A stretch of 64,000 nt of DNA from Pedobacter mendelii. Its GTDB lineage: Bacteria; Bacteroidota; Bacteroidia; Sphingobacteriales; Sphingobacteriaceae. The DNA lies in assembly GCF_014635725.1 (NCBI RefSeq), contig NZ_BMDJ01000012.1, forward strand, positions 62,001 to 126,000, in the 5' to 3' direction. Below the pieces are notes generated by a model. It was given only the letters and a program-made list of their open reading frames with translations, searched no databases and was not told where the DNA came from. How positions within the stretch are numbered: position 1 is the first letter of the stretch; each line of letters starts with the position of its first letter. Shown piece after piece: positions 1 to 64,000 of this stretch. Made by a program: the position numbers and the translations under genes.

Positions 1-1074
1 GATCAGGCTAAAACTAAAACTGGTGGATTTGCATCAACAAACGTTTTACCAACAACAACACCTACATATTACGACAGCGTAAACTTATTAGACCCATCAT
101 CATTTAATAAACCAAGTAATTTTAACATGCCAATAACCACCTTACTTACAAATACAGATGCAACAGTATTTAGGATGGGCGGTTTTATACAGGATTTAGT
201 ATCCATAACAGAACAATTTAAAGTATTAGCAGGCGTTCGATGGTCTTTCCAGAAAACACCAACAACAACTATTAATACTGTTGCCAGTGGCATAGAAACT
301 AAAGGTACAGCTGTAGATAAAATAGATAAAGCGTTTTCACCAAAATTTGGTTTGATTTATCAACCAATTCCTACAACCTCAATTTATGCAAGTTATTCTA
401 ATAATTTTACATCCAACTCAGGCATTGATATAGCAACAAATGGCCCAATGGGTCCATCTATAATCGACCAATACGAAGCTGGTGTTAAAAATGATTTCAT
501 AAAAGGTAAGCTAACAGCAAACTTAACGGTATATAAAATTAAAAATGATAAGTTTGCTCAAACTGCTTTGGCAGATCCAACAAAGCGGGAATTTTCTGGA
601 GCAACTGCCAGTGATGGACTAGAAATTGACTTATCAGGTGCTATTGTACCTGGTTTAAATTTTATAGCTGGATATTCTTATAACTATATGCGTTACACAT
701 CTACATTAGCAGTTACCGGAATTGTAGAAGGAGAGCGTGTTGTAGGTACAACTAAAAATACTGCAAATGGTACATTATTTTATACTTTTCAGGATGGCAG
801 CATTAAAGGATTAAAATTAGGCACCTCGGTTTTTTATACAGGAGATAGAAATGGTGGAAGAAATACGACTAAAAACAATTCATCAACAGGTATTATTCCA
901 TTAACTGCATTTACAACAGTAGATTTTTCTGCTGGTTATACCTGGAAGAAGTTATCTTTATTAGCAAAGCTATCTAACATTACAAATGAGTTGAACTATT
1001 TTGTTCACGAAAACTATAGCGTAAACCCAATTCCTCCACGCCAGTTTGTTACCACTTTGGCATATAAGTTCTAG
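1..1074 (+). CDS. TonB-dependent receptor, C-terminal part (5' end outside window)
   Basis: The reading frame is open from base 1, so the gene begins before the window and only about 357 C-terminal residues are present. The segment alternates short amphipathic strands with turns, as in an outer-membrane beta-barrel. Examples are SIYASYSNNF, QYEAGVKNDF, LTANLTVYKI and GLNFIAGYSYNYM. It ends in LAYKF, with the C-terminal phenylalanine typical of barrel proteins. The spacing 'YASYS...EAGVKND...LTVY' is characteristic of TonB-dependent siderophore receptors, so iron-chelate uptake is the likely role. The plug domain and TonB box are not visible, so the substrate cannot be assigned. A strong hairpin terminator follows the stop codon. 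Confidence 0.88.
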   Translation, partial: DQAKTKTGGFASTNVLPTTTPTYYDSVNLLDPSSFNKPSNFNMPITTLLTNTDATVFRMGGFIQDLVSITEQFKVLAGVRWSFQKTPTTTINTVASGIETKGTAVDKIDKAFSPKFGLIYQPIPTTSIYASYSNNFTSNSGIDIATNGPMGPSIIDQYEAGVKNDFIKGKLTANLTVYKIKNDKFAQTALADPTKREFSGATASDGLEIDLSGAIVPGLNFIAGYSYNYMRYTSTLAVTGIVEGERVVGTTKNTANGTLFYTFQDGSIKGLKLGTSVFYTGDRNGGRNTTKNNSSTGIIPLTAFTTVDFSAGYTWKKLSLLAKLSNITNELNYFVHENYSVNPIPPRQFVTTLAYKF

Positions 1075-1097
1075 TAACTCTTAAAAAAATGGGAATG

Positions 1098-1128
1098 AGG
1101 TTAGTCTGTAAGCAGGCTAACCTTTTTT
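1098..1128 (+). terminator. Rho-independent terminator after the TonB receptor
   Basis: An 11-bp stem (1098-1108 with 1113-1123, one G-T pair, TAAG loop) runs into a T tract at 1123-1128. It separates the receptor from nrnA. Confidence 0.85.
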
Positions 1129-1201
1129 ATTTATAAAAATTACGTGTTTTAGCCTGTTACGATTAAAGCATTAAATAAGAGCAACTAATAGTAAAATTCC
1201 T

Positions 1202-1209
1202 TAGCTTTG
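1202..1209 (+). promoter_or_regulatory. Bacteroidota -7 element TAGCTTTG for nrnA
   Basis: The match to TAnnTTTG lies 14 bases before the nrnA ATG, which implies a leader of roughly 10 nt. No clear -33 TTTG is seen. Confidence 0.55.
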
Positions 1210-1223
1210 CAGCGCAAAAAAAT

Positions 1224-2234
1224 ATGCTTACATTAACAGAATTAAAATCTTTACTGGTCACACCCCAAAAAATTGTTATTACCACGCATCATAAACCAGA
1301 TGGTGATGCGATGGGTTCGTCTTTAGGGTTATATGGGTATTTAGTTCAAAAGGGACATCATGTTAAAGTGATTACCCCAACCGATTACCCAAGTTTTCTG
1401 CATTGGATGCCAAATAATGGTGATGTTTTAATTTTTACCGATGAGAAAGAGAACGCAGCCAAATTAGTTGAAGAGGCTTCATTAATATTTTGTTGTGACT
1501 TCAATACCTTAAGTCGTATTAACGAATTGGGTGAATTGGTTAGAGCGGCAAATGCAAAAAAAATAATGATAGATCATCATCTTGACCCTGAAGATTTTGA
1601 TGATTACAGACATTGGGATATTAATGCATGTGCTGCAGCTCAATTGGTTTACGATTTTATTGTAAATCAACTCGAAGATGGAAAAGGAATAAATAAAGAT
1701 GTTGCCACTTGTTTATATACAGGTATCATGACAGATTCAGCATCTTTTCGTTTTCCTTTAGCAACGTCAAATGTTTATCGTATTGCGGCAAACTTGATTG
1801 ATTTGGGTGCCGAACACTGGAAAATTCATCAGTTGGTGTATGATAACGCAAGTGAAGATCGTTTGCGTTTCCTTGGCTACTGTTTATCAAACAAGCTGGA
1901 AGTTTTACACGAATTTAATACAGCAGTTATTACAGTTACTAAAGAAGAACTTGCAAAATATCATAGTACTACCGGAGATACAGAAGGCGTTGTTAATTAT
2001 GCTTTATCAATAAATGGAATCCGTTTAGCGGCATTAATTATCGAAAGAACAGATAAGGTTAAGCTTTCTTTACGTTCTACTGGCGATTTTCCGGCAAATG
2101 AAATTTGTAAAAAATATTTTAGTGGTGGCGGACATCGAAATGCAGCTGGTGGCGCATCAGACAAATCATTAACTGAAGTGATAAGTGAGTTTAAATCTAT
2201 CTTACCAGAATATAAAAGTCAATTAATCGTATAA
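1224..2234 (+). CDS. nrnA: DHH-family phosphoesterase, NrnA-like oligoribonuclease / pAp phosphatase
   Basis: This 336-residue protein has both halves of a DHH-DHHA1 phosphoesterase. The N-terminal half carries HHKPDGDAMGSS (about residues 22-33, metal-binding D26 and D28), CCDFNT, and the diagnostic DHH within MIDHHLDP near residue 118. It also has GIMTDSASFRF. The C-terminal DHHA1 domain ends with the substrate loop GGGHRNAAGG. NrnA enzymes degrade nanoRNAs of 2-5 nt and dephosphorylate pAp, and they also hydrolyse pApA from c-di-AMP breakdown. That is relevant because a diadenylate cyclase gene (cdaA) lies at about 36 kb. The length is normal for the family. It may be co-transcribed with the FKBP gene 58 bp downstream. 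Confidence 0.93.
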   Translation: MLTLTELKSLLVTPQKIVITTHHKPDGDAMGSSLGLYGYLVQKGHHVKVITPTDYPSFLHWMPNNGDVLIFTDEKENAAKLVEEASLIFCCDFNTLSRINELGELVRAANAKKIMIDHHLDPEDFDDYRHWDINACAAAQLVYDFIVNQLEDGKGINKDVATCLYTGIMTDSASFRFPLATSNVYRIAANLIDLGAEHWKIHQLVYDNASEDRLRFLGYCLSNKLEVLHEFNTAVITVTKEELAKYHSTTGDTEGVVNYALSINGIRLAALIIERTDKVKLSLRSTGDFPANEICKKYFSGGGHRNAAGGASDKSLTEVISEFKSILPEYKSQLIV

Positions 2235-2292
2235 ATAAATAATGAAACCTGCAAAGCAAGCTTCATAACCGATAAAAATCAATAAATAAATA

Positions 2293-3288
2293 ATGAAAAA
2301 AGGAATTATTATTCTGTTTGCAGCAACATTAGGCTTAGCTGCTTGTAACAATTACAAAAAAGGTGAAGGAGATTTGCAATACAAAATCCTGAAAGATGAA
2401 GGAAAAGAAAAAATCAAAGAAGGTGATTTTGTTAAATTAAACGGTATTCAAACTGTTGAAGGTAGCACTAATGCAGATTCTACATTGGTAAATACTTATG
2501 ATAACGAGCGTCCTGCTTTTTTCCCGATTAGCAAATCGATGTTTAAAGGTGATTTAGTTGCTGCGTTGAAAATGTTAGGTGAAGGCGATAGCGCATCATT
2601 CAAATTGAATTTAGATTCAATGGCTAAATATTCTGGTCAGCCAAAACCTGCAGGTTTAAAAACCAACTATGCAACTTTCACTGTAAAAATCGAAAAAGTA
2701 TTGCATAAAGTTGCTAACGAAGCTGATTCTACTTTTGAGAAAAAGAAAAGAGAATTCTTTGAAGCAGAATACAAAGGTTTAATTGCAAAAAACAAAGCAA
2801 ATGAAGCTGCTAAAATCAAAAAATATATTGACGATAATAAGTTAGAAGTTAAATCTACAGCTTCTGGTTTACAATATATTATTGAAAAACCAGGAAATGC
2901 AGAAAGAGCTGCTTTAACCGATACAGTAATGGTTGATTATACTGGTCAGTTTACAAATAAAAAAGGTAATGGAACGATTAATGTTTTCGATACATCAAAC
3001 GAAAAAATTGCTAAAGAAGCCGGCATTCATTCTCCAATGGCTCAATATGCTGCTCGTCCATTAGTTTTAAATCAATTGGCTCCTGGTTTCATTGAAGGTG
3101 TTCAATTAATTGGTGTTGGTGGTAAGGTTAAAATCATCATTCCTTCTAAATTAGGTTATGGAGAAAATGGTGGTGGTCCGATAAACCCTTTTACTCCATT
3201 AGTTTTTGATATCGAAATCAAATCAATTAAAAAAGGAAGTGCAGCACCTGTTGCAGCTCAACCAATGATGCCAACTCCGGCTCAATAA
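2293..3288 (+). CDS. FKBP-type peptidyl-prolyl cis-trans isomerase, lipoprotein
   Basis: The protein of 331 residues begins with a lipoprotein signal (basic start, hydrophobic run, lipobox LAAC at about residues 14-17), so it is probably anchored in the outer membrane facing the periplasm. Residues 190-315 form a recognisable FKBP domain: VMVDYTGQF, FDTS, APGFIEGVQLIGVGGKVKIIIPSKLGYG, and PFTPLVFDIEIKSI. The first half (about residues 25-135) has a similar order of strands (GDFVKLNG ... ALKMLGEGDSASFKL ... YATFTVKIEKV) and looks like a second, degenerate FKBP fold. A lysine- and alanine-rich helical linker joins them. The expected role is periplasmic prolyl isomerase or chaperone. The tail is low-complexity Ala/Pro/Gln. 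Confidence 0.88.
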   Translation: MKKGIIILFAATLGLAACNNYKKGEGDLQYKILKDEGKEKIKEGDFVKLNGIQTVEGSTNADSTLVNTYDNERPAFFPISKSMFKGDLVAALKMLGEGDSASFKLNLDSMAKYSGQPKPAGLKTNYATFTVKIEKVLHKVANEADSTFEKKKREFFEAEYKGLIAKNKANEAAKIKKYIDDNKLEVKSTASGLQYIIEKPGNAERAALTDTVMVDYTGQFTNKKGNGTINVFDTSNEKIAKEAGIHSPMAQYAARPLVLNQLAPGFIEGVQLIGVGGKVKIIIPSKLGYGENGGGPINPFTPLVFDIEIKSIKKGSAAPVAAQPMMPTPAQ

Positions 3289-3309
3289 TAAAAAGCTTAT
3301 ATAAATTAG

Positions 3310-3345
3310 AAAGCCTCGAAATTTTTAAGTTTCGAGGCTTTGTAT
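3310..3345 (+). terminator. Terminator after the FKBP gene
   Basis: A perfect 12-bp stem, AAAGCCTCGAAA at 3310-3321 with TTTCGAGGCTTT at 3330-3341, is closed by an 8-base loop. It is followed by T-containing sequence. Confidence 0.8.
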
Positions 3346-3377
3346 TTTCAAGGCTTTCGGCTTTAGCCTTTCTTGTT

Positions 3378-3385
3378 TATCTTTG
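3378..3385 (+). promoter_or_regulatory. -7 element TATCTTTG abutting the tatD start (leaderless)
   Basis: TATCTTTG ends only four bases before the ATG at 3390. With the usual spacing of the Bacteroidota -7 box to +1, transcription would start at or within the start codon. Confidence 0.65.
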
Positions 3386-3389
3386 TAAA

Positions 3390-4157
3390 ATGATTTTTAC
3401 AGATACCCACACCCATATATATTACGAACAGGATGCAGAAAAACAAGAACTATTGATTCAGCGTTGCTTCGAAAATGATGTTAATCGATTGTTTTTGCCA
3501 AACGTAGATGTGGCTTCAATTGCAATGATAAATGATTTAGTGGCAAAATATCCTGATAATTGTTTCGCTATGGCAGGGTTGCATCCCTGTGATGTTAAAG
3601 AAGATTATCAGCATCAATTGGACATCATTCACAAAAGTATTTCTGGCAGAAAGATTTGTGCAATCGGCGAGATAGGTATCGATTTATATTGGGATAAAAC
3701 AACTTTGGCAATTCAGCAAGAGGCTTTTCGTAAACAGATAAATTGGGCAAAAGAATTAAGCTTGCCTATTGTTATACACTGTCGTGAGGCTTTTGATGAA
3801 GTTTTCGAAGTTTTGGAACAAGAAAGGGATGAAAAATTGAGAGGCATTTTTCATTGCTTTACAGGGAACGAAGCGCAGGCAAAACAAGCCATTGATTTAA
3901 ATTTCTATTTAGGAATTGGAGGTGTTGTAACATATAAAAAAGCTGGTTTAGATGTGGTTTTAAGTCAAATCTCTTTATCTAATTTAGTTTTGGAAACTGA
4001 TTCTCCTTATTTAGCACCAGTTCCGTTTAGAGGTAAACCTAACGAAAGCAGTTATTTGATTTATATCGCTCAAAAGCTAGCCGATATTTATGATGTTTCT
4101 GTGGAAGAGATTGCAAGTATAACCACCGAAAACTCAAAGAAAATTTTTGGTGTTTAA
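3390..4157 (+). CDS. tatD: TatD-family metal-dependent hydrolase / DNase
   Basis: The 255-residue TIM-barrel hydrolase has all TatD motifs: DTHTHIYY at the N terminus (H7, H9), GLHPCDVK, AIGEIGIDLYWD (metal-bridging Glu), PIVIHCREAFDE, GIFHCFTG, and LETDSPYLAPVPFRGKPNE (catalytic Asp). Family members are 3'-5' exodeoxyribonucleases or AP-endonuclease-like enzymes, and some are D-aminoacyl-tRNA deacylases. The substrate cannot be fixed from sequence. The ATG at 3390 is chosen because the -7 element stops at 3385 and no upstream start fits. The next gene, ansA, begins 98 bp downstream with its own spacing. Confidence 0.92.
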   Translation: MIFTDTHTHIYYEQDAEKQELLIQRCFENDVNRLFLPNVDVASIAMINDLVAKYPDNCFAMAGLHPCDVKEDYQHQLDIIHKSISGRKICAIGEIGIDLYWDKTTLAIQQEAFRKQINWAKELSLPIVIHCREAFDEVFEVLEQERDEKLRGIFHCFTGNEAQAKQAIDLNFYLGIGGVVTYKKAGLDVVLSQISLSNLVLETDSPYLAPVPFRGKPNESSYLIYIAQKLADIYDVSVEEIASITTENSKKIFGV

Positions 4158-4255
4158 GTTTTTCCAATTATTAACTCTTTTTATTTCGTAATAAAACAAC
4201 CTTTAAAATAGAATCTTTTTACGTTCTTTTGCGGTGAGCAACTTTACCAAACCAA

Positions 4256-5281
4256 ATGAATAAAATTCTTATAATTTACACCGGTGGAACAATCGGGATG
4301 ATTAACGACCCTGATAATGGCATGCTGGTTCCTTTTAATTTCGAGCAAATTAAAGAAAATGTGCCTGAGTTAAATCGTTTAAATTATCATTTGGATGTGC
4401 ATTCCTTTAATCCAGTTTTAGATTCATCAAACATGGATCCTGAGATTTGGAAAACATTGGCAGAGCTTGTTTATAAAAATTACGATTTGTATGATGGCTT
4501 TGTAATTCTTCATGGTTCAGATACTATGGCATTTACGGCTTCTGCTTTAAGTTTTATGCTAGAAAATTTAAGTAAACCTGTTGTCTTAACGGGTTCGCAG
4601 TTGCCAATTGGCGAAATTAGAACAGATGCTAAAGAAAATTTAATTACTGCACTTGAAATTGCTGCAACTAAAGAAGATGGCAAAGCTTTGGTTCCTGAAG
4701 TTTGTATTTATTTCGATTCGCAGTTATTCAGAGGAAACCGTTCAATTAAATATAATAGCGAAAAATTTGAAGCCTTTCGCTCTCCAAATTATCCTATTTT
4801 AGCCGAAGCAGGTGTTCATCTCCAGTTTTACAAAAACTATATCTTAGAAGCGCATGAAAAAGAATTGATTTTGAGAACAAATTTCAATTCAAATATTGGT
4901 GTTTTAAAACTTTATCCTGGAATTACACCTCAAGCTGTTCAAGCCATTACAGATTCTAAAGTTGATGCAATTATTTTGGAAACCTTTGGTTCGGGCAATA
5001 CCACAACCGCTCAATGGTTTTTAGATAGTTTACGCCAGGCCATTTTAAATGGTAAAATCATCATTGATATTTCTCAGTGCAAAAAGGGTTCTGTGCAGTT
5101 AGGTCGTTATGAAACCAGTCGTGAATTGCAAAAAATGGGTATTTTAAGTGGTTATGATCTTACCTTCGAGGCTACCGTTACTAAGCTGATGTTTGTTATG
5201 GGCTTGGGTTTACCTGTAACTGAAAGTCGAGTTTTAATGGAAGAGTCTATCCGTGGCGAATTAACTAACGAAATGGCTTAA
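4256..5281 (+). CDS. ansA: Type I (cytoplasmic) L-asparaginase
   Basis: The protein of 341 residues has the two asparaginase active-site threonine regions. One is ILIIYTGGTIGM at residues 4-15. The other is FVILHGSDTMAFTASALSF near residue 90. It also has LTGSQLPIGEIRTDAKENL, which is typical of the type I enzymes. There is no signal peptide, so the enzyme is cytoplasmic and converts L-asparagine to aspartate and ammonia. The length matches AnsA. The upstream region contains a TTTGCGG motif like the -7 regions of neighbouring genes, but not a clean TAnnTTTG. Confidence 0.94.
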   Translation: MNKILIIYTGGTIGMINDPDNGMLVPFNFEQIKENVPELNRLNYHLDVHSFNPVLDSSNMDPEIWKTLAELVYKNYDLYDGFVILHGSDTMAFTASALSFMLENLSKPVVLTGSQLPIGEIRTDAKENLITALEIAATKEDGKALVPEVCIYFDSQLFRGNRSIKYNSEKFEAFRSPNYPILAEAGVHLQFYKNYILEAHEKELILRTNFNSNIGVLKLYPGITPQAVQAITDSKVDAIILETFGSGNTTTAQWFLDSLRQAILNGKIIIDISQCKKGSVQLGRYETSRELQKMGILSGYDLTFEATVTKLMFVMGLGLPVTESRVLMEESIRGELTNEMA

Positions 5282-5362
5282 TTTGGCATTATTAACCACA
5301 TCGATAAAAGTAAAACTTCTGCAATTATGACTCTCATCATTTCGGTTATAATTAATTAGCTC

Positions 5363-5370
5363 TATTTTTG
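5363..5370 (+). promoter_or_regulatory. Possible -7 element TATTTTTG upstream of the persulfide dioxygenase gene
   Basis: TATTTTTG matches TAnnTTTG, but it would leave a leader of about 70 nt and no -33 box is evident. Confidence 0.35.
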
Positions 5371-5447
5371 TTTATAAGGTTAAAGTAATAGTTAAAGGCA
5401 GCGGGTTTGTCTTGATACTTTAAACTAAATTCCTGATACTTATAAAC

Positions 5448-6860
5448 ATGAAAATAGAACAGATATATACCGGTTGTTTAGCTGAAGCTGCATATTACAT
5501 CGAAAGTAATGGCGAAGCTGCAATCATCGATCCGCTCAGAGAAGTTTCAACGTATTTAAAAAAAGCAGAAAAAGCAGGTGCAAAAATTAAGTACATCTTT
5601 GAAACTCACTTTCATGCAGATTTTGTATCAGGTCATGTAGATTTGGCTGAAAAATCTGGTGCTGAAATTATTTATGGTCCTACGGCTAAAACAGAATTCA
5701 AATCGCACATTGCTAAAGATGGTGAACAATTTAAAATTGGTGCATTAACCATTACGGCATTACATACTCCAGGGCATACATTAGAATCTACAACCTATTT
5801 GTTAACTGATGAAAATGGTAAAGATTACTGTATTTTTAGCGGTGATACACTTTTTATAGGCGATGTCGGTCGCCCAGATTTGGCCCAGAAAGGGCAACTT
5901 ACTATGGAGGATTTAGCAGGGATGCTTTACGATTCTTTAAACGAAAAGATTAAGCCTTTGGCTGATGATGTTATTGTTTATCCTGCTCATGGTGCGGGCT
6001 CTGCCTGTGGAAAAAGTATGAGCAAGGAAACTTTTGATACTCTAGGGCACCAAAAGGAAGTTAATTATGCTTTAAAAGCGCAAACTAAAGAACAATTTAT
6101 AACTGAAGTTACGGATGGGATTTTGCCTCCACCACAATATTTTGCTAAAAATGCTGCTATCAACAAAGGCGGTATAGAAAGTATTGATGAGGTATATGAG
6201 AAAGGCTTAATTGCGCTAACGCCTCAAGAATTTGAGCATCTGGCAAATCAAACCGGCGCAGTTATGTTGGATACCAGGGACCCTCAAGTTTTCGCAAAAG
6301 GTTTTATTCCGAACTCAATTAATATTGGTTTAAATGGACAATTTGCACCTTGGGTTGGGGCTTTAATCACTGATTTAAAACAACCAATCTTGCTAATAAC
6401 TGACGAAGGCAAAGAGCAGGAAACCATTACCAGATTAACCCGTGTAGGTTATGATAGTTCAATAGGTTATCTCAATGGTGGTTTCCAGCGATGGACTGAT
6501 GCAGGAAACGAAATTGATACCATAGAATCTATCTCTGCTGAAGACTTTGAAAAAGCATCAAATGAAAATGATATTATAGCCATTGATGTTCGTAAACCTG
6601 GGGAATATGAATCTGAGCATTTGGATTTTACTTTAAGCCGTCCGTTAGATTTTATTAACGATTGGACCAGCGAAATCGATCCAAAATCAACTTATTATAT
6701 CCATTGTGCTGGTGGTTATCGTTCGATGATTGCCGCTTCAATTTTGAAATCAAGAGGGGCAGAGCACGTAATCGATGTTGCGGGTGGTTATGCTGCAATT
6801 AAAAACACGGGTTTAAAAACCACCGATTTTGCCTGCCCAAGTAAAGCAATGAAAGTATAA
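5448..6860 (+). CDS. CstB-like persulfide dioxygenase-rhodanese fusion
   Basis: The protein has 470 residues. Residues 1-230 form an ETHE1-type metallo-beta-lactamase domain. Its motifs are THFHADFVSGH, LHTPGHTLESTTYLL, SGDTLFIGDVGRPDLAQ and YPAHGAGSACGKS (C187). Residues 255-350 are a rhodanese fold whose active-site loop reads LLITDEGKEQE and lacks the catalytic Cys. Residues 365-465 are a second rhodanese with an intact loop HCAGGYRSM (Cys about 420). This order (PDO, pseudo-rhodanese, rhodanese) is that of Staphylococcus CstB, which oxidises low-molecular-weight persulfides and makes thiosulfate. The inferred role is sulfide/persulfide detoxification. The downstream YpdA-type reductase suggests that bacillithiol persulfide is the substrate. 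Confidence 0.9.
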   Translation: MKIEQIYTGCLAEAAYYIESNGEAAIIDPLREVSTYLKKAEKAGAKIKYIFETHFHADFVSGHVDLAEKSGAEIIYGPTAKTEFKSHIAKDGEQFKIGALTITALHTPGHTLESTTYLLTDENGKDYCIFSGDTLFIGDVGRPDLAQKGQLTMEDLAGMLYDSLNEKIKPLADDVIVYPAHGAGSACGKSMSKETFDTLGHQKEVNYALKAQTKEQFITEVTDGILPPPQYFAKNAAINKGGIESIDEVYEKGLIALTPQEFEHLANQTGAVMLDTRDPQVFAKGFIPNSINIGLNGQFAPWVGALITDLKQPILLITDEGKEQETITRLTRVGYDSSIGYLNGGFQRWTDAGNEIDTIESISAEDFEKASNENDIIAIDVRKPGEYESEHLDFTLSRPLDFINDWTSEIDPKSTYYIHCAGGYRSMIAASILKSRGAEHVIDVAGGYAAIKNTGLKTTDFACPSKAMKV

Positions 6861-6870
6861 GAGAATGGCC

Positions 6871-6924
6871 TGTCACATTGAGCCTGTCGAAATTTACAAG
6901 TTCTTCGACAAGCTCAGAATGACA
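6871..6924. repeat. TGTCA-type palindromic repeat, copy 1
   Basis: An imperfect inverted repeat: the left arm 6871-6891 (TGTCACATTGAGCCTGTCGA and one more base) pairs with the right arm 6904-6924. The arms match at most of 21 positions around a 12-base loop. A second copy lies at 31584-31631. The element sits between a stop codon and the next start and could form an mRNA hairpin between the two genes. Confidence 0.8.
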
Positions 6925-6939
6925 ACTAAATAAAAACTA

Positions 6940-7905
6940 TTGGCAAATCAAAATCATTACGACGTATTAATTATAGGTGCTGGTCCAATCGGTATGGCTT
7001 GTGCCATCGAAGCCAAAAAGGCCAATTTAAGCTATGTCATAATAGAAAAGGGTACTTTGGTAAACAGCCTTTTTAACTACCCAGTGTTTATGACATTCTT
7101 TTCCACCTCTCAAAAATTAGAAATTGGTGGGCTGCCTTTCGTAACCATTAATCCTAAGCCTAACAGAAATGAAGCGGTTGAATATTATCGCCGTGTTGCA
7201 GAGAAATTTGCTTTAAATATACATCTTTTCGAAAGTGTATTGCAGGTTGTAAAAAATGAGCAAAATGTTTTTGAAATCAATACTTCAAAAACAAATTATA
7301 CTGCAGCGAATATAGTAGTGGCTACAGGTTTTTACGATATACCACTTTTAATGAATGTACCTGGAGAAGATTTACCAAAGGTTACGCATTATTACAAAGA
7401 TCCTCATTTGTATGCGTTTCAAAATGTTGTGGTGGTTGGAGCAAACAATTCTGGAGTTGATGCCGCTTTAGAAACTTACCGAAAAGGGGCAAATGTTACC
7501 ATGGTGATTCGAAGTGGTGAACTTGGCCCACATGTTAAATATTGGGTTCGCCCGGATATTCAAAACCGTATAAAAGAAGGCGAAGTAAAAGCACTTTTCG
7601 ATTCGGAACTGGTAGAAATTAGGGAAGGTGAAGTTGATATTAAAACGCCCGAAGGAAAAAAAACTATTCCTAACGATTTTGTTATTGCTATGACTGGATA
7701 TCAGCCAGATTTTTCTATGTTGAAGAAATTTGGTATTGATCTACCAGAGAGTCTTTGCCCATTTTATAACGAAGAAACTATGGAAACGAATGTAAAAGGT
7801 TTATATCTGGCAGGCGTTGTTTGCGGTGGATTAGATACACACAAGCTTTTTATAGAGAACTCCCGTGTTCATGCAGAAATGATTGTGAAGAATATAGTTG
7901 GGTAA
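6940..7905 (+). CDS. ypdA: YpdA-family bacillithiol disulfide reductase (FAD/NAD(P) oxidoreductase)
   Basis: The flavoprotein has 321 residues with an N-terminal FAD-binding DVLIIGAGPIGMACAIEA and a second nucleotide-binding motif VVVVGANNSGVDAALET near residue 165. It also has the C-terminal ATG-like motif VIAMTGYQPDF. It lacks the CxxC of thioredoxin reductases, as do YpdA/Bdr proteins, which reduce bacillithiol disulfide with NADPH. The only usable start is TTG at 6940, because an in-frame stop lies at 6931 and the next Met is inside the FAD motif. It follows the CstB-like gene after a palindromic repeat. A BrxA/B bacilliredoxin is encoded at 35.3 kb, consistent with a bacillithiol-using organism. 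Confidence 0.85.
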   Translation: MANQNHYDVLIIGAGPIGMACAIEAKKANLSYVIIEKGTLVNSLFNYPVFMTFFSTSQKLEIGGLPFVTINPKPNRNEAVEYYRRVAEKFALNIHLFESVLQVVKNEQNVFEINTSKTNYTAANIVVATGFYDIPLLMNVPGEDLPKVTHYYKDPHLYAFQNVVVVGANNSGVDAALETYRKGANVTMVIRSGELGPHVKYWVRPDIQNRIKEGEVKALFDSELVEIREGEVDIKTPEGKKTIPNDFVIAMTGYQPDFSMLKKFGIDLPESLCPFYNEETMETNVKGLYLAGVVCGGLDTHKLFIENSRVHAEMIVKNIVG

Positions 7906-7956
7906 TTGATTTGCTAGAAACTTCGAAAGTCTAAATAGATGTTTTGTAGTATAGTC

Positions 7957-8778
7957 TTATTTCTTCTCCGGATATAAAATTCCAAAACCCTTATACAAAC
8001 CATTATGCAAAATCGTTAAATGATTTTCTTCAGGAAGCGGGGCAAAGTAAATCTTCAGGTTTTTATGACTTTGCAGAATCTCAGCAAACTTTTTTGCATC
8101 ATTTTCCATCTGCTTACCTTCTGTGCCAACTGTAATGTAAACATTTGTTTCTTTGGTTAAAGTATTTTCTAAATACTTAGTTGCTTCACTCAGAAGCGAT
8201 TCGTTATTCCACCATAAACTCGGACTAACAATCATATAATTTGTAAAAAGCTGCGGTTTCTTTAACAGAATTTCTGTTGCCAATAAACCACCAAGCGATT
8301 GCCCAATAATGGTGTTGGAAGCATTTGTTCTGTACTTCTTTTGAATAAAAGGTTGTAATTCTTGTTCAATAAATGAAATGAAATTCTCTGATTTTCCTGT
8401 TGTTGGGAAATCTTTTAAATCTGCTTTAACAGAAGTTGGAAAAGTAAAGTCTCTTTTTCTGTCAACATTTGCAATGCCGACCAAAATGGATTTAGGCATG
8501 GCATCAATCATGGTAAGAAACTGAACTAAGCCAGCAACATGTATGAAATCTTCATTTGCAGAACCATCTAAAAGATAGATTACCGGATAAGTTTTGGAAG
8601 AATCAGGCGTGTAACCTTCAGGTAAATAGATGTTAAGTGCTCTGGTTTCTTTTAAAACTTTGGATTCAATGGTTTCAATTTGGCCAATTATAAAGGGTTT
8701 TAAAGAATTTTGCTTCTGTGCAAAAGAATTAAAGTTTAAAAAAATTAAAGCGCAAATTAGTATATAATTAAACTTCAT
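7957..8778 (-). CDS. Secreted alpha/beta-hydrolase esterase (Fes/IroE-like)
   Basis: The protein has 273 residues with a cleavable signal peptide ending FNSFAQ. The nucleophile elbow is IIGQSLGGLLATEIL (Ser about 147), and a likely oxyanion/acid region is YPVIYLLDGSANEDF. A C-terminal histidine occurs in EENHLTI. The pattern fits the putative esterase family that includes enterochelin esterase, IroE and esterase D. The substrate is unknown. Siderophore or acyl-sugar esters are possible, but no siderophore gene is adjacent. It is transcribed in the same direction as the next hydrolase gene upstream (gap about 60 bp), so the two may share a transcript. Confidence 0.8.
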   Translation of the reverse strand: MKFNYILICALIFLNFNSFAQKQNSLKPFIIGQIETIESKVLKETRALNIYLPEGYTPDSSKTYPVIYLLDGSANEDFIHVAGLVQFLTMIDAMPKSILVGIANVDRKRDFTFPTSVKADLKDFPTTGKSENFISFIEQELQPFIQKKYRTNASNTIIGQSLGGLLATEILLKKPQLFTNYMIVSPSLWWNNESLLSEATKYLENTLTKETNVYITVGTEGKQMENDAKKFAEILQSHKNLKIYFAPLPEENHLTILHNGLYKGFGILYPEKK

Positions 8779-8837
8779 TAGTATTTGTTGATTTTGTTAG
8801 GCCTTGAAAATACAACTTCCAATTGAGTTTGTTATTT

Positions 8838-9833
8838 TTATTTCATTGGTATTTTAAGTGTATTTCCAATAAAACTTTCAATCGCCGTTTCTACACTTGG
8901 TAAATCTTTTGATGTAATGTAAGAACCTAAAACATGGTTTCTTCCGTTTGGAATGGCAATTTTCTTTTTTAATTCAGGTGCTGTTCCAAGTTGATCAAAC
9001 ATTTTAAGCATGGCATCGATGCGAACAACAGGATCTTGCTCCAAGTCATTTTTGAAATAGTACAGCATTAAAACAGGTTGTTTTACCTTTTGAAAAACAT
9101 CTTTAGTCATGGTGCTTTCTATAAATTCCTGTAGCTGTACTAAAGACTCTAAGCGATAATTGGTATACCAATATTTCTTGTATTCATCACTTCGTTCATC
9201 TAAAACTCTTCTTTCATCGCCGCCTACAACTTTTCTGGCAATTTGCAATCCCCATGGGTCGTTTAGCAACCATGCATTTTTATCATTTATAGCCACATTT
9301 GGCGAAATTAAAATCAGGCTGTTAATTTCAGGATAAACGGTTGCAAGTTTTAGTGCCGCCGTTCCACCGGTTGAAGTGCCAACAACGATAACTTTTTTAC
9401 CTAATTTTTTGCCAATGGCATAAGCCTGCTTACTCGTTTCCCAAAGTTTATCAGCTGTAAAATACTGCATCGGCGCAATAGTATCAATACCGTGATCTGT
9501 AAGGCGTGGAAGGTATATGTTTGCCTTTAACTTTTTTGCCAGGTTCAAATGAACCGGGTTTCCTTCCATTTTAGAAGCAGAAAAACCATGCAGGTAAAAA
9601 ATTGCATATTCGGTTTGCTTATGGGTAGAATCTGCCCAAACAATTTCCGCCTCGTTTCCTAGTTTTATGTGGTGTTTACTTTCTATCGTTTTAATATAAT
9701 TATCTAGTTCTCCAATATCTGGAACTTTAGTTAATTCTTCGTTATAGAGTGGCTTTTTTGGCTTCGGACCAGCAAAATATGTGCCGACCAGCAAGACTGA
9801 TAAGCCCAATAAGATTTTGTAGCGTTTTTTCAA
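8838..9833 (-). CDS. Membrane-anchored alpha/beta hydrolase
   Basis: The protein has 331 residues with an uncleaved N-terminal membrane segment (about residues 5-22). It has the hydrolase features YFLHGFSASK, the nucleophile elbow VVGTSTGGTAALKLA (Ser about 153), and a C-terminal histidine in PNGRNHVLGS. It resembles serine aminopeptidase S33 / lysophospholipase-type hydrolases. The start codon is TTG at 9833, as no ATG lies in frame upstream and the sequence MKKRYKILLG fits a membrane anchor. It is divergent from the polyprenyl synthase gene, sharing a 72-bp intergenic region. The natural substrate cannot be inferred. Confidence 0.75.
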   Translation of the reverse strand: MKKRYKILLGLSVLLVGTYFAGPKPKKPLYNEELTKVPDIGELDNYIKTIESKHHIKLGNEAEIVWADSTHKQTEYAIFYLHGFSASKMEGNPVHLNLAKKLKANIYLPRLTDHGIDTIAPMQYFTADKLWETSKQAYAIGKKLGKKVIVVGTSTGGTAALKLATVYPEINSLILISPNVAINDKNAWLLNDPWGLQIARKVVGGDERRVLDERSDEYKKYWYTNYRLESLVQLQEFIESTMTKDVFQKVKQPVLMLYYFKNDLEQDPVVRIDAMLKMFDQLGTAPELKKKIAIPNGRNHVLGSYITSKDLPSVETAIESFIGNTLKIPMK

Positions 9834-9876
9834 TGCAATGTTTTTATTAAATGTAAACTTTTATAGGAAATTAACC

Positions 9877-9884
9877 TAAGTTTG
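9877..9884 (+). promoter_or_regulatory. -7 element TAAGTTTG for the polyprenyl synthase gene
   Basis: TAAGTTTG overlaps a TTG at 9882 that could be mistaken for the start codon. The ATG at 9906 lies 22 bases downstream of the element. Confidence 0.6.
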
Positions 9885-9905
9885 CAATCAAAATTTTTCG
9901 ACTTA

Positions 9906-10877
9906 ATGCCGGGAATCGAACTGATAAAAAAACCTATAGCAGCTGATATTAAAGCGTTTGAAAAAACCTTTAAAGATTCTATGCACAGCGATGCACCATT
10001 GCTTGATAGGATTACCCATTATATTGTAAAACAAAAAGGAAAACAAATGCGGCCGATGTTCGTGTTTTTTGCTGCGAAATTATGCGGTGGAATAACAGAA
10101 TCAACACATCGTGGCGCAGCTTTGGTAGAACTTTTACATACCGCAACCTTGGTGCATGATGATGTTGTAGATAACGCATATGAACGACGTGGTTTTTTCT
10201 CCATCAACGCTTTATGGAAAAATAAAATAGCTGTTTTGGTTGGCGATTACTTGCTTGCGAAAGGTTTATTATTATCGGTAAACAATAATGAACATCGATT
10301 GTTACAAATTGTATCAGAAGCGGTAAAGCAAATGAGCGAAGGCGAGTTATTGCAGATTGAAAAGGTTAGGAAGATGGATATTTCTGAAGATTTATATTTT
10401 GATGTTATCCGTCAGAAAACAGCCTCTTTAATTGCCTCGTGCTGCGCCGCGGGTGCTGCATCGGCTGGTGCCGATGATGAAACAATTGAGAAAATGCGTT
10501 TGTTTGGCGAAAAAGTAGGCATTGCTTTTCAGATAAAAGATGATACATTCGATTTCGGAACAGATGACGTTGGTAAGCCATTAGGCATTGATATCAAAGA
10601 GAAAAAAGTAACCTTGCCATTAATTTACGCTTTAAATAAAGCAGAAAAAGCTGAACGTAAAAGAATTATTAATCTGGTTAAAAATCACCAGGATGATTCG
10701 ATTAAAATTCAGGAAATTATAGATTTTGTGAATGCTAGGGAAGGTGTTTTTTATGCAAATCAAAAAATGCAGGAATATCAAAATGAAGCATTTAATATTT
10801 TACATCAATTTGAAGCAGGTGAAGCGAGAACAGGTTTAGAACAACTTGTTTTATATACCACCGAACGTAAAAAATAA
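9906..10877 (+). CDS. Polyprenyl diphosphate synthase (octaprenyl/solanesyl type)
   Basis: From the ATG at 9906 the protein has 323 residues. It has the trans-prenyltransferase motifs: the first Asp-rich motif in LVHDDVVDNAYERRG (DDxxD), the substrate Arg pair in KGKQMRPMFVFFAAKL, and the second Asp motif in FQIKDDTFDFG. The all-alpha fold condenses IPP units onto an allylic primer, and in Bacteroidota it supplies the menaquinone side chain or lipid carriers. A TTG at 9882 lies inside the promoter and is rejected as a start. Its stop overlaps the next start by one base (TAATG), so it is translationally coupled to the TerC gene. Confidence 0.88.
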   Translation: MPGIELIKKPIAADIKAFEKTFKDSMHSDAPLLDRITHYIVKQKGKQMRPMFVFFAAKLCGGITESTHRGAALVELLHTATLVHDDVVDNAYERRGFFSINALWKNKIAVLVGDYLLAKGLLLSVNNNEHRLLQIVSEAVKQMSEGELLQIEKVRKMDISEDLYFDVIRQKTASLIASCCAAGAASAGADDETIEKMRLFGEKVGIAFQIKDDTFDFGTDDVGKPLGIDIKEKKVTLPLIYALNKAEKAERKRIINLVKNHQDDSIKIQEIIDFVNAREGVFYANQKMQEYQNEAFNILHQFEAGEARTGLEQLVLYTTERKK

Positions 10878-11932
10878 TGAGCAACGAGTTACTTTTTAGC
10901 ATAGGTTTTCTTTTATTTATCATACTTATCCTTGCGCTGGATTTAGGTCTTTTTAGCAGAAAAGAGCATGTTGTTAGCTTAAAGCAAGCAGGTATAATGA
11001 GTTTAATCATGGTTGCTTTTGCAATAGGCTTCTATTTTATTCTAATCACCGAAGGTCATTTATTACATGGGATTAAAGATTTTGCTCATTTAAAGGAAAT
11101 CGTAGCTAGGCATCAGCACCACATAACACTTATTCCTGATAATTTTGAGCAAAGCTTAGCTGTTTATAAGCAAAATCTCGGACTCGAATTTTTAACTGGT
11201 TACGTTATCGAATATGCCCTTTCGGTTGATAATATTTTTGTTATCGTTTTAATATTCTCTGCATTTGCGGTAGAAGAAAAATATTATCACCGTGTGTTAT
11301 TTTGGGGTATTCTGGGTGCAATCATTATGCGTTTCATTTTCATTTTTGTTGGTGCAGCATTGATAACAAAATTTGCCTGGATATTGTATGTTTTTGGAGC
11401 TTTCCTTGTTTTTACAGGCATAAAAATGTTTTTTAGCAAAGATGAGGATGATAAAATTGATCCTGAAAACCATCCTGTAGTTAAGTGGGCATCAAAAATT
11501 TTCGCCATTCATCCAAAATACGAGGGTAAAAACTTTTTCGTAAAAATTAATGCGAAGCGAATGGTTACACCATTATTTTTAGTTTTACTAATTGTAGAAT
11601 TTACCGATTTGCTTTTTGCAGTCGATTCTATCCCTGCAATTTTTGCGGTAACTAAAGATCCATATATAGTATTTTTTTCTAACATTTTCGCCATCATGGG
11701 ATTACGTTCCATGTTTTTCTTGTTGGTAAATATCATTCATAAATTTCATTACCTAAAAACTGGTTTAGCTTTTCTATTAACCTTTATAGGTGTCAAAATG
11801 CTCGCCCACGTTTACCTAGAGAAATGGGGCTTTACAACGGAGCATTCATTGATTGTTATTTTGGCTATTTTAGTAATTAGTGTTGTCGCCTCGTTAATCT
11901 TTCCAAAGAAAAAAGTGCATAAAGTAATATAA
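10877..11932 (+). CDS. TerC/Alx-family integral membrane protein
   Basis: The protein has 351 residues with about nine hydrophobic segments. It has the two family signatures containing acidic residues in membrane helices: EYALSVDNIFVIVLIFSAF near residue 115 and LLFAVDSIPAIFAVTKDPY near residue 245. TerC/Alx proteins are linked to metal (Mn2+) export and tellurite resistance, and to handling of metalloproteins at the membrane. A longer hydrophilic loop (about residues 60-95) with several histidines (ARHQHHITLIP) may bind metal; that is inference. It overlaps the polyprenyl synthase stop codon by one base. Confidence 0.88.
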   Translation: MSNELLFSIGFLLFIILILALDLGLFSRKEHVVSLKQAGIMSLIMVAFAIGFYFILITEGHLLHGIKDFAHLKEIVARHQHHITLIPDNFEQSLAVYKQNLGLEFLTGYVIEYALSVDNIFVIVLIFSAFAVEEKYYHRVLFWGILGAIIMRFIFIFVGAALITKFAWILYVFGAFLVFTGIKMFFSKDEDDKIDPENHPVVKWASKIFAIHPKYEGKNFFVKINAKRMVTPLFLVLLIVEFTDLLFAVDSIPAIFAVTKDPYIVFFSNIFAIMGLRSMFFLLVNIIHKFHYLKTGLAFLLTFIGVKMLAHVYLEKWGFTTEHSLIVILAILVISVVASLIFPKKKVHKVI

Positions 11933-11942
11933 TTTTTTGAGC

Positions 11943-11966
11943 CACCTGATTTTTATAAGGTGTTTT
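11943..11966 (+). terminator. Weak terminator after the TerC gene
   Basis: A short stem, CACCT (11943-11947) with AGGTG (11958-11962), is followed by TTTT. It is weak but correctly placed. Confidence 0.4.
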
Positions 11967-12183
11967 CTTGAAAAGCAAAACCTGTGTTTCATTTTATCGT
12001 TCATCCTGCTTTTCGTTTTACTCCATTTCATTTCGTGTTCACTTCAAAGGAGGTTTTAAGCTAATCTTTTCTTCGACTTTTTTAACGGTTGCAAAATGCC
12101 TAAGCAAAATATACGTTACAGCACCTTCTATCGCTTAATATTTTGTATTTTCAACGAATAAATCAACAACCAAACTTCTATTC

Positions 12184-13632
12184 ATGAAATACCTTTTTGC
12201 ATCTGCATTACTTTGCACTTCTTTTCTCGTTCAGGCTCAGGATAACTTCGGCGATGTTTTTAACAAAATAAATACTGATGTTCAGCAAAACTCTAAAGCT
12301 TATCAAACGCTTAAGTATGAAACAGAAACTATAGGTCATCGTTTAACAGGTTCGACAAATGGAGCAAAGGCGGAGCAATATGCTTTTGATTTATTAAAAT
12401 CGTATGGTTGTGAAGTTAAGTTTCAACCTTTTGAAGTAGAAAGCTGGGCAAGAAAAACCATTAATTTAGAAATTGGTGCAGATAAAAGTAGTCTTGCCAA
12501 AATGAAAGCCGTTACCTTGGCGCACTCACCTGTAAGCTCTGACATAACTGGCGACGTAGTTGATGCTGGCAATGGTTTAGAAGCAGATTACCAATCAAAT
12601 CCTGATAAGTTTAAAGGAAAAATTGCATTGATTTATCTTGGTGTTTTACCTGGCTCGGCAGCGGGCACAAAATCGCTGCACCGTTCAGAAAAAACAGCTA
12701 TCGCAACAAAATATGGTGCTAATGGTGTAATTATAATCAATACAGTAAAAGATGGTGTTTTGTTAACTGGTACGGCTTCAGTTACAGGTAAGCTCATACC
12801 AATTCCTGCAGTTTGCATTGGCTTGGAAGATGGGATGGCTTTAAAAGAAAAGCTGAAAACACAAGCTCAGGTTGCGCACATTAACATGACTAATTTCTCT
12901 GGTTTAATTAAAGCCAGAAACGTGATTGCAACTTTTAAAGGAACTGAAATGCCGAAAGATAAAATCGTTGTTGGCGGCCATTTGGATAGTTGGGACTTGG
13001 CGACTGGAGCAATAGACAATGGCATTGGTTCTTTCGCAATTATGGATATGGCCCGTACATTTAAAAAACTAAATTTAAAAACCAAGCGAACAGTAGAATT
13101 TGTTTTGTTTATGGGTGAGGAGCAAGGTTTACTAGGTTCTAAAGCGTATGTAGAACAAGCGAAGAAAGCCGGGAATATTGGTCAGGTTAAATTTATGTTA
13201 AACTACGATATGACTAACGACCCAAAAGGATTTTCAACCTCAAGAGCGGAGATGAAGGAATTATTTACAGCATGGGGCGCAGATATTGTTAAAATTGATA
13301 CCGGATTTAAAAATTTATTTAACGCGGGTGCAGGTTTGCACAGCGATCACCAGCCATTCATGTTAGCCGGAATACCTACAGGTGGTGGAGCAGGTGGAAA
13401 ATTACCAAACAATTCTGGTCCGTTTTACCACTCAGATGGCGACAGCTTTAAACTTGTTGATGAACAAGGCCTAAAAAATACAGTTCGTTACAGTGCCATG
13501 TTAACGTACGCATTGGCAAATACACCCAAAATACCAGTAGGTGTACAAGGCGAAGAAGAATTAAGAGCATTCTTAGAAGCTCAAAATTTAAAAGAACCAT
13601 TGACGATTGCTGGAGAATGGCGTTGGAAATAG
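12184..13632 (+). CDS. Secreted M28-family zinc metallopeptidase with PA domain
   Basis: The protein has 482 residues with a signal peptide (MKYLFASALL to VQAQ). Residues about 110-235 form a protease-associated insert (IALIYLGVLPGSAAG ... IPAVCIGLEDG). The catalytic domain has the M28 zinc ligands: GGHLDSWDLATGAIDNGIG (first His about 266, bridging Asp), FMGEEQGLLGS (catalytic and metal Glu), NYDMTNDP, and FYHSDGD (final His). The family contains aminopeptidases and carboxypeptidases (glutamate carboxypeptidase II, Q-type). It is expected in the periplasm or secreted, for peptide use. A second, different M28 protein is encoded at 43.5-45.2 kb. Confidence 0.9.
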   Translation: MKYLFASALLCTSFLVQAQDNFGDVFNKINTDVQQNSKAYQTLKYETETIGHRLTGSTNGAKAEQYAFDLLKSYGCEVKFQPFEVESWARKTINLEIGADKSSLAKMKAVTLAHSPVSSDITGDVVDAGNGLEADYQSNPDKFKGKIALIYLGVLPGSAAGTKSLHRSEKTAIATKYGANGVIIINTVKDGVLLTGTASVTGKLIPIPAVCIGLEDGMALKEKLKTQAQVAHINMTNFSGLIKARNVIATFKGTEMPKDKIVVGGHLDSWDLATGAIDNGIGSFAIMDMARTFKKLNLKTKRTVEFVLFMGEEQGLLGSKAYVEQAKKAGNIGQVKFMLNYDMTNDPKGFSTSRAEMKELFTAWGADIVKIDTGFKNLFNAGAGLHSDHQPFMLAGIPTGGGAGGKLPNNSGPFYHSDGDSFKLVDEQGLKNTVRYSAMLTYALANTPKIPVGVQGEEELRAFLEAQNLKEPLTIAGEWRWK

Positions 13633-13672
13633 ATCTTGAAAGATTTATTGACTTTTCCTTCGGGTTGATTCC

Positions 13673-13734
13673 ACAGATTTAGGGATTGCACTGATATTTT
13701 GCAATATTTCGAAACGGTATTGCATTGGATCTGT
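13673..13734. repeat. Nested palindrome downstream of the M28 gene
   Basis: The outer arms ACAGAT (13673) and ATCTGT (13729) enclose the inner arms TGCAATA (13700) and TATTGCA (13718). It resembles the family containing the hairpin at 35729-35764. It may end transcription of the peptidase gene. Confidence 0.5.
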
Positions 13735-13737
13735 TTT

Positions 13738-13806
13738 CCCTAAACCCTAAACCCTAAACCCTAAACCCTAAACCCTAAACCCTAAACCCTAAACCCTAAA
13801 CCCTAA
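13738..13806. repeat. (CCCTAAA)n heptamer tandem array
   Basis: There are nine perfect CCCTAAA units (13738-13800) and a partial tenth (CCCTAA, 13801-13806). The array directly abuts the TAA stop codon of the minus-strand CBS gene, where it would read (TTTAGGG)n in the 3' UTR. The unit is the same heptamer as plant-type telomeres. It is a candidate variable-number repeat. Confidence 0.97.
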
Positions 13807-14235
13807 TTACCCACTAATATAGCTCTCCAATTGCGAAATGGTTTGTTTCTGATCGGCAATGATATATTTTACCAAATCGCCAATAGAAATCATTCCTTTT
13901 ACTTCATCATTTTCTACGATTGGTAAGTGACGAATGTGCTTTTCAGTCATTATTTCCATGCATTTGTCGATCGTATCGCTTAATGTAATGGAAATAGGAT
14001 TAGGTGTCATGACTTCTTCGATCATTGTATCTTTGGATGATTTACCTTGAAGGATGATTTTTCGAGCATAATCTCGTTCAGTAAAAATGCCCGACAGTTT
14101 CGCCTCGTCCATAACAAGCACAGCGCTAATGTTCTTATCAGTCATAACTTTTAATGCATCTAAAACTGAAATATTTTTACCAACGGAAATAATGCGGACT
14201 TGTTTGGTATCCAGCAGGTGTTTAACTGATTTCAT
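13807..14235 (-). CDS. CBS-domain protein
   Basis: The 142-residue protein consists almost entirely of two CBS motifs (a Bateman module). The first is about residues 15-65 (ISVGKNISVLDALKVMTDKNISAVLVMDE, then LSGIFTERDYARKI). The second is about residues 78-135 (MTPNPISITLSDTIDKCMEIM, then IRHLPIVENDEVKGMISIGDLVKY). Such stand-alone pairs bind adenosine nucleotides and act as energy or redox sensors, but no partner is visible. It converges with the M28 gene, with the CCCTAAA array between them. Confidence 0.88.
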   Translation of the reverse strand: MKSVKHLLDTKQVRIISVGKNISVLDALKVMTDKNISAVLVMDEAKLSGIFTERDYARKIILQGKSSKDTMIEEVMTPNPISITLSDTIDKCMEIMTEKHIRHLPIVENDEVKGMISIGDLVKYIIADQKQTISQLESYISG

Positions 14236-14520
14236 AATTTTGTTTATTTGGTTATAACAATTTATGAAATAATTTCCTGTAAATCAATATTTTATTTTAG
14301 AGTAATGAACTTTCATAGAAATTCAATAGGGAGTTATTTAAACCTGATGGTACGAAAAGCCACTAATTTTTTCTATTGGTGCTTGTAGGGACAGCAGGAC
14401 TGGAATAACATAAGCAGCACGGGTATTGCTTTTCTAAAATATAAAGAAAGAAATTACTCCATAATGTTGTTAATTTATTAGCTATTTTACAATTCACAAA
14501 CCAGCTTGCGCTGTCATTTA
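14236..14520. other. Intergenic region before ahcY
   Basis: There is no gene here. The CBS gene promoter must lie near its left end. A locally GC-richer block (about 14378-14432) stands out from the surrounding AT-rich sequence, but I find no second copy in the window. Confidence 0.4.
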
Positions 14521-14552
14521 TTTGGGTTTCACAAAGCTATGTGGTAACTTTG
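14521..14552 (+). promoter_or_regulatory. ahcY promoter with -33 TTTG and -7 TAACTTTG
   Basis: TTTG at 14521-14524 and TAACTTTG at 14545-14552 are separated by 20 bases, the textbook Bacteroidota arrangement. The start codon is at 14577, so the leader is about 20 nt. That is too short for a riboswitch. Confidence 0.75.
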
Positions 14553-14576
14553 TATCACATTTAAAAACAATAAATT

Positions 14577-15893
14577 ATGTCATCAGTAGAGACAACTTAC
14601 ATCCCTTACAAAGTTAAGGACATTTCACTGGCAGAATGGGGCCGTAAAGAAATCGAATTAGCCGAAGCAGAAATGCCAGGTTTAATGAGTTTACGTAAAG
14701 AATTCGGTCCATCGCAACCGTTAAAAGGTGCTCGTATTGCAGGCTGTCTGCATATGACTATCCAAACAGCGGTATTAATCGAAACATTAACTGCATTAGG
14801 TGCCGAAGTTACCTGGTCATCTTGCAATATTTTCTCAACACAAGATCATGCTGCGGCTGCAATTGCTGCTGCTGGTATTCAGGTTTACGCCTGGAAAGGT
14901 TTAAACGAGGAAGAATTTGATTGGTGTATCGAACAAACACTTCATTTTGGACCTGAGCAACAACCATTAAACATGATTTTGGATGATGGTGGCGATTTAA
15001 CCAATATGGTTTTTGATAAATATCCTGAGCTAATTGCAGCTATCAAAGGTTTATCAGAAGAAACTACAACTGGTGTTCACCGTTTGTACGAAAGAATGAA
15101 AAACGGAACATTGCACACACCAGCAATCAATGTTAATGATTCGGTAACAAAATCTAAATTTGATAACAAATACGGATGTCGCGAATCTTTAGTAGATGCA
15201 ATTCGTCGTGCTACTGACATTATGATGGCTGGTAAAGTAGCTGTTGTATGTGGTTATGGCGATGTTGGTAAAGGTTCTGCAGAATCATTAAGCTCACAAG
15301 GCGTACGTGTTATTGTAACAGAAATCGACCCAATTTGTGCTTTACAAGCTGCAATGGAAGGTTACGAAGTTAAAAAATTAGCAAATGCTATTAAAGAAGC
15401 AGATATTGTTGTAACCACAACTGGTAACTGTAACATCGTTCGCGAAGAACACTTCAGAGCGTTAAAAGATAAAGCGATTGTTTGTAATATCGGTCACTTC
15501 GATAACGAAATTGATATGGCTTGGTTAAACGGAAACTACGGCGATACTAAAATCGAAATTAAACCACAGGTTGATAAATATACAATCGAAGGTAAAGATG
15601 TTATTGTTTTAGCCGAAGGTCGTTTAGTAAATCTAGGTTGTGCAACTGGTCACCCAAGTTTTGTAATGAGTGCCTCGTTTACAAACCAAACTTTAGCTCA
15701 ATTAGAACTTTGGACAAACACTGCTGCTTACGAAAACAAAGTTTACGTTTTACCTAAGCATTTAGATGAAAAAGTTGCTCGTTTACACTTAGAAAAAATT
15801 GGTGTAGAGTTAGATGTTTTAGATCAATACCAAGCTGATTATATCGGTGTACCGGTAGAAGGTCCTTTTAAAGCAGATACTTACAGATACTAA
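14577..15893 (+). CDS. ahcY: S-adenosylhomocysteine hydrolase
   Basis: The protein has 438 residues and is highly conserved. Motifs seen are [54 protein letters not shown] (substrate Lys/Asp), [16 protein letters not shown] (NAD-binding Rossmann loop), [11 protein letters not shown], and the C-terminal FKADTYRY involved in cofactor binding across the tetramer. It hydrolyses S-adenosylhomocysteine to adenosine and homocysteine in the activated methyl cycle. It is a single-gene unit, with a canonical promoter upstream and a terminator downstream. Confidence 0.98.
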
Positions 15894-15925
15894 AACCAAA
15901 CCCCATGGGGGGCTTATAATTTTAT

Positions 15926-15959
15926 AAAGGGATTTGCATTTTTGCATATCCCTTTTTTA
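15926..15959 (+). terminator. ahcY terminator
   Basis: An 8-bp stem, AAAGGGAT (15926-15933) with ATCCCTTT (15948-15955), is followed by a T tract. Confidence 0.8.
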
Positions 15960-16219
15960 TTTTTTAGCCATGAAGATATCTAGCAACATTTGAGCTTATA
16001 TTTTCTAATATGCCTTATATGGTTGATTTTTTTTGAAAACGATAGTAAAGTAATCCTTTGGGTAAAGCAGTCCTGCTAACCATTTCAATCTTTTTGGCAA
16101 TGTCAGTGTGAGCTTAATGAAAATCTGCAACAAAAAGTATTTTCATTTTTATCAGGTTTAATTAAGTCATTACAGTAATTCTTTTGTAGATAAAACTTAG
16201 ATTTGAAAAAAAGACATCA
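15960..16219. other. Intergenic region without recognisable features
   Basis: This AT-rich sequence lies between the ahcY terminator and the small secreted protein gene. No ORF, repeat shared with the window, or clear TAnnTTTG promoter is seen. Confidence 0.5.
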
Positions 16220-16561
16220 ATGAAAAATTTAATATTTTCTTTCCTAATCGGCATGTGTGCAATAGGTGGATTTGCGCAAACAGTTCCAAATCAAAAAGCT
16301 TCTTCGAAATTAATTTCCACGCAAATTGTAGAAATTGCCTGTGGCGAGTGTCAGTTCAAAATGAAAGGAAAAGATTGCGAACTAGCTGTTAAAATTGATG
16401 GTAAGCCATACTTTGTTGATGGAAAAGGTATTGATGATTTTGGTGACGCGCATGGCGAACATGGTTTTTGTAATGCTGTAAGCAAGGCAGAAGTAACAGG
16501 AGAAATTGTTAACAATCGTTTTAAAGCAAAAGAAATAAAGTTATTGCCTACGAAGAAATAA
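16220..16561 (+). CDS. Small secreted Cys-containing protein (DUF6370-like)
   Basis: The 113-residue protein has a signal peptide ending GGFAQ. The mature part has a cysteine cluster in IACGECQFKMKGKDCELAV and another Cys in EHGFCNAVSKAEV. It also has the conserved-looking stretch KPYFVDGKGIDDFGDAHGEHGF, rich in His and Asp. From memory it resembles the Bacteroidota family labelled DUF6370, whose function is unknown. The Cys/His/Asp content suggests metal or redox chemistry in the periplasm; that is inference. No operon partner is present. Confidence 0.75.
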   Translation: MKNLIFSFLIGMCAIGGFAQTVPNQKASSKLISTQIVEIACGECQFKMKGKDCELAVKIDGKPYFVDGKGIDDFGDAHGEHGFCNAVSKAEVTGEIVNNRFKAKEIKLLPTKK

Positions 16562-16760
16562 CTTATTAAAAAGTTTATAATCTTCTTATAAGTAGGTAAA
16601 TCTACCTCTCGATAATTAACACATTAGCTAAAAATGTTCTTAAATGTCTTAGGTGGTAAAATTCGTTTGTAACGTATACATATTATCATTCATCAAAAAA
16701 TCAAACACTTATTAAAACTTTTCTAGTTTAGTTCAAATCCGTTATCTTTACTGTAACGCA

Positions 16761-16883
16761 ATGAACAAAGAAAAGCTAAAATTTTGGTTTAAGCGGGTGG
16801 GGTTAGTCGGGTTTTTATTCTTCCTTATTAAAGGATTAGTATGGCTTGTTGTGTTTTATTTTATTGGCAAAAACGTTACTTAA
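16761..16883 (+). CDS. Small membrane protein, 40 residues
   Basis: This ORF of 40 codons was read directly from the sequence. A basic N terminus (MNKEKLKFWFKRVG) is followed by one long hydrophobic helix (about residues 13-36) and a short polar tail. A -7-like TATCTTTA lies about 12 bases upstream of the ATG. The last 8 bp overlap the 3' end of the convergent gtrA-like gene. The amino-acid composition and promoter position argue for a real single-pass membrane peptide. I do not recognise a named family. Confidence 0.55.
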   Translation: MNKEKLKFWFKRVGLVGFLFFLIKGLVWLVVFYFIGKNVT

Positions 16884-17262
16884 ACGTAAACAACATATTC
16901 GCCAAAAAATTCCACACAAAAACAATAACAATTGCAAAAAACTTCGCTACATAAAAATTTGTTCCATTTTTACGCTGGTGAAATAGATAAATTATCAGCG
17001 TATTTAAAGCCAATCCAATTAAACTCACTGCCAGAAATTTACTAAATTCAGTTCCCCAGTGTGCATTGGTGCTTTGGAAAGTCCATATACGGTTAATTAA
17101 GTAGTTGTTAGTTACAGCTAATATAAACCCAATCGCATTAGAAACATATTTATTAATCTTAATCTTTTCTTTGCATAACCATGTTGCTCCAAAATCAATT
17201 GCCATTCCGAGCAAACCTGTTAAGCCAAACTTTATAATGCGAAAAAATAAATCCGTATTCAT
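16876..17262 (-). CDS. GtrA-family membrane protein
   Basis: The 128-residue protein has four predicted transmembrane helices. It shows the GtrA pattern: RIIKFGLTGLLGMAIDFG at the N terminus, NAIGFILAVTNNYLINRIWTF in the middle, and FAIVIVFVWNFLANMLFTF at the end. GtrA-type proteins are thought to move undecaprenyl- or polyprenyl-phosphate-linked sugars across the membrane or to support synthesis of cell-surface polysaccharide. Its start lies 4 bp after the stop of the GT39-type gene, so the two form an operon that plausibly decorates a periplasmic glycan or lipid. Confidence 0.88.
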   Translation of the reverse strand: MNTDLFFRIIKFGLTGLLGMAIDFGATWLCKEKIKINKYVSNAIGFILAVTNNYLINRIWTFQSTNAHWGTEFSKFLAVSLIGLALNTLIIYLFHQRKNGTNFYVAKFFAIVIVFVWNFLANMLFTFK

Positions 17263-17266
17263 ACCG

Positions 17267-18907
17267 CTAATGTATTTTAACCAAATAAAAATGCTCCAGA
17301 ACCTGTGGGCGTGTTTTTGAATTTAAAAATTTCCCAGTTAGTTTAGTAATGTGGAAGTAGTTAAACGATTTCAAAACTTCCGCATGGTACTCCTTTTTTA
17401 GTTTCGATAACTCTGCTTCGGGTACATAAATTACCAAATCTTTTATAGCCTTATTTTTATCTAAATCTCCATAATTATAAAAGTATTTTACTTCCCCGGG
17501 AGCATAAAAATCAAAAGAAAAAGCATCAATATAATTTAAAACAGCAGGTTTTGCCGTAGGATAATTTTCTTTTAACCAGTTTCCTGCATGCATGCCTGAT
17601 TGATATTTCAAAATTGCAGGGTAGAAGAACACAAAAAGAAATATCATTAAGCCAACAGATAAAAGTGCGCTTCTGGCGATGATGGTTTCGAGCTTTACAC
17701 CTTTGAAAACTAGAAATGCAGTGGCTAAAGCGATCAGTAAAATACCAATGATTAGATAAGGATTTTCAAATCCGTAGAAATAAGCCAATGTAGAAAGTAA
17801 AGCTATTACCAGAATGAAAATTAAATTCTGAATAATGAAGAATGTTTTTAAGCCTTTGCCTTCGAGTTTTCTTAAGTATAAGGCCGTAATAATGGAAAAC
17901 TGAGGAAAAATAATTAGTATGTAATGTGGCAATTGAAATTTAGAAAGCGAAAAGATTAAAAAGGTAACTGCTGCACTTGCCCAAATCATAATGCTTTCAG
18001 GTGCTAAATTTTCTCTGTTTTTATTTTTAAAAAGATTTACAACTGCTGTATAAAATAATATCGACCAAGGCAAGAAAGCCCAAAGCGTGGTATGCAAAAA
18101 GAAGGAAATATCGCCTTTACCTTTAATAGGTCCGTTGTTAAAAAATCGACCGAATTGACTATCCCAAAAGAAAAATTTTAATCCAGAAACCCCAGTTCTG
18201 TTGAAAACAACTTTCTCGGGATGCATATCAAACTGTGTATAAAGTGCATATAATTCTGGGGTAATAAAAACCAAAATTAGCAATATGGCGATGTACCATT
18301 TCGGATTTATCAACTGCTTATACTGTTTGGTAAATAGCCAGTAAATGATAAAGCCTGCAAAAACAGGTATTAGTACAAAAATTCCCTTTATAAGTATTGC
18401 ACAAGCGGCAAAAAAAGAACCTGCAACAACATGCCAAAAAGAATACTTATGTGCTTTGTAAAAGTGATAAATCGAAGCAAGAGTAAAAGTAGTGATATAA
18501 ATTTCTGCCCTTACATCAAATGTAGACGTGATAATATGAAGCGCACTTAGAAAAATCAAAGCACTAATAAGTGCGATTTTTTCATCATAAATACCTCTCG
18601 CCAATTTATATAAATACCAGGCACCAAGTAATCCAAAAAGAAATGAGGGTAGCTTGAAAGCGAATGATGAAATACCGAAAATTTTAAAAGATACTGCACT
18701 AATCCAAAACGTTAAATGTGGCTTGTCTAACCAATCTGCCCCGCGACCATAAAGATTAAACCAATCGTGATGTAGTATGATGTTTTTAGACATGGATGCA
18801 TAAAGCGCACCATCAGGCTCCATAACACCGCTAAATAGTGCAGGAATACTCGCTAAGGCAAGTAAAACAATTAAAAGTTTATATAAAAAGGTGTCTTTTA
18901 TCTTCAT
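17267..18907 (-). CDS. GT39/ArnT-like lipid-carrier-dependent glycosyltransferase
   Basis: From the ATG at 18907 the protein has 546 residues, with 11-12 hydrophobic helices in the first 420 residues and a soluble C-terminal part. The first periplasmic loop carries the GT-C features EPDGALYASMSKNIILHHDW and WLDKPHLTFWISA, followed by DVRAEIYITTF. This is the ArnT/PMT-like pattern, in which acidic residues bind the dolichyl/undecaprenyl-phosphate sugar donor. The acceptor could be lipid A, protein or a glycan. A TTG at 18914 extends the frame by three codons, but the ATG is preferred. It is followed by the GtrA gene. Confidence 0.88.
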   Translation of the reverse strand: MKIKDTFLYKLLIVLLALASIPALFSGVMEPDGALYASMSKNIILHHDWFNLYGRGADWLDKPHLTFWISAVSFKIFGISSFAFKLPSFLFGLLGAWYLYKLARGIYDEKIALISALIFLSALHIITSTFDVRAEIYITTFTLASIYHFYKAHKYSFWHVVAGSFFAACAILIKGIFVLIPVFAGFIIYWLFTKQYKQLINPKWYIAILLILVFITPELYALYTQFDMHPEKVVFNRTGVSGLKFFFWDSQFGRFFNNGPIKGKGDISFFLHTTLWAFLPWSILFYTAVVNLFKNKNRENLAPESIMIWASAAVTFLIFSLSKFQLPHYILIIFPQFSIITALYLRKLEGKGLKTFFIIQNLIFILVIALLSTLAYFYGFENPYLIIGILLIALATAFLVFKGVKLETIIARSALLSVGLMIFLFVFFYPAILKYQSGMHAGNWLKENYPTAKPAVLNYIDAFSFDFYAPGEVKYFYNYGDLDKNKAIKDLVIYVPEAELSKLKKEYHAEVLKSFNYFHITKLTGKFLNSKTRPQVLEHFYLVKIH

Positions 18908-18978
18908 TTGCTGCAAACAAATATGAGCAAAAAAAAGTCAAATTTATTTAACGTTCCGTATTAATAAAGGCAAAGCCA

Positions 18979-18986
18979 TATCTTTG
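18979..18986 (+). promoter_or_regulatory. -7 element TATCTTTG abutting the pdxJ start (leaderless)
   Basis: TATCTTTG ends four bases before the ATG at 18991, so +1 probably coincides with the start codon. Confidence 0.65.
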
Positions 18987-18990
18987 CGGC

Positions 18991-19707
18991 ATGACAAAGT
19001 TATCGGTTAACATCAATAAAATTGCCACATTACGTAACAGTCGTGGCGGCAATAATCCTGATTTAGTTAAAGTTGCGCTGGATTGTGAGGCTTTTGGTGC
19101 GCAGGGAATTACGGTACATCCACGTCCCGATGAACGTCACATCCGCTACCAGGATGTTTACGATTTAAAAGCTGCCATTGCTACTGAATTTAATATTGAA
19201 GGCAATTGCAAAGAGGATAAATTTGTTGATTTGGTGCTTGCAAATAAACCGGCTCAGGTTACATTGGTCCCCGATGCTGAAGGTCAAATCACATCAAATC
19301 ACGGTTGGGATACGATTAAACATAAAGATTATTTAAAGGAAATGGTTGCCGTTTTCCAAAAGGAAGGTATTCGGGTTTCTATTTTTGTTGACCCGGTTGT
19401 AGAAATGGTAGAAGGTGCCGCCGAAACAGGAACGGATAGAATTGAGTTATACACCGAGGCTTATGCGCATAATTATTTTGGTGATAGAGAAAAGGCTATT
19501 GTAAATTACATTGCTGCAGCTCACCATGCAAATCATTTAAATTTAGGTATTAATGCTGGGCATGATTTGGACTTACATAACCTTCATTACTTTGCTCAAA
19601 GCATTCCGGGTTTGCTAGAAGTTTCTATTGGACATGCTTTAATCAGCGATGCGCTTTATTTGGGACTTGAAACCACTATTCAAAAATATTTACAACAACT
19701 AGTTTAG
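18991..19707 (+). CDS. pdxJ: Pyridoxine 5'-phosphate synthase
   Basis: The 238-residue TIM barrel has characteristic PdxJ segments: [40 protein letters not shown] (His/Arg for 1-deoxyxylulose 5-phosphate and phosphate), [36 protein letters not shown] (catalytic Glu region), [12 protein letters not shown], and [13 protein letters not shown]. It condenses 1-deoxy-D-xylulose 5-phosphate with 3-amino-2-oxopropyl phosphate in the DXP-dependent vitamin B6 pathway. It is monocistronic: a palindromic repeat follows the stop codon. Confidence 0.96.
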
Positions 19708-19710
19708 TTT

Positions 19711-19822
19711 TTAACCGCAAAGACCGCAAAGGATTGTGACGCAAAGTAACGCAAAGTTAGGTGCTCGGTTGTATTTCAGCTTTGCCTTACTTTCGGGTTA
19801 ACCTAGTGGTCTTTGCGGTTAA
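19711..19822. repeat. CCGCAAAG-type palindromic repeat, copy A
   Basis: The outer arms TTAACCGCAAAGACC (19711-19725) and GGTCTTTGCGGTTAA (19808-19822) are perfectly complementary over 15 bp. The interior repeats GCAAAG several times. A related, longer copy lies at 20727-20981 on the other side of the transporter gene. Confidence 0.85.
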
Positions 19823-19833
19823 TTCTTTAATAT

Positions 19834-20730
19834 ATGCTAAAAGGAATTCTCCTTGTTTTTTTTGGTGCCTGCAGTTTCGGCATCCTTTCTACTTTTGTTA
19901 AACTTGCTTACCGCGATGGTTATACACTTGGCGATGTTACCGGTGCTCAGGCTTTTTTTGGTGCAGTAATTTTGTGGGTTTTATTTTTCTTTCAAACCAA
20001 AACATCAGTTTATAAATCAAGAGAGATTAAAATAAAAACCCCTTGGTGGAAAATGATTTTAGCCGGAACTTGTACTGGGTTAGTCAGTATTTTTTATTAC
20101 CAGTGTGTAAAGCTGGTTCCCAATTCTGTTGCTATAATATTATTGATGCAATTTATCTGGATGAGTATTTTGATGGAGTATGTCATATTCAAAAAGAAAC
20201 CAACGGTTATACAATTACTTTCGATTCTTTTAGTTTTAGGTGGAACGGTTTTAGCCAGCGGAATGATAGAAACCAGTATTGAAAGTTTAAATTTAACAGG
20301 AATAGGATTTGGCTTGTTGGCTGCAATAGCTTACGCAGGATTTTTAATGTTAAGTGGTAAAATTGGGAATGAATATCCGCCTTTGCAGAAAAGTGCTTTA
20401 ATGATAACGGGAGCCTGTATCTTAATCTTCATAATTTTCCCTCCAGCATTTCTTTTTAATGGAGCACTAAATGGAAGTTTATTAAAATGGGGATTAATAA
20501 TTTCAGTTTTTGGAACAGTAATTCCACCATTATTTTATGCTGAAGGTGTTCCTCGTATTGGTACAGCATTAAGTTCTATCTTAAGTGCAGCAGAATTGCC
20601 TGTGGCCGTAATGATGGCGGGTTTTGTGCTGCAAGAGCAGGTTTCTTTTTTACGGTGGGTTGGCGTATGTGTGATTTTATCGGCAATGGTTATCCCAAAT
20701 CTGAAGTATTTAAGGAAGAAAAATATTTAA
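19834..20730 (+). CDS. EamA/DMT-family transporter
   Basis: The 298-residue protein has ten predicted transmembrane helices arranged as two EamA repeats (about residues 1-140 and 150-295). It begins with the typical GILLVFFGACSFGILSTFVKLA. The second half contains the common ending FGTVIPPLFYAEGVPRIGTALSSILSAAELPVAV, as in drug/metabolite exporters. The substrate is unknown. The gene is bracketed on both sides by copies of the same palindromic repeat family; the downstream copy includes its stop codon. Confidence 0.88.
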   Translation: MLKGILLVFFGACSFGILSTFVKLAYRDGYTLGDVTGAQAFFGAVILWVLFFFQTKTSVYKSREIKIKTPWWKMILAGTCTGLVSIFYYQCVKLVPNSVAIILLMQFIWMSILMEYVIFKKKPTVIQLLSILLVLGGTVLASGMIETSIESLNLTGIGFGLLAAIAYAGFLMLSGKIGNEYPPLQKSALMITGACILIFIIFPPAFLFNGALNGSLLKWGLIISVFGTVIPPLFYAEGVPRIGTALSSILSAAELPVAVMMAGFVLQEQVSFLRWVGVCVILSAMVIPNLKYLRKKNI

Positions 20731-20981
20731 CCGCAAAGTTCGCAAAGTTGAAAGCGCAAAGTTGATTGCTTAATGAGCAACCACAAAAAACACCGAGTAA
20801 AGGCACAAAGCGCATGAATTTTTGTACCAATATGCAATGTATTTAATAATTATTAAAATAATCTGCGAATCTGTGGCAAAGACTAAATTAATTACTTTTT
20901 GTCTCAGTAAAAATCTCTATGGCCTCGGTGGTAAAAATAATCGTTTTTTCCTTTGCGAAAAACTTAGCGTTCTTTGCGGTT
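20727..20981. repeat. CCGCAAAG-type composite palindromic repeat, copy B
   Basis: The outer arms AACCGCAAAG (20729-20738) and CTTTGCGGTT (20972-20981) enclose inner arms related to CACCGAG and CTCGGTG. The interior contains several degenerate GCAAAG and CACAAAG units. The left end includes the stop codon of the DMT transporter gene. Confidence 0.75.
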
Positions 20982-21023
20982 GAAATAAAAATTAAATACC
21001 TTTAAAACACAAAACATACACAA

Positions 21024-21587
21024 ATGAAAAAACTTACTTTTTATATTTTATCTATACTTATTATCGGCTTTGCTGGATGTACAACTAAAACCACTATTAA
21101 CCAGGATGAGGCCGGTTCTGTGATAACAGATTATTTAAAAGCAAACCCTGAATATAAAACGACAAGGTTTAATTTTGGTGAAATAAAATTTAGTAGTAAA
21201 AGCGATAAAGCAGATTTAGCAAAATATAAAACTTTAGAAAGTAAAGGAATGGTAACGCTTAGTTTAAAAGAAGCGAATAAGAAATTTTTATCAAAAGATA
21301 GTAGTTTCGTTTATCAGATAACTTTAACTGAAAAAGCAAGTCCGTTGGTTTTGAAACAGGATGAGGATAAAGCAACTGTAAAAGTTGTAGAATATGTTTT
21401 AGCTGATGAAAAGCCTGTCGATTTTTCTCAGGTTAATTCAAGTACATCGAAAGTAACGGTTTCACTAAAAAAAGTAAATACAGATTTTGCTCCATTTGAT
21501 AAGGATGCGAGTGAAAACAGCAACTTTATTACTAAAACTTATAAGCTTAAGTTGAGTAAAGATGAGGGTTGGAAAGTTCAAAAATAG
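21024..21587 (+). CDS. Hypothetical lipoprotein
   Basis: The 187-residue protein has a lipoprotein signal (lipobox GFAGC, Cys about 19). The mature region is rich in Lys, Ser, Thr and Asp and has no known motif that I can recognise. It contains short beta-like segments (VTLSLKEAN, VYQITLTEKA, KVTVSLKKV) and ends LKLSKDEGWKVQK. A small all-beta periplasmic lipoprotein is plausible. It stands alone between a repeat and a convergent gene, with a shared terminator hairpin at its end. Confidence 0.75.
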   Translation: MKKLTFYILSILIIGFAGCTTKTTINQDEAGSVITDYLKANPEYKTTRFNFGEIKFSSKSDKADLAKYKTLESKGMVTLSLKEANKKFLSKDSSFVYQITLTEKASPLVLKQDEDKATVKVVEYVLADEKPVDFSQVNSSTSKVTVSLKKVNTDFAPFDKDASENSNFITKTYKLKLSKDEGWKVQK

Positions 21588-21599
21588 TTATTGAGCATT

Positions 21600-21640
21600 A
21601 AGGCTATAATAAAAACAATGCTTTTTTAGCCTTTCTTTTT
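21600..21640 (+). terminator. Terminator between the lipoprotein gene and the convergent gene
   Basis: A 7-bp stem, AAGGCTA (21600-21606) with TAGCCTT (21627-21633), is followed by a pyrimidine run. It overlaps the stop codon of the convergent gene. Confidence 0.5.
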
Positions 21641-22477
21641 GGTAAACCAATTTTTAAACTTTTTAAAAATATCTTCTTTTTTAGCTTTTGGCTTTCCATC
21701 ATGCGTTAAATTATTATCGTAATGGTCTTGCAATTCAGTAGCATATTTTTTGTGTTCCGCTTTTCCCTTATTAAGCAATTTAACGTAGTCTAGAACATTA
21801 AAATTTAATGTGCTATTAAACGAAACTGCATGATACTCACTTCGTTTTACGGGCTGATTGTTTACATTAATTTCTGCAGAACCGTTTTCTGAGAAGTAAT
21901 CAATATGAAAAATTTGTGGATTAAGCTTTTTTAAACGCTTTGTTGCTCTTCTTTCGTTTCTCCATGGATGTTCGTTTTTATAAAGTTGAGCCAATAAATA
22001 ATCTTTTCTCCAAAGCGTAACCTGGTGCGACATTAAAAAATCAGATTTCCGATTGTCCACTTCAGAAACATTAAATCCTTCAATATAATTGTCGATTGGT
22101 TTAGTTTTATAAACATCAGAACTATGCAGTTTCACATGCTTCCAATCGTTTTTAATAGCCTGGTCAAATAGCTCTGTAAAAAATTTCCGATTTACAGGCT
22201 TACTTAACCACATATCTTCTTGAAAATAAAGAATGTAATCTTCTTCTATTTTATTTTTTAATAAGAAAGCTAGTCGGTCTGCCCATGCTCCACTGCCCGA
22301 TTTAATATTCTCAAAGCCATTAATTTTAACATCCAACGCTTCGGTTGCGAAATAATAATTGCCAGGAATTTTAAAATCCCAATGTGCTGAAAAAAAGTAA
22401 TCAAAGCCTTGGAACAGAAATTCATACCTGTCGCAAGCATGAACTAAAATAGCAACATTGGTTTTTTTTGAACTCAT
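21626..22477 (-). CDS. Putative glycosyltransferase (GT-A-like)
   Basis: The 283-residue soluble protein begins NVAILVHACDRYEFLFQGFDYFF, an N-terminal beta strand and helix as in nucleotide-sugar binding folds. It has an acidic central motif YILYFQEDMWLSKPVN where GT-A enzymes carry their metal-binding acids. It also contains ADRLAFLLKNKIEEDY and a conserved-looking NEHPWRNERRATKRL. The C terminus is highly basic (Lys-rich). This pattern suggests a small capsule/LPS-type glycosyltransferase, but I cannot name the family with certainty. The gene is isolated and convergent to the lipoprotein gene. Confidence 0.6.
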   Translation of the reverse strand: MSSKKTNVAILVHACDRYEFLFQGFDYFFSAHWDFKIPGNYYFATEALDVKINGFENIKSGSGAWADRLAFLLKNKIEEDYILYFQEDMWLSKPVNRKFFTELFDQAIKNDWKHVKLHSSDVYKTKPIDNYIEGFNVSEVDNRKSDFLMSHQVTLWRKDYLLAQLYKNEHPWRNERRATKRLKKLNPQIFHIDYFSENGSAEINVNNQPVKRSEYHAVSFNSTLNFNVLDYVKLLNKGKAEHKKYATELQDHYDNNLTHDGKPKAKKEDIFKKFKNWFTKKKG

Positions 22478-22790
22478 AGAACTTTATGACTCTGATATTT
22501 TTCAAAGGTAATAAAACTGCGTTTACAACGCATTCGAATATTACAACATTAGTTCTTTTAAATTAACAATTTTTAAACATAAAAAGAGTGAGTGTATTTG
22601 ATTTTCTGCATCAAAGTATTAAAGAGGGTTTGAAACTATTTACTACCTTTTAAAACCACACATTTAAAAAGTATTTAAAACAATCGTTTGCTTTAAACAA
22701 TTATAATTTTGAAGTAAAATCATATCAATTGACCCCTCTCCATAGATGATTTTTACATAGCGTTATGACTTAAAACCATAACGAAATTCC
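22478..22790. other. Intergenic region upstream of gcvP
   Basis: This is AT-rich sequence between divergent genes. I see no ORF, no copy of the window's repeats and no glycine-riboswitch-like structured leader before gcvP. Confidence 0.45.
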
Positions 22791-22798
22791 TACCTTTG
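22791..22798 (+). promoter_or_regulatory. gcvP -7 element TACCTTTG
   Basis: This is a match to TAnnTTTG, 23 bases before the gcvP ATG and followed by the CGGC seen after other -7 boxes in this window. The leader is only about 20 nt. Confidence 0.6.
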
Positions 22799-22821
22799 CG
22801 GCATCTTATTATTCACATAGC

Positions 22822-25698
22822 ATGAGCTTAAACATCCACTACAAAGAAGAGTTTCAGAATCGACATATTGCGCCAAATCAAGAAGATACTGAAGCAATGT
22901 TGCATACCGTTGGCGTAAATTCGATTGATGAATTGATTGACCAAACTGTTCCGGCAACAATTAGATTGAAGCAGCCGTTGAATTTGCCTGCTGCAAAATC
23001 GGAAACTGAATATCTTAGTGCTTTAAAACAAACTTCGTTGTTAAATAAAGTTTTTAAAAGCTTTATCGGGCAAGGTTATTACGATACGATTACTCCAGGT
23101 GTAATTTTGCGTAATGTTTTCGAAAATCCGGGATGGTACACTCAATATACGCCTTACCAGGCAGAAATTGCCCAAGGTCGTTTGCAGGCATTATTAAATT
23201 TCCAAACGATGGTTATCGATTTAACTGGAATGGAAATTGCCAATGCATCACTTTTAGATGAAGGTACAGCTGCGGCTGAGGCAATGTTTATGCAATATAG
23301 TTTGCGTAAAAACCAGGCTGCGAAAAAGTACTTCGTTTCAGAATTGGTTTTTCCACAAACGATAGATATTTTAAAAACCCGTGCTAACCCTTACAGCATT
23401 GAACTGGTCATCGGAAGTCATTTGGATTTCATTGCTACTGAAGATTTCTTCGGGGCGATTGTTCAATATCCGGCAGGAAATGGCGAGGTTTTCGATTATA
23501 AAAATTTTGCTTCAGAATTACACAATCAAAATATTAAATTAACAGTTGCAGCTGATATTTTAAGTCTAACATTATTAACTCCCCCAGGTGAATGGGGTGC
23601 TGATGTTGTTGTAGGTACTACTCAACGTTTTGGTATCCCTATGGGATTTGGTGGTCCTCATGCTGCATTTTTTGCTACTAAAGAAGAATACAAACGTAAT
23701 ATTCCAGGTCGTATTATCGGTGTAACCATTGATAGCCATGGTGATTATGCTTTACGTATGGCTTTGCAAACCCGCGAGCAACACATCCGTAGAGATAAAG
23801 CAACATCAAACATTTGTACTGCTCAAGCATTATTGGCCATTATGGCTGGTTTTTATGCTGCTTATCATGGTCCGAAAGGTTTAAAAGCCATTGCAGAACG
23901 TACGCATGGTTTGGCCATCAGCTTAGCATCAACCATTAAAAATTTAGGTTATGAGCAATTAAGTTCTGTTTATTTCGATACCATTCGTTTCGAATTAGGC
24001 GATTTAAAAGCTGGTATTCAATCGGGTTGTATTGATAACGAAATCAATTTAAATTATTCGGGTAGTGTAGTCAGCATTTCTGTTGATGAAACCACCACCT
24101 TTGAAGACGTTGCTTTAATTGCTAAAATATTTGCTAAAGTTAAAGCTATAGCCGCTGATGAAGTTGAGGTTGTAGAAAATGTAGAAACTGTTATTCCGAC
24201 TGAGTTACAACGTACTTCTGCCTATTTAGCACATCCGGTTTTCAATTCGCACCATTCTGAACATGAAATGTTGCGATATATAAAATCGTTAGAGGGGAAA
24301 GATTTATCGCTTTGCCATTCGATGATTGCTTTAGGTAGCTGCACTATGAAATTAAATGCAACTGCAGAAATGATTCCGGTTACCTGGTCTCATTTCGGTC
24401 GCATCCATCCATTTGCTCCTGCCGACCAAGTATTAGGTTATTATTCCGTTTTTAACGAATTGGATAAGTGGTTAAGCGAAATTACAGGTTTTGCGGCCAT
24501 GAGTTTGCAACCAAATGCAGGTGCTCAGGGCGAATACGCTGGTTTAATGGTTATCCGTGCTTATCACCACGATAGAGGCGATTTCCATCGTAACGTAGCT
24601 TTAATTCCTGCATCAGCTCATGGTACAAATCCTGCATCTGCAGCAATGGCCGATATGAAAATTGTTGTCGTAAAATCTTTAGAAAACGGCAATATAGATG
24701 TTGAAGATTTAAAAGCAAAAGCAGAATTACATAAAGAAAACTTATCCTGTTTGATGGTAACTTATCCATCAACTCACGGGGTATTCGAAGAAAGTATTAT
24801 CGAAATTTGCGAAACCATTCACGCTAATGGCGGCCAAGTTTACATGGATGGTGCGAACATGAATGCACAAGTTGGTTTAACCAGCCCGGCTAATATTGGC
24901 GCCGATGTTTGCCATTTAAATTTGCACAAAACTTTCTGTATTCCTCACGGTGGTGGTGGTCCTGGTATGGGTCCAATCGGCGTGGCTAAACATTTGGTTC
25001 CTTATCTTCCTGGTCACACCGTGGTTGATATCGATAAAGGAAAATCCATTTCTGCGGTTTCTTCTGCTCCCTGGGGTTCTGCATCAATTTTGATAATTTC
25101 TCATGCTTACATCGCTATGATGGGGGCAGAGGGATTAACCAATGCAACCAAATACGCAATTTTAAATGCAAACTACATGAAAGCCCGTTTGGAGCATCAC
25201 TATCCGGTGTTGTATTCTGGTGCTCAGGGACGTTGTGCACACGAAATGATTTTAGATTGCCGCTCATTCAAAGCTTTTGGAATCGAAGTTACGGATATCG
25301 CTAAGCGTTTAATGGATTATGGTTTCCATGCACCTACGGTTTCATTCCCGGTTGCAGGAACTTTAATGGTTGAGCCTACAGAATCTGAACCTAAACATGA
25401 GTTAGATCGTTTCTGTGATGCCTTAATCGCGATTAAAAAAGAAGTAGATGAAGTAGAAAACGGAACTTTCGATAAGATAGACAACCCATTAAAAAATGCA
25501 CCTCATACAGTTTCAGTAATTACAGCAAACGATTGGGAGCATGCATATAGCCGACAAACAGCAGCTTTTCCATTGCCTTATGTGTTAGAGCGTAAGTTCT
25601 GGCCATCAGTTGGTCGTGTTAACGATAGCCACGGCGATAGGTCACTGATTTGTGCTTGTCCGCCGGTAGAAAGTTATTTGGAAGAAATAGTACCTTAG
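22822..25698 (+). CDS. gcvP: Glycine dehydrogenase (decarboxylating), P-protein
   Basis: At 958 residues this is the full-length, single-chain P-protein, with both the alpha- and beta-like halves fused. The N-terminal motif [14 protein letters not shown] is typical. The PLP lysine is K703 in [20 protein letters not shown]. Other signatures are [56 protein letters not shown] and [16 protein letters not shown]. It decarboxylates glycine and passes the aminomethyl group to lipoyl-GcvH. The T, H and L proteins are not in the window, as is common in Bacteroidota. Confidence 0.98.
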
Positions 25699-25720
25699 TA
25701 TAATAGATTCATTCAGAGAG

Positions 25721-25770
25721 TTTTAATTCTTGGTTGTTCCTTTTTAGGGTTTGCCAAGAATTAAAAATCT
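25721..25770 (+). terminator. Hairpin after gcvP
   Basis: A 13-bp perfect stem, TTTTAATTCTTGG (25721-25733) with CCAAGAATTAAAA (25754-25766), has a 20-base loop. Confidence 0.65.
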
Positions 25771-25823
25771 TTCTGGCAGTTGGCATTGTTTTTGCATTTA
25801 TCATCCAATAAAATATATTGATA

Positions 25824-26471
25824 ATGAAAAAGATAATTTGCCTGATTGCATTGAGTGCAAGTTGTTATACAGCTCTAGCACAGTATGTAGAGCCTGAAAA
25901 AGCAGAAAAAGATGAGATAAAAAGAAAAGCTAGTGAAGTTATAACTTACCCTTCAATAAAATTCGATTCATTACAAACTAAAAATGCATTGATAGAAGGA
26001 AAGGGAAAAATAACTGGGGTTGCTTTTACACGTCCGAGGAGTACTTATGGGGCAAATAATCCCCCAAGAAAAATTTTAGCGACAAAAGTTAAAATTCGAC
26101 TCTATCCTGTAACACCTTATTTTGAAGAATATTATAAGCTATGGAAAGACAAAAGCAAAAATAATCCCAAGAAAAATAAATATGTATTAATGGCTGATAA
26201 AGCTTTACGTTTACGATTAGAAGCAATAACCAATAGTTCAGGCGAATTTACTTTTCCCAATATGAAGCCAGGTAAATATTATTTATGTACAAACGTTGAA
26301 TATTCTCTTGATTACAGTGTTAAAGAATATGCAGGAAGTGGTTATGGTACCTACGGAACAATAGATTATTATAAGTCAGAAAATTATGGCAAAGGCTACA
26401 ATGATTTTTTAGAGGGGTTTGTTGAGGTAAACGCAGATGGTCAAACTGCGATGATAAATTTGAAAAATTAA
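25824..26471 (+). CDS. Secreted protein with carboxypeptidase-regulatory-like domain
   Basis: From the ATG at 25824 the protein has 215 residues. A signal peptide ends in ALAQ. The mature protein contains KITGVAFTRP and the later ITNSSGEFTFPNMKPGKYYLC, the typical F-P-x-x-x-G-x-Y turn of carboxypeptidase-regulatory-like (transthyretin-like) beta-sandwich domains. Several Tyr and Gly follow (YAGSGYGTYGTIDYY). Function is unknown; such domains usually mediate protein or glycan contacts at the outer membrane. A TTG two codons upstream exists, but the ATG is preferred. A strong hairpin follows, itself duplicated 128 bp further on. Confidence 0.75.
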   Translation: MKKIICLIALSASCYTALAQYVEPEKAEKDEIKRKASEVITYPSIKFDSLQTKNALIEGKGKITGVAFTRPRSTYGANNPPRKILATKVKIRLYPVTPYFEEYYKLWKDKSKNNPKKNKYVLMADKALRLRLEAITNSSGEFTFPNMKPGKYYLCTNVEYSLDYSVKEYAGSGYGTYGTIDYYKSENYGKGYNDFLEGFVEVNADGQTAMINLKN

Positions 26472-26509
26472 AATTTATAGAAAAATATTAAATCAATAAA
26501 AATTAATTT

Positions 26510-26556
26510 ATCTGCAAGTTTTGTAAATTCATTTTCATAAAGCTTGCAGATTTTTT
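26510..26556 (+). terminator. Terminator hairpin, copy 1
   Basis: ATCTGCAAG (26510-26518) pairs with CTTGCAGAT (26543-26551) and is followed by six Ts. Confidence 0.75.
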
Positions 26557-26572
26557 ATTTAAGCGGTTTACT

Positions 26573-26601
26573 ATCCCCTCTGGAGGTGGCAAGGGGGAGG
26601 A
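26573..26601. repeat. CCCCTCTGGAGG repeat, copy 1
   Basis: A G/C-rich block with inverted symmetry, beginning CCCCTCTGGAGG and ending GGGGGAGGAG. It recurs at 26869-26896. Confidence 0.75.
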
Positions 26602-26637
26602 GTTTAAACATTAGGTTGGTGTCTTCACGAATCAATC

Positions 26638-26687
26638 ATCTGCAAGTTCTATGAATTCATTTTTATAGAACTTGCAGATTTTTTTTT
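26638..26687 (+). repeat. Terminator hairpin, copy 2 (duplicate of 26510-26556)
   Basis: A perfect 15-bp stem (26638-26652 with 26665-26679), starting ATCTGCAAGTTCTAT, is followed by nine Ts. It is the same hairpin as copy 1 with a better stem, so the element was duplicated. Confidence 0.8.
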
Positions 26688-26816
26688 GGAAATGAATGTT
26701 CTGTTTTTTATCGGGAATCGCAGTCCCGCCATTCACTATAATTCCCGAAGAAAACTCGGGGCTGCCGCTACTGTCAGGTTTAAAAACAAAGGTTGGTTAA
26801 TAGCCTAAACATTAAC
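26684..26816. repeat. Intergenic repeat B, copy 1
   Basis: The segment starts near GGAAATGAATGTTC, contains TATCGGGA, CAGTCC, CTCGGGGCTG and CTGTCAGGTTTAAAAACAA, and ends near AATAGCCTAAAC. Those blocks recur in the same order at 26955-27084. Confidence 0.75.
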
Positions 26817-26868
26817 TATACATTGCAATACTGATCTTTTCTTGCAAATCGCTATCTGCACCATGTAT

Positions 26869-26896
26869 CCCCCTCTGGAGGGGGCAGGGGGAGGAT
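26869..26896. repeat. CCCCTCTGGAGG repeat, copy 2
   Basis: The block CCCCCTCTGGAGGGGGCAGG continues to 26896. It is a close copy of 26573-26601. Confidence 0.75.
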
Positions 26897-26954
26897 TTTA
26901 TTTAATATTCTTTTAAATATTATACCTCAAAGATTTTAGAATTTAAGCTTACAG

Positions 26955-27084
26955 TTTTTGGAAATGAACGTTCAGTATTTTATCGGGATCTGCAGTCCTG
27001 CCATTCGCTGTAGCCCTCATTGAAAAAATTCGGGGCTGTCCGCTTCTGTCAGGTTTAAAAACAACGGTAATAGCCTAAACTATA
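26955..27084. repeat. Intergenic repeat B, copy 2
   Basis: It has the same order of blocks as copy 1 (GGAAATGAACGTTC, TATCGGGATC, CAGTCCTGCCATTCG, TTCGGGGCTG, CTGTCAGGTTTAAAAACAA, AATAGCCTAAAC), with small indels. Confidence 0.75.
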
Positions 27085-27115
27085 ACAATTAATTATTGAT
27101 AGGAAAATCAGAGCC

Positions 27116-27475
27116 TTATTTAAACTCTCCAAAATGCCATAAATTGCCAGCTGGGTCATGCAAGAAACACTCATTACCCCAATCTTCATATTTGATTGGC
27201 GATAGTTTAACCTTATATTTAGTTGTTAAATCCAAAGCCGATAATTCATTGTAAAATCGATTCACATCATCAACTTCCATAAATATCATGGTATTTTCAA
27301 TCCAATCTTTTACATAGGCATCTTGCAAATAGAAAGCCATATTCCTAGTTTTAAAAACCGACATTTGGTTGCCTAAGGTAACTTCTTCAAAACCTAAGTC
27401 ACGGTAGAAATTTCTTGATGTTTCAAAGTCTTTAGCGCCTATAAAAGGCCGTATTGATTTTGCGTTGTGGTTCAT
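27116..27475 (-). CDS. VOC (glyoxalase/bleomycin-resistance) superfamily protein
   Basis: The 119-residue protein carries one VOC module pair: IRPFIGAKDFETSRNFYRDLG at the start, then NMAFYLQD, NTMIFMEVDDVNRFY, and the end FLHDPAGNLWHFGEF, the usual D-P-x-G-N motif. Members include dioxygenases, glyoxalases and antibiotic-binding proteins. The metal ligands and substrate cannot be read with confidence here. It is a single gene facing the repeat nest at its 3' end. Confidence 0.82.
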   Translation of the reverse strand: MNHNAKSIRPFIGAKDFETSRNFYRDLGFEEVTLGNQMSVFKTRNMAFYLQDAYVKDWIENTMIFMEVDDVNRFYNELSALDLTTKYKVKLSPIKYEDWGNECFLHDPAGNLWHFGEFK

Positions 27476-27813
27476 TCTTGACTAAATTATACAACTAAGA
27501 TAGGCGGTTTTTTTTGCATCTTAAAACTCGAAATAGCAGCACAACATTAATTTTTTAAACGGGATTGAAATGGTATCATTTTTTGTTACTAATTTTAAAG
27601 TTTTCAATAATGTCGTTAACAAAAAATATTAAATGTAAAGCCCGACTACCGACAATTTAATTTGTGAATTTGCTTTCCAGAAACTCCGTAACAAATTTAT
27701 ATTTAAATACATTAAACCTTATTGCTATAAACACAGTCAATTAGATTTAAACAAAATCCGACTATTTTTGAAAAAGTTAACATAGGTCAATAAGAGAATG
27801 TCGGTTGTTAATC
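27476..27813. other. Divergent intergenic region before the YceI gene
   Basis: AT-rich, with no ORF. It contains an extra TATTTTTG at 27763-27770, which could be a second, distal promoter for the YceI gene. Confidence 0.4.
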
Positions 27814-27821
27814 TATATTTG
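27814..27821 (+). promoter_or_regulatory. YceI gene -7 element TATATTTG
   Basis: TATATTTG lies 25 bases before the ATG at 27847. Confidence 0.6.
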
Positions 27822-27846
27822 TATCACAAAATTAAAAAACCAGAAA

Positions 27847-28431
27847 ATGAAATTAAAAATCTCTTCAATCTTTTTATTAGTTGCAGTTGTGTCTTTATCA
27901 GCTTTTACGACTATTAAACCAGTTGCTTACACAGTAGATGCAGCAAAATCAACCATTACCTGGATTGGTAAAAAAGTAACTGGTTCTCATAATGGAACAA
28001 TTGCTTTACAGTCAGGAACTTTAAACGTTGATGGTAAAAAAGTAACAGGCGGTACTTTCACTATTGATATGGCCTCTCTTAAAGATGCTGATGGTAGTGC
28101 TAAATTAGAAGGACATTTAAAAGCAGATGATTTCTTCGGTGTTGCTAAATTCCCTACTTCAACTTTCGTAATTACTAAAGTTGCAGGCTCAGGTACTAAT
28201 CTAACAGTAACAGGAAATTTAACAATCAAAGGTATATCTAAACCATTAAGCTTCCCTGCAACCGTTGCAGTAAATGCTGATGGTACAGTTTCTGCATTAG
28301 CGGGTAAAATTACTGTAGATAGAACTAAATATGATATTCGTTACGGTTCAAAATCTTTCTTCGATAGCATTGGCGACAAAGCAATTGACGATAACTTCGA
28401 ATTAGCTGTTAAATTAGTAGCTAAAAAATAA
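27847..28431 (+). CDS. YceI-family periplasmic protein
   Basis: From the ATG at 27847 the protein has 194 residues: signal peptide, then a YceI lipocalin-like beta-barrel. Motifs include YTVDAAKSTITWIGKKV at the start of the mature protein, GTFTIDMASLKD, LKADDFFGVAKFPTSTF, and the end DDNFELAVKLVA. YceI-like proteins bind polyisoprenoids or other lipids in the periplasm and are often induced by stress. The longer frame starting at 27805 begins with a non-ATG codon upstream of the -7 element and is rejected. A strong terminator follows. Confidence 0.92.
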   Translation: MKLKISSIFLLVAVVSLSAFTTIKPVAYTVDAAKSTITWIGKKVTGSHNGTIALQSGTLNVDGKKVTGGTFTIDMASLKDADGSAKLEGHLKADDFFGVAKFPTSTFVITKVAGSGTNLTVTGNLTIKGISKPLSFPATVAVNADGTVSALAGKITVDRTKYDIRYGSKSFFDSIGDKAIDDNFELAVKLVAKK

Positions 28432-28455
28432 TTTTCCACGTCTCGGAAAAATGTT

Positions 28456-28487
28456 AAAGGTCTCGATGGAAATCGGGACCTTTTGTT
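28456..28487 (+). terminator. Terminator after the YceI gene
   Basis: A 12-bp stem, AAAGGTCTCGAT (28456-28467) with ATCGGGACCTTT (28472-28483), has a GGAA tetraloop and one T-G pair. It is followed by Ts. Confidence 0.85.
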
Positions 28488-28489
28488 GT

Positions 28490-28865
28490 TATATATTTTT
28501 TATCATGTAAGAAATTTGAGCTTCATGTAAGCTTACATTATCTTAAATCTTATATGGTTATAATTTTTTAAACTTTAACATTTTCGAAAAGCAGTTGCAG
28601 TATAATTATGCAAGGCTGTTCCTGCACTCCGCTAAATCTTTTAGCCGCTCATTCCTTACCCTCAAAAAAAGCAAAGCTAAAAGGATACCACTGCGTTCGG
28701 GTTTAGGAATCGACAAAACTGCAACAAACTCAGATTGAAAATTTGTCTAACCCCTTAGCGCTTTATATATTTCCGTGAGCTAAAGCTAGACGGCAATGAA
28801 ATTAAAATACGATTGATTTTTCTGCTTTGGTCTTTAGTCTTCCATCTTTGGTCTTTCCCTTTTAC
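28490..28865. other. Intergenic region between convergent genes
   Basis: No ORF is seen. A GC-richer block (about 28612-28735) contains GCTAAATCTTTTAGC, which can fold on itself. A pyrimidine-rich run of CTTTGGTCTT-like words (28818-28858) resembles short stretches at 3350-3375 and 46085-46110. Nothing else is recognisable. Confidence 0.4.
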
Positions 28866-29630
28866 CTATCTAATTCTAAACCCGCCATCAACCTCATCAA
28901 CAAAACCTGTTGCTTGCTCTTTGCTATGGTAAAACAAACATTCCCAGTTTTCGGCTGCGGCTCTTCTGCCAAATTCTTTACGTAACTCCATCGCTTTACG
29001 ACCGTCGAAATCGTATTTGGCGATAAAGTTTTTAATTAATTCGCTTGGTTCTGGCAAAACATCGCCACCAAAAAATACTTTTTGATTGTCTTCTGTTAAA
29101 ATAAAAACCTGGTGGTTTGGACAATGTGCTCCGGTAAATTCAAAAGCAATTGTTTCGTTTAAATTCCCATCTCCTTCAACAAACTTCAATTGTGCATTGC
29201 GTTGTAAAAACTCAAAAATACCAGTGTGGTAAGATGAAGAAGAGCTACTAAAAGCAGTTTCCCATTCCCCGCGATTGATGATATACTCTGCGTCGGGGAA
29301 ACTTAGTTCCGTTTTATCAGCCATTTTATGAATCATTCCGCCAGAATGGTCGTAATGTAGATGCGACATTAAAACTTTGGTTACATCACTCGGGTCGAAA
29401 CCAGCATTTCGAATGTTTTTGTGCAAAATTAATTCGCCGTGGTCATCACTAAAACCTAATCCTGTATCAAAAAGAAACAGATCGTTTTCTAGTTCTACCA
29501 AAAATGGCTGAACATTAATAAATAAGGATGCAGGTCTATCTTTAAAATTATGAATAGCAGAATCAAAAGGAATAAATTTTTTTGTAGCATCAACAGAATA
29601 GGTTCCTTCAAATAGGGTGTGAACTTGCAA
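28866..29630 (-). CDS. MBL-fold metallo-hydrolase
   Basis: From the TTG at 29630 the protein has 254 residues, starting MQVHTLFEGTYSVD. Metal motifs are LMSHLHYDHSGG (HxHxDH), GAHCPNHQVFIL (His), FFGGDVLPEP (bridging Asp), and LFYHSKEQA (final His). Other landmarks are FLFDTGLGFSDDHG and the C-terminal RKEFGRRAAAENW. The length fits quorum-lactonase-like or general MBL hydrolases; the substrate is unknown. The frame stays open to 29666, but that stretch contains the -7 element TAACTTTG, so transcription starts inside it and the TTG at 29630 is preferred. Confidence 0.85.
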   Translation of the reverse strand: MQVHTLFEGTYSVDATKKFIPFDSAIHNFKDRPASLFINVQPFLVELENDLFLFDTGLGFSDDHGELILHKNIRNAGFDPSDVTKVLMSHLHYDHSGGMIHKMADKTELSFPDAEYIINRGEWETAFSSSSSSYHTGIFEFLQRNAQLKFVEGDGNLNETIAFEFTGAHCPNHQVFILTEDNQKVFFGGDVLPEPSELIKNFIAKYDFDGRKAMELRKEFGRRAAAENWECLFYHSKEQATGFVDEVDGGFRIR

Positions 29631-29654
29631 AATGTAAAGATTTAATTTGTTATG

Positions 29655-29662
29655 CAAAGTTA
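29655..29662 (-). promoter_or_regulatory. MBL hydrolase -7 element TAACTTTG (minus strand)
   Basis: The complement of CAAAGTTA at 29655-29662 is a perfect TAnnTTTG, 24 bases upstream of the TTG start at 29630. Confidence 0.6.
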
Positions 29663-29871
29663 ACAATCTATTTGTTTATTCGTTTTGGCATAAGTATTCT
29701 AATCTCCTTTTTACTTATTGATGATTTCAATATGGCGGTATTCTGTATTGTAGTAATGAAATTACGAATACAATTTAACCCGCTGATGCAAAGTCTTTCA
29801 AGTGTCTTGCATTTATTTTGCTTAAATCGTCTGCATTTAAAATGTATATTTACTGTTCGGAGATAGAATAA

Positions 29872-31572
29872 ATGGGAAAAAGATGGGTTAAAGCATCAGA
29901 TTGTAGTGATGAAACCATAGCTAAAATTACAGAACAACTTAATATAGATCGCTCGCTTGCTCAAATATTGGTTCAAAGGAATATTTGTGATTATAATTCG
30001 GCAAAAGATTTTTTCAGACCTGATTTAGATCATCTTCATAATCCATTTTTAATGAGGGATATGGATGTAGCCATTGAAAGAATAGAAAAAGCTCTTGCTA
30101 CGCACGAAAAAATTCTGATTTACGGAGATTATGATGTTGATGGAACGACTTCTGTTGCATTGGCCTATAGTTTCTTCTCTCAACTCACACAAAACATAGA
30201 ATATTATATTCCAGATAGGTATTTAGAAGGTTACGGAATTTCTACTGCAGGAATAGATTACGCAAGTGAAAATGGTTTTACGCTCATTATTGCCTTAGAT
30301 TGCGGTATAAAATCCATCGATAAAATTGATTACGCAAATGGTCTGAGAATAGATTTTATCATTTGCGATCACCATATACCTGGTGATGAACTTCCAAAAG
30401 CAGTTGCGATTTTAGACCCAAAACGTAGCGATTGCGAATACCCGTTTAAAGAACTTGCCGGCTGTGGAATTGGTTTTAAACTGGCGCAGGCTTATGCGCA
30501 AAAGCATAATTTACCTAAAGAAACTTATTTGCAATATCTCGATCTGGTAATGGTTAGCATTGCTGCCGATATTGTACCAGTTGTTGGCGAAAATAGAATT
30601 TTGGCTTATTACGGCATTCGAAAACTCAATACAAATCCTTGCGAAGGCTTGCGGGCATTAATGGAAGTTTCTGGTAAAACCGAAAATTACACTATTACTG
30701 ACGTGGTATTTACTTTAGGTCCACGGATTAATGCCGCCGGTAGAATCGACCATGCCAAACACGCCGTTGCCATGCTGCTGTGTCAGATAGATGGAAATTC
30801 TCTGGAACAAAGTGTAGAAATTAATCTTAAAAATATCCAGCGTAAAACTTACGACCAGGATATTACCCGAGAAGCATTAGCATTGATTGGTGATAGCGAG
30901 ATTCTAATCAACAAGAAAACAACTGTTGTTTTTAACGAAAACTGGCATAAGGGTGTAATTGGTATTGTCGCTTCTCGTTTAACCGAAAAATATTATCGCC
31001 CAACAATTGTGCTTACAAAGTCTAATGGGCTTGTTGCAGGTTCTTGTCGTTCGGTTGCTGGTTTCGATTTATATGAAGCATTAAGTGGTTGCGCAGATTT
31101 ATTGGATCAGTATGGCGGGCATAAATTTGCAGCAGGTTTAACCATGCAGCAACATAATGTAGATGCTTTTGCTGATAAATTTGAGCAGATTGTTTCGGCA
31201 TCGATAACCGAAGAACTTTTAACGCCAATGATTAAAATTGATGCAGAAATTGAACTATCTCAAATTGATGGAAAATTTTATCGTGTTTTGGCACAAATGG
31301 GGCCATTCGGTCCAGAAAATATGGCATCTATTTTCGTCACACATAATGTTTATCTTACCCAAAGTGCTATGGCAGTAGGTGGGAATCATTTAAAAATTAA
31401 TATAAAACAACAAAATTCGAGTATTTTTGAATGCATTGGGTTTGGATTAGCGGATTATCAAAATCTTTTACAACCAAAAGTTCCTTTTTCTGTTTGTTAT
31501 ACGATAGAAGAAAACATTTGGCGTGATAAGAAACGCTTGCAGTTGAATATTAAAGGAATTAAAGTTAATTAA
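29872..31572 (+). CDS. recJ: Single-stranded-DNA-specific exonuclease RecJ
   Basis: The 566-residue RecJ has the DHH motifs in order: LIYGDYDVDGTTSVALAYSF, LIIALDCGIKS, IDFIICDHHIPGDELP (DHH), and ADIVPVVGENR. The DHHA1 part is NAAGRIDHAKHAV, HKGVIGIVASRL and QYGGHKFAAGL. A C-terminal OB-like region follows. It degrades single-stranded DNA 5'-3' in recombination and mismatch or base-excision repair. The length is normal. The upstream TATATTTA at about 29841 may be its -7 region. A TGTCA-type palindrome lies between it and lptB. Confidence 0.95.
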   Translation: MGKRWVKASDCSDETIAKITEQLNIDRSLAQILVQRNICDYNSAKDFFRPDLDHLHNPFLMRDMDVAIERIEKALATHEKILIYGDYDVDGTTSVALAYSFFSQLTQNIEYYIPDRYLEGYGISTAGIDYASENGFTLIIALDCGIKSIDKIDYANGLRIDFIICDHHIPGDELPKAVAILDPKRSDCEYPFKELAGCGIGFKLAQAYAQKHNLPKETYLQYLDLVMVSIAADIVPVVGENRILAYYGIRKLNTNPCEGLRALMEVSGKTENYTITDVVFTLGPRINAAGRIDHAKHAVAMLLCQIDGNSLEQSVEINLKNIQRKTYDQDITREALALIGDSEILINKKTTVVFNENWHKGVIGIVASRLTEKYYRPTIVLTKSNGLVAGSCRSVAGFDLYEALSGCADLLDQYGGHKFAAGLTMQQHNVDAFADKFEQIVSASITEELLTPMIKIDAEIELSQIDGKFYRVLAQMGPFGPENMASIFVTHNVYLTQSAMAVGGNHLKINIKQQNSSIFECIGFGLADYQNLLQPKVPFSVCYTIEENIWRDKKRLQLNIKGIKVN

Positions 31573-31583
31573 CAAAATTCTAA

Positions 31584-31631
31584 TGTCATCCTGAGCCTGT
31601 CGAAGGGCATTTCGAAAGGCTCAATGTGACA
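31584..31631. repeat. TGTCA-type palindromic repeat, copy 2
   Basis: The left arm 31584-31604 (TGTCATCCTGAGCCTGTCGA and one more base) pairs imperfectly with the right arm 31611-31631. The complement of the right arm is nearly identical (one mismatch) to the left arm of copy 1 at 6871, so the two copies are in inverse orientation. Confidence 0.8.
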
Positions 31632-31692
31632 AGCAGATTTAAAAATACAAGATTTGAATTGCTAAATCTCAAATCAAAAATCGTAAAAATGA

Positions 31693-32433
31693 ATGATATT
31701 AAGAGCCGAAAATCTGGTTAAAAAATATAAGCAACGTACTGTTGTTAATGATGTTTCTTTTAATGTAAGCCAGGGAGAAATTGTTGGTTTGCTTGGTCCA
31801 AACGGTGCCGGAAAAACAACTTCTTTCTATATGATAGTTGGTTTAATTAAGCCAAATGGAGGTAGAATATTTTTGGAAGATGAAGATATTACCGAAGATG
31901 CAATGTATCGTCGTGCGCAAAAAGGCATTGGTTATTTAGCGCAGGAGGCTTCAGTTTTCAGGAAACTAACAGTTGAAGAGAATATTCTTGCCATTTTGGA
32001 GATGAGCAAAATGAGTAAGGAGGAACAGAAAGATAAGCTAGAGGAGTTGATTAATGAATTCAGTTTGCACAAGGTTCGTAAAAACCGCGGAGATTTATTG
32101 TCAGGTGGTGAGCGCCGCCGTACAGAAATAGCCCGTGCTTTAGCAGCTAATCCTAATTTTATTTTATTGGATGAACCTTTTGCAGGTGTAGACCCGATTG
32201 CAGTTGAAGAAATTCAAAGCATTGTAGCAAAACTTAAACACAAAAATATTGGCATCCTGATTACCGACCACAATGTACAGGAAACACTTTCCATTACAGA
32301 TAGAGCTTATTTACTTTTCGAAGGGAAAATTTTAGAACAAGGTGTGCCTGAAGTTTTAGCTGAAAATGAAATGGTTAGAAAAGTTTATTTAGGCTCTAAC
32401 TTTGTATTGAAGCGTAAAACATTTGATGTTTAA
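31693..32433 (+). CDS. lptB: LPS export ABC transporter ATP-binding protein
   Basis: The 246-residue ABC ATPase has Walker [20 protein letters not shown], a Q-loop in [20 protein letters not shown], signature [17 protein letters not shown], Walker [21 protein letters not shown], and switch His in [11 protein letters not shown]. The exact forms [30 protein letters not shown] and FAGVDPIAV are diagnostic for LptB. It powers extraction of LPS from the inner membrane with LptF/G. It lies 9 bp upstream of the GH3-like gene, a linkage I associate with Bacteroidota. Confidence 0.96.
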
Positions 32434-32442
32434 ATTGAAAGT

Positions 32443-33963
32443 ATGGCAATCGTAAACTCAATTTTTACCTGGTTAATGAAAAAGCGAATTCATCAGATTG
32501 AGCTTTTTATGAAATATCCTTATGATGTCCAGGAAGAATGGTTTCATAACTTAATTGATAGTGCTGAAAATACTGAATGGGGCAGGAAATATGATTATAA
32601 AACCATTCTAACAACACATCAATATCAGGAAAGGGTTCCGATTCAAAATTACGATACACTAAAGCCATATATAGAGCGTATGCTTAATGGCGAACAAAAT
32701 ATTCTATGGCCATCAGATATAAAGTGGTTTGCAAAATCATCAGGAACCACCAGCGATAGAAGTAAATTTATTCCTGTATCAGAAGAATCTTTAGAGGAAT
32801 GCCATTTCAAAGGTGGTAAAGATATGCTTTCTATTTATTGTAATAACAGGCCTGATAACCAAATGTTTACAGGAAAAGGTTTAGTTTTAGGTGGCAGCCA
32901 TCAGGTTAATCAACTAAACGAAGATTGCTTTTATGGTGATTTATCGGCTGTACTAATAAAAAATCTTCCTATCTGGGCCGAATATTACCGAACTCCTGAT
33001 ATGGCTATTGCATTAATGGATAATTATGAAGTTAAGATGGATAGAATGGCCGAAGCAACAATCCAGGAAAATGTTACCAGTATTTCTGGCGTACCAACAT
33101 GGACCATTGTATTGGCAAAAAAGGTACTGCAATTAACAGGTAAAAGCAATTTATTAGAGGTTTGGCCAAATCTTGAATTATATGTTCATGGTGCGGTAAA
33201 CTTTGCGCCATACCGAGAACAGTTTAAACAACTTATTCCATCAGATGACATGTATTATTTGGAAACTTATAATGCATCCGAAGGTTTTTTCGGTATTCAG
33301 GATCAGGATAATTCTGAAGAAATGCTCTTGATGCTCGATTATGGTATCTTCTATGAATTTATCCCAATGGAAAATATTGGTGATGAAAATCCTAAAGCAT
33401 TATTATTAGGCGAAGTCGAATTAAATAAAAACTATGCAATTGTAATTTCTACAAATGGTGGTTTGTGGAGATATATGATTGGAGATACCATTCAATTTAC
33501 TTCATTATCGCCTTATAGGATAAAAATAACAGGCCGAACGAAACACTTTATAAATGCCTTTGGCGAGGAGGTAATTATTGATAACGCAGAGCAGGCACTT
33601 ACAAAAGCATGTTACGCTACGGGTGCCGAAATTAAAGATTATACCGCCGGACCAATTTATTTTAAAGACGGAAAAGCAGGTGGCCACGAATGGATTATTG
33701 AGTTTGATAAGCAACCTGATAATTTCGAAAAATTTATTGATGTAATGGATAAAACGTTACGGGAAATAAATTCTGATTATGATTCAAAGCGATTCAAGGA
33801 TATGGCTCTATGCCGCCCAAAAGTTCATAATGCGCCTGCAAATACATTTTACGATTGGTTAAAAGCTAAAGATAAGTTGGGTGGACAACACAAAGTTCCA
33901 CGGCTGGCGAATGAAAGAAAATATCTTGATGATATTTTGAAGATGATGAAATCAAAGGTTTAG
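32443..33963 (+). CDS. GH3-superfamily acyl-adenylate ligase-like protein
   Basis: The 506-residue protein is homologous along its whole length to the plant GH3 (auxin-responsive) acyl-acid amido synthetases. The adenylating-enzyme core contains WFAKSSGTTSDRSKFIPVS (ATP-binding P-loop-like motif near residue 105), VTSISGVPTWTIVLAKKVL, YLETYNASEGFFGIQD, LWRYMIGDTIQFTSL, and KHFINAFGEEVIIDNAEQAL. Bacterial GH3 proteins are predicted to activate carboxylic acids, but the substrates are mostly unknown. The tight link to lptB hints at a role in envelope lipid or LPS metabolism; that is inference. Confidence 0.9.
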   Translation: MAIVNSIFTWLMKKRIHQIELFMKYPYDVQEEWFHNLIDSAENTEWGRKYDYKTILTTHQYQERVPIQNYDTLKPYIERMLNGEQNILWPSDIKWFAKSSGTTSDRSKFIPVSEESLEECHFKGGKDMLSIYCNNRPDNQMFTGKGLVLGGSHQVNQLNEDCFYGDLSAVLIKNLPIWAEYYRTPDMAIALMDNYEVKMDRMAEATIQENVTSISGVPTWTIVLAKKVLQLTGKSNLLEVWPNLELYVHGAVNFAPYREQFKQLIPSDDMYYLETYNASEGFFGIQDQDNSEEMLLMLDYGIFYEFIPMENIGDENPKALLLGEVELNKNYAIVISTNGGLWRYMIGDTIQFTSLSPYRIKITGRTKHFINAFGEEVIIDNAEQALTKACYATGAEIKDYTAGPIYFKDGKAGGHEWIIEFDKQPDNFEKFIDVMDKTLREINSDYDSKRFKDMALCRPKVHNAPANTFYDWLKAKDKLGGQHKVPRLANERKYLDDILKMMKSKV

Positions 33964-34006
33964 GTGTTTATCACAAATTAAATCGTTAAGGTATAAATTG
34001 CTGAAC

Positions 34007-34438
34007 ATGAAATTAAACAGACAGAAAATATTGGATTTCTTTAAAAAATCGGAAAGTAAAGCATCTGTGATAATTAAAGATAAAGCTCAAGCAAGCCAAA
34101 CGATTAAAGAGGCATTGGGTAAAGCGGTTACAAATAAGAGTGATCTTGATGGCGTGTGGTCAAAAATGGTTTTACTCTTCGCTGTTGCCAAAGATTATGT
34201 TAATGGCGATTATACCGAACTTCCTAAGCGCTCAATTATAGCTATTCTCGGTGGATTGATATATTTTCTTTCTCCTATTGATGTAGTACCAGATTTTATT
34301 CCAGTGCTAGGGTTTGTTGATGATATTTTTATATTAAATCTTGTTTATAAGCAAGTACTTAAAGATTTGGAGAAATATAAAATCTGGAAAGATGCTCAAA
34401 CTAATTTTATAGAAGATGTTGAAAGAAGAGGAATTTAG
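34007..34438 (+). CDS. DUF1232 (YkvA-like) protein
   Basis: From the ATG at 34007 the protein has 143 residues. The C-terminal half carries the DUF1232 signature: LPKRSIIAILGGLIYFLSPIDVVPDFIPVLGFVDDIFIL, with the conserved YxxSPxDxxPD core in a hydrophobic helix. The N-terminal half is a Lys-rich soluble helix. Function is unknown; members are small membrane-associated proteins. Its 3' end overlaps the next gene by 23 bp, indicating translational coupling in the lptB-GH3 operon. Confidence 0.85.
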   Translation: MKLNRQKILDFFKKSESKASVIIKDKAQASQTIKEALGKAVTNKSDLDGVWSKMVLLFAVAKDYVNGDYTELPKRSIIAILGGLIYFLSPIDVVPDFIPVLGFVDDIFILNLVYKQVLKDLEKYKIWKDAQTNFIEDVERRGI

Positions 34439-34742
34439 CTTGTTCGAGTGGTTAAATCAACATCTTTTAACCTGCCCATTTAAATCTCACTTTGGAATCG
34501 ATTGTCCAGGCTGTGGCTTTCAACGTTCGGCTATAGCTTTAGTAAAAGGCAATTTTATAGATTCTCTCAAATTTTATCCTGCAACATTTCCTTTAATTTT
34601 TCTTATTGTTTTTACATTAATTCACATTAAGATCGATTTTAAGTTTGGTGCACAGTTTATAAAAATCCTGTTTATAGGTATTGTGGTAATTATCTTAATC
34701 AATTACATTTACAAAATATACAATCATCAACTATTAAACTAA
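34416..34742 (+). CDS. DUF2752 membrane protein
   Basis: The 108-residue protein begins with the DUF2752 pattern LLTCPFKSHFGIDCPGCGFQRSAIALVKG, in which the C-P-x-C-G-F Cys motif precedes a first short helix, followed by two hydrophobic helices. The function of the family is unknown. The start overlaps the DUF1232 gene, and the stop is 10 bp before the CCC-motif gene, so all three are one transcription unit. From memory, DUF2752 and CCC-motif proteins are neighbours in many Bacteroidota, suggesting a joint role. Confidence 0.85.
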   Translation: MLKEEEFSLFEWLNQHLLTCPFKSHFGIDCPGCGFQRSAIALVKGNFIDSLKFYPATFPLIFLIVFTLIHIKIDFKFGAQFIKILFIGIVVIILINYIYKIYNHQLLN

Positions 34743-34752
34743 ATCTAAATTT

Positions 34753-35202
34753 ATGTCTGAAGAACAAGGAACACCACAAGAAAATCAACCAATAGAGCCA
34801 GTAAATATACCTCCTGTTACACCACCACCATTTCAACAACAACCACCTTTTGGTCAGTTTGGCGGAGGAATGGGTTACCAAAACCTACCAAATTCTACAA
34901 TTGTTCTGGTTTTAGGCATTCTGTCTATAGCATTTTGCTGTTGTTATGGTATTTTAGGCTTAGTTCCTGCTATAATTGCTTTAGTTTTAAGTAAAAAAGA
35001 TAAAAATCTATATTTAGCAAATCCATCAATTTATAGTTTAAGTTCATATAAAAATTTAAACGCTGGTAGAATATGTGCAATTATTGGTTTAATTCTTAAT
35101 ATACTTTCTCTTATTTATTATGCTGTAATTTTAATTTTATTCGGTACTGGTATGATGAGTGATCCACAGAAAATGCAAGAATTTTTAAAAGGACTTCAAT
35201 AA
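34753..35202 (+). CDS. CCC-motif membrane protein
   Basis: The 149-residue protein has a Pro/Gln-rich cytoplasmic or disordered N terminus (about residues 1-45, PPVTPPPFQQQPPFGQFGGG). Two transmembrane regions follow. The first is TIVLVLGILSIAFCCCYGILG, with the name-giving three cysteines, and the second is AGRICAIIGLILNILSLIYY. The layout is that of DUF4190-like two-helix proteins. Function is unknown; the Cys triplet at the membrane boundary could be acylated or bind metal, which is speculation. It is the last gene of the lptB operon. Confidence 0.82.
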   Translation: MSEEQGTPQENQPIEPVNIPPVTPPPFQQQPPFGQFGGGMGYQNLPNSTIVLVLGILSIAFCCCYGILGLVPAIIALVLSKKDKNLYLANPSIYSLSSYKNLNAGRICAIIGLILNILSLIYYAVILILFGTGMMSDPQKMQEFLKGLQ

Positions 35203-35232
35203 AAGCTTAATTTAATTTTACCTTAAAAATAT

Positions 35233-35264
35233 AAATCGAATGGCTCATGCTGTTCGATTTTCTT
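35233..35264 (+). terminator. Probable terminator of the lptB operon
   Basis: An 8-bp stem, AAATCGAA (35233-35240) with TTCGATTT (35253-35260), is followed by T-rich sequence. It overlaps the promoter region of the bacilliredoxin gene. Confidence 0.55.
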
Positions 35265-35271
35265 ATTTTTG
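35264..35271 (+). promoter_or_regulatory. Bacilliredoxin gene -7 element TATTTTTG
   Basis: This is a TAnnTTTG match, 33 bases upstream of the ATG at 35305. Confidence 0.5.
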
Positions 35272-35304
35272 TAGTCTGAAATTGTAAATAAAAAACTAAC
35301 GATA

Positions 35305-35715
35305 ATGTATCCAGAATATTTAGTAGAGCCAATGCGTAAGGAATTAACTAACGTAGGTTTTGAAGAGTTAAAGAATGCACAAGAGGTTGATCAAGCTATT
35401 AAGGGCGAAGGAACTGTATTGGTTGTTGTAAATTCTGTATGTGGCTGTGCTGCAGCAAATGCTCGCCCGGCGGCAAGAGCAGCAGCAGCACACGAAAAGC
35501 ACCCTGATAAATTAGTAACTGTTTTCGCAGGTATGGAAAAAGAAGCTGTAGATCAGGCTAGAAACTATATGATGCCTTTCCCTCCATCTTCGCCTGCAAT
35601 GGCATTATTTAAAGATGGTAAATTAGTTCACATGATTGAGCGTCATCAGATTGAAGGTCGCCCTGCACAAATGATCGCTGATAATTTAATTGGCGCTTTT
35701 GAGCAGTATTGCTAA
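35305..35715 (+). CDS. BrxA/BrxB-family bacilliredoxin
   Basis: The 136-residue thioredoxin-fold protein has the redox motif CGC in VVVNSVCGCAAANARPAARAA (about residues 51-53), the hallmark of the YphP/YqiW (BrxA/BrxB) family. Other conserved segments are MYPEYLVEPMRKELTNVGF at the N terminus, HPDKLVTVFAGMEKEA, PFPPSSPAMALFKDGKLVHMIERH, and the C-terminal AFEQYC. It removes bacillithiol from S-bacillithiolated proteins. With the YpdA-type reductase at 6.9 kb, it indicates a functional bacillithiol redox cycle. BrxA and BrxB cannot be told apart here. Confidence 0.93.
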   Translation: MYPEYLVEPMRKELTNVGFEELKNAQEVDQAIKGEGTVLVVVNSVCGCAAANARPAARAAAAHEKHPDKLVTVFAGMEKEAVDQARNYMMPFPPSSPAMALFKDGKLVHMIERHQIEGRPAQMIADNLIGAFEQYC

Positions 35716-35728
35716 CACATATTAAAAT

Positions 35729-35769
35729 GATTACACAGATTTAGCACCTCTAATCTGTGTAATCGTTTT
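35729..35769. terminator. Bidirectional terminator palindrome between the bacilliredoxin gene and cdaA
   Basis: A perfect 13-bp stem, GATTACACAGATT (35729-35741) with AATCTGTGTAATC (35752-35764), has a 10-base loop and a following TTTT. It sits between convergent genes. Confidence 0.8.
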
Positions 35770-36561
35770 CTAAAAATCTTTATTGAGTAACTTTTCCAAC
35801 TCACCAAAAGAAACATTCATTCTTACTCTGCCTTGTTTAGCATAAGATATTTCTCCTGTTTCTTCCGATATAATTACAGCTACAGCATCAGTAGTTTCCG
35901 AAACACCAATCCCTGCCCTGTGTCTTAAACCGAATTGCGATGGCAACTGATCATTATCTGTTAGTGGCAAAATACAGCTCGCACTTTTTATTTTATTTTC
36001 TGAAATAACTACGGCACCGTCATGCAACGGACTATATTTTTGAAATATGCTTTCGAGCAGTCTTTTGGATATTTTAGCATCAACAAGTTCACAGCTATTG
36101 GCAAAAAATTGTTCATCATAAAACTTCACAAAAACAATTAATGCCCCTGTACGGGTTTTTTTCATGGTTTTGCAGGCATCAATTATAGGTTTTATCCGGG
36201 TTAAATTATTTCTTTCTATTTCTTTTCTACCAAATAAATAACCCCACCAAGCTTTGTTTTTCTGTAAAAAAGCATTCTTGCCAATGAGTAATAAAAAACG
36301 CCTGATTTCGGGGTGGAAAATAACAATCAGTGCAATAATGCCCACACTCATAAATTTCTCAATGATTGTTGTTAGTAAATCCATATTCAAGGCTTTCACA
36401 ATCCAGTAAAAAACCGTGATGATGAACATACCCACTAATAAATTTACAGCGAGAGTATTGCGAATAAGTGTATAAACATAATAGATTAATATTGCCACAA
36501 GAACAATATCAACGACATCAGTTACAGATATTTTAAGAAAATCGAAGTCAAAACCTTTCAT
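35770..36561 (-). CDS. cdaA: Diadenylate cyclase CdaA
   Basis: From the ATG at 36561 the protein has 263 residues. Three N-terminal transmembrane helices (about residues 10-90) are followed by a DisA_N cyclase domain with LHDGAVVI (DGA), RHRAGIGVSETTDAVAVIISEETG (RHR) and YAKQGRVRMNV. It makes c-di-AMP from two ATP, controlling potassium, osmotic and wall homeostasis. A TTG three codons earlier is possible, but the ATG is favoured. In many Bacteroidota cdaA directly follows folP. Here about 720 bp containing a dead gene and a MITE-like element separate them. Confidence 0.93.
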   Translation of the reverse strand: MKGFDFDFLKISVTDVVDIVLVAILIYYVYTLIRNTLAVNLLVGMFIITVFYWIVKALNMDLLTTIIEKFMSVGIIALIVIFHPEIRRFLLLIGKNAFLQKNKAWWGYLFGRKEIERNNLTRIKPIIDACKTMKKTRTGALIVFVKFYDEQFFANSCELVDAKISKRLLESIFQKYSPLHDGAVVISENKIKSASCILPLTDNDQLPSQFGLRHRAGIGVSETTDAVAVIISEETGEISYAKQGRVRMNVSFGELEKLLNKDF

Positions 36562-36690
36562 TATGGGCAAGATAGCAAATGTTTGATAATGGTTAATTGT
36601 TTGAACTGTAAAAATTGGTTAATTGATACAGTTAAATACTTATTTATTTTTGAGAATTGAATTGCGCAAAGCATTAAGTTTATTTGTTAA

Positions 36691-37010
36691 TTAATCAAGC
36701 TTGAGTCTAAAATAAACATATTCTTCGTCATTTATATATTCAAGTTCTAAAGCTCCGATAGTGTGATTAACCGTTTCGATTGCACTTGAATAAGAAATCG
36801 TATAAAATGAGCTTTTTCTTTTTTTGTAATTCTGGCAGAACCTTCAGCTAAGCAATCACCGATGCTACTAGCCGCTCTTTTTGGCTGAACTTGATAATCC
36901 AAAAATTTCTTCTTTCGGAAATTTTCGAACTAAAACATAAATTTCTTTTCGAAACATTCTGGCTTTTTGCCAGGTAACTGGTTTTTCAAATGAACATGCA
37001 TCATAATTAA
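36691..37010 (-). pseudogene. Decayed four-helix-bundle (23S rRNA intervening-protein-like) gene
   Basis: Read by hand on the minus strand, three overlapping frames reconstruct one protein of the TIGR02436-type family. Frame 1 gives FEKPVTWQKARMFRKEIYVL and then VRKFPKEEIFGLSS. Frame 2 gives RAASSIGDCLAEGSARITKK and then KAHFIRF. Frame 3 gives SSAIETVNHTIGALELEYIN and then DEEYVYFRLKLD before the stop at 36691. Two frameshifts and the lack of a start codon mark it as a pseudogene. Intact members are about 115-125 residues and are scattered, mobile-like small genes in Bacteroidota. It lies between folP and cdaA. Confidence 0.8.
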
Positions 37011-37073
37011 GTTTAAATCATTAGATGTAAGTTTACAATGGGGATGTTTAATGTGAATTTAAAAAATTAATTC

Positions 37074-37238
37074 TTAGAGCCTGTTTAAAATTTATCTAAT
37101 AATTTATTTATGCTTCTTTTCGGCTGCAACATCGTTAAATATTTCGAGATAAGCTGGCTATCTCTACAACATTTGCCTTGTTTCGCTCAAAAAATAAGCG
37201 ATAAACATTTTCACAATATAAATTCAAATAGGTTCTAA
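37074..37238. mobile_element. MITE-like element, copy 1
   Basis: A segment of about 160 bp has imperfect terminal inverted repeats (GAGCCTGTTTAAAATTTAT at the left, its near complement at 37218-37236) and TA dinucleotides at both ends. Copy 2 is at 49537-49700 in the same orientation. The central 143 nt differ at only six positions and contain no indel. The interior can also fold (GAGATA...TATCTC). There is no coding capacity. The TA flanks suggest past mobilisation by an IS630/Tc1-type transposase; that is inference. Confidence 0.8.
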
Positions 37239-37284
37239 GTTAATTAAACAAATCAACAATTAATCAGTTCAAACGATTAACCAA

Positions 37285-38139
37285 TTACGCATTTAATCTT
37301 TCAACCAGTTTCACACATTCTATCGCCTCCTTAACATCATGAACACGTAGTATTTTGGCGCCTTTTTGTAAAGCTATTGTGTTTAAAACAGTTGTTCCGT
37401 TTAAAGCTTCAGCGGTAGAATTTTCCAAAACTTTATGAATCATTCCTTTTCTTGAAAAACCGACTAATACAGGTAATTTGAAAACTTTAAAATCTTGCAT
37501 CTGGTTTAAAAGTTTATAGTTATGGTCGATGGTTTTCCCAAAGCCGAAGCCAGGGTCAATAATCACATCATGAATTTTTAGTGCTTTTATAACTGCAATT
37601 TTTTTAGCTAAATAATCAATAATATCAAGCAGTACATTTTTATAAATAGGATTTTGCTGCATGTTTTGCGGTGTTCCTTGCATGTGCATCATAATGTAAG
37701 GAACCTGTAATTTAGCTATAGTTTCGAACATCTTCTCATCCATGCTGCCTGCTGAAATATCATTAATAATGTGAGCGCCAGCCGAAATTGTTTCTTCAGC
37801 AACTTTTGCTCTAAAAGTATCAATAGAAATAATAGCTTCGGGCATCTGCTTGTTTAAGGCCTCTACAATTGGTATCAGCCTTGCAAGTTCTTCGTTTTCA
37901 GAAACATCATTTGCACCTGGTCTTGAAGAATAACCGCCGATATCAATAAAAGAAGCACCCTCATTTAAAAATTGTTCCGTTTTTTTTAATGCTTCATTAA
38001 TAGAATTCGTTCTGCTGTTGCTATAGAAGGAATCTGGTGTTATATTTAGTATACCCATCACTTTTGGCCTACTCAAATCAAAAATTTTTCCTTTTATATT
38101 CAGGCTTTGCTTTGCTTCAAAAAAGTTTTTTTCTGCCAT
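37285..38139 (-). CDS. folP: Dihydropteroate synthase
   Basis: The 284-residue TIM barrel has the FolP signatures PKVMGILNITPDSFYSNS, GASFIDIGGYSSRPGANDVSE, ISIDTFRAKVAEETISAGA, HIINDISAGSMDE, YIMMHMQGTPQNMQ, VIIDPGFGFGKT and LVGFSRKGMI. It joins p-aminobenzoate to hydroxymethyl-dihydropterin diphosphate and is the sulfonamide target. It is divergent from the DUF1599 gene, with a -7 box TATTTTTG on the minus strand at 38205-38212. Its usual downstream partner cdaA has been displaced by insertions. Confidence 0.96.
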   Translation of the reverse strand: MAEKNFFEAKQSLNIKGKIFDLSRPKVMGILNITPDSFYSNSRTNSINEALKKTEQFLNEGASFIDIGGYSSRPGANDVSENEELARLIPIVEALNKQMPEAIISIDTFRAKVAEETISAGAHIINDISAGSMDEKMFETIAKLQVPYIMMHMQGTPQNMQQNPIYKNVLLDIIDYLAKKIAVIKALKIHDVIIDPGFGFGKTIDHNYKLLNQMQDFKVFKLPVLVGFSRKGMIHKVLENSTAEALNGTTVLNTIALQKGAKILRVHDVKEAIECVKLVERLNA

Positions 38140-38204
38140 ATTAAACCCTTTCGGGATTTGGTTTTCGCTTTAAAAATGTATCTTTAGCTTTTGTTTTTTC
38201 GATA

Positions 38205-38212
38205 CAAAAATA
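38205..38212 (-). promoter_or_regulatory. folP -7 element TATTTTTG (minus strand)
   Basis: The complement of CAAAAATA at 38205-38212 is a TAnnTTTG match, about 65 bases upstream of the folP start, in the region shared with the divergent DUF1599 gene. Confidence 0.5.
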
Positions 38213-38231
38213 CATTAAAACTAAATAATTA

Positions 38232-38783
38232 TTGGCCTTGACACAAACAAATACCGCTACCGAATTTGATGATGTGATTGCAGTTTGCAGATCCTTATTC
38301 TTAAAAAAAACTAAAGATTATGGTACCGCATGGCGCATTTTAAGGCCAAGTTCCATTACCGATCAAATTTTTATTAAAGCACAACGCATCCGCACCTTAG
38401 AAGAGAAAAAAGTGAGCTTGGTGGGTGAAGGGATTACTTCCGAATATATTGGTATTGTAAACTACTGTGTTATCGCAATGATACAGCTAGAGCTAACTGA
38501 AAAAGACCCGAATGAATTATCTTTCGATTTCGTTAAACCTTTATTTGATGCCAAAATTCAGGAAACAAAAGATTTAATGTTTGCTAAAAATCATGATTAC
38601 GGAGAAGCTTGGAGAGATATGCGTATTAGTTCATTAACGGATTTAATTTTAATGAAAATTTTCCGTGTTAAACAAATTGAAGATAACGAAGGACAAACAT
38701 TAGCTTCGGAAGGCGTAAATGCAAACTACCAGGATATGTTAAATTATTCGGTTTTTGCATTAATTAAATTAGGCATAAAATAG
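38232..38783 (+). CDS. DUF1599 (nucleotide-modification-associated domain 1) protein
   Basis: The 183-residue protein is made of two tandem copies of the same roughly 85-residue unit. Unit 1 is FDDVIAVCRSLFLKKTKDYGTAWRILRPSSITDQIFIKA, with a later YIGIVNYCVIAMIQLEL. Unit 2 is FDAKIQETKDLMFAKNHDYGEAWRDMRISSLTDLILMKI, with YQDMLNYSVFALIKLGI. The repeated KxxDYGxAWR motif is that of DUF1599. Function is unknown; in phages the domain is associated with nucleotide modification. The start is TTG at 38232, since a stop precedes it in frame. It is the first gene of an operon with BT_3928, a permease and aroK. Confidence 0.85.
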   Translation: MALTQTNTATEFDDVIAVCRSLFLKKTKDYGTAWRILRPSSITDQIFIKAQRIRTLEEKKVSLVGEGITSEYIGIVNYCVIAMIQLELTEKDPNELSFDFVKPLFDAKIQETKDLMFAKNHDYGEAWRDMRISSLTDLILMKIFRVKQIEDNEGQTLASEGVNANYQDMLNYSVFALIKLGIK

Positions 38784-39935
38784 ATGAAAAATATAGCATT
38801 AACCTTTTCGCGGATTTTTGTAGGTGTATTATTCATGTTTTCAGGATTGATAAAAGCAAACGATCCTTTAGGTTTTGGGTACAAACTACAGGAGTATTTC
38901 GAAGTTTTTCATATGGACTTTTTAGGCCCTTTTTCAACAGGAATTGCTATCTTGCTTTGCACACTCGAAATCGTTTTAGGTGCAATGCTCTTATTTGGCT
39001 TTTGGGGTAAAAAAGTTTCATGGGGATTATTGTTGTTAATCATTTTCTTTACTTTATTAACTTTCGTTTCTGCCTTTTTTAAAGTAGTAACCAGTTGTGG
39101 TTGTTTTGGCGATGCCATTCCATTAACACCTTGGCAGTCTTTTAGTAAAGACTTGGTTTTATTGGTACTCATCTTATATATTTTTCTCAATAAAAACTTG
39201 ATTCAACCTGTTTTCAAAACGGCCCAAGCGCAGCGAAATATATCGATGGCTGTTATCGTAATATCTCTGTTGTTCGGTTTATATACGTACAATTTTTTGC
39301 CTGTTATAGATTTTCTCCCATATAAAGTTGGGGCACACATTCCTTCCTTAATGGTTATACCTCCGGGAGAAAAACCTGATGAGTTTCAAATTATATATCA
39401 TTTAAAAAATAAAGCTACAAAAGCTGAAAAAGATTTAAGTGATAAAGAATACCTTAAAACAGAAATATGGAAAGATAATAATTGGGAAATTATTGGAGAC
39501 CCTACAAAAACGCTTATTAAAAAAGGTTACGATCCTAAAATTAAAGATTTAATCATAACCGACGCTTCAGGAACGGATTACACCAAAGAACTAATTGAAA
39601 ATCCATATTACAGTTTGGTTTTTGTTGCGTACAACCTAAAAGATGCAAACACAAAAGCAATCGGAGATTTAAATGCATTAGCTTTAAATGCTACACAGCA
39701 ATTTAATATTCGAAGTGTTTTACTTACCTCAAATTCTGCAAGTGATGCTGAGAAATTTATAAAAAAAAATAACCTGTTCTCAGAAATTTTTTATGCTGAT
39801 GCCGTTCCTTTAAAAAGTATGGTTAGAGCAAATCCAGGTGTAATGCTTTTAAAAAATGGAGTAATTATAAATAAGTGGCATTTTCATAATGTACCAAACT
39901 TTGAACAGTTAAGTAGCAAATACTTCAGTAAATAA
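38784..39935 (+). CDS. BT_3928-family DoxX/MauE-like membrane protein
   Basis: The 383-residue protein has a DoxX/MauE-like N-terminal membrane part with four helices. It begins LTFSRIFVGVLFMFSGLIKANDPLGFGYK and contains a VTSCGCFGDAIPLTPWQSF motif, a cysteine pair typical of MauE-like partners of thiol-disulfide enzymes. After another helix (about residues 150-170) comes a soluble periplasmic domain of about 200 residues, which has the look of a thioredoxin-like or DUF domain (SVLLTSNSASDAEKF, PGVMLLKNGVIINKWHFHNVP). It abuts the DUF1599 gene directly. The inferred role is electron transfer or disulfide handling. Confidence 0.85.
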   Translation: MKNIALTFSRIFVGVLFMFSGLIKANDPLGFGYKLQEYFEVFHMDFLGPFSTGIAILLCTLEIVLGAMLLFGFWGKKVSWGLLLLIIFFTLLTFVSAFFKVVTSCGCFGDAIPLTPWQSFSKDLVLLVLILYIFLNKNLIQPVFKTAQAQRNISMAVIVISLLFGLYTYNFLPVIDFLPYKVGAHIPSLMVIPPGEKPDEFQIIYHLKNKATKAEKDLSDKEYLKTEIWKDNNWEIIGDPTKTLIKKGYDPKIKDLIITDASGTDYTKELIENPYYSLVFVAYNLKDANTKAIGDLNALALNATQQFNIRSVLLTSNSASDAEKFIKKNNLFSEIFYADAVPLKSMVRANPGVMLLKNGVIINKWHFHNVPNFEQLSSKYFSK

Positions 39936-39936
39936 A

Positions 39937-40992
39937 ATGTTGGGTTACGCAATAAAAAAACTCTTGTACGGATTGCTGGTTATGGCCGGTGTGGTATTGG
40001 TTGTTTTCTTGTTATTTAATATTTTGCCAGGCGACCCTGCCAGAATGACGATGGGTCAGCGAGCCGATGTTCAATCGCTGGAAGCTGTTAGAAAGGAGTT
40101 TGGTTTAGATAGGTCAAAGCCAATGCAATTTGTATTATATGTAAATGATTTATCGCCAATAAGCATTCTGGATAATGATAGTACTACACAAAAAAAGTAT
40201 CACTACTCAAAACTTTTGGGTTTTAATAAAGAAGTATTGGTTTTAAAATGGCCATATCTTAGAAGTTCTTATCAAACGAAACGAGATGTTACGGCAATAC
40301 TTTCAGAAACAGTTCCAAATACGTTTATTTTAGCACTTACCGCAATGATATTTGCGACAATTATTGGTGTATTTTTAGGTGTAATGTCTGCGGTTTTTAA
40401 GGATTCTTGGATAGATAAATCAGCAAATGCTTTTGCAATTCTTGGAATTTCGGCACCGTCGTTTTTCGCCGGAATTATTATTGCCTGGTTTTTCGGCTTT
40501 GTGCTGAGTAATTATACCGGACTAAGAATGAGTGGGAGTCTTTATAGTTACGATCCTTTTAATGGTGAAATATTAACATTGAGAAATTTATGGTTGCCAA
40601 TGATAACTTTAGGTTTAAGGCCTTTGGCAATTATTGTGCAATTAACCAGAAGTGCAATGTTAGATGTTTTGGCACAGGATTATATACGAACTGCTCGTGC
40701 CAAAGGATTAGGAAGGAATGCTATAATTTATAAACATGCTTTAAAAAATGCAATGAATCCTGTTATTACAGCTATTTCTGGCTGGTTTGCATCTTTACTG
40801 GCTGGTTCATTTTTTGTAGAATATATTTTTGGTTATAATGGTTTAGGCCGAACAACTGTTACCGCTTTAGAAATGTCCGATTTCCCAGTAGTAATGGGTT
40901 CTATTTTATTTATTGCTTTTGTTTTTGTAGTGATAAATATTTTAGTTGATATTCTTTACGCTTACATAGATCCAAGAGTGAAGTTGATATAG
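39937..40992 (+). CDS. Peptide/nickel-type ABC transporter permease (DppB/OppB family)
   Basis: The 351-residue protein has the OppB-type N terminus (LGYAIKKLLYGLLVMAGVVLVVFLLFNILPGDPARM), then five further helices. The EAA-loop appears as DYIRTARAKGLGRNAIIYKHALKNAMNPVI, the site that contacts the ATPase. It ends with the family's YIDPRVKL. The region at about residues 65-105 (periplasmic loop) is longer than in DppB. It imports or exports peptides with a DppC-like permease, ATPases and a binding protein, none of which is encoded nearby, so it depends on unlinked genes. Confidence 0.9.
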   Translation: MLGYAIKKLLYGLLVMAGVVLVVFLLFNILPGDPARMTMGQRADVQSLEAVRKEFGLDRSKPMQFVLYVNDLSPISILDNDSTTQKKYHYSKLLGFNKEVLVLKWPYLRSSYQTKRDVTAILSETVPNTFILALTAMIFATIIGVFLGVMSAVFKDSWIDKSANAFAILGISAPSFFAGIIIAWFFGFVLSNYTGLRMSGSLYSYDPFNGEILTLRNLWLPMITLGLRPLAIIVQLTRSAMLDVLAQDYIRTARAKGLGRNAIIYKHALKNAMNPVITAISGWFASLLAGSFFVEYIFGYNGLGRTTVTALEMSDFPVVMGSILFIAFVFVVINILVDILYAYIDPRVKLI

Positions 40993-41041
40993 ATATAACC
41001 CACTTGAAAAAAACAATTTATCAATTGAACACTATTTGAAT

Positions 41042-41539
41042 ATGATTATCTTTTTAATTGGATACATGGGCTGTGGTAAAAGCACTAAAGCGAAGCAACT
41101 GGCACATAGACTAGATTGTCCTGTTGTAGATTTAGATTCAGAAATTGTAAATAAATCCGGTAAAACCATTGCTGAATTTTTCGATGCTTTTGGCGAGAAT
41201 GGTTTCAGGAACTACGAAAGTGAAATGCTAAAAACCTATAATTATCCTGAAAACTGTGTTGTTGCCACGGGTGGTGGTTTGCCATGTTTCTTTGATAATA
41301 TGGAATGGATGAATGAAAAAGGAGTAACTATCTATTTGCAAATGGATGCACCCCAATTGGTTTCAAGGTTGCATAATCGGCAGAAACGACCATTAATTAA
41401 AGATTTAGATGATGAGCAATTGCTTGAATTTATTAGGGTAAAACTTGAAGAACGCAACCCATTTTATACGAAAGCAAAAATAATTATAAATGCATTTGAT
41501 TTAGATGTTGAAAAATTAGTAGAAGTGTTAAAAGCTTAA
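41042..41539 (+). CDS. aroK: Shikimate kinase
   Basis: From the ATG at 41042 the protein has 165 residues. It has Walker A FLIGYMGCGKSTKAKQLA, the shikimate-binding VDLDSEIVNKSGKTIAEFF and ENGFRNYESEML, the GGG loop VVATGGGLP, and the lid region NRQKRPLIKDLDD with RNPFYTKA. It phosphorylates shikimate with ATP in aromatic amino-acid synthesis. A TTG two codons upstream is unnecessary. Its last 4 bp overlap the convergent thioesterase gene. Confidence 0.94.
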   Translation: MIIFLIGYMGCGKSTKAKQLAHRLDCPVVDLDSEIVNKSGKTIAEFFDAFGENGFRNYESEMLKTYNYPENCVVATGGGLPCFFDNMEWMNEKGVTIYLQMDAPQLVSRLHNRQKRPLIKDLDDEQLLEFIRVKLEERNPFYTKAKIIINAFDLDVEKLVEVLKA

Positions 41540-41943
41540 ACTATTTTTTCATCTTCCTGCGCAAACTGTTCTTCGATGTATTTAATTTTTGTTTTTCCAT
41601 GAGGTGTTGGCTCACCGTAGTCATTAATATTAACGAAAACAATCTTATCAATTGTAAGTATGCTTTTACGGGTAATTTTGTTTCTTACTTCGCAGCACAT
41701 TGTTAGAGAGGTTGTTCCGAAGTTAGTTGCGGTAATGCCCATTTCAATAATATCGCCTAATTTTCCTGAGCTAACAAAGTTAATTTCCGACATATATTTC
41801 GTAACTACCTTCGGGTTTTCCAATTGAACAATAGCATAAATTGCGGCTTCTTCATCAATCCATTTTAACAGGCTTCCACCAAATAATCCGCCGTTTGGGT
41901 TTAAATCTTCGGGTTTTATCCATTTACGTGTATGAAAATTCAT
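41536..41943 (-). CDS. Hotdog-fold acyl-CoA thioesterase
   Basis: The 135-residue single hotdog domain resembles YciA/BFIT-type acyl-CoA thioesterases. It contains LNPNGGLFGGSLLKWIDEEAAIYA, where the Asp/Glu of the long hotdog helix are catalytic, and MSEINFVSSGKLGDIIEMG, then LTMCCEVRNK. It likely hydrolyses fatty acyl-CoA. It lies downstream of the carotenoid desaturase gene on the same strand (gap about 80 bp), and its 3' end overlaps aroK by 4 bp. Confidence 0.85.
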   Translation of the reverse strand: MNFHTRKWIKPEDLNPNGGLFGGSLLKWIDEEAAIYAIVQLENPKVVTKYMSEINFVSSGKLGDIIEMGITATNFGTTSLTMCCEVRNKITRKSILTIDKIVFVNINDYGEPTPHGKTKIKYIEEQFAQEDEKIV

Positions 41944-42025
41944 CTTTAAATTGCTAAGTTCATAATGTAAGCTTTTTGCTTAAATGTAACTTTTTTTAGC
42001 TGATGTTTATTCAGGGAAGCGTCAA

Positions 42026-43513
42026 TTAAAACGCTAAATTATCAATCTCATTATCAATAATTTTTGCTGATAATAAAGCTAAAGGAATTCCTCCTCCCGG
42101 ATGTACACTTCCTCCGCAGAAATACAAACTTTCTATTTTCGAACTGAAGTTCGGGTGTCTTAAAAAAGCTGCAAATTGATTATTAGAACTATTTCCATAT
42201 AGCGAACCCTGATAAGAACCCGTTTTACTTTCAATGCTCCTAGGATCCAGAACATGTTCGTAAACAATATCCTTTTCAATATTTCTATTTAATATCCTGC
42301 TTATCTTTCTAATAATATTTGCTCTTGCTTCTTTTATTAGTAGCTCCCAGTTTTGACCGTTATTTGCAGGTACATTAATCATTACGAACCAATTTTCGCT
42401 ATCAACAGGTGCATCACCTCTAATGTATTTTGAGGTAATATTAATGTAAACTGTTGGGTCGTTGCTAATGGTCTTATCTTTCCAAATAGCACTAAACTCC
42501 TTTTGGTAATCCTCAGTAAAAAGGATATTGTGTAACCCCAAATCACTATAATTCCCATCCATGCCCCAGTAAAAAATCAAAGCAGAACTACTTCGCTCCT
42601 GGTTTAATAGTTTTTTAGGTTGAGGTATGTTTTTAAGCAGATTTTTATAAGTGAACCAAATATCTAGGTTAGAAATAATTACATCAGCTTTATGAATTAT
42701 ATTGTTAACCTTTAAACCTTTTACTTTAGGTTTTCGTTCATCAGAATATAAAATTTCTTCACCTTTTTGATTATAATGAAATCTCACGCCTAATTCTTTT
42801 GCTAATTCTACCAAAGAATTGACAATGCTATACATTCCTTTTTTTGGAAGGAAAGCCCCGTAATGGTATTCGAAATGTGGGATAACATTCAGGGTAGCAG
42901 GTGCCTGGTAGGGATTGGAGCCATTATAAGTAGCATAGCGATTAAACAACTGCGCTACTCTTCTGTCTTTGAAAAAGGATTTATTTGCCTTGGCTTGTGT
43001 TCTAAATGCGTCTATCTGGCCAAAACGAAATACTGATTTTAAGGTATCCCAATGCAGGTAGCTTTTAAGTTTATGCAAGCTACGTTCTAAAAATACACGG
43101 TGGGTAACTTCATAAATGGTTTCGCTCTTTTTTAAATATCGCTCAACCTCTTCGGCAGTTGATTCGGTTTTTTCTTCTATTTCCTTTGCAAACTTATCTA
43201 GATTAGCCGTGGCGTTTAACCTTAAACCATCTTCGTAAAAATAACGGCAAACCTCCTTCAGTTTGATGTAATCAAAGTAATCCTCAGGTTTTTTACCTGC
43301 GAGTTTGAAAAGTTCTTCAACGTACTCTGGCATTGTGAAGAGACTTGGTCCAGCATCAAACCTAAAGCCATTCATTTTTATTTCTGCAAGCTTACCCCCA
43401 GCGTTAGAATTTGCTTCAAATACATCAACTTCATAGCCTTTTACTGCCATTCGTATTGCTGATGCTATTCCTGCAATTCCTGCACCGATAACTATTGCTT
43501 TTGGTTTAGACAT
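42026..43513 (-). CDS. crtD: CrtI-type carotenoid desaturase, probably 1-hydroxycarotenoid 3,4-desaturase (CrtD)
   Basis: The 495-residue FAD enzyme has the N-terminal dinucleotide motif AIVIGAGIAGIASAIRMA, then VFEANSNAGGKLAEIKMNGF and FDAGPSLFTMPEYVEELF. The C-terminal carotenoid-desaturase signature is YFCGGSVHPGGGIPLALLSAK. The form GPSLFTMP and the overall likeness favour CrtD (3,4-desaturation of 1-hydroxylated end groups) over phytoene desaturase CrtI. I recall similar sequences in Bacteroidota carotenoid clusters, so this is a family judgement. It starts 5 bp after an M28 peptidase gene. A cluster with CruF, glycosyl- and acyltransferases and CrtW at 49.8-53.7 kb gives pathway context. 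Confidence 0.82.
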   Translation of the reverse strand: MSKPKAIVIGAGIAGIASAIRMAVKGYEVDVFEANSNAGGKLAEIKMNGFRFDAGPSLFTMPEYVEELFKLAGKKPEDYFDYIKLKEVCRYFYEDGLRLNATANLDKFAKEIEEKTESTAEEVERYLKKSETIYEVTHRVFLERSLHKLKSYLHWDTLKSVFRFGQIDAFRTQAKANKSFFKDRRVAQLFNRYATYNGSNPYQAPATLNVIPHFEYHYGAFLPKKGMYSIVNSLVELAKELGVRFHYNQKGEEILYSDERKPKVKGLKVNNIIHKADVIISNLDIWFTYKNLLKNIPQPKKLLNQERSSSALIFYWGMDGNYSDLGLHNILFTEDYQKEFSAIWKDKTISNDPTVYINITSKYIRGDAPVDSENWFVMINVPANNGQNWELLIKEARANIIRKISRILNRNIEKDIVYEHVLDPRSIESKTGSYQGSLYGNSSNNQFAAFLRHPNFSSKIESLYFCGGSVHPGGGIPLALLSAKIIDNEIDNLAF

Positions 43514-43518
43514 AAAAT

Positions 43519-45222
43519 CTACCTCAACACCTCCAAATAAACTTTTGTTTGTTTTTCAATCGCTAAGGTTGCAATTTTAATTGATGAGCCAACTTGCGTG
43601 GTTTCTGATTTTACAGGCATTTTATTTATAGTAGCTAATGCATCAATATACCATTTGCTCCAAACTTCGATGATGTGTTTTTCATCTGCAACAGATTTAC
43701 CATCAGCAATTGCTTTTTTGCTTAGTTCAAATTCTGTTTTTAATCTTGTCAAAGCATTATTTTTAACCTGCATAACAGTAGTAATTGCCATATTTTCATC
43801 TGCCGATGTTAAAGAATATGCAGCCGTTAACGCACTAATACCAACGTTTTTCATTTCTACTGCAGAAACTTTGTCAATCCTATCGTTATCTGTATGATAA
43901 AAAACATCTGTAAAATGCCACATCAATAACCCAGGAATTTTATTTTGCAGAAAGGGTGTGTGGTCACTTCCGCCCTCGAATGGATTGTAATTTACCGTCC
44001 AGTTTGCAAACTTGCCTTGGGCTTTACATATATCGAAAATAAAATCATTAAAATAATGTGGAAAAAGATCTTTCTCCTTAACATCTCCAGCGCCCCATTC
44101 CGTGTGCTTATCATTACCTCTTGTCCATATTGCCGATGGGTCGGGCATTTTTTCAATCAAAAAGGAACCCCCTGTTTTCTGCGTATCTTCGCCAACCATA
44201 TCCAAACTCATACCCCATAAAATACCTTTTGCCCGAGTGGTATCTTCTACAATATATCTTTTAGTTGATACAATTTCATCACCCCATAAAAATGTTAGCG
44301 TACGTTTTGGATTAATTTTCTTTGCCTGGTAAAGTTCAGCAGTTAATCTTGCCATTTCAGCAAGTGTACCTACACCACTTGCATTGTCGTTTGCACCTGG
44401 TTCCTGAACGTGAGCACTAAAAACAAATCGTTCGTTTGGTTTTTCACTCCCTTTTAAATTTGCAACAATAGTTAATTCCTCTGCTTCATAGATTTTAGTT
44501 TCAATATTAACTTTGAGCTTAGTTACCCCTTTTAAGCAAGCTGACTTAAGTTTTTCTTTTGTGCCAAAAGACAATAACAAGCTCCAAACTTCGCTGTTTG
44601 CTTTCATGCTGCCAAACTGGATGGAAGTTTGGTGTATTTCTGGCTTTGTATATGCCGGCATAGAATAACCTAAAACACCAATTGCACCGGCTTTGGCTGC
44701 TATGGCTAATAATCTTGACGGATTTGTTTCTGAAAACAAAATTTTTCCTTTCAAATCCATTTTGTCAATTTCTGCCTGAACCACTTTTTGAATGTAAATA
44801 ACTTCTGCAGTAACACCTTCAGCGGGCGTAGATAGACAATTAATAGGAATCATATTTCGATTCGTTTTAAAAGAAATTAAGGGTAGAGTTTCTCCAATAA
44901 TATCAATATTCGCGTTAACAGGTTCCCAGGTTTTATTTTTCATAGCCCGTTTTTCAATGCGATAAGTTAGGGGCGATTCAGATTCATTTAGTTTTTGTTC
45001 AACAAAACCAGCTTTTTTTAAAATATCTTCTACGTGATGAATGCTTGCATTAAAACCTGTGTTGCCAGGTACTCGAAAATATTTTTCTACAAATGCAGTG
45101 GTGTTAAAGGCATTCTTTTCTTTGAAATCTGTTCTTGTTAATTTAAAATATTGGTCGGTCGAGTTTTGAGCATAACTTGCAAACCCCAAGAATATCAGTA
45201 CCAAGAGTATCTTTATTTTCAT
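43519..45222 (-). CDS. Secreted M28-family metallopeptidase
   Basis: The 567-residue protein has a signal peptide ending FASYAQ. The zinc-peptidase core includes FSAHVQEPGANDNASGVGTLAEMARL (His and bridging Asp), LTFLWGDEIVSTKRYI (where the usual EE pair appears as DE), and GGSDHTPFLQNKIPGLLMWHFTD, then FYHTDNDRIDKV (final His). The N-terminal about 200 residues resemble a PA-like insert (GKILFSETNPSRLL, GAIGVLGYSMPAY). This architecture fits periplasmic aminopeptidases. The crtD gene starts 5 bp after its stop, so the two are probably co-transcribed, without an obvious functional reason. Confidence 0.88.
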   Translation of the reverse strand: MKIKILLVLIFLGFASYAQNSTDQYFKLTRTDFKEKNAFNTTAFVEKYFRVPGNTGFNASIHHVEDILKKAGFVEQKLNESESPLTYRIEKRAMKNKTWEPVNANIDIIGETLPLISFKTNRNMIPINCLSTPAEGVTAEVIYIQKVVQAEIDKMDLKGKILFSETNPSRLLAIAAKAGAIGVLGYSMPAYTKPEIHQTSIQFGSMKANSEVWSLLLSFGTKEKLKSACLKGVTKLKVNIETKIYEAEELTIVANLKGSEKPNERFVFSAHVQEPGANDNASGVGTLAEMARLTAELYQAKKINPKRTLTFLWGDEIVSTKRYIVEDTTRAKGILWGMSLDMVGEDTQKTGGSFLIEKMPDPSAIWTRGNDKHTEWGAGDVKEKDLFPHYFNDFIFDICKAQGKFANWTVNYNPFEGGSDHTPFLQNKIPGLLMWHFTDVFYHTDNDRIDKVSAVEMKNVGISALTAAYSLTSADENMAITTVMQVKNNALTRLKTEFELSKKAIADGKSVADEKHIIEVWSKWYIDALATINKMPVKSETTQVGSSIKIATLAIEKQTKVYLEVLR

Positions 45223-45276
45223 GAATCTATTAAAAGTGAAAGATACTAAGAATAGTTTATGGATGCAGATTTTTTG

Positions 45277-45742
45277 TTAATCGTAACGCTTAACTTTTTT
45301 ATTTTTCAAACCTTCATTAACAGATAATAGACCAGAACCAATTACCAAAAATAAAGTGAGTAAAAAAAGTACCAGAATTGAAAGCCACATTTCAGAGTTT
45401 GGCTTATAAAACCCTTGAGTAAAATTTACAAAAATACAGCTAAAAGTAGAATTAGTATTTGAATAACAACAGCAAATCTTGTTACCAAACTTAAAGTTAT
45501 TAAAATACCTCCAACTAAATGCTCAAATGCGACCAAGCGAATAACAAGGCTAATCAGTACTCCAGAAAACCCAAATACATTGTTTTCGGTAATTAGATTT
45601 TTGAGTATGGTTTTATCACATGGCGAACCTCCTTTTTATGTGATATGATTTTTCAATTTGCTAATTTGCTTTGGTTAAAGCAATAGTTGTTAGAAAAATT
45701 GAATCAAGATTTTTAGCTAGAAAGTTAATTTAATAGTTTCAT
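45277..45742 (-). pseudogene. Decayed DoxX-like membrane protein gene
   Basis: On the minus strand, fragments of one DoxX-type protein appear in three frames. The N-terminal piece gives LAKNLDSIFLTTIALTKAN. The middle piece gives ENNVFGFSGVLISLVIRLVA, then FEHLVGGILITLSLVTRFAV and VIQILILLLAVFL. The C-terminal piece gives FVNFTQGFYKPNSEMWLSIL, then VLFLLTLFLVIGSGLLS, ending at the stop in 45277-45279. The order and hydrophobic spacing match DoxX, but stops and frameshifts interrupt it, and the expected first helix is largely missing. It is therefore annotated as a pseudogene. Confidence 0.75.
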
Positions 45743-45827
45743 GTAAACTTAACACAAATTTAATTTGAACCGTTTTGGTTTTTGGTCTAAATTTTGTATC
45801 ATTGCTTAAATAGATAGGCTTTTTATC

Positions 45828-45938
45828 ATGAGCAAAGAAATATTAGAGTTTTCTGTACAAGTAGATGAAAAATTTGACCTAAAATTTAATTGGCTGGATG
45901 GTTTCTGGGGTGTTGCATTTAAATTTTTTGGAAAATAA
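45828..45938 (+). CDS. Possible 36-residue peptide
   Basis: This ORF of 36 codons was read directly. The N-terminal half is acidic and polar (MSKEILEFSVQVDEKFD), and the C-terminal half is aromatic and basic (LKFNWLDGFWGVAFKFFGK). The composition is not random-looking, with three Gly and two Trp in the last 16 residues. The ribosome-binding context is AT-rich, as elsewhere, and the upstream TAAATTTTG is only a near match to a -7 box. It could be a small secreted or membrane-active peptide, or the remnant of a longer gene. No family is recognised. Confidence 0.3.
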   Translation: MSKEILEFSVQVDEKFDLKFNWLDGFWGVAFKFFGK

Positions 45939-46113
45939 TTTTTAAAATCGAATTTTTACTAACGAGCATTTCCCGTTCGAATAAAAATATATTGATCAAT
46001 CTTTCTTAATTATCTAAAGTTCCTAGTTTCAATTTTCAGCCTGTTTTCTCTTCAGGTTTATTTGTATTTATTCTGACATTAGCTTTCCGCTTTAGTCTTT
46101 CAGCTTTTACACT

Positions 46114-46121
46114 TATCTTTG
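46114..46121 (+). promoter_or_regulatory. -7 element TATCTTTG next to the rlmD start
   Basis: The box ends eight bases before the ATG at 46129 and is followed by CGGCAT, as at pdxJ, implying a leader of only a few nucleotides. Confidence 0.65.
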
Positions 46122-46128
46122 CGGCATA

Positions 46129-47538
46129 ATGAGTAGAAGAAAACCAGGTACGGTAACTATAATCCCAAACGTACATATAATTGATATTGCTGAAGAAGGA
46201 AAAGGTGTTGGTAAAGCCGATGAATTAGTAATTTTTGTTGATAAAGCTGTTCCTGGCGATGTTGTGGATGTTCGCCTGATTAAAAAGAAAAAGAATTTTG
46301 CAGAGGCAATTATAGAGCAATTGCATGAAAAATCAGCCTTGCGTACTGAACCATTTTGTAAGCATTTTGGTACTTGTGGCGGTTGTAAATGGCAACACAT
46401 GGGTTATGATGCTCAACTAAAATTTAAGCAAAAAAACGTTGAAGCGGCATTGCAGCGCCTAGGTAAAATAGATACTTCTTGTGCAGAACCAATTTTAGGT
46501 TCTGTAAAAAATAGATACTACCGTAATAAGTTAGAATTTACTTTCTCTAACAAACGCTGGTTGGAAAAAGTTGATGTAGACCGTGATGAAGAATTTGATA
46601 TGAATGCATTGGGTTTCCATGTACCACTACGTTTTGATAAAATTTTAGATATTGAACATTGCTATTTGCAGGATGATCCCTCAAATCAAATCAGAAATGC
46701 AGTTCGTGAATTTTCTTTAGAGCATGGGTTGTCATTTTATGATTTAAGGAACCATGAAGGTGCTTTACGTAATCTGATTGTTAGAACATCAAGCACAGGC
46801 GAAATAATGGTTGCCGTAATTTTTGCTTACCCTGAAGAGGAGCAAGTAGATTCACTAATGAATTTTCTTAAATCAGAATTTCCTCAAATTACTTCTTTGC
46901 TTTACATCATTAACCAAAAGAAAAACGATACCATTTTCGATCAGGAAGTTAATACCTTTGCTGGTCGCGATCATATTTTTGAAGAAATGGATGGCATTCG
47001 TTTTAAAATAGGTGTTAAATCTTTTTACCAAACCAATTCAGAGCAAGCATTTGAATTGTATAAAATAACCAAAGAGTTTGCAGGGTTTAAAGGCGATGAA
47101 CTGGTTTACGATTTATATACCGGAGCTGGAACGATTGCAAATTTTATAGCAAAAAATGTAAGACAGGTTGTTGGCGTAGAATACGTACCAACTGCAATTG
47201 AAGATGCAAAGTTTAATTCTGAATTGAACGGGATTAATAACACCATCTTTTACGCTGGTGATATGAAAGATATTTTAACGGGCCATTTTATTGCTGAGCA
47301 TGGTAAACCAGATGTGGTAATTACCGACCCACCAAGAGCTGGTATGCACGCAGATGTAGTGCAAAGGCTATTGGAAATGGAAGCTGAAAAAATTGTTTAT
47401 GTAAGTTGCAACGCGGCAACCCAGGCAAGAGATTTAGAATTATTAAAAGATAAATACGATGTTGTTAGAATTAAGCCGGTAGATATGTTTCCGCATACGC
47501 AACACGTAGAAAATGTAGTTTTGTTAAGATTAAAATGA
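46129..47538 (+). CDS. rlmD: 23S rRNA (uracil-C5)-methyltransferase RlmD
   Basis: The 469-residue protein has an N-terminal TRAM domain (about residues 10-65) and an iron-sulfur motif CKHFGTCGGCKWQHM (three Cys near residues 82-91, the fourth further on). The C-terminal SAM methyltransferase contains ELVYDLYTGAGTIANFIA, FYAGDMKDIL, DVVITDPPRAGMH (catalytic region), and KIVYVSCNAATQARDL (nucleophilic Cys). It methylates U1939-type positions of 23S rRNA (RlmD/RumA). RlmCD-like specificity cannot be excluded. The next gene starts 88 bp downstream, after a long palindrome. Confidence 0.92.
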   Translation: MSRRKPGTVTIIPNVHIIDIAEEGKGVGKADELVIFVDKAVPGDVVDVRLIKKKKNFAEAIIEQLHEKSALRTEPFCKHFGTCGGCKWQHMGYDAQLKFKQKNVEAALQRLGKIDTSCAEPILGSVKNRYYRNKLEFTFSNKRWLEKVDVDRDEEFDMNALGFHVPLRFDKILDIEHCYLQDDPSNQIRNAVREFSLEHGLSFYDLRNHEGALRNLIVRTSSTGEIMVAVIFAYPEEEQVDSLMNFLKSEFPQITSLLYIINQKKNDTIFDQEVNTFAGRDHIFEEMDGIRFKIGVKSFYQTNSEQAFELYKITKEFAGFKGDELVYDLYTGAGTIANFIAKNVRQVVGVEYVPTAIEDAKFNSELNGINNTIFYAGDMKDILTGHFIAEHGKPDVVITDPPRAGMHADVVQRLLEMEAEKIVYVSCNAATQARDLELLKDKYDVVRIKPVDMFPHTQHVENVVLLRLK

Positions 47539-47540
47539 GG

Positions 47541-47615
47541 GAATTTTGAATGATTGACTGGATGAATACAGCAAAATGTTTATTAAACATTTAATCATTC
47601 ACTCATTCAAAATTC
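47541..47615. repeat. Nested palindrome between rlmD and the next gene
   Basis: The outer arms GAATTTTGAATGA (47541-47553) and TCATTCAAAATTC (47603-47615) are perfectly complementary. Inside, AAATGTTT and AAACATTT form a second hairpin. It could fold as an mRNA structure or cruciform. Confidence 0.75.
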
Positions 47616-47625
47616 AGTAATTAAT

Positions 47626-48030
47626 ATGGATAGAGAAGAATTATTAAACGCAACGCCAGAAGATAGCGGCGAACCGAAAAAACAAAAGAGTCCGCTTGTA
47701 AGTCTGGAAAAGGATTTAGAATTTTATGCTGATGCGATAAAAGAGGTTGCTATAGAAATTATGGTTGAGGGGATATCTGCTTATCCGATTTTTATTGCAC
47801 ATCAGCACGAAGTTAAACTCGGGGAGATAATCTTGAACAAAGAAGACTTAAATACGGAGTGGACCATTCAGGCTTCGACTTTAGAAGAATTTGTTGAAAA
47901 GGGAATAATCAACAAAGAGAAAAAAGAACAATTCTTAAAAGTTTACAAAAAACCTGAAAACTTTATGTGTGTTTTTGTAATCGTTCCGGAAGGGGCAAAT
48001 TTTATTTATTATCCTTATAAAGGAAGGTAA
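47626..48030 (+). CDS. Conserved hypothetical cytoplasmic protein
   Basis: The 134-residue soluble protein has an acidic, disordered N terminus (about residues 1-30) followed by an alpha/beta domain. It contains LEFYADAIKEVAIEIMVEGISAYPIFIAHQHEVKLGEIIL and the end FMCVFVIVPEGANFIYYPYKGR. There is no signal peptide. I do not recognise a named domain; the look is that of Bacteroidota-restricted proteins encoded next to housekeeping genes. It converges with the head-GIN gene across a shared terminator. Confidence 0.75.
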   Translation: MDREELLNATPEDSGEPKKQKSPLVSLEKDLEFYADAIKEVAIEIMVEGISAYPIFIAHQHEVKLGEIILNKEDLNTEWTIQASTLEEFVEKGIINKEKKEQFLKVYKKPENFMCVFVIVPEGANFIYYPYKGR

Positions 48031-48077
48031 AAGCTTAAAGTCTAAAGCAAAAAATCTAATTTCTTTGAAATCATTAT

Positions 48078-48116
48078 AAAAAAAAATCCCTGCTTTGCAT
48101 TCGCAAAGCAGGGATA
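48078..48116 (-). terminator. Terminator of the head-GIN gene (minus strand)
   Basis: A perfect 13-bp stem, ATCCCTGCTTTGC (48086-48098) with GCAAAGCAGGGAT (48103-48115), has an ATTC loop. The A run at 48078-48086 is the T tract when read on the minus strand. Confidence 0.88.
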
Positions 48117-48136
48117 GTAAAATTAATTAAACCTAA

Positions 48137-48844
48137 CTAATTAACTTTTGTTACATCACCACTTTTAGATGATGATGTTTTCTTTAAAGAAGCATTTCCC
48201 TTGTAATGAACATCACTTCCACCTGAAGCACCTGCTTCTAAGCCTTTGCTAACATTTATATTTGCATCAGAGCCACCCGATGCTGTTACTTTAGCATAAT
48301 TAACTATAAAATCATAAGCATCAACATCGCTGCCTCCACTAGTTTGCAATACCATATTTTCTGCTTTTCCAGTTAAAGTAACATCGCTGCCACCACTGGT
48401 TTGCAATTCCAAATCGGTGCAAACTAAATTTAGTTTTACATCCGATCCGCCTGATGAACGTAGGGCGAATTTAACAGCTTTAATTTGGCCTTGAGAAAAA
48501 ACATCACTTCCACCAGATGCAGTGAGTGCTGCTAATGTTTTAAAGTTTACATAAGCTTTAACGGTTTGATTTCTAAACATCGAACCCCAGTTCAGCCCTT
48601 CTTTCATTTTAATTGTAAGGTTGCCGCCATTCTGTTCAACAACGACATTTTTTAGTAATTCTGAACTTGCTTTAATATTCAGACTTTCGCCTCCATTTTG
48701 AGTTAAATATAAATCTATACCACTGCTTATTGTAATACTGCTCAAATTTTTGATTGAAACATTTTTAGTTTCCTGAGCTTTAGCGATATATGTACCAATA
48801 ACTATAAATAATAGTGTGGCAGATGTTTTTAAAGAGTTTTTCAT
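48137..48844 (-). CDS. Head-GIN domain (DUF2807) secreted protein
   Basis: The 235-residue protein has a signal peptide ending AKAQ and then a beta-helical DUF2807 domain. The sequence is built on repeated turns with the tag SGGSD, which occurs six times at roughly 15-25-residue spacing (TASGGSDVFS, SSGGSDVKLN, TSGGSDVTLT, TSGGSDVDAY, ASGGSDANIN, ASGGSDVHYK). Each repeat is one turn of a right-handed parallel beta helix. Such proteins are abundant in Bacteroidota and probably act in the periplasm or as putative adhesins. No ligand is known. Confidence 0.88.
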   Translation of the reverse strand: MKNSLKTSATLLFIVIGTYIAKAQETKNVSIKNLSSITISSGIDLYLTQNGGESLNIKASSELLKNVVVEQNGGNLTIKMKEGLNWGSMFRNQTVKAYVNFKTLAALTASGGSDVFSQGQIKAVKFALRSSGGSDVKLNLVCTDLELQTSGGSDVTLTGKAENMVLQTSGGSDVDAYDFIVNYAKVTASGGSDANINVSKGLEAGASGGSDVHYKGNASLKKTSSSKSGDVTKVN

Positions 48845-49024
48845 AATGTTGTTTGTCTAAAAGATTTTGCATTTAACCTTAATCACATAAGGCTACAAAT
48901 TTGCGTTTTGGTTAAAGATTAGACGCTGAGATGTTTAAAACGTTGCAGGCAATTCAAATTATTTTTAAAATAGTTTGAATTTCATCCTTAAAATCGTTCT
49001 TTTTGTATTCAATCCAGTATACAA

Positions 49025-49534
49025 ATGGCCGCATCGCAATTACTCATTCTTAACAAAAAGCAAATCCAACAAAAAATAGATCGTATTGCTTATCAAATTT
49101 TAGAAGATAACCTAAACGAAAAAGAAATTGTACTTGCAGGGATTTGGGATCGTGGATATAAACTAGCATTGCGATTAGAAAAGGTTCTGAAAAAAATAAG
49201 TGCTTTAAAAATTACGCTGCTCAGAATTGATCTTGAAAGAGAGAGTAGCAAACTTATTGCATCAACCGATTTGGATGAAAGCCATTGGAAAAACAAGGTA
49301 ATAATTATTGTAGATGATGTATTGAATAGTGGGAAAACTCTTGCCTACGGTTTAGGTGTTTTCTTAAATACACCTCACAAAAAAATCAGGACTGTTGTAC
49401 TTGTAGATAGAAGTCATAAAATTTTTCCCATCGCAACTGATTTTGTAGGATTAGAACTTGCAACAGTTTTAAAAGAACATGTAGATGTAGTTATGGACGT
49501 CAAGGGTGAGGAAGATAGAGTTTATTTGAGTTAA
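49025..49534 (+). CDS. Phosphoribosyltransferase-family protein (PyrR/ComF-like fold)
   Basis: The 169-residue type I phosphoribosyltransferase fold has the PRPP-binding motif KVIIIVDDVLNSGKTLAYGL near residue 100 (DDVxxxGKT). It also has IVLAGIWDRGYKLALRLEKVL and a hood region LLRIDLERESSK. It ends VDVVMDVKGEEDRVYLS. It looks like PyrR- or Hpt-type proteins, but the base specificity cannot be read. The second MITE copy begins three bases after its stop. Confidence 0.82.
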   Translation: MAASQLLILNKKQIQQKIDRIAYQILEDNLNEKEIVLAGIWDRGYKLALRLEKVLKKISALKITLLRIDLERESSKLIASTDLDESHWKNKVIIIVDDVLNSGKTLAYGLGVFLNTPHKKIRTVVLVDRSHKIFPIATDFVGLELATVLKEHVDVVMDVKGEEDRVYLS

Positions 49535-49536
49535 AC

Positions 49537-49700
49537 TAAGGGCTTGTTTAAAATTTATCTAATAACTTGTTTATGCTTCTTTTCGGCTGCAACATCATCA
49601 AATATTTCGAGATAGGCTGGCTATCTCTACAACATTTGTCTTGTTTCGCTCAAAAAATAAGCGATAAACATTTTCACAATATAAATTTAAACAGGCTCTA
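49537..49700. mobile_element. MITE-like element, copy 2
   Basis: It has the same structure as 37074-37238: left terminal repeat GGGCTTGTTTAAAATTTAT, right end ATAAATTTAAACAGGCTC, and TA at both ends. The interior includes the perfect hairpin GAGATAG/CTATCTC. Six mismatches separate it from copy 1 over the central 143 nt. It lies between the phosphoribosyltransferase gene and the carotenoid-tailoring operon, upstream of that operon's promoter region. Confidence 0.82.
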
Positions 49701-49784
49701 GGTAATTGCAGAATTCCACATTATCTTATTTAGCATTTGTAATGCATATTTGCAATTAACCTCTTTTTTTTGCAATTTTCCACA

Positions 49785-50408
49785 ATGTACTATCCCCGAA
49801 AAAATACAATCATATATAAATTTTTTTCCTGGTATATTCATTTCATTATTAATAAAGATTTTGCTGCTTTCAAATTTGATAGCCTGGATGTTAAACCAAA
49901 CTCATCGGTTTTGATTTTAGCAAACCATTTCAGTTGGTGGGATGGTTTTTTAATATTCTACATTAACAAAAAAGTATTCAATAAAAAGTTTCATGTTTTG
50001 GTAAATGCTGAAAACTACAAAAAGGTTAGTTTTCTGAAATATCTTGGCGCTTTTGCAGCCGAAAACAGTGGTAAGGATGTATTAGAAACATTAAATTATG
50101 CGGGTAAATTACTTGATAGTGCTGATAATTTGGTTCTGGTTTTTCCACAAGGTAAATTATTTTCCAATCACCTTAAAAGCATAAACTTCGAAAAAGGAGT
50201 AATGCAGATGATTAATTCAAGCCAGAAAAAAATAAATATAGTTTTTGCTGCCACTTTCATCGATTTTTTTGCAAAGCGCAAGTCATCAGCATATACATAT
50301 CTTCAAAACTGGGAAACCGAAGAATATATAAGTCTTCAGGTATTAAAAAGTGCTTATAATAAACACTACGATAATTCTGTTGTTAAACAAATACAAATTA
50401 CAGAATGA
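49785..50408 (+). CDS. CruD-like carotenoid glycoside acyltransferase (PlsC family)
   Basis: From the ATG at 49785 the protein has 207 residues. It has the acyltransferase motifs ILANHFSWWDGFLIFY (HxxxxD near residue 52) and LVLVFPQGKLFSNH, where family members usually have a Pro-Glu-Gly motif. There is no signal peptide. Alone it would be called a lysophospholipid acyltransferase. Position makes the assignment: its stop overlaps the start of a CruC-like glycosyltransferase by 4 bp, followed by CruF, ispH and CrtW. The inferred job is acylation of the sugar on a carotenoid glycoside. Membrane lipid acylation remains possible. Confidence 0.75.
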   Translation: MYYPRKNTIIYKFFSWYIHFIINKDFAAFKFDSLDVKPNSSVLILANHFSWWDGFLIFYINKKVFNKKFHVLVNAENYKKVSFLKYLGAFAAENSGKDVLETLNYAGKLLDSADNLVLVFPQGKLFSNHLKSINFEKGVMQMINSSQKKINIVFAATFIDFFAKRKSSAYTYLQNWETEEYISLQVLKSAYNKHYDNSVVKQIQITE

Positions 50409-51502
50409 CGATTTTTATTTACGCAACGCTTATTTTCCTTGTAATCAGGTTTTCCGTAACCGTTTTTAACTTTCTTTCCAATCCAAAACTATCAAGGGCA
50501 TTTAAATATTATCAAGACAAGGTTTCTATTCTTATTCCTGCCAGAAATGAATCTGAAAACATTATTCAATTGCTGCAGTCTATAAAAGAACAGGATTATA
50601 CCAATTATGAAGTACTTGTTTTAGATGATAACAGCAGCGATAACACATTTGAACTAGTACAACTTTTTTCGAAAGAAAACCAGCAGTTTAAAGTTGTTAA
50701 AGGAAAAGCACTACCTGCAGATTGGCTTGGTAAAAATTATGCTTGCCACCAACTATCCGAAATAGCAACAGGTAAATATTTTTTATTTTTAGATGCTGAT
50801 GAAGTTATAAAAAGGGGTTTAATTAACAGCCTTATTTTTAGGATGGAAACTGAAAACTTAAGTCTATTAAGCTTATTTACTAATCAAATAACGTTGAGCT
50901 TTGGTGAGCAGCTAACTGTTCCGTTAATGCATTTTATTTTACTCAATTTGCTGCCTTTGCGCTTGGTTAAGCTATCGAAAAATCCTGCTTTTGCTGCTGC
51001 AAGTGGACAATGTATGTTTTTTAACGCTAGTAATTACAGAGAAAGATTATGGCATCAACATGTAAAACATAAGGTAGTAGAAGATGTTGAGATAATGAAA
51101 CTTGTAAAAAACGATGGTTTTAAGGGCGAAGCTTTATTAGCTAATGGATTAATTTACTGCCGCATGTATAAAAATATTAACGAAAGTGTTAATGGTTTTA
51201 GTAAAAATTTACTTGCCGGTTTTGGTAATAACATTATAATATTATTACTTTACCAGCTTTTGGTAATTGTTGGGCCAGTAGTTTTAGCTGTAAACTTTAA
51301 TATTAGCTTACTTATATTGCCTATAACCTTAATTGTTTTAAGCAGAGTAATGATATCATTTTTATCAGGACAAAGTGCGATGTTAAATTTAATATTGCAT
51401 CCTTTACAAATGTTATTGTTTCTGCTAATTTCAATTGTATCAATAAAAAAGTATTTATTTAAAACAGGAACATGGAAGGGCAGATTGATAAAGCCGATTT
51501 AA
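50405..51502 (+). CDS. GT2 glycosyltransferase, CruC-like carotenoid glucosyltransferase
   Basis: The 365-residue protein has an N-terminal membrane helix, then a GT-A domain: VSILIPARNESENIIQLLQSI, YEVLVLDDNSSDNT, and FLFLDADEVIKRG (metal-binding DAD). Later are AASGQCMFFNASNY and VKHKVVEDVEIMKLVK (acceptor-side ED), and two to three C-terminal helices. This layout matches CruC/CrtQ-like enzymes that glycosylate the 1'-hydroxyl of carotenoids. Ordinary membrane GT2 enzymes look similar, so the specific function rests on the neighbours. Overlaps of 4 bp (upstream) and 31 bp (downstream) show tight coupling. Confidence 0.8.
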   Translation: MTIFIYATLIFLVIRFSVTVFNFLSNPKLSRAFKYYQDKVSILIPARNESENIIQLLQSIKEQDYTNYEVLVLDDNSSDNTFELVQLFSKENQQFKVVKGKALPADWLGKNYACHQLSEIATGKYFLFLDADEVIKRGLINSLIFRMETENLSLLSLFTNQITLSFGEQLTVPLMHFILLNLLPLRLVKLSKNPAFAAASGQCMFFNASNYRERLWHQHVKHKVVEDVEIMKLVKNDGFKGEALLANGLIYCRMYKNINESVNGFSKNLLAGFGNNIIILLLYQLLVIVGPVVLAVNFNISLLILPITLIVLSRVMISFLSGQSAMLNLILHPLQMLLFLLISIVSIKKYLFKTGTWKGRLIKPI

Positions 51503-52128
51503 AAATAAAAAAGGTGGCTGTAGCCATTATTGTCATTTTTCATTTGGTTGGTTTGCTTGGGTTTTTAATTCCTACAGCACAGCCATATTTTATTAGAATG
51601 GTGCCATTTCATCTGCTGCTGATGTTTTTTGTAATTATATTCTCTTATAATGGAGATATAAAAAGGCTTTTACTTTTTGTTTCAGGTGTATTTATTTGCG
51701 GTTTTTTAGTTGAGGTTTTAGGCGTAAAAACTGGTAAAATTTTCGGCAGTTATTATTACGGTACAACATTAGGATTTAAAATAGCCACAGTTCCTTTACT
51801 TATGGGAGTAAATTGGGTACTCTTAATTTTTAGTGCCGGGCAAATGATAAAAAGTTTAAAAATTCGCAATGGTATAGTTGCTTCCCTATTGGGTGGATTG
51901 TGTTTAATTACATTTGATTTCTTTTTGGAGCCAATTGCAATGAAATTTGACTACTGGCATTGGGATTGGCATGAAATTCCCCTACAAAATTATGTGGCCT
52001 GGTTTATTGTCTCGGTAATTTTATTAAAATTTTATTATGCACTTGGCCTAAAACAGCAAAAGTATATTGGTACCACAATGTATGTTTCTCAACTAATATT
52101 TTTTGTTGTCTTGTACATGACAAGATGA
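51472..52128 (+). CDS. cruF: Carotenoid 1',2'-hydratase CruF (DUF422 family)
   Basis: The 218-residue protein has six to seven predicted membrane helices. It carries the DUF422/CruF signatures GFLVEVLGVKTGKIFGSYYYG, TLGFKIATVPLLMGVNWVLLI, DFFLEPIAMKFDYWHWDWHEIPLQNYVAWF, and a C-terminal helix. Enzymes of this family add water across the terminal double bond of psi ends (gamma-carotene or bacterioruberin precursors). Hydroxylation at C-1' is the step needed before CrtD desaturation and CruC glycosylation. The gene overlaps the glycosyltransferase by 31 bp. Confidence 0.87.
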   Translation: MEGQIDKADLKIKKVAVAIIVIFHLVGLLGFLIPTAQPYFIRMVPFHLLLMFFVIIFSYNGDIKRLLLFVSGVFICGFLVEVLGVKTGKIFGSYYYGTTLGFKIATVPLLMGVNWVLLIFSAGQMIKSLKIRNGIVASLLGGLCLITFDFFLEPIAMKFDYWHWDWHEIPLQNYVAWFIVSVILLKFYYALGLKQQKYIGTTMYVSQLIFFVVLYMTR

Positions 52129-52141
52129 TAGAATATTTTTG
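52111..52141 (+). promoter_or_regulatory. Probable ispH promoter (-33 TTG, -7 TATTTTTG)
   Basis: TTG at 52111-52113 and TATTTTTG at 52134-52141 have a 20-base spacer. A second TAATTTTG follows at 52144-52151, just before the ATG at 52159. Confidence 0.5.
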
Positions 52142-52158
52142 TTTAATTTTGTAATGCA

Positions 52159-53007
52159 ATGAGTTATAATTTACAAGTTACCATAGATAAATCATCGGGC
52201 TTTTGCTTTGGCGTAGTTTACGCTATAGAAATGGCTGAAGATATTTTAGATGGCGAGGGCTATCTGTATTGTCTTGGCGATATTGTTCATAATGATGAAG
52301 AAGTTGAGCGTTTAACAAAGATGGGGCTCAAAATTATAGACCATGAATTTTTAAAAACTCTTAAAAATGAAAAGGTTTTAATAAGGGCACATGGAGAAGC
52401 GCCATCAACATATCAACTTGCTTTAGAAAATAATTTAACACTTATTGATGCTTCTTGCCCTGTGGTTTTAAAACTGCAGAATAGAATTAAAAGTTCTTAT
52501 GATGATAATGAGCAAATCCTTATTTTTGGTAAGCACGGGCATGCAGAGGTTATTGGCTTACAAGGCCAGACGGATGGAAAGGCTATTGTTTTTCAGGATT
52601 TGGCTGAACTGGATAATGTAGAGCTGCCTTCTAAGTTTACTTTATATAGCCAAACAACCAAGAGTACTGATAAATTTTATCATATAAAAGATCAACTGTT
52701 ATCTCGTGGTTACGAAGTTAAAGCGAACGATACAATTTGCCGGCAAGTATCCAACCGTTATCAGGAACTGGAAGAATTTGTAAGTTATTACAATAAAATC
52801 ATTTTTGTTTCAGGCAAAAAATCATCAAATGGAAAGGTTCTTTACGATGTTTGTAAAAAATATAATGATAATTCCTATTTCATATCTAATGTAGAAGAAT
52901 TGCATACTACTTGGTTTAATGAAAATGATAAAGTAGGTATTTGTGGTGCCACATCAACACCCATGTGGTTGATGGAAAATGTAAAAGCAGCACTAGAACA
53001 TTATTAA
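52159..53007 (+). CDS. ispH: 4-hydroxy-3-methylbut-2-enyl diphosphate reductase
   Basis: The 282-residue protein has the three cluster cysteines in the expected places: SSGFCFGVVYAIEMAED (C16), IDASCPVVLKLQNRI (about C103), and NDTICRQVSNRYQEL (about C198). It also has LIFGKHGHAEVIGLQGQT, TLYSQTTKS, and GICGATSTPMWLMENV. It makes IPP and DMAPP in the MEP pathway. Its place between cruF and crtW suggests co-regulation of isoprenoid supply with carotenoid tailoring. It may also have its own promoter. Confidence 0.95.
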   Translation: MSYNLQVTIDKSSGFCFGVVYAIEMAEDILDGEGYLYCLGDIVHNDEEVERLTKMGLKIIDHEFLKTLKNEKVLIRAHGEAPSTYQLALENNLTLIDASCPVVLKLQNRIKSSYDDNEQILIFGKHGHAEVIGLQGQTDGKAIVFQDLAELDNVELPSKFTLYSQTTKSTDKFYHIKDQLLSRGYEVKANDTICRQVSNRYQELEEFVSYYNKIIFVSGKKSSNGKVLYDVCKKYNDNSYFISNVEELHTTWFNENDKVGICGATSTPMWLMENVKAALEHY

Positions 53008-53061
53008 TCTTTCAGCAAGCAAATCAATTTCCTGTTAAAACTGTTATTAAGAAAAAGCTAA

Positions 53062-53736
53062 TTGATAAATATTCAATCATATAGAGGCATCTTTGTTGCA
53101 TTAGCAGTTATTGTTTGCTGGTTCGCATTAATATTTTCTCTTTTGAGTTGGGATTTCGAATGGAATAATGCCCTAGTTTACCTGATGGTTTTTGTTCAGA
53201 TGCATTTATATACAGGATTATTTATCACAGCTCATGATGCCATGCATGGAACAGTTTCATCAAATAAAAAGTTAAACAATTTTTTCGGGTATCTTTCCGT
53301 ATTTCTATACGCAGGATTTTTCTATAATAAGCTTTACGATAAACACCATAAGCATCATTATTATGTTCATACGGAAGAAGATCCGGATTTTGCACCACAT
53401 GGTTTTTGGAAATGGTATTTTAGATTTATGTTAAATTATGTAACTATTATTCAATTGGTGATAATGGCTATTGCTTTTAATGTTTTGAAAATTTGGGTTC
53501 ACGAGAAAAATCTGTTGGTATTTTGGATTTTGCCATCATTATTAAGTACATTTCAATTGTTTTATTTCGGCACATATCTTCCTCATAAAGGCGATCATGA
53601 TAATGAACATCATGCTTCTACACTAAATAAAAATCATTTCATAGCTTTTATAACTTGCTATTTTTTTGGCTATCATTTAGAGCATCATCAAAAGCCAGCT
53701 ACACCATGGTGGCAATTGTACAAAACAAAAGCTTAG
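53062..53736 (+). CDS. crtW: Beta-carotene ketolase CrtW (fatty-acid desaturase-like di-iron enzyme)
   Basis: The 224-residue integral membrane protein has the histidine boxes of the CrtW family: TAHDAMHGTV (first box), YDKHHKHHYYVH (second box), DNEHHASTLNKNH, and GYHLEHHQKPATPWWQL (third box). It starts with a TTG at 53062 because a stop codon precedes it in frame and no ATG occurs before the first helix. It introduces a 4-keto group into the beta ring of carotenoids. It follows cruF and ispH, giving the operon a ketocarotenoid output. A CrtZ-like hydroxylase is less likely, given the length and the HLEHH box. Confidence 0.85.
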   Translation: MINIQSYRGIFVALAVIVCWFALIFSLLSWDFEWNNALVYLMVFVQMHLYTGLFITAHDAMHGTVSSNKKLNNFFGYLSVFLYAGFFYNKLYDKHHKHHYYVHTEEDPDFAPHGFWKWYFRFMLNYVTIIQLVIMAIAFNVLKIWVHEKNLLVFWILPSLLSTFQLFYFGTYLPHKGDHDNEHHASTLNKNHFIAFITCYFFGYHLEHHQKPATPWWQLYKTKA

Positions 53737-53818
53737 TTTTTACCAAATCTTGATATTTGGGAATCGTTTATTGATGCTGAAAAGGTGATATTTGAGCCAC
53801 AAAACATATTTTATTTAA

Positions 53819-54832
53819 ATGAGCAAAAAGGGAATTTTACTGGTTAATTTAGGAACACCTGATAGTCCTGCCGTATCTGATGTAAAAAAGTATTTAGATC
53901 AGTTTTTAATGGATGAAAGGGTAATTGATATTGCTGCCTTTAATAGAACGCTTTTAGTTAAAGGTATTATTGTCCCTTTCCGTAGTCCTAAAACAGCTAA
54001 ATTATATAAAGAGATTTGGGGTGAAAATGGATCTCCGCTTTTGTACTACAGTAAATTGCAGGCAAAAATGTTGCAAGAAAGATTAGGAGATAATTACCAT
54101 GTAGAATTGGCAATGCGTTATCAAAGTCCTTCTATTGCTTCTGCTTTGGCTAATTTAAAAGCTGGTTTAGTAGAAAGTATTCAGGTTATTCCAATGTTTC
54201 CTCAATATGCATCGGCAAGTACAGGTTCTGTTATGCAATTGGTAATGGAGTTGGTAAGTAAGTGGCAAACCGTTCCACCAATTTCTTTTATCAATTCTTT
54301 TCACGATAACGAGTTAATGGTAAAAGTTTTCGCTGAGAATGCGAGAAAGTACAATCCAGAAACTTATGATCATATATTATTCAGCTTCCATGGATTACCA
54401 GAGAGACAACTTTTAAAGTGTGATCATACTGGAAGCTACTGCTTAAAAAATGCTGATTGTTGCCAAACATTAAGCGATACCAATAAATTTTGTTACTCTG
54501 CTCAGGGGCACGATACTGCAAGATTAATCGCTAAAGAGTTGAATATTTCAAAAGAGAACTATACCGTTTGTTTTCAATCACGTTTGGGTAAAGATCCTTG
54601 GGTTCAGCCTTACACCACTGATATTTTAAAGAAATTAGCTTCAGAAGGTAAAAAACGTTTATTGGTTTTTAGTCCGGCCTTTGTAGCCGACTGCTTGGAA
54701 ACACTTTACGAAATTACTGTAGAATACCACGAAGAGTTTAAAGCTTTAGGTGGTGAACACGTTCAGTTAGTTGAAAGCTTAAATGATAGCCCTGTTTTTA
54801 TTGAAGCGTTAGCTGGAATGATTAAAAATTAG
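53819..54832 (+). CDS. hemH: Ferrochelatase
   Basis: The 337-residue protein begins KKGILLVNLGTPDSPAVSDVKKYL and contains the catalytic His in YDHILFSFHGLPERQLLKCD and the conserved CFQSRLGKDPWVQPYT. The metal-handling C-terminal FSPAFVADCLETLYEI is also present. After the active-site His it has a Cys-rich insert, KCDHTGSYCLKNADCCQTLS then NKFCYSAQ (five cysteines within about 25 residues), as in some bacterial ferrochelatases reported to carry a [2Fe-2S] cluster. It inserts Fe2+ into protoporphyrin IX. Confidence 0.95.
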   Translation: MSKKGILLVNLGTPDSPAVSDVKKYLDQFLMDERVIDIAAFNRTLLVKGIIVPFRSPKTAKLYKEIWGENGSPLLYYSKLQAKMLQERLGDNYHVELAMRYQSPSIASALANLKAGLVESIQVIPMFPQYASASTGSVMQLVMELVSKWQTVPPISFINSFHDNELMVKVFAENARKYNPETYDHILFSFHGLPERQLLKCDHTGSYCLKNADCCQTLSDTNKFCYSAQGHDTARLIAKELNISKENYTVCFQSRLGKDPWVQPYTTDILKKLASEGKKRLLVFSPAFVADCLETLYEITVEYHEEFKALGGEHVQLVESLNDSPVFIEALAGMIKN

Positions 54833-54862
54833 AAAAAATTCTTTAGTATAGAGAAAAATTTC

Positions 54863-54870
54863 TATATTTG
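54863..54870 (+). promoter_or_regulatory. -7 element TATATTTG abutting the antitoxin start (leaderless)
   Basis: TATATTTG ends three bases before the ATG at 54874. A TTG at 54868 lies within the element and is not the start. Confidence 0.65.
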
Positions 54871-54873
54871 AGT

Positions 54874-55329
54874 ATGAAAAAGTCTAAAGCTTATAACATA
54901 GAAAATTCTGAACCAATTGTTGAAGAAGCTATGGTTCATTATCAGGCCATGTATGCCAATCCTGTTGCATTGCTTTCAAATTCAAAAAGAGGTTTAGCAG
55001 CAAAAGCAGCTCTAGATTTTATTTCTATATCGGGTTTTACTTACGATGAGTTTCAAACTACGTTTAAAACAACCGTAAAAACCATCCAAAACTATGCTAT
55101 TCAAGATTTAAAACTTGATGCATCTTTAAGCGAAAAATTGCTTAAATCTTTTGCGTTATTTAAAAAGGGTATTGAGGTTTTTGGCTCATCAATTGCTTTT
55201 CATCAATGGTTAAATACCAGTGCTTTTGGTTTGGGTAATCAAATTCCTTTTAGCTTAATGGATACATTTACAGGTATTACTTTAATTGAGGAAGAACTAA
55301 TACGTATCGAGTTTGGAGATTTAGCTTAA
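54874..55329 (+). CDS. Xre/MbcA/ParS-type antitoxin
   Basis: From the ATG at 54874 the protein has 151 residues. The N-terminal half is a helix-turn-helix-like domain (LLSNSKRGLAAKAALDFISI then YDEFQTTFKTTVKTIQNYA). The C-terminal half is the MbcA/ParS toxin-binding domain (KSFALFKKGIEVFGSSIAF, HQWLNTSAFGLGNQIPFSLM, DTFTGITLIEEELIRIEFG). This is the antitoxin of RES-Xre modules. Its stop shares one base with the RES toxin start, so the two are coupled. Autoregulation by the HTH at the leaderless promoter is likely, by analogy. Confidence 0.88.
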   Translation: MKKSKAYNIENSEPIVEEAMVHYQAMYANPVALLSNSKRGLAAKAALDFISISGFTYDEFQTTFKTTVKTIQNYAIQDLKLDASLSEKLLKSFALFKKGIEVFGSSIAFHQWLNTSAFGLGNQIPFSLMDTFTGITLIEEELIRIEFGDLA

Positions 55330-55778
55330 TGTTTGTTTTCAGGATTACTTTAACTAAATATGCCGATAGTTTGGTGGCTTCTGGTAGAGCCGCAAGATGG
55401 AATAGCAATGATATTAAAGTTATTTATACCTCTGGGTCTCGAGCTTTAGCCTGCTTAGAAAACGTTGTTCATAGAAGTAAGCTAGGTTTATCAACAAATT
55501 TTAGTGTAATGCAGGTAGAGATACCGAATTCAATATCTGTAACCGAAATTCATTTAAAAGATTTGCCAAAAAACTGGCATGATTTTGAGCACATGAACTT
55601 GATGCAGAAAATCGGAAATCAATGGGTAAAAGATGGTAAAACAGCAATTTTAAAAGTTCCTTCATCAATCATTCACGAAGAGTTCAATTATCTTTTAAAT
55701 CCAAATCATCCTAATTTTAACAAAATAAAATTAAAAGAAGTATTGCCCTTTTTATTTGATGATCGGATTAAAAATTAA
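55329..55778 (+). CDS. RES-domain toxin (NAD+-degrading)
   Basis: The 149-residue RES domain has FRITLTKYADSLVASGRAARWNS (Arg pair of the active site), VIYTSGSRALACLENVVHRS (Tyr, Ser, Glu of the RES pocket), and VPSSIIHEEFNYLLNPNHPNF near the C terminus (Ser and Pro-His). RES toxins act as NAD+ phosphorylases or hydrolases and stop growth when free of antitoxin. It overlaps the antitoxin gene by one base and its last 11 bp overlap the convergent waaA gene. The pair sits alone between hemH and waaA. Confidence 0.88.
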   Translation: MFVFRITLTKYADSLVASGRAARWNSNDIKVIYTSGSRALACLENVVHRSKLGLSTNFSVMQVEIPNSISVTEIHLKDLPKNWHDFEHMNLMQKIGNQWVKDGKTAILKVPSSIIHEEFNYLLNPNHPNFNKIKLKEVLPFLFDDRIKN

Positions 55779-56982
55779 TATTTTTCAATATAACTTCCGT
55801 TGCTCCTTTTTTCTCTGCTACATAATTTTTAGCAGCGGCTGATGAACTTTGATTTTGATTAAAGTATTCAAAAGCAGTAATTAATTCTTCTGTTGTTGAA
55901 ATACTTTTGGCCGCAGCTATTTTAATTAAATCTTTCGCTTCTTGAAATTTATGATATTTTGGACCAAAAATTACAGGTAAACCAAATGCTGCTGCCTCTA
56001 AAGTATTATGTATTCCAGCACCAAAACCACCGCCAATATATGCTAACTTTCCGTATTGATATAAGGAGGAAAGCATCCCAATATTATCTATAATCAAAAC
56101 TTGAGATTGAGGTTTTGACCTTTGAGATTTCCATTCAGAAAATTTAATTGCTTGAGGAAATAAAGTTTGAATATTTTGAATATTGCTTCCGTCAATTTCA
56201 TGTGGGGCAATAATAAACTTCCAGTTTGGGTATTTTAAAGACAATTCTGCTAATCGTTTTTCATCTTCTGGCCAAGTGCTTCCGCAAATTAAAACAGGTG
56301 AGTTATTACAAAATGCTTCTATTTCTGGTAATTTCTTTGGTGAAATCGAATTCTCATAAACTCTGTCGAATCGGGTATCACCACTAATCGTTGTATTGCT
56401 TAATCCAATTGATTTTAAAAGTAAATCACTTTCTTCATTTTGAACAAAGAAATGATTTACATATTTTAATATACTTCTATAAAAGCCACCGTAGCTTTTG
56501 AAAAAAATCTGTTCTTTTCTGAATATTCCTGATATTACAAATAATGGGATTTTGTTCTTGCTGAGTTCTTTAAAATAGTAGTACCAAAATTCATATTTTG
56601 TAAAAATCGCTATTTCAGGATTAACAATTTCGATAAATCGTTTCGCGTTTTTTTTACTATCCATAGGTAAGTAAAAGATGCCATCTGCCAAAGCATAGTT
56701 TTTTCTTATTTCATAGCCTGAAGGAGAAAAAAAAGTAATAATTATTTTTTTTTGAGGATATAACTCCTTTAATTTTTCGAGAACAGGTCGGCCTTGCTCA
56801 AATTCGCCTAAAGAAGCGAAATGAAACCATATATTTTGGTCAGATATATTAGTTTTTTCCGTTATCTGTTTGAAAATCTGTTTCCTTCCTGAAATAAAAA
56901 ATGCCGCTTTTGAGCTAAAAAAGGAAAAAATCCAAATAATTAAGGTGTAAATTTTAATTCCTATTGTATAAAGTAAAAGCAT
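55768..56982 (-). CDS. waaA: 3-deoxy-D-manno-octulosonic acid (Kdo) transferase
   Basis: From the ATG at 56982 the protein has 404 residues, with an N-terminal membrane anchor (LLLYTIGIKIYTLIIWIFSF). The GT-B (GT30) motifs include WFHFASLGEFEQGRPVLEKL, IIITFFSPSGYEI, FYLPMDSKKNAKRF, NPEIAIFTKYEFWYYYF, ICGSTWPEDEK and YIGGGFGAGIHNTLEAAAFG. It adds Kdo to lipid A precursor, so this organism makes Kdo-type LPS or LOS. A longer frame (to 57036) adds 18 residues ahead of the anchor and is rejected. Convergent with the RES toxin gene; divergent from ugd. Confidence 0.93.
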   Translation of the reverse strand: MLLLYTIGIKIYTLIIWIFSFFSSKAAFFISGRKQIFKQITEKTNISDQNIWFHFASLGEFEQGRPVLEKLKELYPQKKIIITFFSPSGYEIRKNYALADGIFYLPMDSKKNAKRFIEIVNPEIAIFTKYEFWYYYFKELSKNKIPLFVISGIFRKEQIFFKSYGGFYRSILKYVNHFFVQNEESDLLLKSIGLSNTTISGDTRFDRVYENSISPKKLPEIEAFCNNSPVLICGSTWPEDEKRLAELSLKYPNWKFIIAPHEIDGSNIQNIQTLFPQAIKFSEWKSQRSKPQSQVLIIDNIGMLSSLYQYGKLAYIGGGFGAGIHNTLEAAAFGLPVIFGPKYHKFQEAKDLIKIAAAKSISTTEELITAFEYFNQNQSSSAAAKNYVAEKKGATEVILKNINF

Positions 56983-56996
56983 TGATTGGATTTTAT

Positions 56997-57014
56997 TATC
57001 TTCGTGGCAAGATA
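56997..57014. promoter_or_regulatory. Divergent waaA/ugd promoter region
   Basis: A plus-strand -7-like TATCTTCG (56997-57004) and a minus-strand TATCTTGC (complement of 57007-57014) lie back to back between the two starts. Both deviate from TAnnTTTG. Confidence 0.4.
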
Positions 57015-57047
57015 TAACGAAAATATTTAAAATCACTTATTAAATAT

Positions 57048-58358
57048 ATGAAAATAGCCGTAGTTGGTACAGGATACGTAGGTTTAGTTACCGGAACGTG
57101 TTTAGCAGAAACAGGAAATAATGTAATCTGTGTAGACATTAATGAAGCTAAAGTAAAAAAAATGCAAGATGGTCAGGTTCCGATTTACGAGCCTGGGTTG
57201 GATTTGCTTTTCCATAGAAATATAGAACAAGGCAGGTTACACTTCACTACTAATCTTGCAGAGGCTATTGAAGAAGCTCAAATTATTTTTATGGCTTTGC
57301 CTACGCCTCCGGGTGGAGACGGAGCTGCTGATCTTTCCTATATTTTAGGTGCGGCAAAAGACATTTCAAAAATTATTAAGGGATATAAAATCATCGTTAA
57401 CAAATCTACCGTTCCAGTTGGTACAGCAGATAAAGTTAGGGCTGTATTTTCAGAAAACACAGATATTGAAGTCGATGTTGTTTCAAATCCTGAGTTTTTA
57501 CGTGAAGGCGTTGCTGTAGAAGATTTTATGAAACCAGACCGTGTGGTGTTGGGAACAACAAGTGAAAGAGTAAAGAAATTAATGACCGAACTTTATGGTC
57601 CTTATGTTCGTCAGGGAAACCCGATTTTGTTTATGGATGAGCGTTCATCGGAATTAACAAAATATGCTGCGAACTCATTTTTAGCTACAAAAATTACTTT
57701 TATGAATGAGGTAGCCAACCTTTGCGAATTGGTTGGTGCTGATGTAGATGCAGTAAGAAGAGGAATTGGTTCTGATGAGCGAATTGGTAAACGTTTCCTT
57801 TTCCCTGGAATTGGCTACGGTGGTTCTTGTTTTCCTAAAGATGTTCAGGCATTGGTAATGGCTGCAGATGAAAACACTTATGATTTCCAGATCCTTAAAT
57901 CGGTTATGGAAGTTAACGAGCGCCAAAAAACTATCCTGGTTGATAAAGTTTTAAAATACTATAAAAACGATATTGCTGGTAAACATTTTGCGCTTTGGGG
58001 TCTTGCTTTCAAACCTGAAACGGATGATATCCGCGAAGCACCGGCATTGTACATTATTGATGCATTGGTTAAAAACGGCGCAACTGTAACTGTTTTCGAT
58101 CCGGAAGGAATGGATAATGTAAAAAATATTATAGGCGATAAAGTTGTGTTTGCCGACAATCAATACGATGCTTTAAAAAATGCAGATGCACTATTAATCG
58201 CAACAGAATGGTCGGTATTCCGTAACCCTGATTTCGAGAAAATAGAATCAATCCTAAAAAATAAAGTAATTTTCGATGGAAGAAACCTATACGATCTTCA
58301 GAAAATGATAGATTTGGGATATTATTATAACAGTATTGGTCGTAAATTAATAGATTAA
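57048..58358 (+). CDS. ugd: UDP-glucose 6-dehydrogenase
   Basis: The 436-residue protein has the NAD motif [20 protein letters not shown], then [34 protein letters not shown], and [25 protein letters not shown]. The catalytic Cys is in [16 protein letters not shown], and the C-terminal domain has [18 protein letters not shown]. It oxidises UDP-glucose to UDP-glucuronate. It is the first gene of an operon; the next gene starts after 2 bp and encodes the enzyme that decarboxylates its product. Confidence 0.96.
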
Positions 58359-58360
58359 GC

Positions 58361-59350
58361 ATGAGCACTAAAAGAATTTTAATTACCGGTGCAGCCGGAT
58401 TTTTAGGCTCGCACCTTTGCGACCGTTTTATAAAAGAAGGTTATCATGTTATCGGTATGGATAATTTGATTACTGGAGATTTAAGTAATATCGAACATTT
58501 ATTTCATTTAGAGAATTTCGAGTTTTATAATCACGACGTTTCTAAATTTGTTCATATACCCGGAACACTAGATTATATTTTACACTTCGCATCACCTGCA
58601 AGTCCAATAGATTATTTAAAAATCCCGATTCAAACCTTAAAAGTAGGTTCTTTGGGGACGCATAATTTATTAGGATTAGCAAGAGCAAAAGGCGCTAGAA
58701 TGCTAATTGCATCTACTTCAGAAGTTTATGGTGACCCAAGTGTTAATCCTCAACCAGAAGAATATTGGGGTAACGTGAACCCGGTTGGCCCTCGCGGTGT
58801 TTATGATGAAGCAAAACGTTTCCAAGAAGCGATAACAATGGCTTACCATACTTTCCACGGTGTAGAAACGCGTATTATTCGCATTTTTAATACTTATGGG
58901 CCAAGAATGCGATTAAATGATGGCCGTGTTTTACCGGCTTTTATTGGTCAGGCATTACGTGGTGAAGATTTAACCGTTTTCGGTGATGGTAGTCAAACGC
59001 GTTCGTTTTGTTACGTTGATGATTTAATTGAAGGCATTTACCGTTTACTGATGAGCGATTATGCTCAGCCTGTAAATATTGGTAACCCCGATGAAATTAC
59101 AATCAAACAATTCTGCGAAGAAATTATAAAATTAACAGGTACATCACAAAAAATAGTTTATAAAGAACTTCCGCAGGACGACCCTAAACAACGCCGCCCA
59201 GATATTACTAAAGCCAGGGCTTTGTTAAACTGGGAGCCAAAAGTTGGCCGTGCAGAAGGCTTAAAAATTACTTATGACTACTTTAAATCATTGCCTGAAG
59301 AGGCTTTGGCAAAAATAGATCATAAAGATTTCCATAAATACAATCGTTAA
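58361..59350 (+). CDS. uxs: UDP-glucuronate decarboxylase (UDP-xylose synthase)
   Basis: The 329-residue extended SDR has [80 protein letters not shown] (YxxxK replaced by the typical YDEAK), [21 protein letters not shown], and RRPDITKAR. This is the signature set of UXS enzymes. It converts UDP-glucuronate to UDP-xylose. Together with ugd it gives UDP-xylose for a surface glycan. The galE gene follows after 3 bp. Confidence 0.93.
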
Positions 59351-59353
59351 AAA

Positions 59354-60376
59354 ATGTCTAAAATTTTAGTTACCGGAGGTACCGGATACATAGGTTCTCA
59401 TACTGTTGTTGAATTGCATAACACAGGTTATGAAGTTGTAATTATTGATGATTTATCAAACTCTAGTATTAAAATTTTAGATCAGATTGAAGCGATCATT
59501 GGTGTAAAACCAGAGTTTCACCAATTCGATTTATGTGACGTTCAAAAAGTAAATGATTTTGCTGCGAATAATAATGATATTACAGGTATCATTCACTTCG
59601 CAGCTTTTAAAGCTGTTGGAGAATCCGTTCAAAAGCCTTTAAAGTACTATAAAAACAATTTCTTTAGTCTTATTAATCTGTTAGAAGCTTTCAATAGAAA
59701 AATCAATTTTGTGTTTTCTTCCTCTTGTACGGTATATGGTCAGCCAGATAATTTACCAGTTACAGAAGATGAAAAAGTTAAGCAGGCAGAATCTCCTTAC
59801 GGAAATACAAAGCAGATTGCGGAAGAAATTTTGGTAGAAACTGCTGCTGTAACTCCAGATTTGAATGTTATTGCTTTGCGTTATTTTAACCCGGTTGGTG
59901 CACATGAAACAGCCTTAATTGGCGAATTACCGATTGGTGTTCCCGCAAATTTGGTGCCTTTTATTACTCAATCTGCAATTGGTAAACGTGGACCGATTAC
60001 TGTTTATGGTGATAATTACGATACACCTGATGGCAGTGCAATTCGTGATTATATCCATGTTGTAGACTTGGCAAAAGCTCATGTTGCAGCTATAAAAAGA
60101 ATGGAAGCCAAAAAATCAGAAACCAATTATGAAGTTTTCAATATCGGTACAGGAAAAGGATCTTCTGTTTTAGAAATTATTAAGGCTTTTGAAAGCTCAA
60201 CCGGTGAAAAGTTAAATTATCAAATCGGTCCAAGAAGGGAAGGTGATATTGAGAAAATTTATGGGGATGTAACTAAATCTAAAAATTTATTGGATTGGCA
60301 AACAGAACTTGATATTAATGAAATGATGCGCTCTGCCTGGGAATGGGAAAAATACATTAAAGCCAACCCTTTTTAA
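59354..60376 (+). CDS. galE: UDP-glucose 4-epimerase
   Basis: The 340-residue protein has the GalE form ILVTGGTGYIGSHTVVELHN, IIHFAAFKAVGESVQKPLKYY, FVFSSSCTVYGQP (catalytic Ser), ESPYGNTKQIAEEIL (YxxxK), and ALRYFNPVGAHETALIGE. The DNYDTPDGSAIRDYIHVVDLAKAH stretch is also typical. It interconverts UDP-glucose and UDP-galactose. In this operon it could alternatively act as a 4-epimerase on UDP-xylose or UDP-glucuronate; the sequence is the ordinary GalE type. Confidence 0.94.
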   Translation: MSKILVTGGTGYIGSHTVVELHNTGYEVVIIDDLSNSSIKILDQIEAIIGVKPEFHQFDLCDVQKVNDFAANNNDITGIIHFAAFKAVGESVQKPLKYYKNNFFSLINLLEAFNRKINFVFSSSCTVYGQPDNLPVTEDEKVKQAESPYGNTKQIAEEILVETAAVTPDLNVIALRYFNPVGAHETALIGELPIGVPANLVPFITQSAIGKRGPITVYGDNYDTPDGSAIRDYIHVVDLAKAHVAAIKRMEAKKSETNYEVFNIGTGKGSSVLEIIKAFESSTGEKLNYQIGPRREGDIEKIYGDVTKSKNLLDWQTELDINEMMRSAWEWEKYIKANPF

Positions 60377-60931
60377 ATGAAGCTTGCAGAGCATAAAAAC
60401 TTAAAAACGGCCATAACAGAGCTACCTGTTAAAGAAAAAGATAAGTTGTTGCTACGCTTAATTGCAAAGGATAAGGTTTTAACTGAGCATCTTCATTATA
60501 AATTGCTTGAAGATGAGAGCGACCTTGAATCCCGTAAAGAGCAGATAAAATCGGATATAGAAAGTCAAATTTCCGAACTCAAAAAACTTAGTGTAAAAGA
60601 GGCGCTTGTTAAAGTTAGAAAAATGATAACTGGTGTTAATCACTTTTATAAAGTAACAAAAGATACATTTGGTGAGGTAGAACTTAAAGTCTACATTTTA
60701 AATAAAATTCCTGTCGATTATAAAAGATCAATTTTTGGCTACAAAGATTTTGGTTTTCTGTTTGCAACTTTTTACATAAAAACGGTAACGATAACTTTAA
60801 ACAAGTTTAAAAAACTTCACGAAGATCTCCAATTTGATTTAAGCGAAAATATAAATCAATTGCTAGCTAAAATTTATTCTTCTAAATTAGCAGGTGCTGC
60901 TGAAGCAGCAGATTTGCCCAAAGAAGTTTAA
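60377..60931 (+). CDS. Conserved hypothetical protein in the UDP-sugar operon
   Basis: The 184-residue soluble, mostly helical protein starts directly after the galE stop. It begins KLAEHKNLKTAITELPVKEKDKLLLRLIAKD, which looks like a helical N-terminal domain. It continues with charged helices (SDIESQISELKKLSVKEALVKV) and a more hydrophobic FGYKDFGFLFATFYIKTVTI. The C-terminal end is AAEAADLPKEV. There is no signal peptide or recognised domain. Its place in the operon suggests a regulatory or scaffold role; that is inference. Confidence 0.75.
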   Translation: MKLAEHKNLKTAITELPVKEKDKLLLRLIAKDKVLTEHLHYKLLEDESDLESRKEQIKSDIESQISELKKLSVKEALVKVRKMITGVNHFYKVTKDTFGEVELKVYILNKIPVDYKRSIFGYKDFGFLFATFYIKTVTITLNKFKKLHEDLQFDLSENINQLLAKIYSSKLAGAAEAADLPKEV

Positions 60932-60953
60932 ATTAAATACCGTTAAAATTATA

Positions 60954-61691
60954 ATGTTCGGATTTTTTAAGAAGAAAAGAATAATACCTGAATTTAATTT
61001 TTCAAATATTAGAACAGATATGCATTCGCACATCATTCCGGGTATAGATGATGGTGCTCAAACCCTTAACGATTCCTTATTGCTTGCCAAAAAATTTAAA
61101 GCACTCGGATTTAAAAAACTTATTGCAACACCGCATATCATGGCAGATTACTTCAGAAATACACCTGATACAATTAATCGTGGACTTGATATTTTGAGAA
61201 AAGGATTACATGAAATTCAATTGGATTTAGAAGTTGAGGCAGCCGCTGAATATTATTTAGATGAAACATTCGAGCGAAAAATTAAGCAAAAAGAAGTTTT
61301 AACTTTTGGTAAAAATTATCTTTTATTCGAACTTTCTTATATTAATGAACCGCAAAATCTTTTTGATTTTATCAAAACCATTCAAAATGCAGGATATAAG
61401 CCTGTTTTAGCTCATCCCGAAAGGTATCCTTATTATTATGGAGATAAAGAAACCTATCACCAAATAAAAGAAAATGGTTGTTTACTGCAGTTAAATTCTA
61501 TTGCTTTGGCAGGATATTACGGTTCAGGTGCAAAGAAAGCGGCAGAACAAATGGTTAAAAATCATCTGGTTGATTTTATCGGTAGCGACATGCATCACCT
61601 TAAACACGCAGCTGCTTTAGAAGAAAGTTTAAATACAGCGTCTATGCAAACACTTTTAAGCGTCCATCAGTTGAATAATGTGTTGCTCTAA
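60954..61691 (+). CDS. CpsB/CapC-type tyrosine-protein phosphatase (PHP superfamily)
   Basis: From the ATG at 60954 the protein has 245 residues. The PHP metal motifs are RTDMHSHIIPGIDDGAQTL (HxH), KKLIATPHIMADYFRNTPD, YKPVLAHPERYPYYYGD, LLQLNSIALAGYYG, and VDFIGSDMHHLKHAAAL (DxH). These are the signatures of the CpsB/YwqE phosphatases that dephosphorylate bacterial tyrosine kinases controlling polysaccharide export. The longer frame starting at 60894 overlaps the upstream gene and is not preferred. It fits the UDP-sugar operon as a capsule/EPS regulator. Confidence 0.9.
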   Translation: MFGFFKKKRIIPEFNFSNIRTDMHSHIIPGIDDGAQTLNDSLLLAKKFKALGFKKLIATPHIMADYFRNTPDTINRGLDILRKGLHEIQLDLEVEAAAEYYLDETFERKIKQKEVLTFGKNYLLFELSYINEPQNLFDFIKTIQNAGYKPVLAHPERYPYYYGDKETYHQIKENGCLLQLNSIALAGYYGSGAKKAAEQMVKNHLVDFIGSDMHHLKHAAALEESLNTASMQTLLSVHQLNNVLL

Positions 61692-61694
61692 TAT

Positions 61695-62927
61695 TTATTC
61701 ATATCTCAACGCTTCTACTGGATCTAATTTCGAGGCTTTTTTTGCAGGATAATAACCTGAAAGAATACCTACTCCAACGCAAATAACAAAACCGCCAAAT
61801 ATAAACAGCCATGGAATTATAAAAGAGCCGCCCATAGCAAGCGATATTAAATTTCCTATAACAATTCCAAGAAAGATACCCAAACTGCCACCCATTAAAC
61901 AAATTACTACGGCCTCAATTAAAAACTGCCGACGAATAACTTTTGGATTTGCTCCAATAGCCTTTCTAATTCCAATTTCTCTCGTTCTTTCTGTTACAGA
62001 TACAAGCATGATATTCATTAAGCCGATTGATGCTCCAATAAGTGTTATTATACCAATTGCTACACCTCCAATTGCTACGAAAGCTAAATTCTCAAAAAGT
62101 GTTTGTGCTACTGCGTCACTTTTGGTTATTTCAAAATTATTGGTTTCGTTAATTTTAACCTTCCTTATGTTTCTGAACAAAGATGTAGATTCTCCGATAA
62201 TATTTTCCTGCATATCATTCGTAGGAACCATTACTGTAATTGTGTATGATGGATTTGCATTGGAATTAATCTGCTTCGCTTTCAAAAGCGGAACATAAAC
62301 TGCTCTATCTCCACTAAAACCCATACTCGAACCTTTAGTTGCCAAAACGCCAACAATCTTAAATCTGTTGTTCCCAACGTTAATAAGCTTATCCATCGGA
62401 TCAGCATTTTTAAATAGTTTATCAACGATTTCGCTTCCCACAATGCAAACGTTACTTCCAAGCTGAACTTCAGAAATACTGAAATTTCGCCCTTCTGATA
62501 AACTTAATCCTTGAGAATTCAATCCGTTTTCATCAATTCCCTGAACATTAATATTCGGGTTTGTTTTTAAACTTCCGTTTTTTACCGTAGATCCACCACT
62601 TGCAAAAACACTAACTGCAACCGTTGCAGGTGTGTTTAAACTATCTTTAAATTTTACTGCATCTTCGTAACGGATAGCTTTAAATGGTTTTGGTCTTTTT
62701 CCTTGTCCGCCGATTCTTATTCCCGTACCACGATTACGAATGGTGAATGAATTGGCACCCATGCTACTAAAGGCTTGAGTCATACTAGTTTTTACAGCAT
62801 CTAGCGTGGTTAAAATACCAACCAGTGCACTTAAACCAATAGCGATAATTAGAGCTGTAAGCATAGTACGTAAGCGATTGCTTTTGATAGATTGTAATGC
62901 CAGCCTGATATTTTCTCTGTAATTCAT
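61695..62927 (-). CDS. MacB/FtsX-type ABC transporter permease
   Basis: The 410-residue protein has a first membrane helix, then a large periplasmic domain (about residues 45-265), then three C-terminal helices. The start has the usual [38 protein letters not shown]. The middle has [22 protein letters not shown] and the end [31 protein letters not shown] plus [18 protein letters not shown]. It is the MacB_PCD-FtsX architecture, for lipoprotein or peptide/antibiotic export. No ATPase or adaptor gene is adjacent within the window. Confidence 0.9.
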
Positions 62928-62982
62928 TTAGTTATAAGCGTAATTGCGATAGGATTTGTTCCGGACAAACTGTACTAAAAAT

Positions 62983-63012
62983 AAAAAAGTCCCCATGTTT
63001 AGACAAGGGGAC
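62983..63012 (-). terminator. Terminator of the IscA-like gene (minus strand)
   Basis: The stem GTCCCC (62989-62994) with GGGGAC (63007-63012) is followed, on the minus strand, by a T run (A run at 62983-62988). Confidence 0.75.
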
Positions 63013-63040
63013 ATTACAATATGTTACAATAATATTTTCT

Positions 63041-63394
63041 TTATGCCGAAAAACTTGTTCCGCACCCACAAGTACTTGTTGCATTGGGGTTAACAAAGGT
63101 AAAGCCGCGAGAGTTTAAACCATCTTGCCAATCAATCATCATACCCATTAAATACATTTGATGCGCTTTATTCATAAAAACTTTAATGCCATCAATAAAG
63201 TATTCCTGATCGCCTTCTTTTCTTTGATCAAAACCCAAAATATAGTTCATGCCTGCGCAACCGCCACCTTCAACACCTACACGTAAACCATAATCATCGC
63301 CAATTTCTTGCTGATCTTTTAATTTATATAACTCTTTTGCTGCACCTTCAGAAAAAGTAACCGGTGCAAATGATGTATCAACTGTTGTGCTCAT
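63041..63394 (-). CDS. HesB/IscA-family iron-sulfur assembly protein
   Basis: The 117-residue protein has the three conserved cysteines of A-type carriers: VEGGGCAGMNYILGFD near residue 45 and the C-terminal STCGCGTSFSA. It begins with an unconserved 10-residue extension (STTVDTSFAPV) and then FSEGAAKELYKLK. It delivers Fe-S clusters to target enzymes, which in this window could include IspH and RlmD. The closest named relatives are ErpA/IscA/SufA, but the exact orthologue cannot be set. Confidence 0.92.
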   Translation of the reverse strand: MSTTVDTSFAPVTFSEGAAKELYKLKDQQEIGDDYGLRVGVEGGGCAGMNYILGFDQRKEGDQEYFIDGIKVFMNKAHQMYLMGMMIDWQDGLNSRGFTFVNPNATSTCGCGTSFSA

Positions 63395-63485
63395 GTTATT
63401 TAAATTTTATCTGTTACAAATATAAATAATAATGCACATTTTTGCTTTTATCGGGTTTTAATATTACCGTAGTTAAACAATACAG

Positions 63486-64000
63486 ATGAACATACAACAA
63501 ATTATTACAGATACTTTAATTCTTGCAGGTGGAATTTTTATAGCTTTAATCGCAATCTATTTCGTTTTAAAGAATGATATCCAACGGTTTTTTAATTTGA
63601 AAACTATTGAATTAAATAAAGAAAGCAGGGCGCATATTTTACCTTTACGATTACAGGCACACGAGCGTTTGATTATATTTATTGATAGAATTAATCCTGC
63701 TAATTTGTTGGTTCGCCTTCATCAGCAAGGAATTGGAATTGCTGTATTGCAGGCGGGAATTTTAAATGAAATACGTTCAGAATACCAACATAACATAACA
63801 CAGCAGCTTTATGTTAATAGTATTGCCTGGAATGTGGTTCGCAAACTAAAGGATGATACCATTGCAATGATTAATAATGCTGTACAAGGTTTACCTGTAG
63901 ATGCAAACGGAATTGAATTGAGCAAGGCAATTTTACAGCACATGGCAAGTATTGATGAAAATCCTTATGATTTAACTATTGAGTTAATTAAAAAAGATAT
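63486..64000 (+). CDS. Conserved Bacteroidota membrane-anchored protein (C-terminal part outside window)
   Basis: The frame opens with ATG at 63486 and runs off the end of the window, giving 171 residues. An N-terminal membrane helix (about residues 7-27, ILAGGIFIALIAIYFVL) is followed by a soluble domain with KESRAHILPLRLQAHERLII, FIDRINPANLLVRLHQQG, EIRSEYQHNITQQLYVNSIA and WNVVRKLKDDTIAMIN. It appears to belong to a Bacteroidota-restricted family (possibly the one labelled DUF7935). Function is unknown. The gene is divergent from the IscA-like gene. Confidence 0.72.
   Translation, partial: MNIQQIITDTLILAGGIFIALIAIYFVLKNDIQRFFNLKTIELNKESRAHILPLRLQAHERLIIFIDRINPANLLVRLHQQGIGIAVLQAGILNEIRSEYQHNITQQLYVNSIAWNVVRKLKDDTIAMINNAVQGLPVDANGIELSKAILQHMASIDENPYDLTIELIKKD

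Follow-up and report, generated by a model that had tools for sequence, protein, structure and literature searches.

Among the closest described counterparts of the repeats discussed here is the Flavo-1 RNA motif (Rfam RF01705), which the part of Weinberg et al. 2010 used here presents as a candidate RNA without a function (PMC2864571). Flavo-1 hits in F. psychrophilum were found in sense or antisense orientation with no sense preference, and many lay outside transcribed regions, according to the portion of PMC9723704 drawn on. The portions of PMC2864571, PMC9723704 and PMC9029176 that were covered mention neither a function of Flavo-1 nor repeats in its loops, and the literature listings searched showed no paper tying Flavo-1 to REP repeats. 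These repeats, tagged by CGTC or GTAG, are described in the relevant part of PMC3733652 as short dispersed intergenic palindromes that also occur in Bacteroidetes and often lie in convergent or tandem gaps.

The window analysed here is the whole 64-kb stretch of DNA, taken from a 4.51-Mb genome; among named relatives, the nearest that was found is Pedobacter jejuensis, with a VOC protein 97% identical. Within it, a gap of about 580 bp holds a nest of repeats, and the gap is convergent because the 217-aa gene on one side is on the plus strand and the glyoxalase-family gene on the other is on the minus strand. The features are as follows.

16065-16163, minus strand: Flavo-1 match of 42.4 bits, just above the cut-off of 42.
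22822-25698: gcvP, upstream of the 217-aa gene.
25818-26471, plus strand: 217-aa gene between gcvP and the old gcvP terminator, with sub-threshold similarity to CarboxypepD_reg.
26510-26559, plus strand: hairpin 1, terminator-like with a T-run, downstream of the 217-aa gene; a relative of the conserved gcvP terminator.
26572-26606, plus strand: CC block 1 (CCCCTCTGGAGGTGGCAAGGGGGAGG), a diverged copy of a dispersed G-rich repeat.
26638-26687, plus strand: hairpin 2, a terminator hairpin that keeps its older leader GGTTNGTGTCTYCACGAA on the upstream side and appears orthologous to the gcvP terminator of relatives.
26683-26820, minus strand: repeat B1, Flavo-1-like, core 26718-26785; about 26800-26820 is a 3' flank common with B2.
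26839-27061, no strand assigned: composite of CC block 2, an AT spacer and B2, with a paralogous segment at G000:C1:214513-214743.
26866-26900, plus strand: CC block 2 (CCCCCTCTGGAGGGGGCAGGGGGAGG), a dispersed G-rich repeat.
26928-26958, plus strand: weak candidate for the remnant of a third terminator hairpin, ahead of B2.
26955-27100, minus strand: repeat B2, Flavo-1-like, core 26990-27060; 3' flank TAATAGCCTAAAC common with B1.
27116-27475, minus strand: convergent glyoxalase/VOC-family gene that bounds the gap (PF00903, E 2.1e-06).
27553-27651, plus strand: Flavo-1 match over the cut-off, on one side of a yceI-like gene.
28614-28708, minus strand: Flavo-1 match over the cut-off, on the other side of the yceI-like gene.

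The first-pass annotation of this DNA had reported two hairpins, two CCCCTCTGGAGG blocks (here CC blocks) and two copies of repeat B, and all of these are present in the order that it gave, with each pair far above chance. In local alignments the hairpin pair scored 65 against a shuffled maximum of 32, the CC pair 48 against 26 and the repeat B pair 138 against 30 (1000 dinucleotide shuffles each). Since all three pairs beat every shuffle, the concern that the similarity might lie below the level of random AT-rich sequence does not apply. The 701-base region 26450-27150 contains 24 repeated 11-mers (mean 0.34 and maximum 7 in 500 shuffles), and no 701-base segment that does not overlap the nest has more than 7 of them, as counted over the whole 64 kb in steps of 100.

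Hairpins 1 and 2 are 86% identical over 50 nt and fold at -17.8 kcal/mol (z -6.6 versus shuffles) and -24.7 kcal/mol (z -8.5), respectively. Both combine a stable hairpin with a T-run, and they look like intrinsic terminators, which would stop transcription arriving from the gcvP side. A terminator scan lists hairpin 2 (18-bp stem and T-run) and not hairpin 1, though the scan adds little because it gave 2 sites versus 1.7 in shuffles. Like rho-independent terminators in general, they are perfect or near-perfect hairpins with a T-run downstream of a gene; they differ in standing here as two copies 128 bp apart and, in Pedobacter sp. Leaf170, as about five copies in tandem. A possible third hairpin before B2 was not accepted, as its score of 26 was reached by 1.5% of 1706 control windows and is not secure.

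gcvP is present in 35 of 36 genus genomes (own genome included), and its 3' flanks were compared at 26 loci, made up of the window, 19 chosen genus genomes and 6 of 7 named Pedobacter loci. The hairpin pattern matches downstream of gcvP at 16 of the 26, the window included, and fails at 10; a shorter form of the hairpin is seen in the P. aquatilis sequence downstream of gcvP. The upstream leader of hairpin 2 also occurs in P. aquatilis, Leaf170 and genomes G001 and G020, and the sequence downstream of hairpin 1 (ATTTAAGC) in G003. In Leaf170 the terminator unit stands in tandem with a period of 247 and 4.6 copies (L087 5392-6518, locus coordinates). As the terminator module is multiplied both there and in the window, it has been duplicated in at least two lineages. 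The 217-aa gene that separates gcvP from the hairpins matches CarboxypepD_reg at E 0.0011 and 19.7 bits, below the cut-off of 32.3. It has no tblastn match at the other 25 of the 26 gcvP loci, and a relative in genome G024 (47% over 216 aa) is found at a locus where gcvP has no match. Since the gene was found only at the window's own locus among the 26, it was most likely inserted between gcvP and the gcvP terminator.

Repeat B is the part of the nest that resembles Flavo-1. B1 (26683-26820) and B2 (26955-27089) align at 79% over 141 columns, and both match model positions 1-76 of RF01705 on the minus strand, which is its full length, with the same bulged stem and few broken pairs in the alignments. 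B1 scores 31.1 bits and B2 34.4 bits, and because both values are below the gathering score of 42 the copies are called Flavo-1-like here and not members of the Rfam family. An apparent ortholog of B at the same place in P. aquatilis reaches 47.0 bits, above the cut-off. As single strands, B1 and B2 fold no better than their own shuffles. The repeated unit of about 115-125 bp is also longer than the Rfam model and extends to an ATTTCC/TTTTCC end that recurs; the two B copies terminate in GGAAATGA, the counterpart on the other strand of the TTTTCC/TTTCCA end that lies about 40 nt past many Flavo-1 matches (both by eye). Beyond the element, the 3' flank TAATAGCCTAAAC is found in B1, B2 and, slightly changed, both P. 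jejuensis copies. Apart from those of P. jejuensis, none of the further family copies examined carries it at its 3' end; 3 further loci of 24 have a near match to it somewhere, not at the end of the element in the flanks examined. Matches of the region to microRNA, RsaJ and other Rfam models are far below their own cut-offs and were taken as chance.

The two CC blocks are 71% identical ungapped and 91% identical over 32 columns with a gap. The exact 12-mer of the CC block occurs three times in the genome, always on the forward strand, and a 30-base pattern, allowed 3 mismatches at most, found CC in 13 of 40 genus genomes (reversed control pattern, 0 matches), although CC block 1 itself is too diverged for these search patterns. 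A DNA search with B1 gave 13 genome matches at E <=0.01, including the two window copies. Genome-wide searches for repeat B and the CCCCTC block, which the first-pass annotation had proposed, thus located both families dispersed beyond the gap. CC block 2 matches Whalefall-1 RNA (RF01762) over its full length, but at 23.3 bits versus a cut-off of 37; what matches is a short hairpin rich in G, possibly by chance, and the CC block was not assigned to that family. The gaps of relatives hold (C)GTCATTGCGAGG and TTCAGGGTGACG repeats, which are similar to CGTC-type REPs by our own reading of the tag; in contrast, neither the CGTC nor the GTAG tag is plain in the CC block, and no linked Y1 transposase was found.

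CC block 2 and B2 are not independent. The alignment of the composite with its paralog in the same genome runs on across the spacer, at 77%. With CC block 2 and B2 in one composite segment, the earlier description of three unrelated elements, each present twice within 580 bp, is right about the doubling and too strong about the lack of relationship. In P. jejuensis the order in the gap is hairpin-B1-CC-B2 with CC in tandem (period 230, 4.3 copies, 5 CC matches), and the CC unit there also holds the palindromes GCTGAATTTATTTCAGC and CCTGAAATAAATTCAGGGTGACG. The hairpin is accompanied by a single B in P. aquatilis and Pedobacter sp. Leaf194 and by none in P. sandarakinus and Leaf250. Hairpin, B and CC units thus recur in the gap on the gcvP side in differing mixes, and B1 adjoins the terminator in P. 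jejuensis, P. aquatilis and Leaf194 as it does in the window. Among the B copies of the window (w) and P. jejuensis (j), identities are 84% for B1w-B1j, 87% for B1w-B2j, 86% for B1w-B2w and 91% for both B2w-B2j and B1j-B2j. These values for four copies do not give a clean duplication tree, and conversion between B copies has perhaps blurred the duplication history.

Taken with the observed homology of the parts, their order, their conserved position in relatives and the tandem arrays in two of those relatives, these results make it likely that the 580-bp gap is a 3'-to-3' deposit in which a duplicated gcvP terminator stands together with a Flavo-1-like resident and the composite of CC and B2. 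The comparison of the sequences suggests the following order of events. The core of the gap would be the old intrinsic gcvP terminator, directly followed by the Flavo-1-like B1. The common ancestor with P. jejuensis would then have gained B2 and the G-rich CC as one composite segment, either by segmental duplication or by recombination between dispersed copies. The lineage of the window would itself have acquired the 217-aa gene, hairpin 1 and the second CC block on the upstream side; the simplest route is a tandem duplication of the terminator module together with insertion of the gene. The duplications themselves may have come from slippage or recombination between direct repeats, and the parts would need only transcription, replication and recombination, with no machinery of their own. 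The earlier interpretation is partly supported. The serial duplications that had been proposed agree with the data, as the terminator is doubled here and arrayed in Leaf170, the CC unit is arrayed in P. jejuensis and B1 and B2 have a common 3' flank. Most of the nest is ordinary, a terminator and dispersed repeats subject to tandem copying and settling of repeats, and it is a well-resolved case of terminators and dispersed repeats piling up and duplicating at a convergent gene junction.

The first-pass annotation had also offered a preferred landing site for several families; the gap would then attract independent mobile families (Flavo-1-like, CC and CGTC-type REPs), some of them inserting twice. 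The gaps of related species do hold such a mixture, with GTCATTGCGAGG repeats near the terminator in G021, G025, P. aquatilis, Leaf170 and Leaf250, Flavo-1-like elements with or without other loop repeats, and CC in G021. However, B1 and B2 have a common flank outside the element, CC block 2 and B2 are a single segment that recurs elsewhere, and the hairpin is the terminator of a gene and not a mobile family. That dispersed families have accumulated in the gap is supported by the mix there, which differs between relatives; a site that draws in independent families in this way is unlikely.

Flavo-1 also occurs beyond the nest. In the own genome there are at least 72 Flavo-1 matches at E <=1, at least 37 of them over the cut-off (150 of 1024 candidates scored); B1 and B2 are not among the matches listed. 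Of 14 control genomes, 5 have a match at E <=1 and none has one over the cut-off. One segment of the own genome (G000:C3:240394-240990) holds a likely tandem array of three equally oriented matches with a spacing of about 250 bp, of which two pass the cut-off. Flavo-1 at the two positions that flank yceI recurs in several related species, with loops that differ between species.

An array under selection, in which duplicated terminators and Flavo-1 RNAs act as regulatory RNA at the 3' ends of gcvP and the convergent gene, would fit some of these features. A Flavo-1-like element recurs downstream of gcvP, at 12 of 26 loci by pattern and at G011 and G033 by eye, so that a divergent Flavo-1-like subtype lies beside a conserved housekeeping gene in several species. 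Of 70 copies, 67, 68 and 66 form the first, second and third of the outermost stem pairs, respectively (47.4, 33.9 and 60.4 on average after shuffling), and the first two of the three clearly covary, though covariation leans towards structure because the 70 copies were found by covariance model. In tandem gene gaps, mostly sense copies were counted, 34 of 44 with 10 antisense (p 0.0004), or 16 to 3 in the own genome and 18 to 7 in four other genomes (p 0.04); these p-values are optimistic because the copies were best-scoring or hand-picked from a list and orthologs between genomes were retained. For this count 4 of the 70 copies were left out and genes were plain ORFs of at least 90 aa. On the other side, the remaining 12 of 26 gcvP loci are without a Flavo-1-like element, the element runs antisense to gcvP, the Flavo-1 matches of B1 and B2 are weak, and copy number and order vary even among close species; the published F. 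psychrophilum hits, in the part of PMC9723704 noted above, also run counter to a sense preference. A selected array is thus very unlikely to account for the nest, and the gcvP-side site is nevertheless a concrete place to ask about the role of Flavo-1.

Several of the Flavo-1-like elements on the gcvP side hold another repeat in the apical loop. A GTCATTGCGAGG-type repeat lies in the loop in G009, G001, G020, G011 and G004, and a TCATGCTGAGG-type repeat in G027, G030 and G033. Among 15 gcvP-side elements found by pattern, a set that contains the B2 copies of both the window and P. jejuensis and an additional, more distant one of Leaf194, but not the elements of G011 and G033, mean identity was 75% for arms, a value raised because the arms were located by patterns inside them, 44% for loops and 38% for shuffled loops. 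When loop labels were placed on the gcvP tree, with a diverged Flavo-1-like candidate in G032 counted as none, 5 groups took 9 changes, versus a mean of 12.8 for shuffled labels, of which 0 of 200 sets gave 9 or fewer. That the labels are more clustered than when shuffled speaks for inheritance of many loops; the least possible number of changes is 4, so single origins are not sufficient to explain the loop types. A clean exchange of loops between the sister genomes G020 and G030 was weakened as an example, as their elements are only partly alike outside the differing loop types (right arm 22/22 and about 14 nt after it identical, left arm 43/57, outer flanks different), and recombination of a larger piece is therefore possible. 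In G020 and G011 (L177 and L180), TAATATAAATCGCGGGTGCG-type short repeats stand in a row after the gcvP-side Flavo-1-like element.

One loop repeat is also found outside Flavo-1. With 3 mismatches allowed, TCTTCGACAAGCTCAGACTGACA has 26 copies in the genome (control 0), and 3 of these lie inside Flavo-1 matches (L190, L201 and L208). No Flavo-1 was found over the other 23 copies (20 of the 26 loci scanned with Rfam, the others by eye), and the repeat therefore exists independently of Flavo-1. At least one of five motifs, which are unrelated REP-like repeats, is in the loop of 23 of 79 Flavo-1 copies. Motifs R1-R4 were counted 20 times in loops versus 2 in 100-nt flanks, R5 is not specific (4 versus 7), and R6-R8 gave 0 versus 4; all eight were chosen after viewing loops or flanks, and some copies are orthologs of each other. 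A tentative reading, which we regard as possible and no stronger, is that Flavo-1 would be the frame of a composite repeat, with two covarying, sense-selected transcribed arms and an apical loop that acts as an exchange site for unrelated REP-like palindromes, one site taking up different repeats in each species. If this is true, nests such as the present one would grow by tandem duplication and loop exchange. Loop-borne repeats would also account for some of the variation in length that the terminal loop of Flavo-1 shows. Within the limits given with the counts above, this wider pattern of loop-borne repeats and sense preference is the part most worth following.

That CC, Flavo-1 or both are non-autonomous elements moved by Y1 (REP-associated) transposases is highly improbable, since their distribution largely follows kinship and neither repeat stands at the 31 Y1 genes looked at. 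A Y1_Tnp match was present in all of the at least 20 Flavo-1-positive genomes among 36 and in 3 of 16 negatives (at most 96 candidates scored per genome), but this co-occurrence is confounded by kinship because the genomes with gcvP at 92% or above make up 16 of the 20 positives. At 31 Y1_Tnp loci (20 + 11, part of a longer match list) no Flavo-1 exceeded the cut-off, and no CC block, copies of which should flank the Y1_Tnp gene if CC were the REP of a RAYT, lay in any of them, using a pattern that detected CC in 34 of 34 positive controls. Two exceptions were seen: the sole Flavo-1 match in the 31 loci, below the cut-off with 37.3 bits, at L137 (1202-1285, minus strand), where about 215 bp separate it from the Y1 match, and a 15-nt match to a B-like motif at L139, about 1 kb from the Y1 match. 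Some of the Y1 genes are adjoined by their own palindromes, which do not resemble CC and B (by eye). At L050 (G000:C6:56480-56818) a Y1 transposase-like gene with one internal TAA adjoins palindromic repeats around CTTACGAAGTC, and at L051 (G000:C23:1420-1662) Y1 transposase-like frames in two similar pieces adjoin CACACGCGGCACGCGTGCGCCAGCGA-type repeats.
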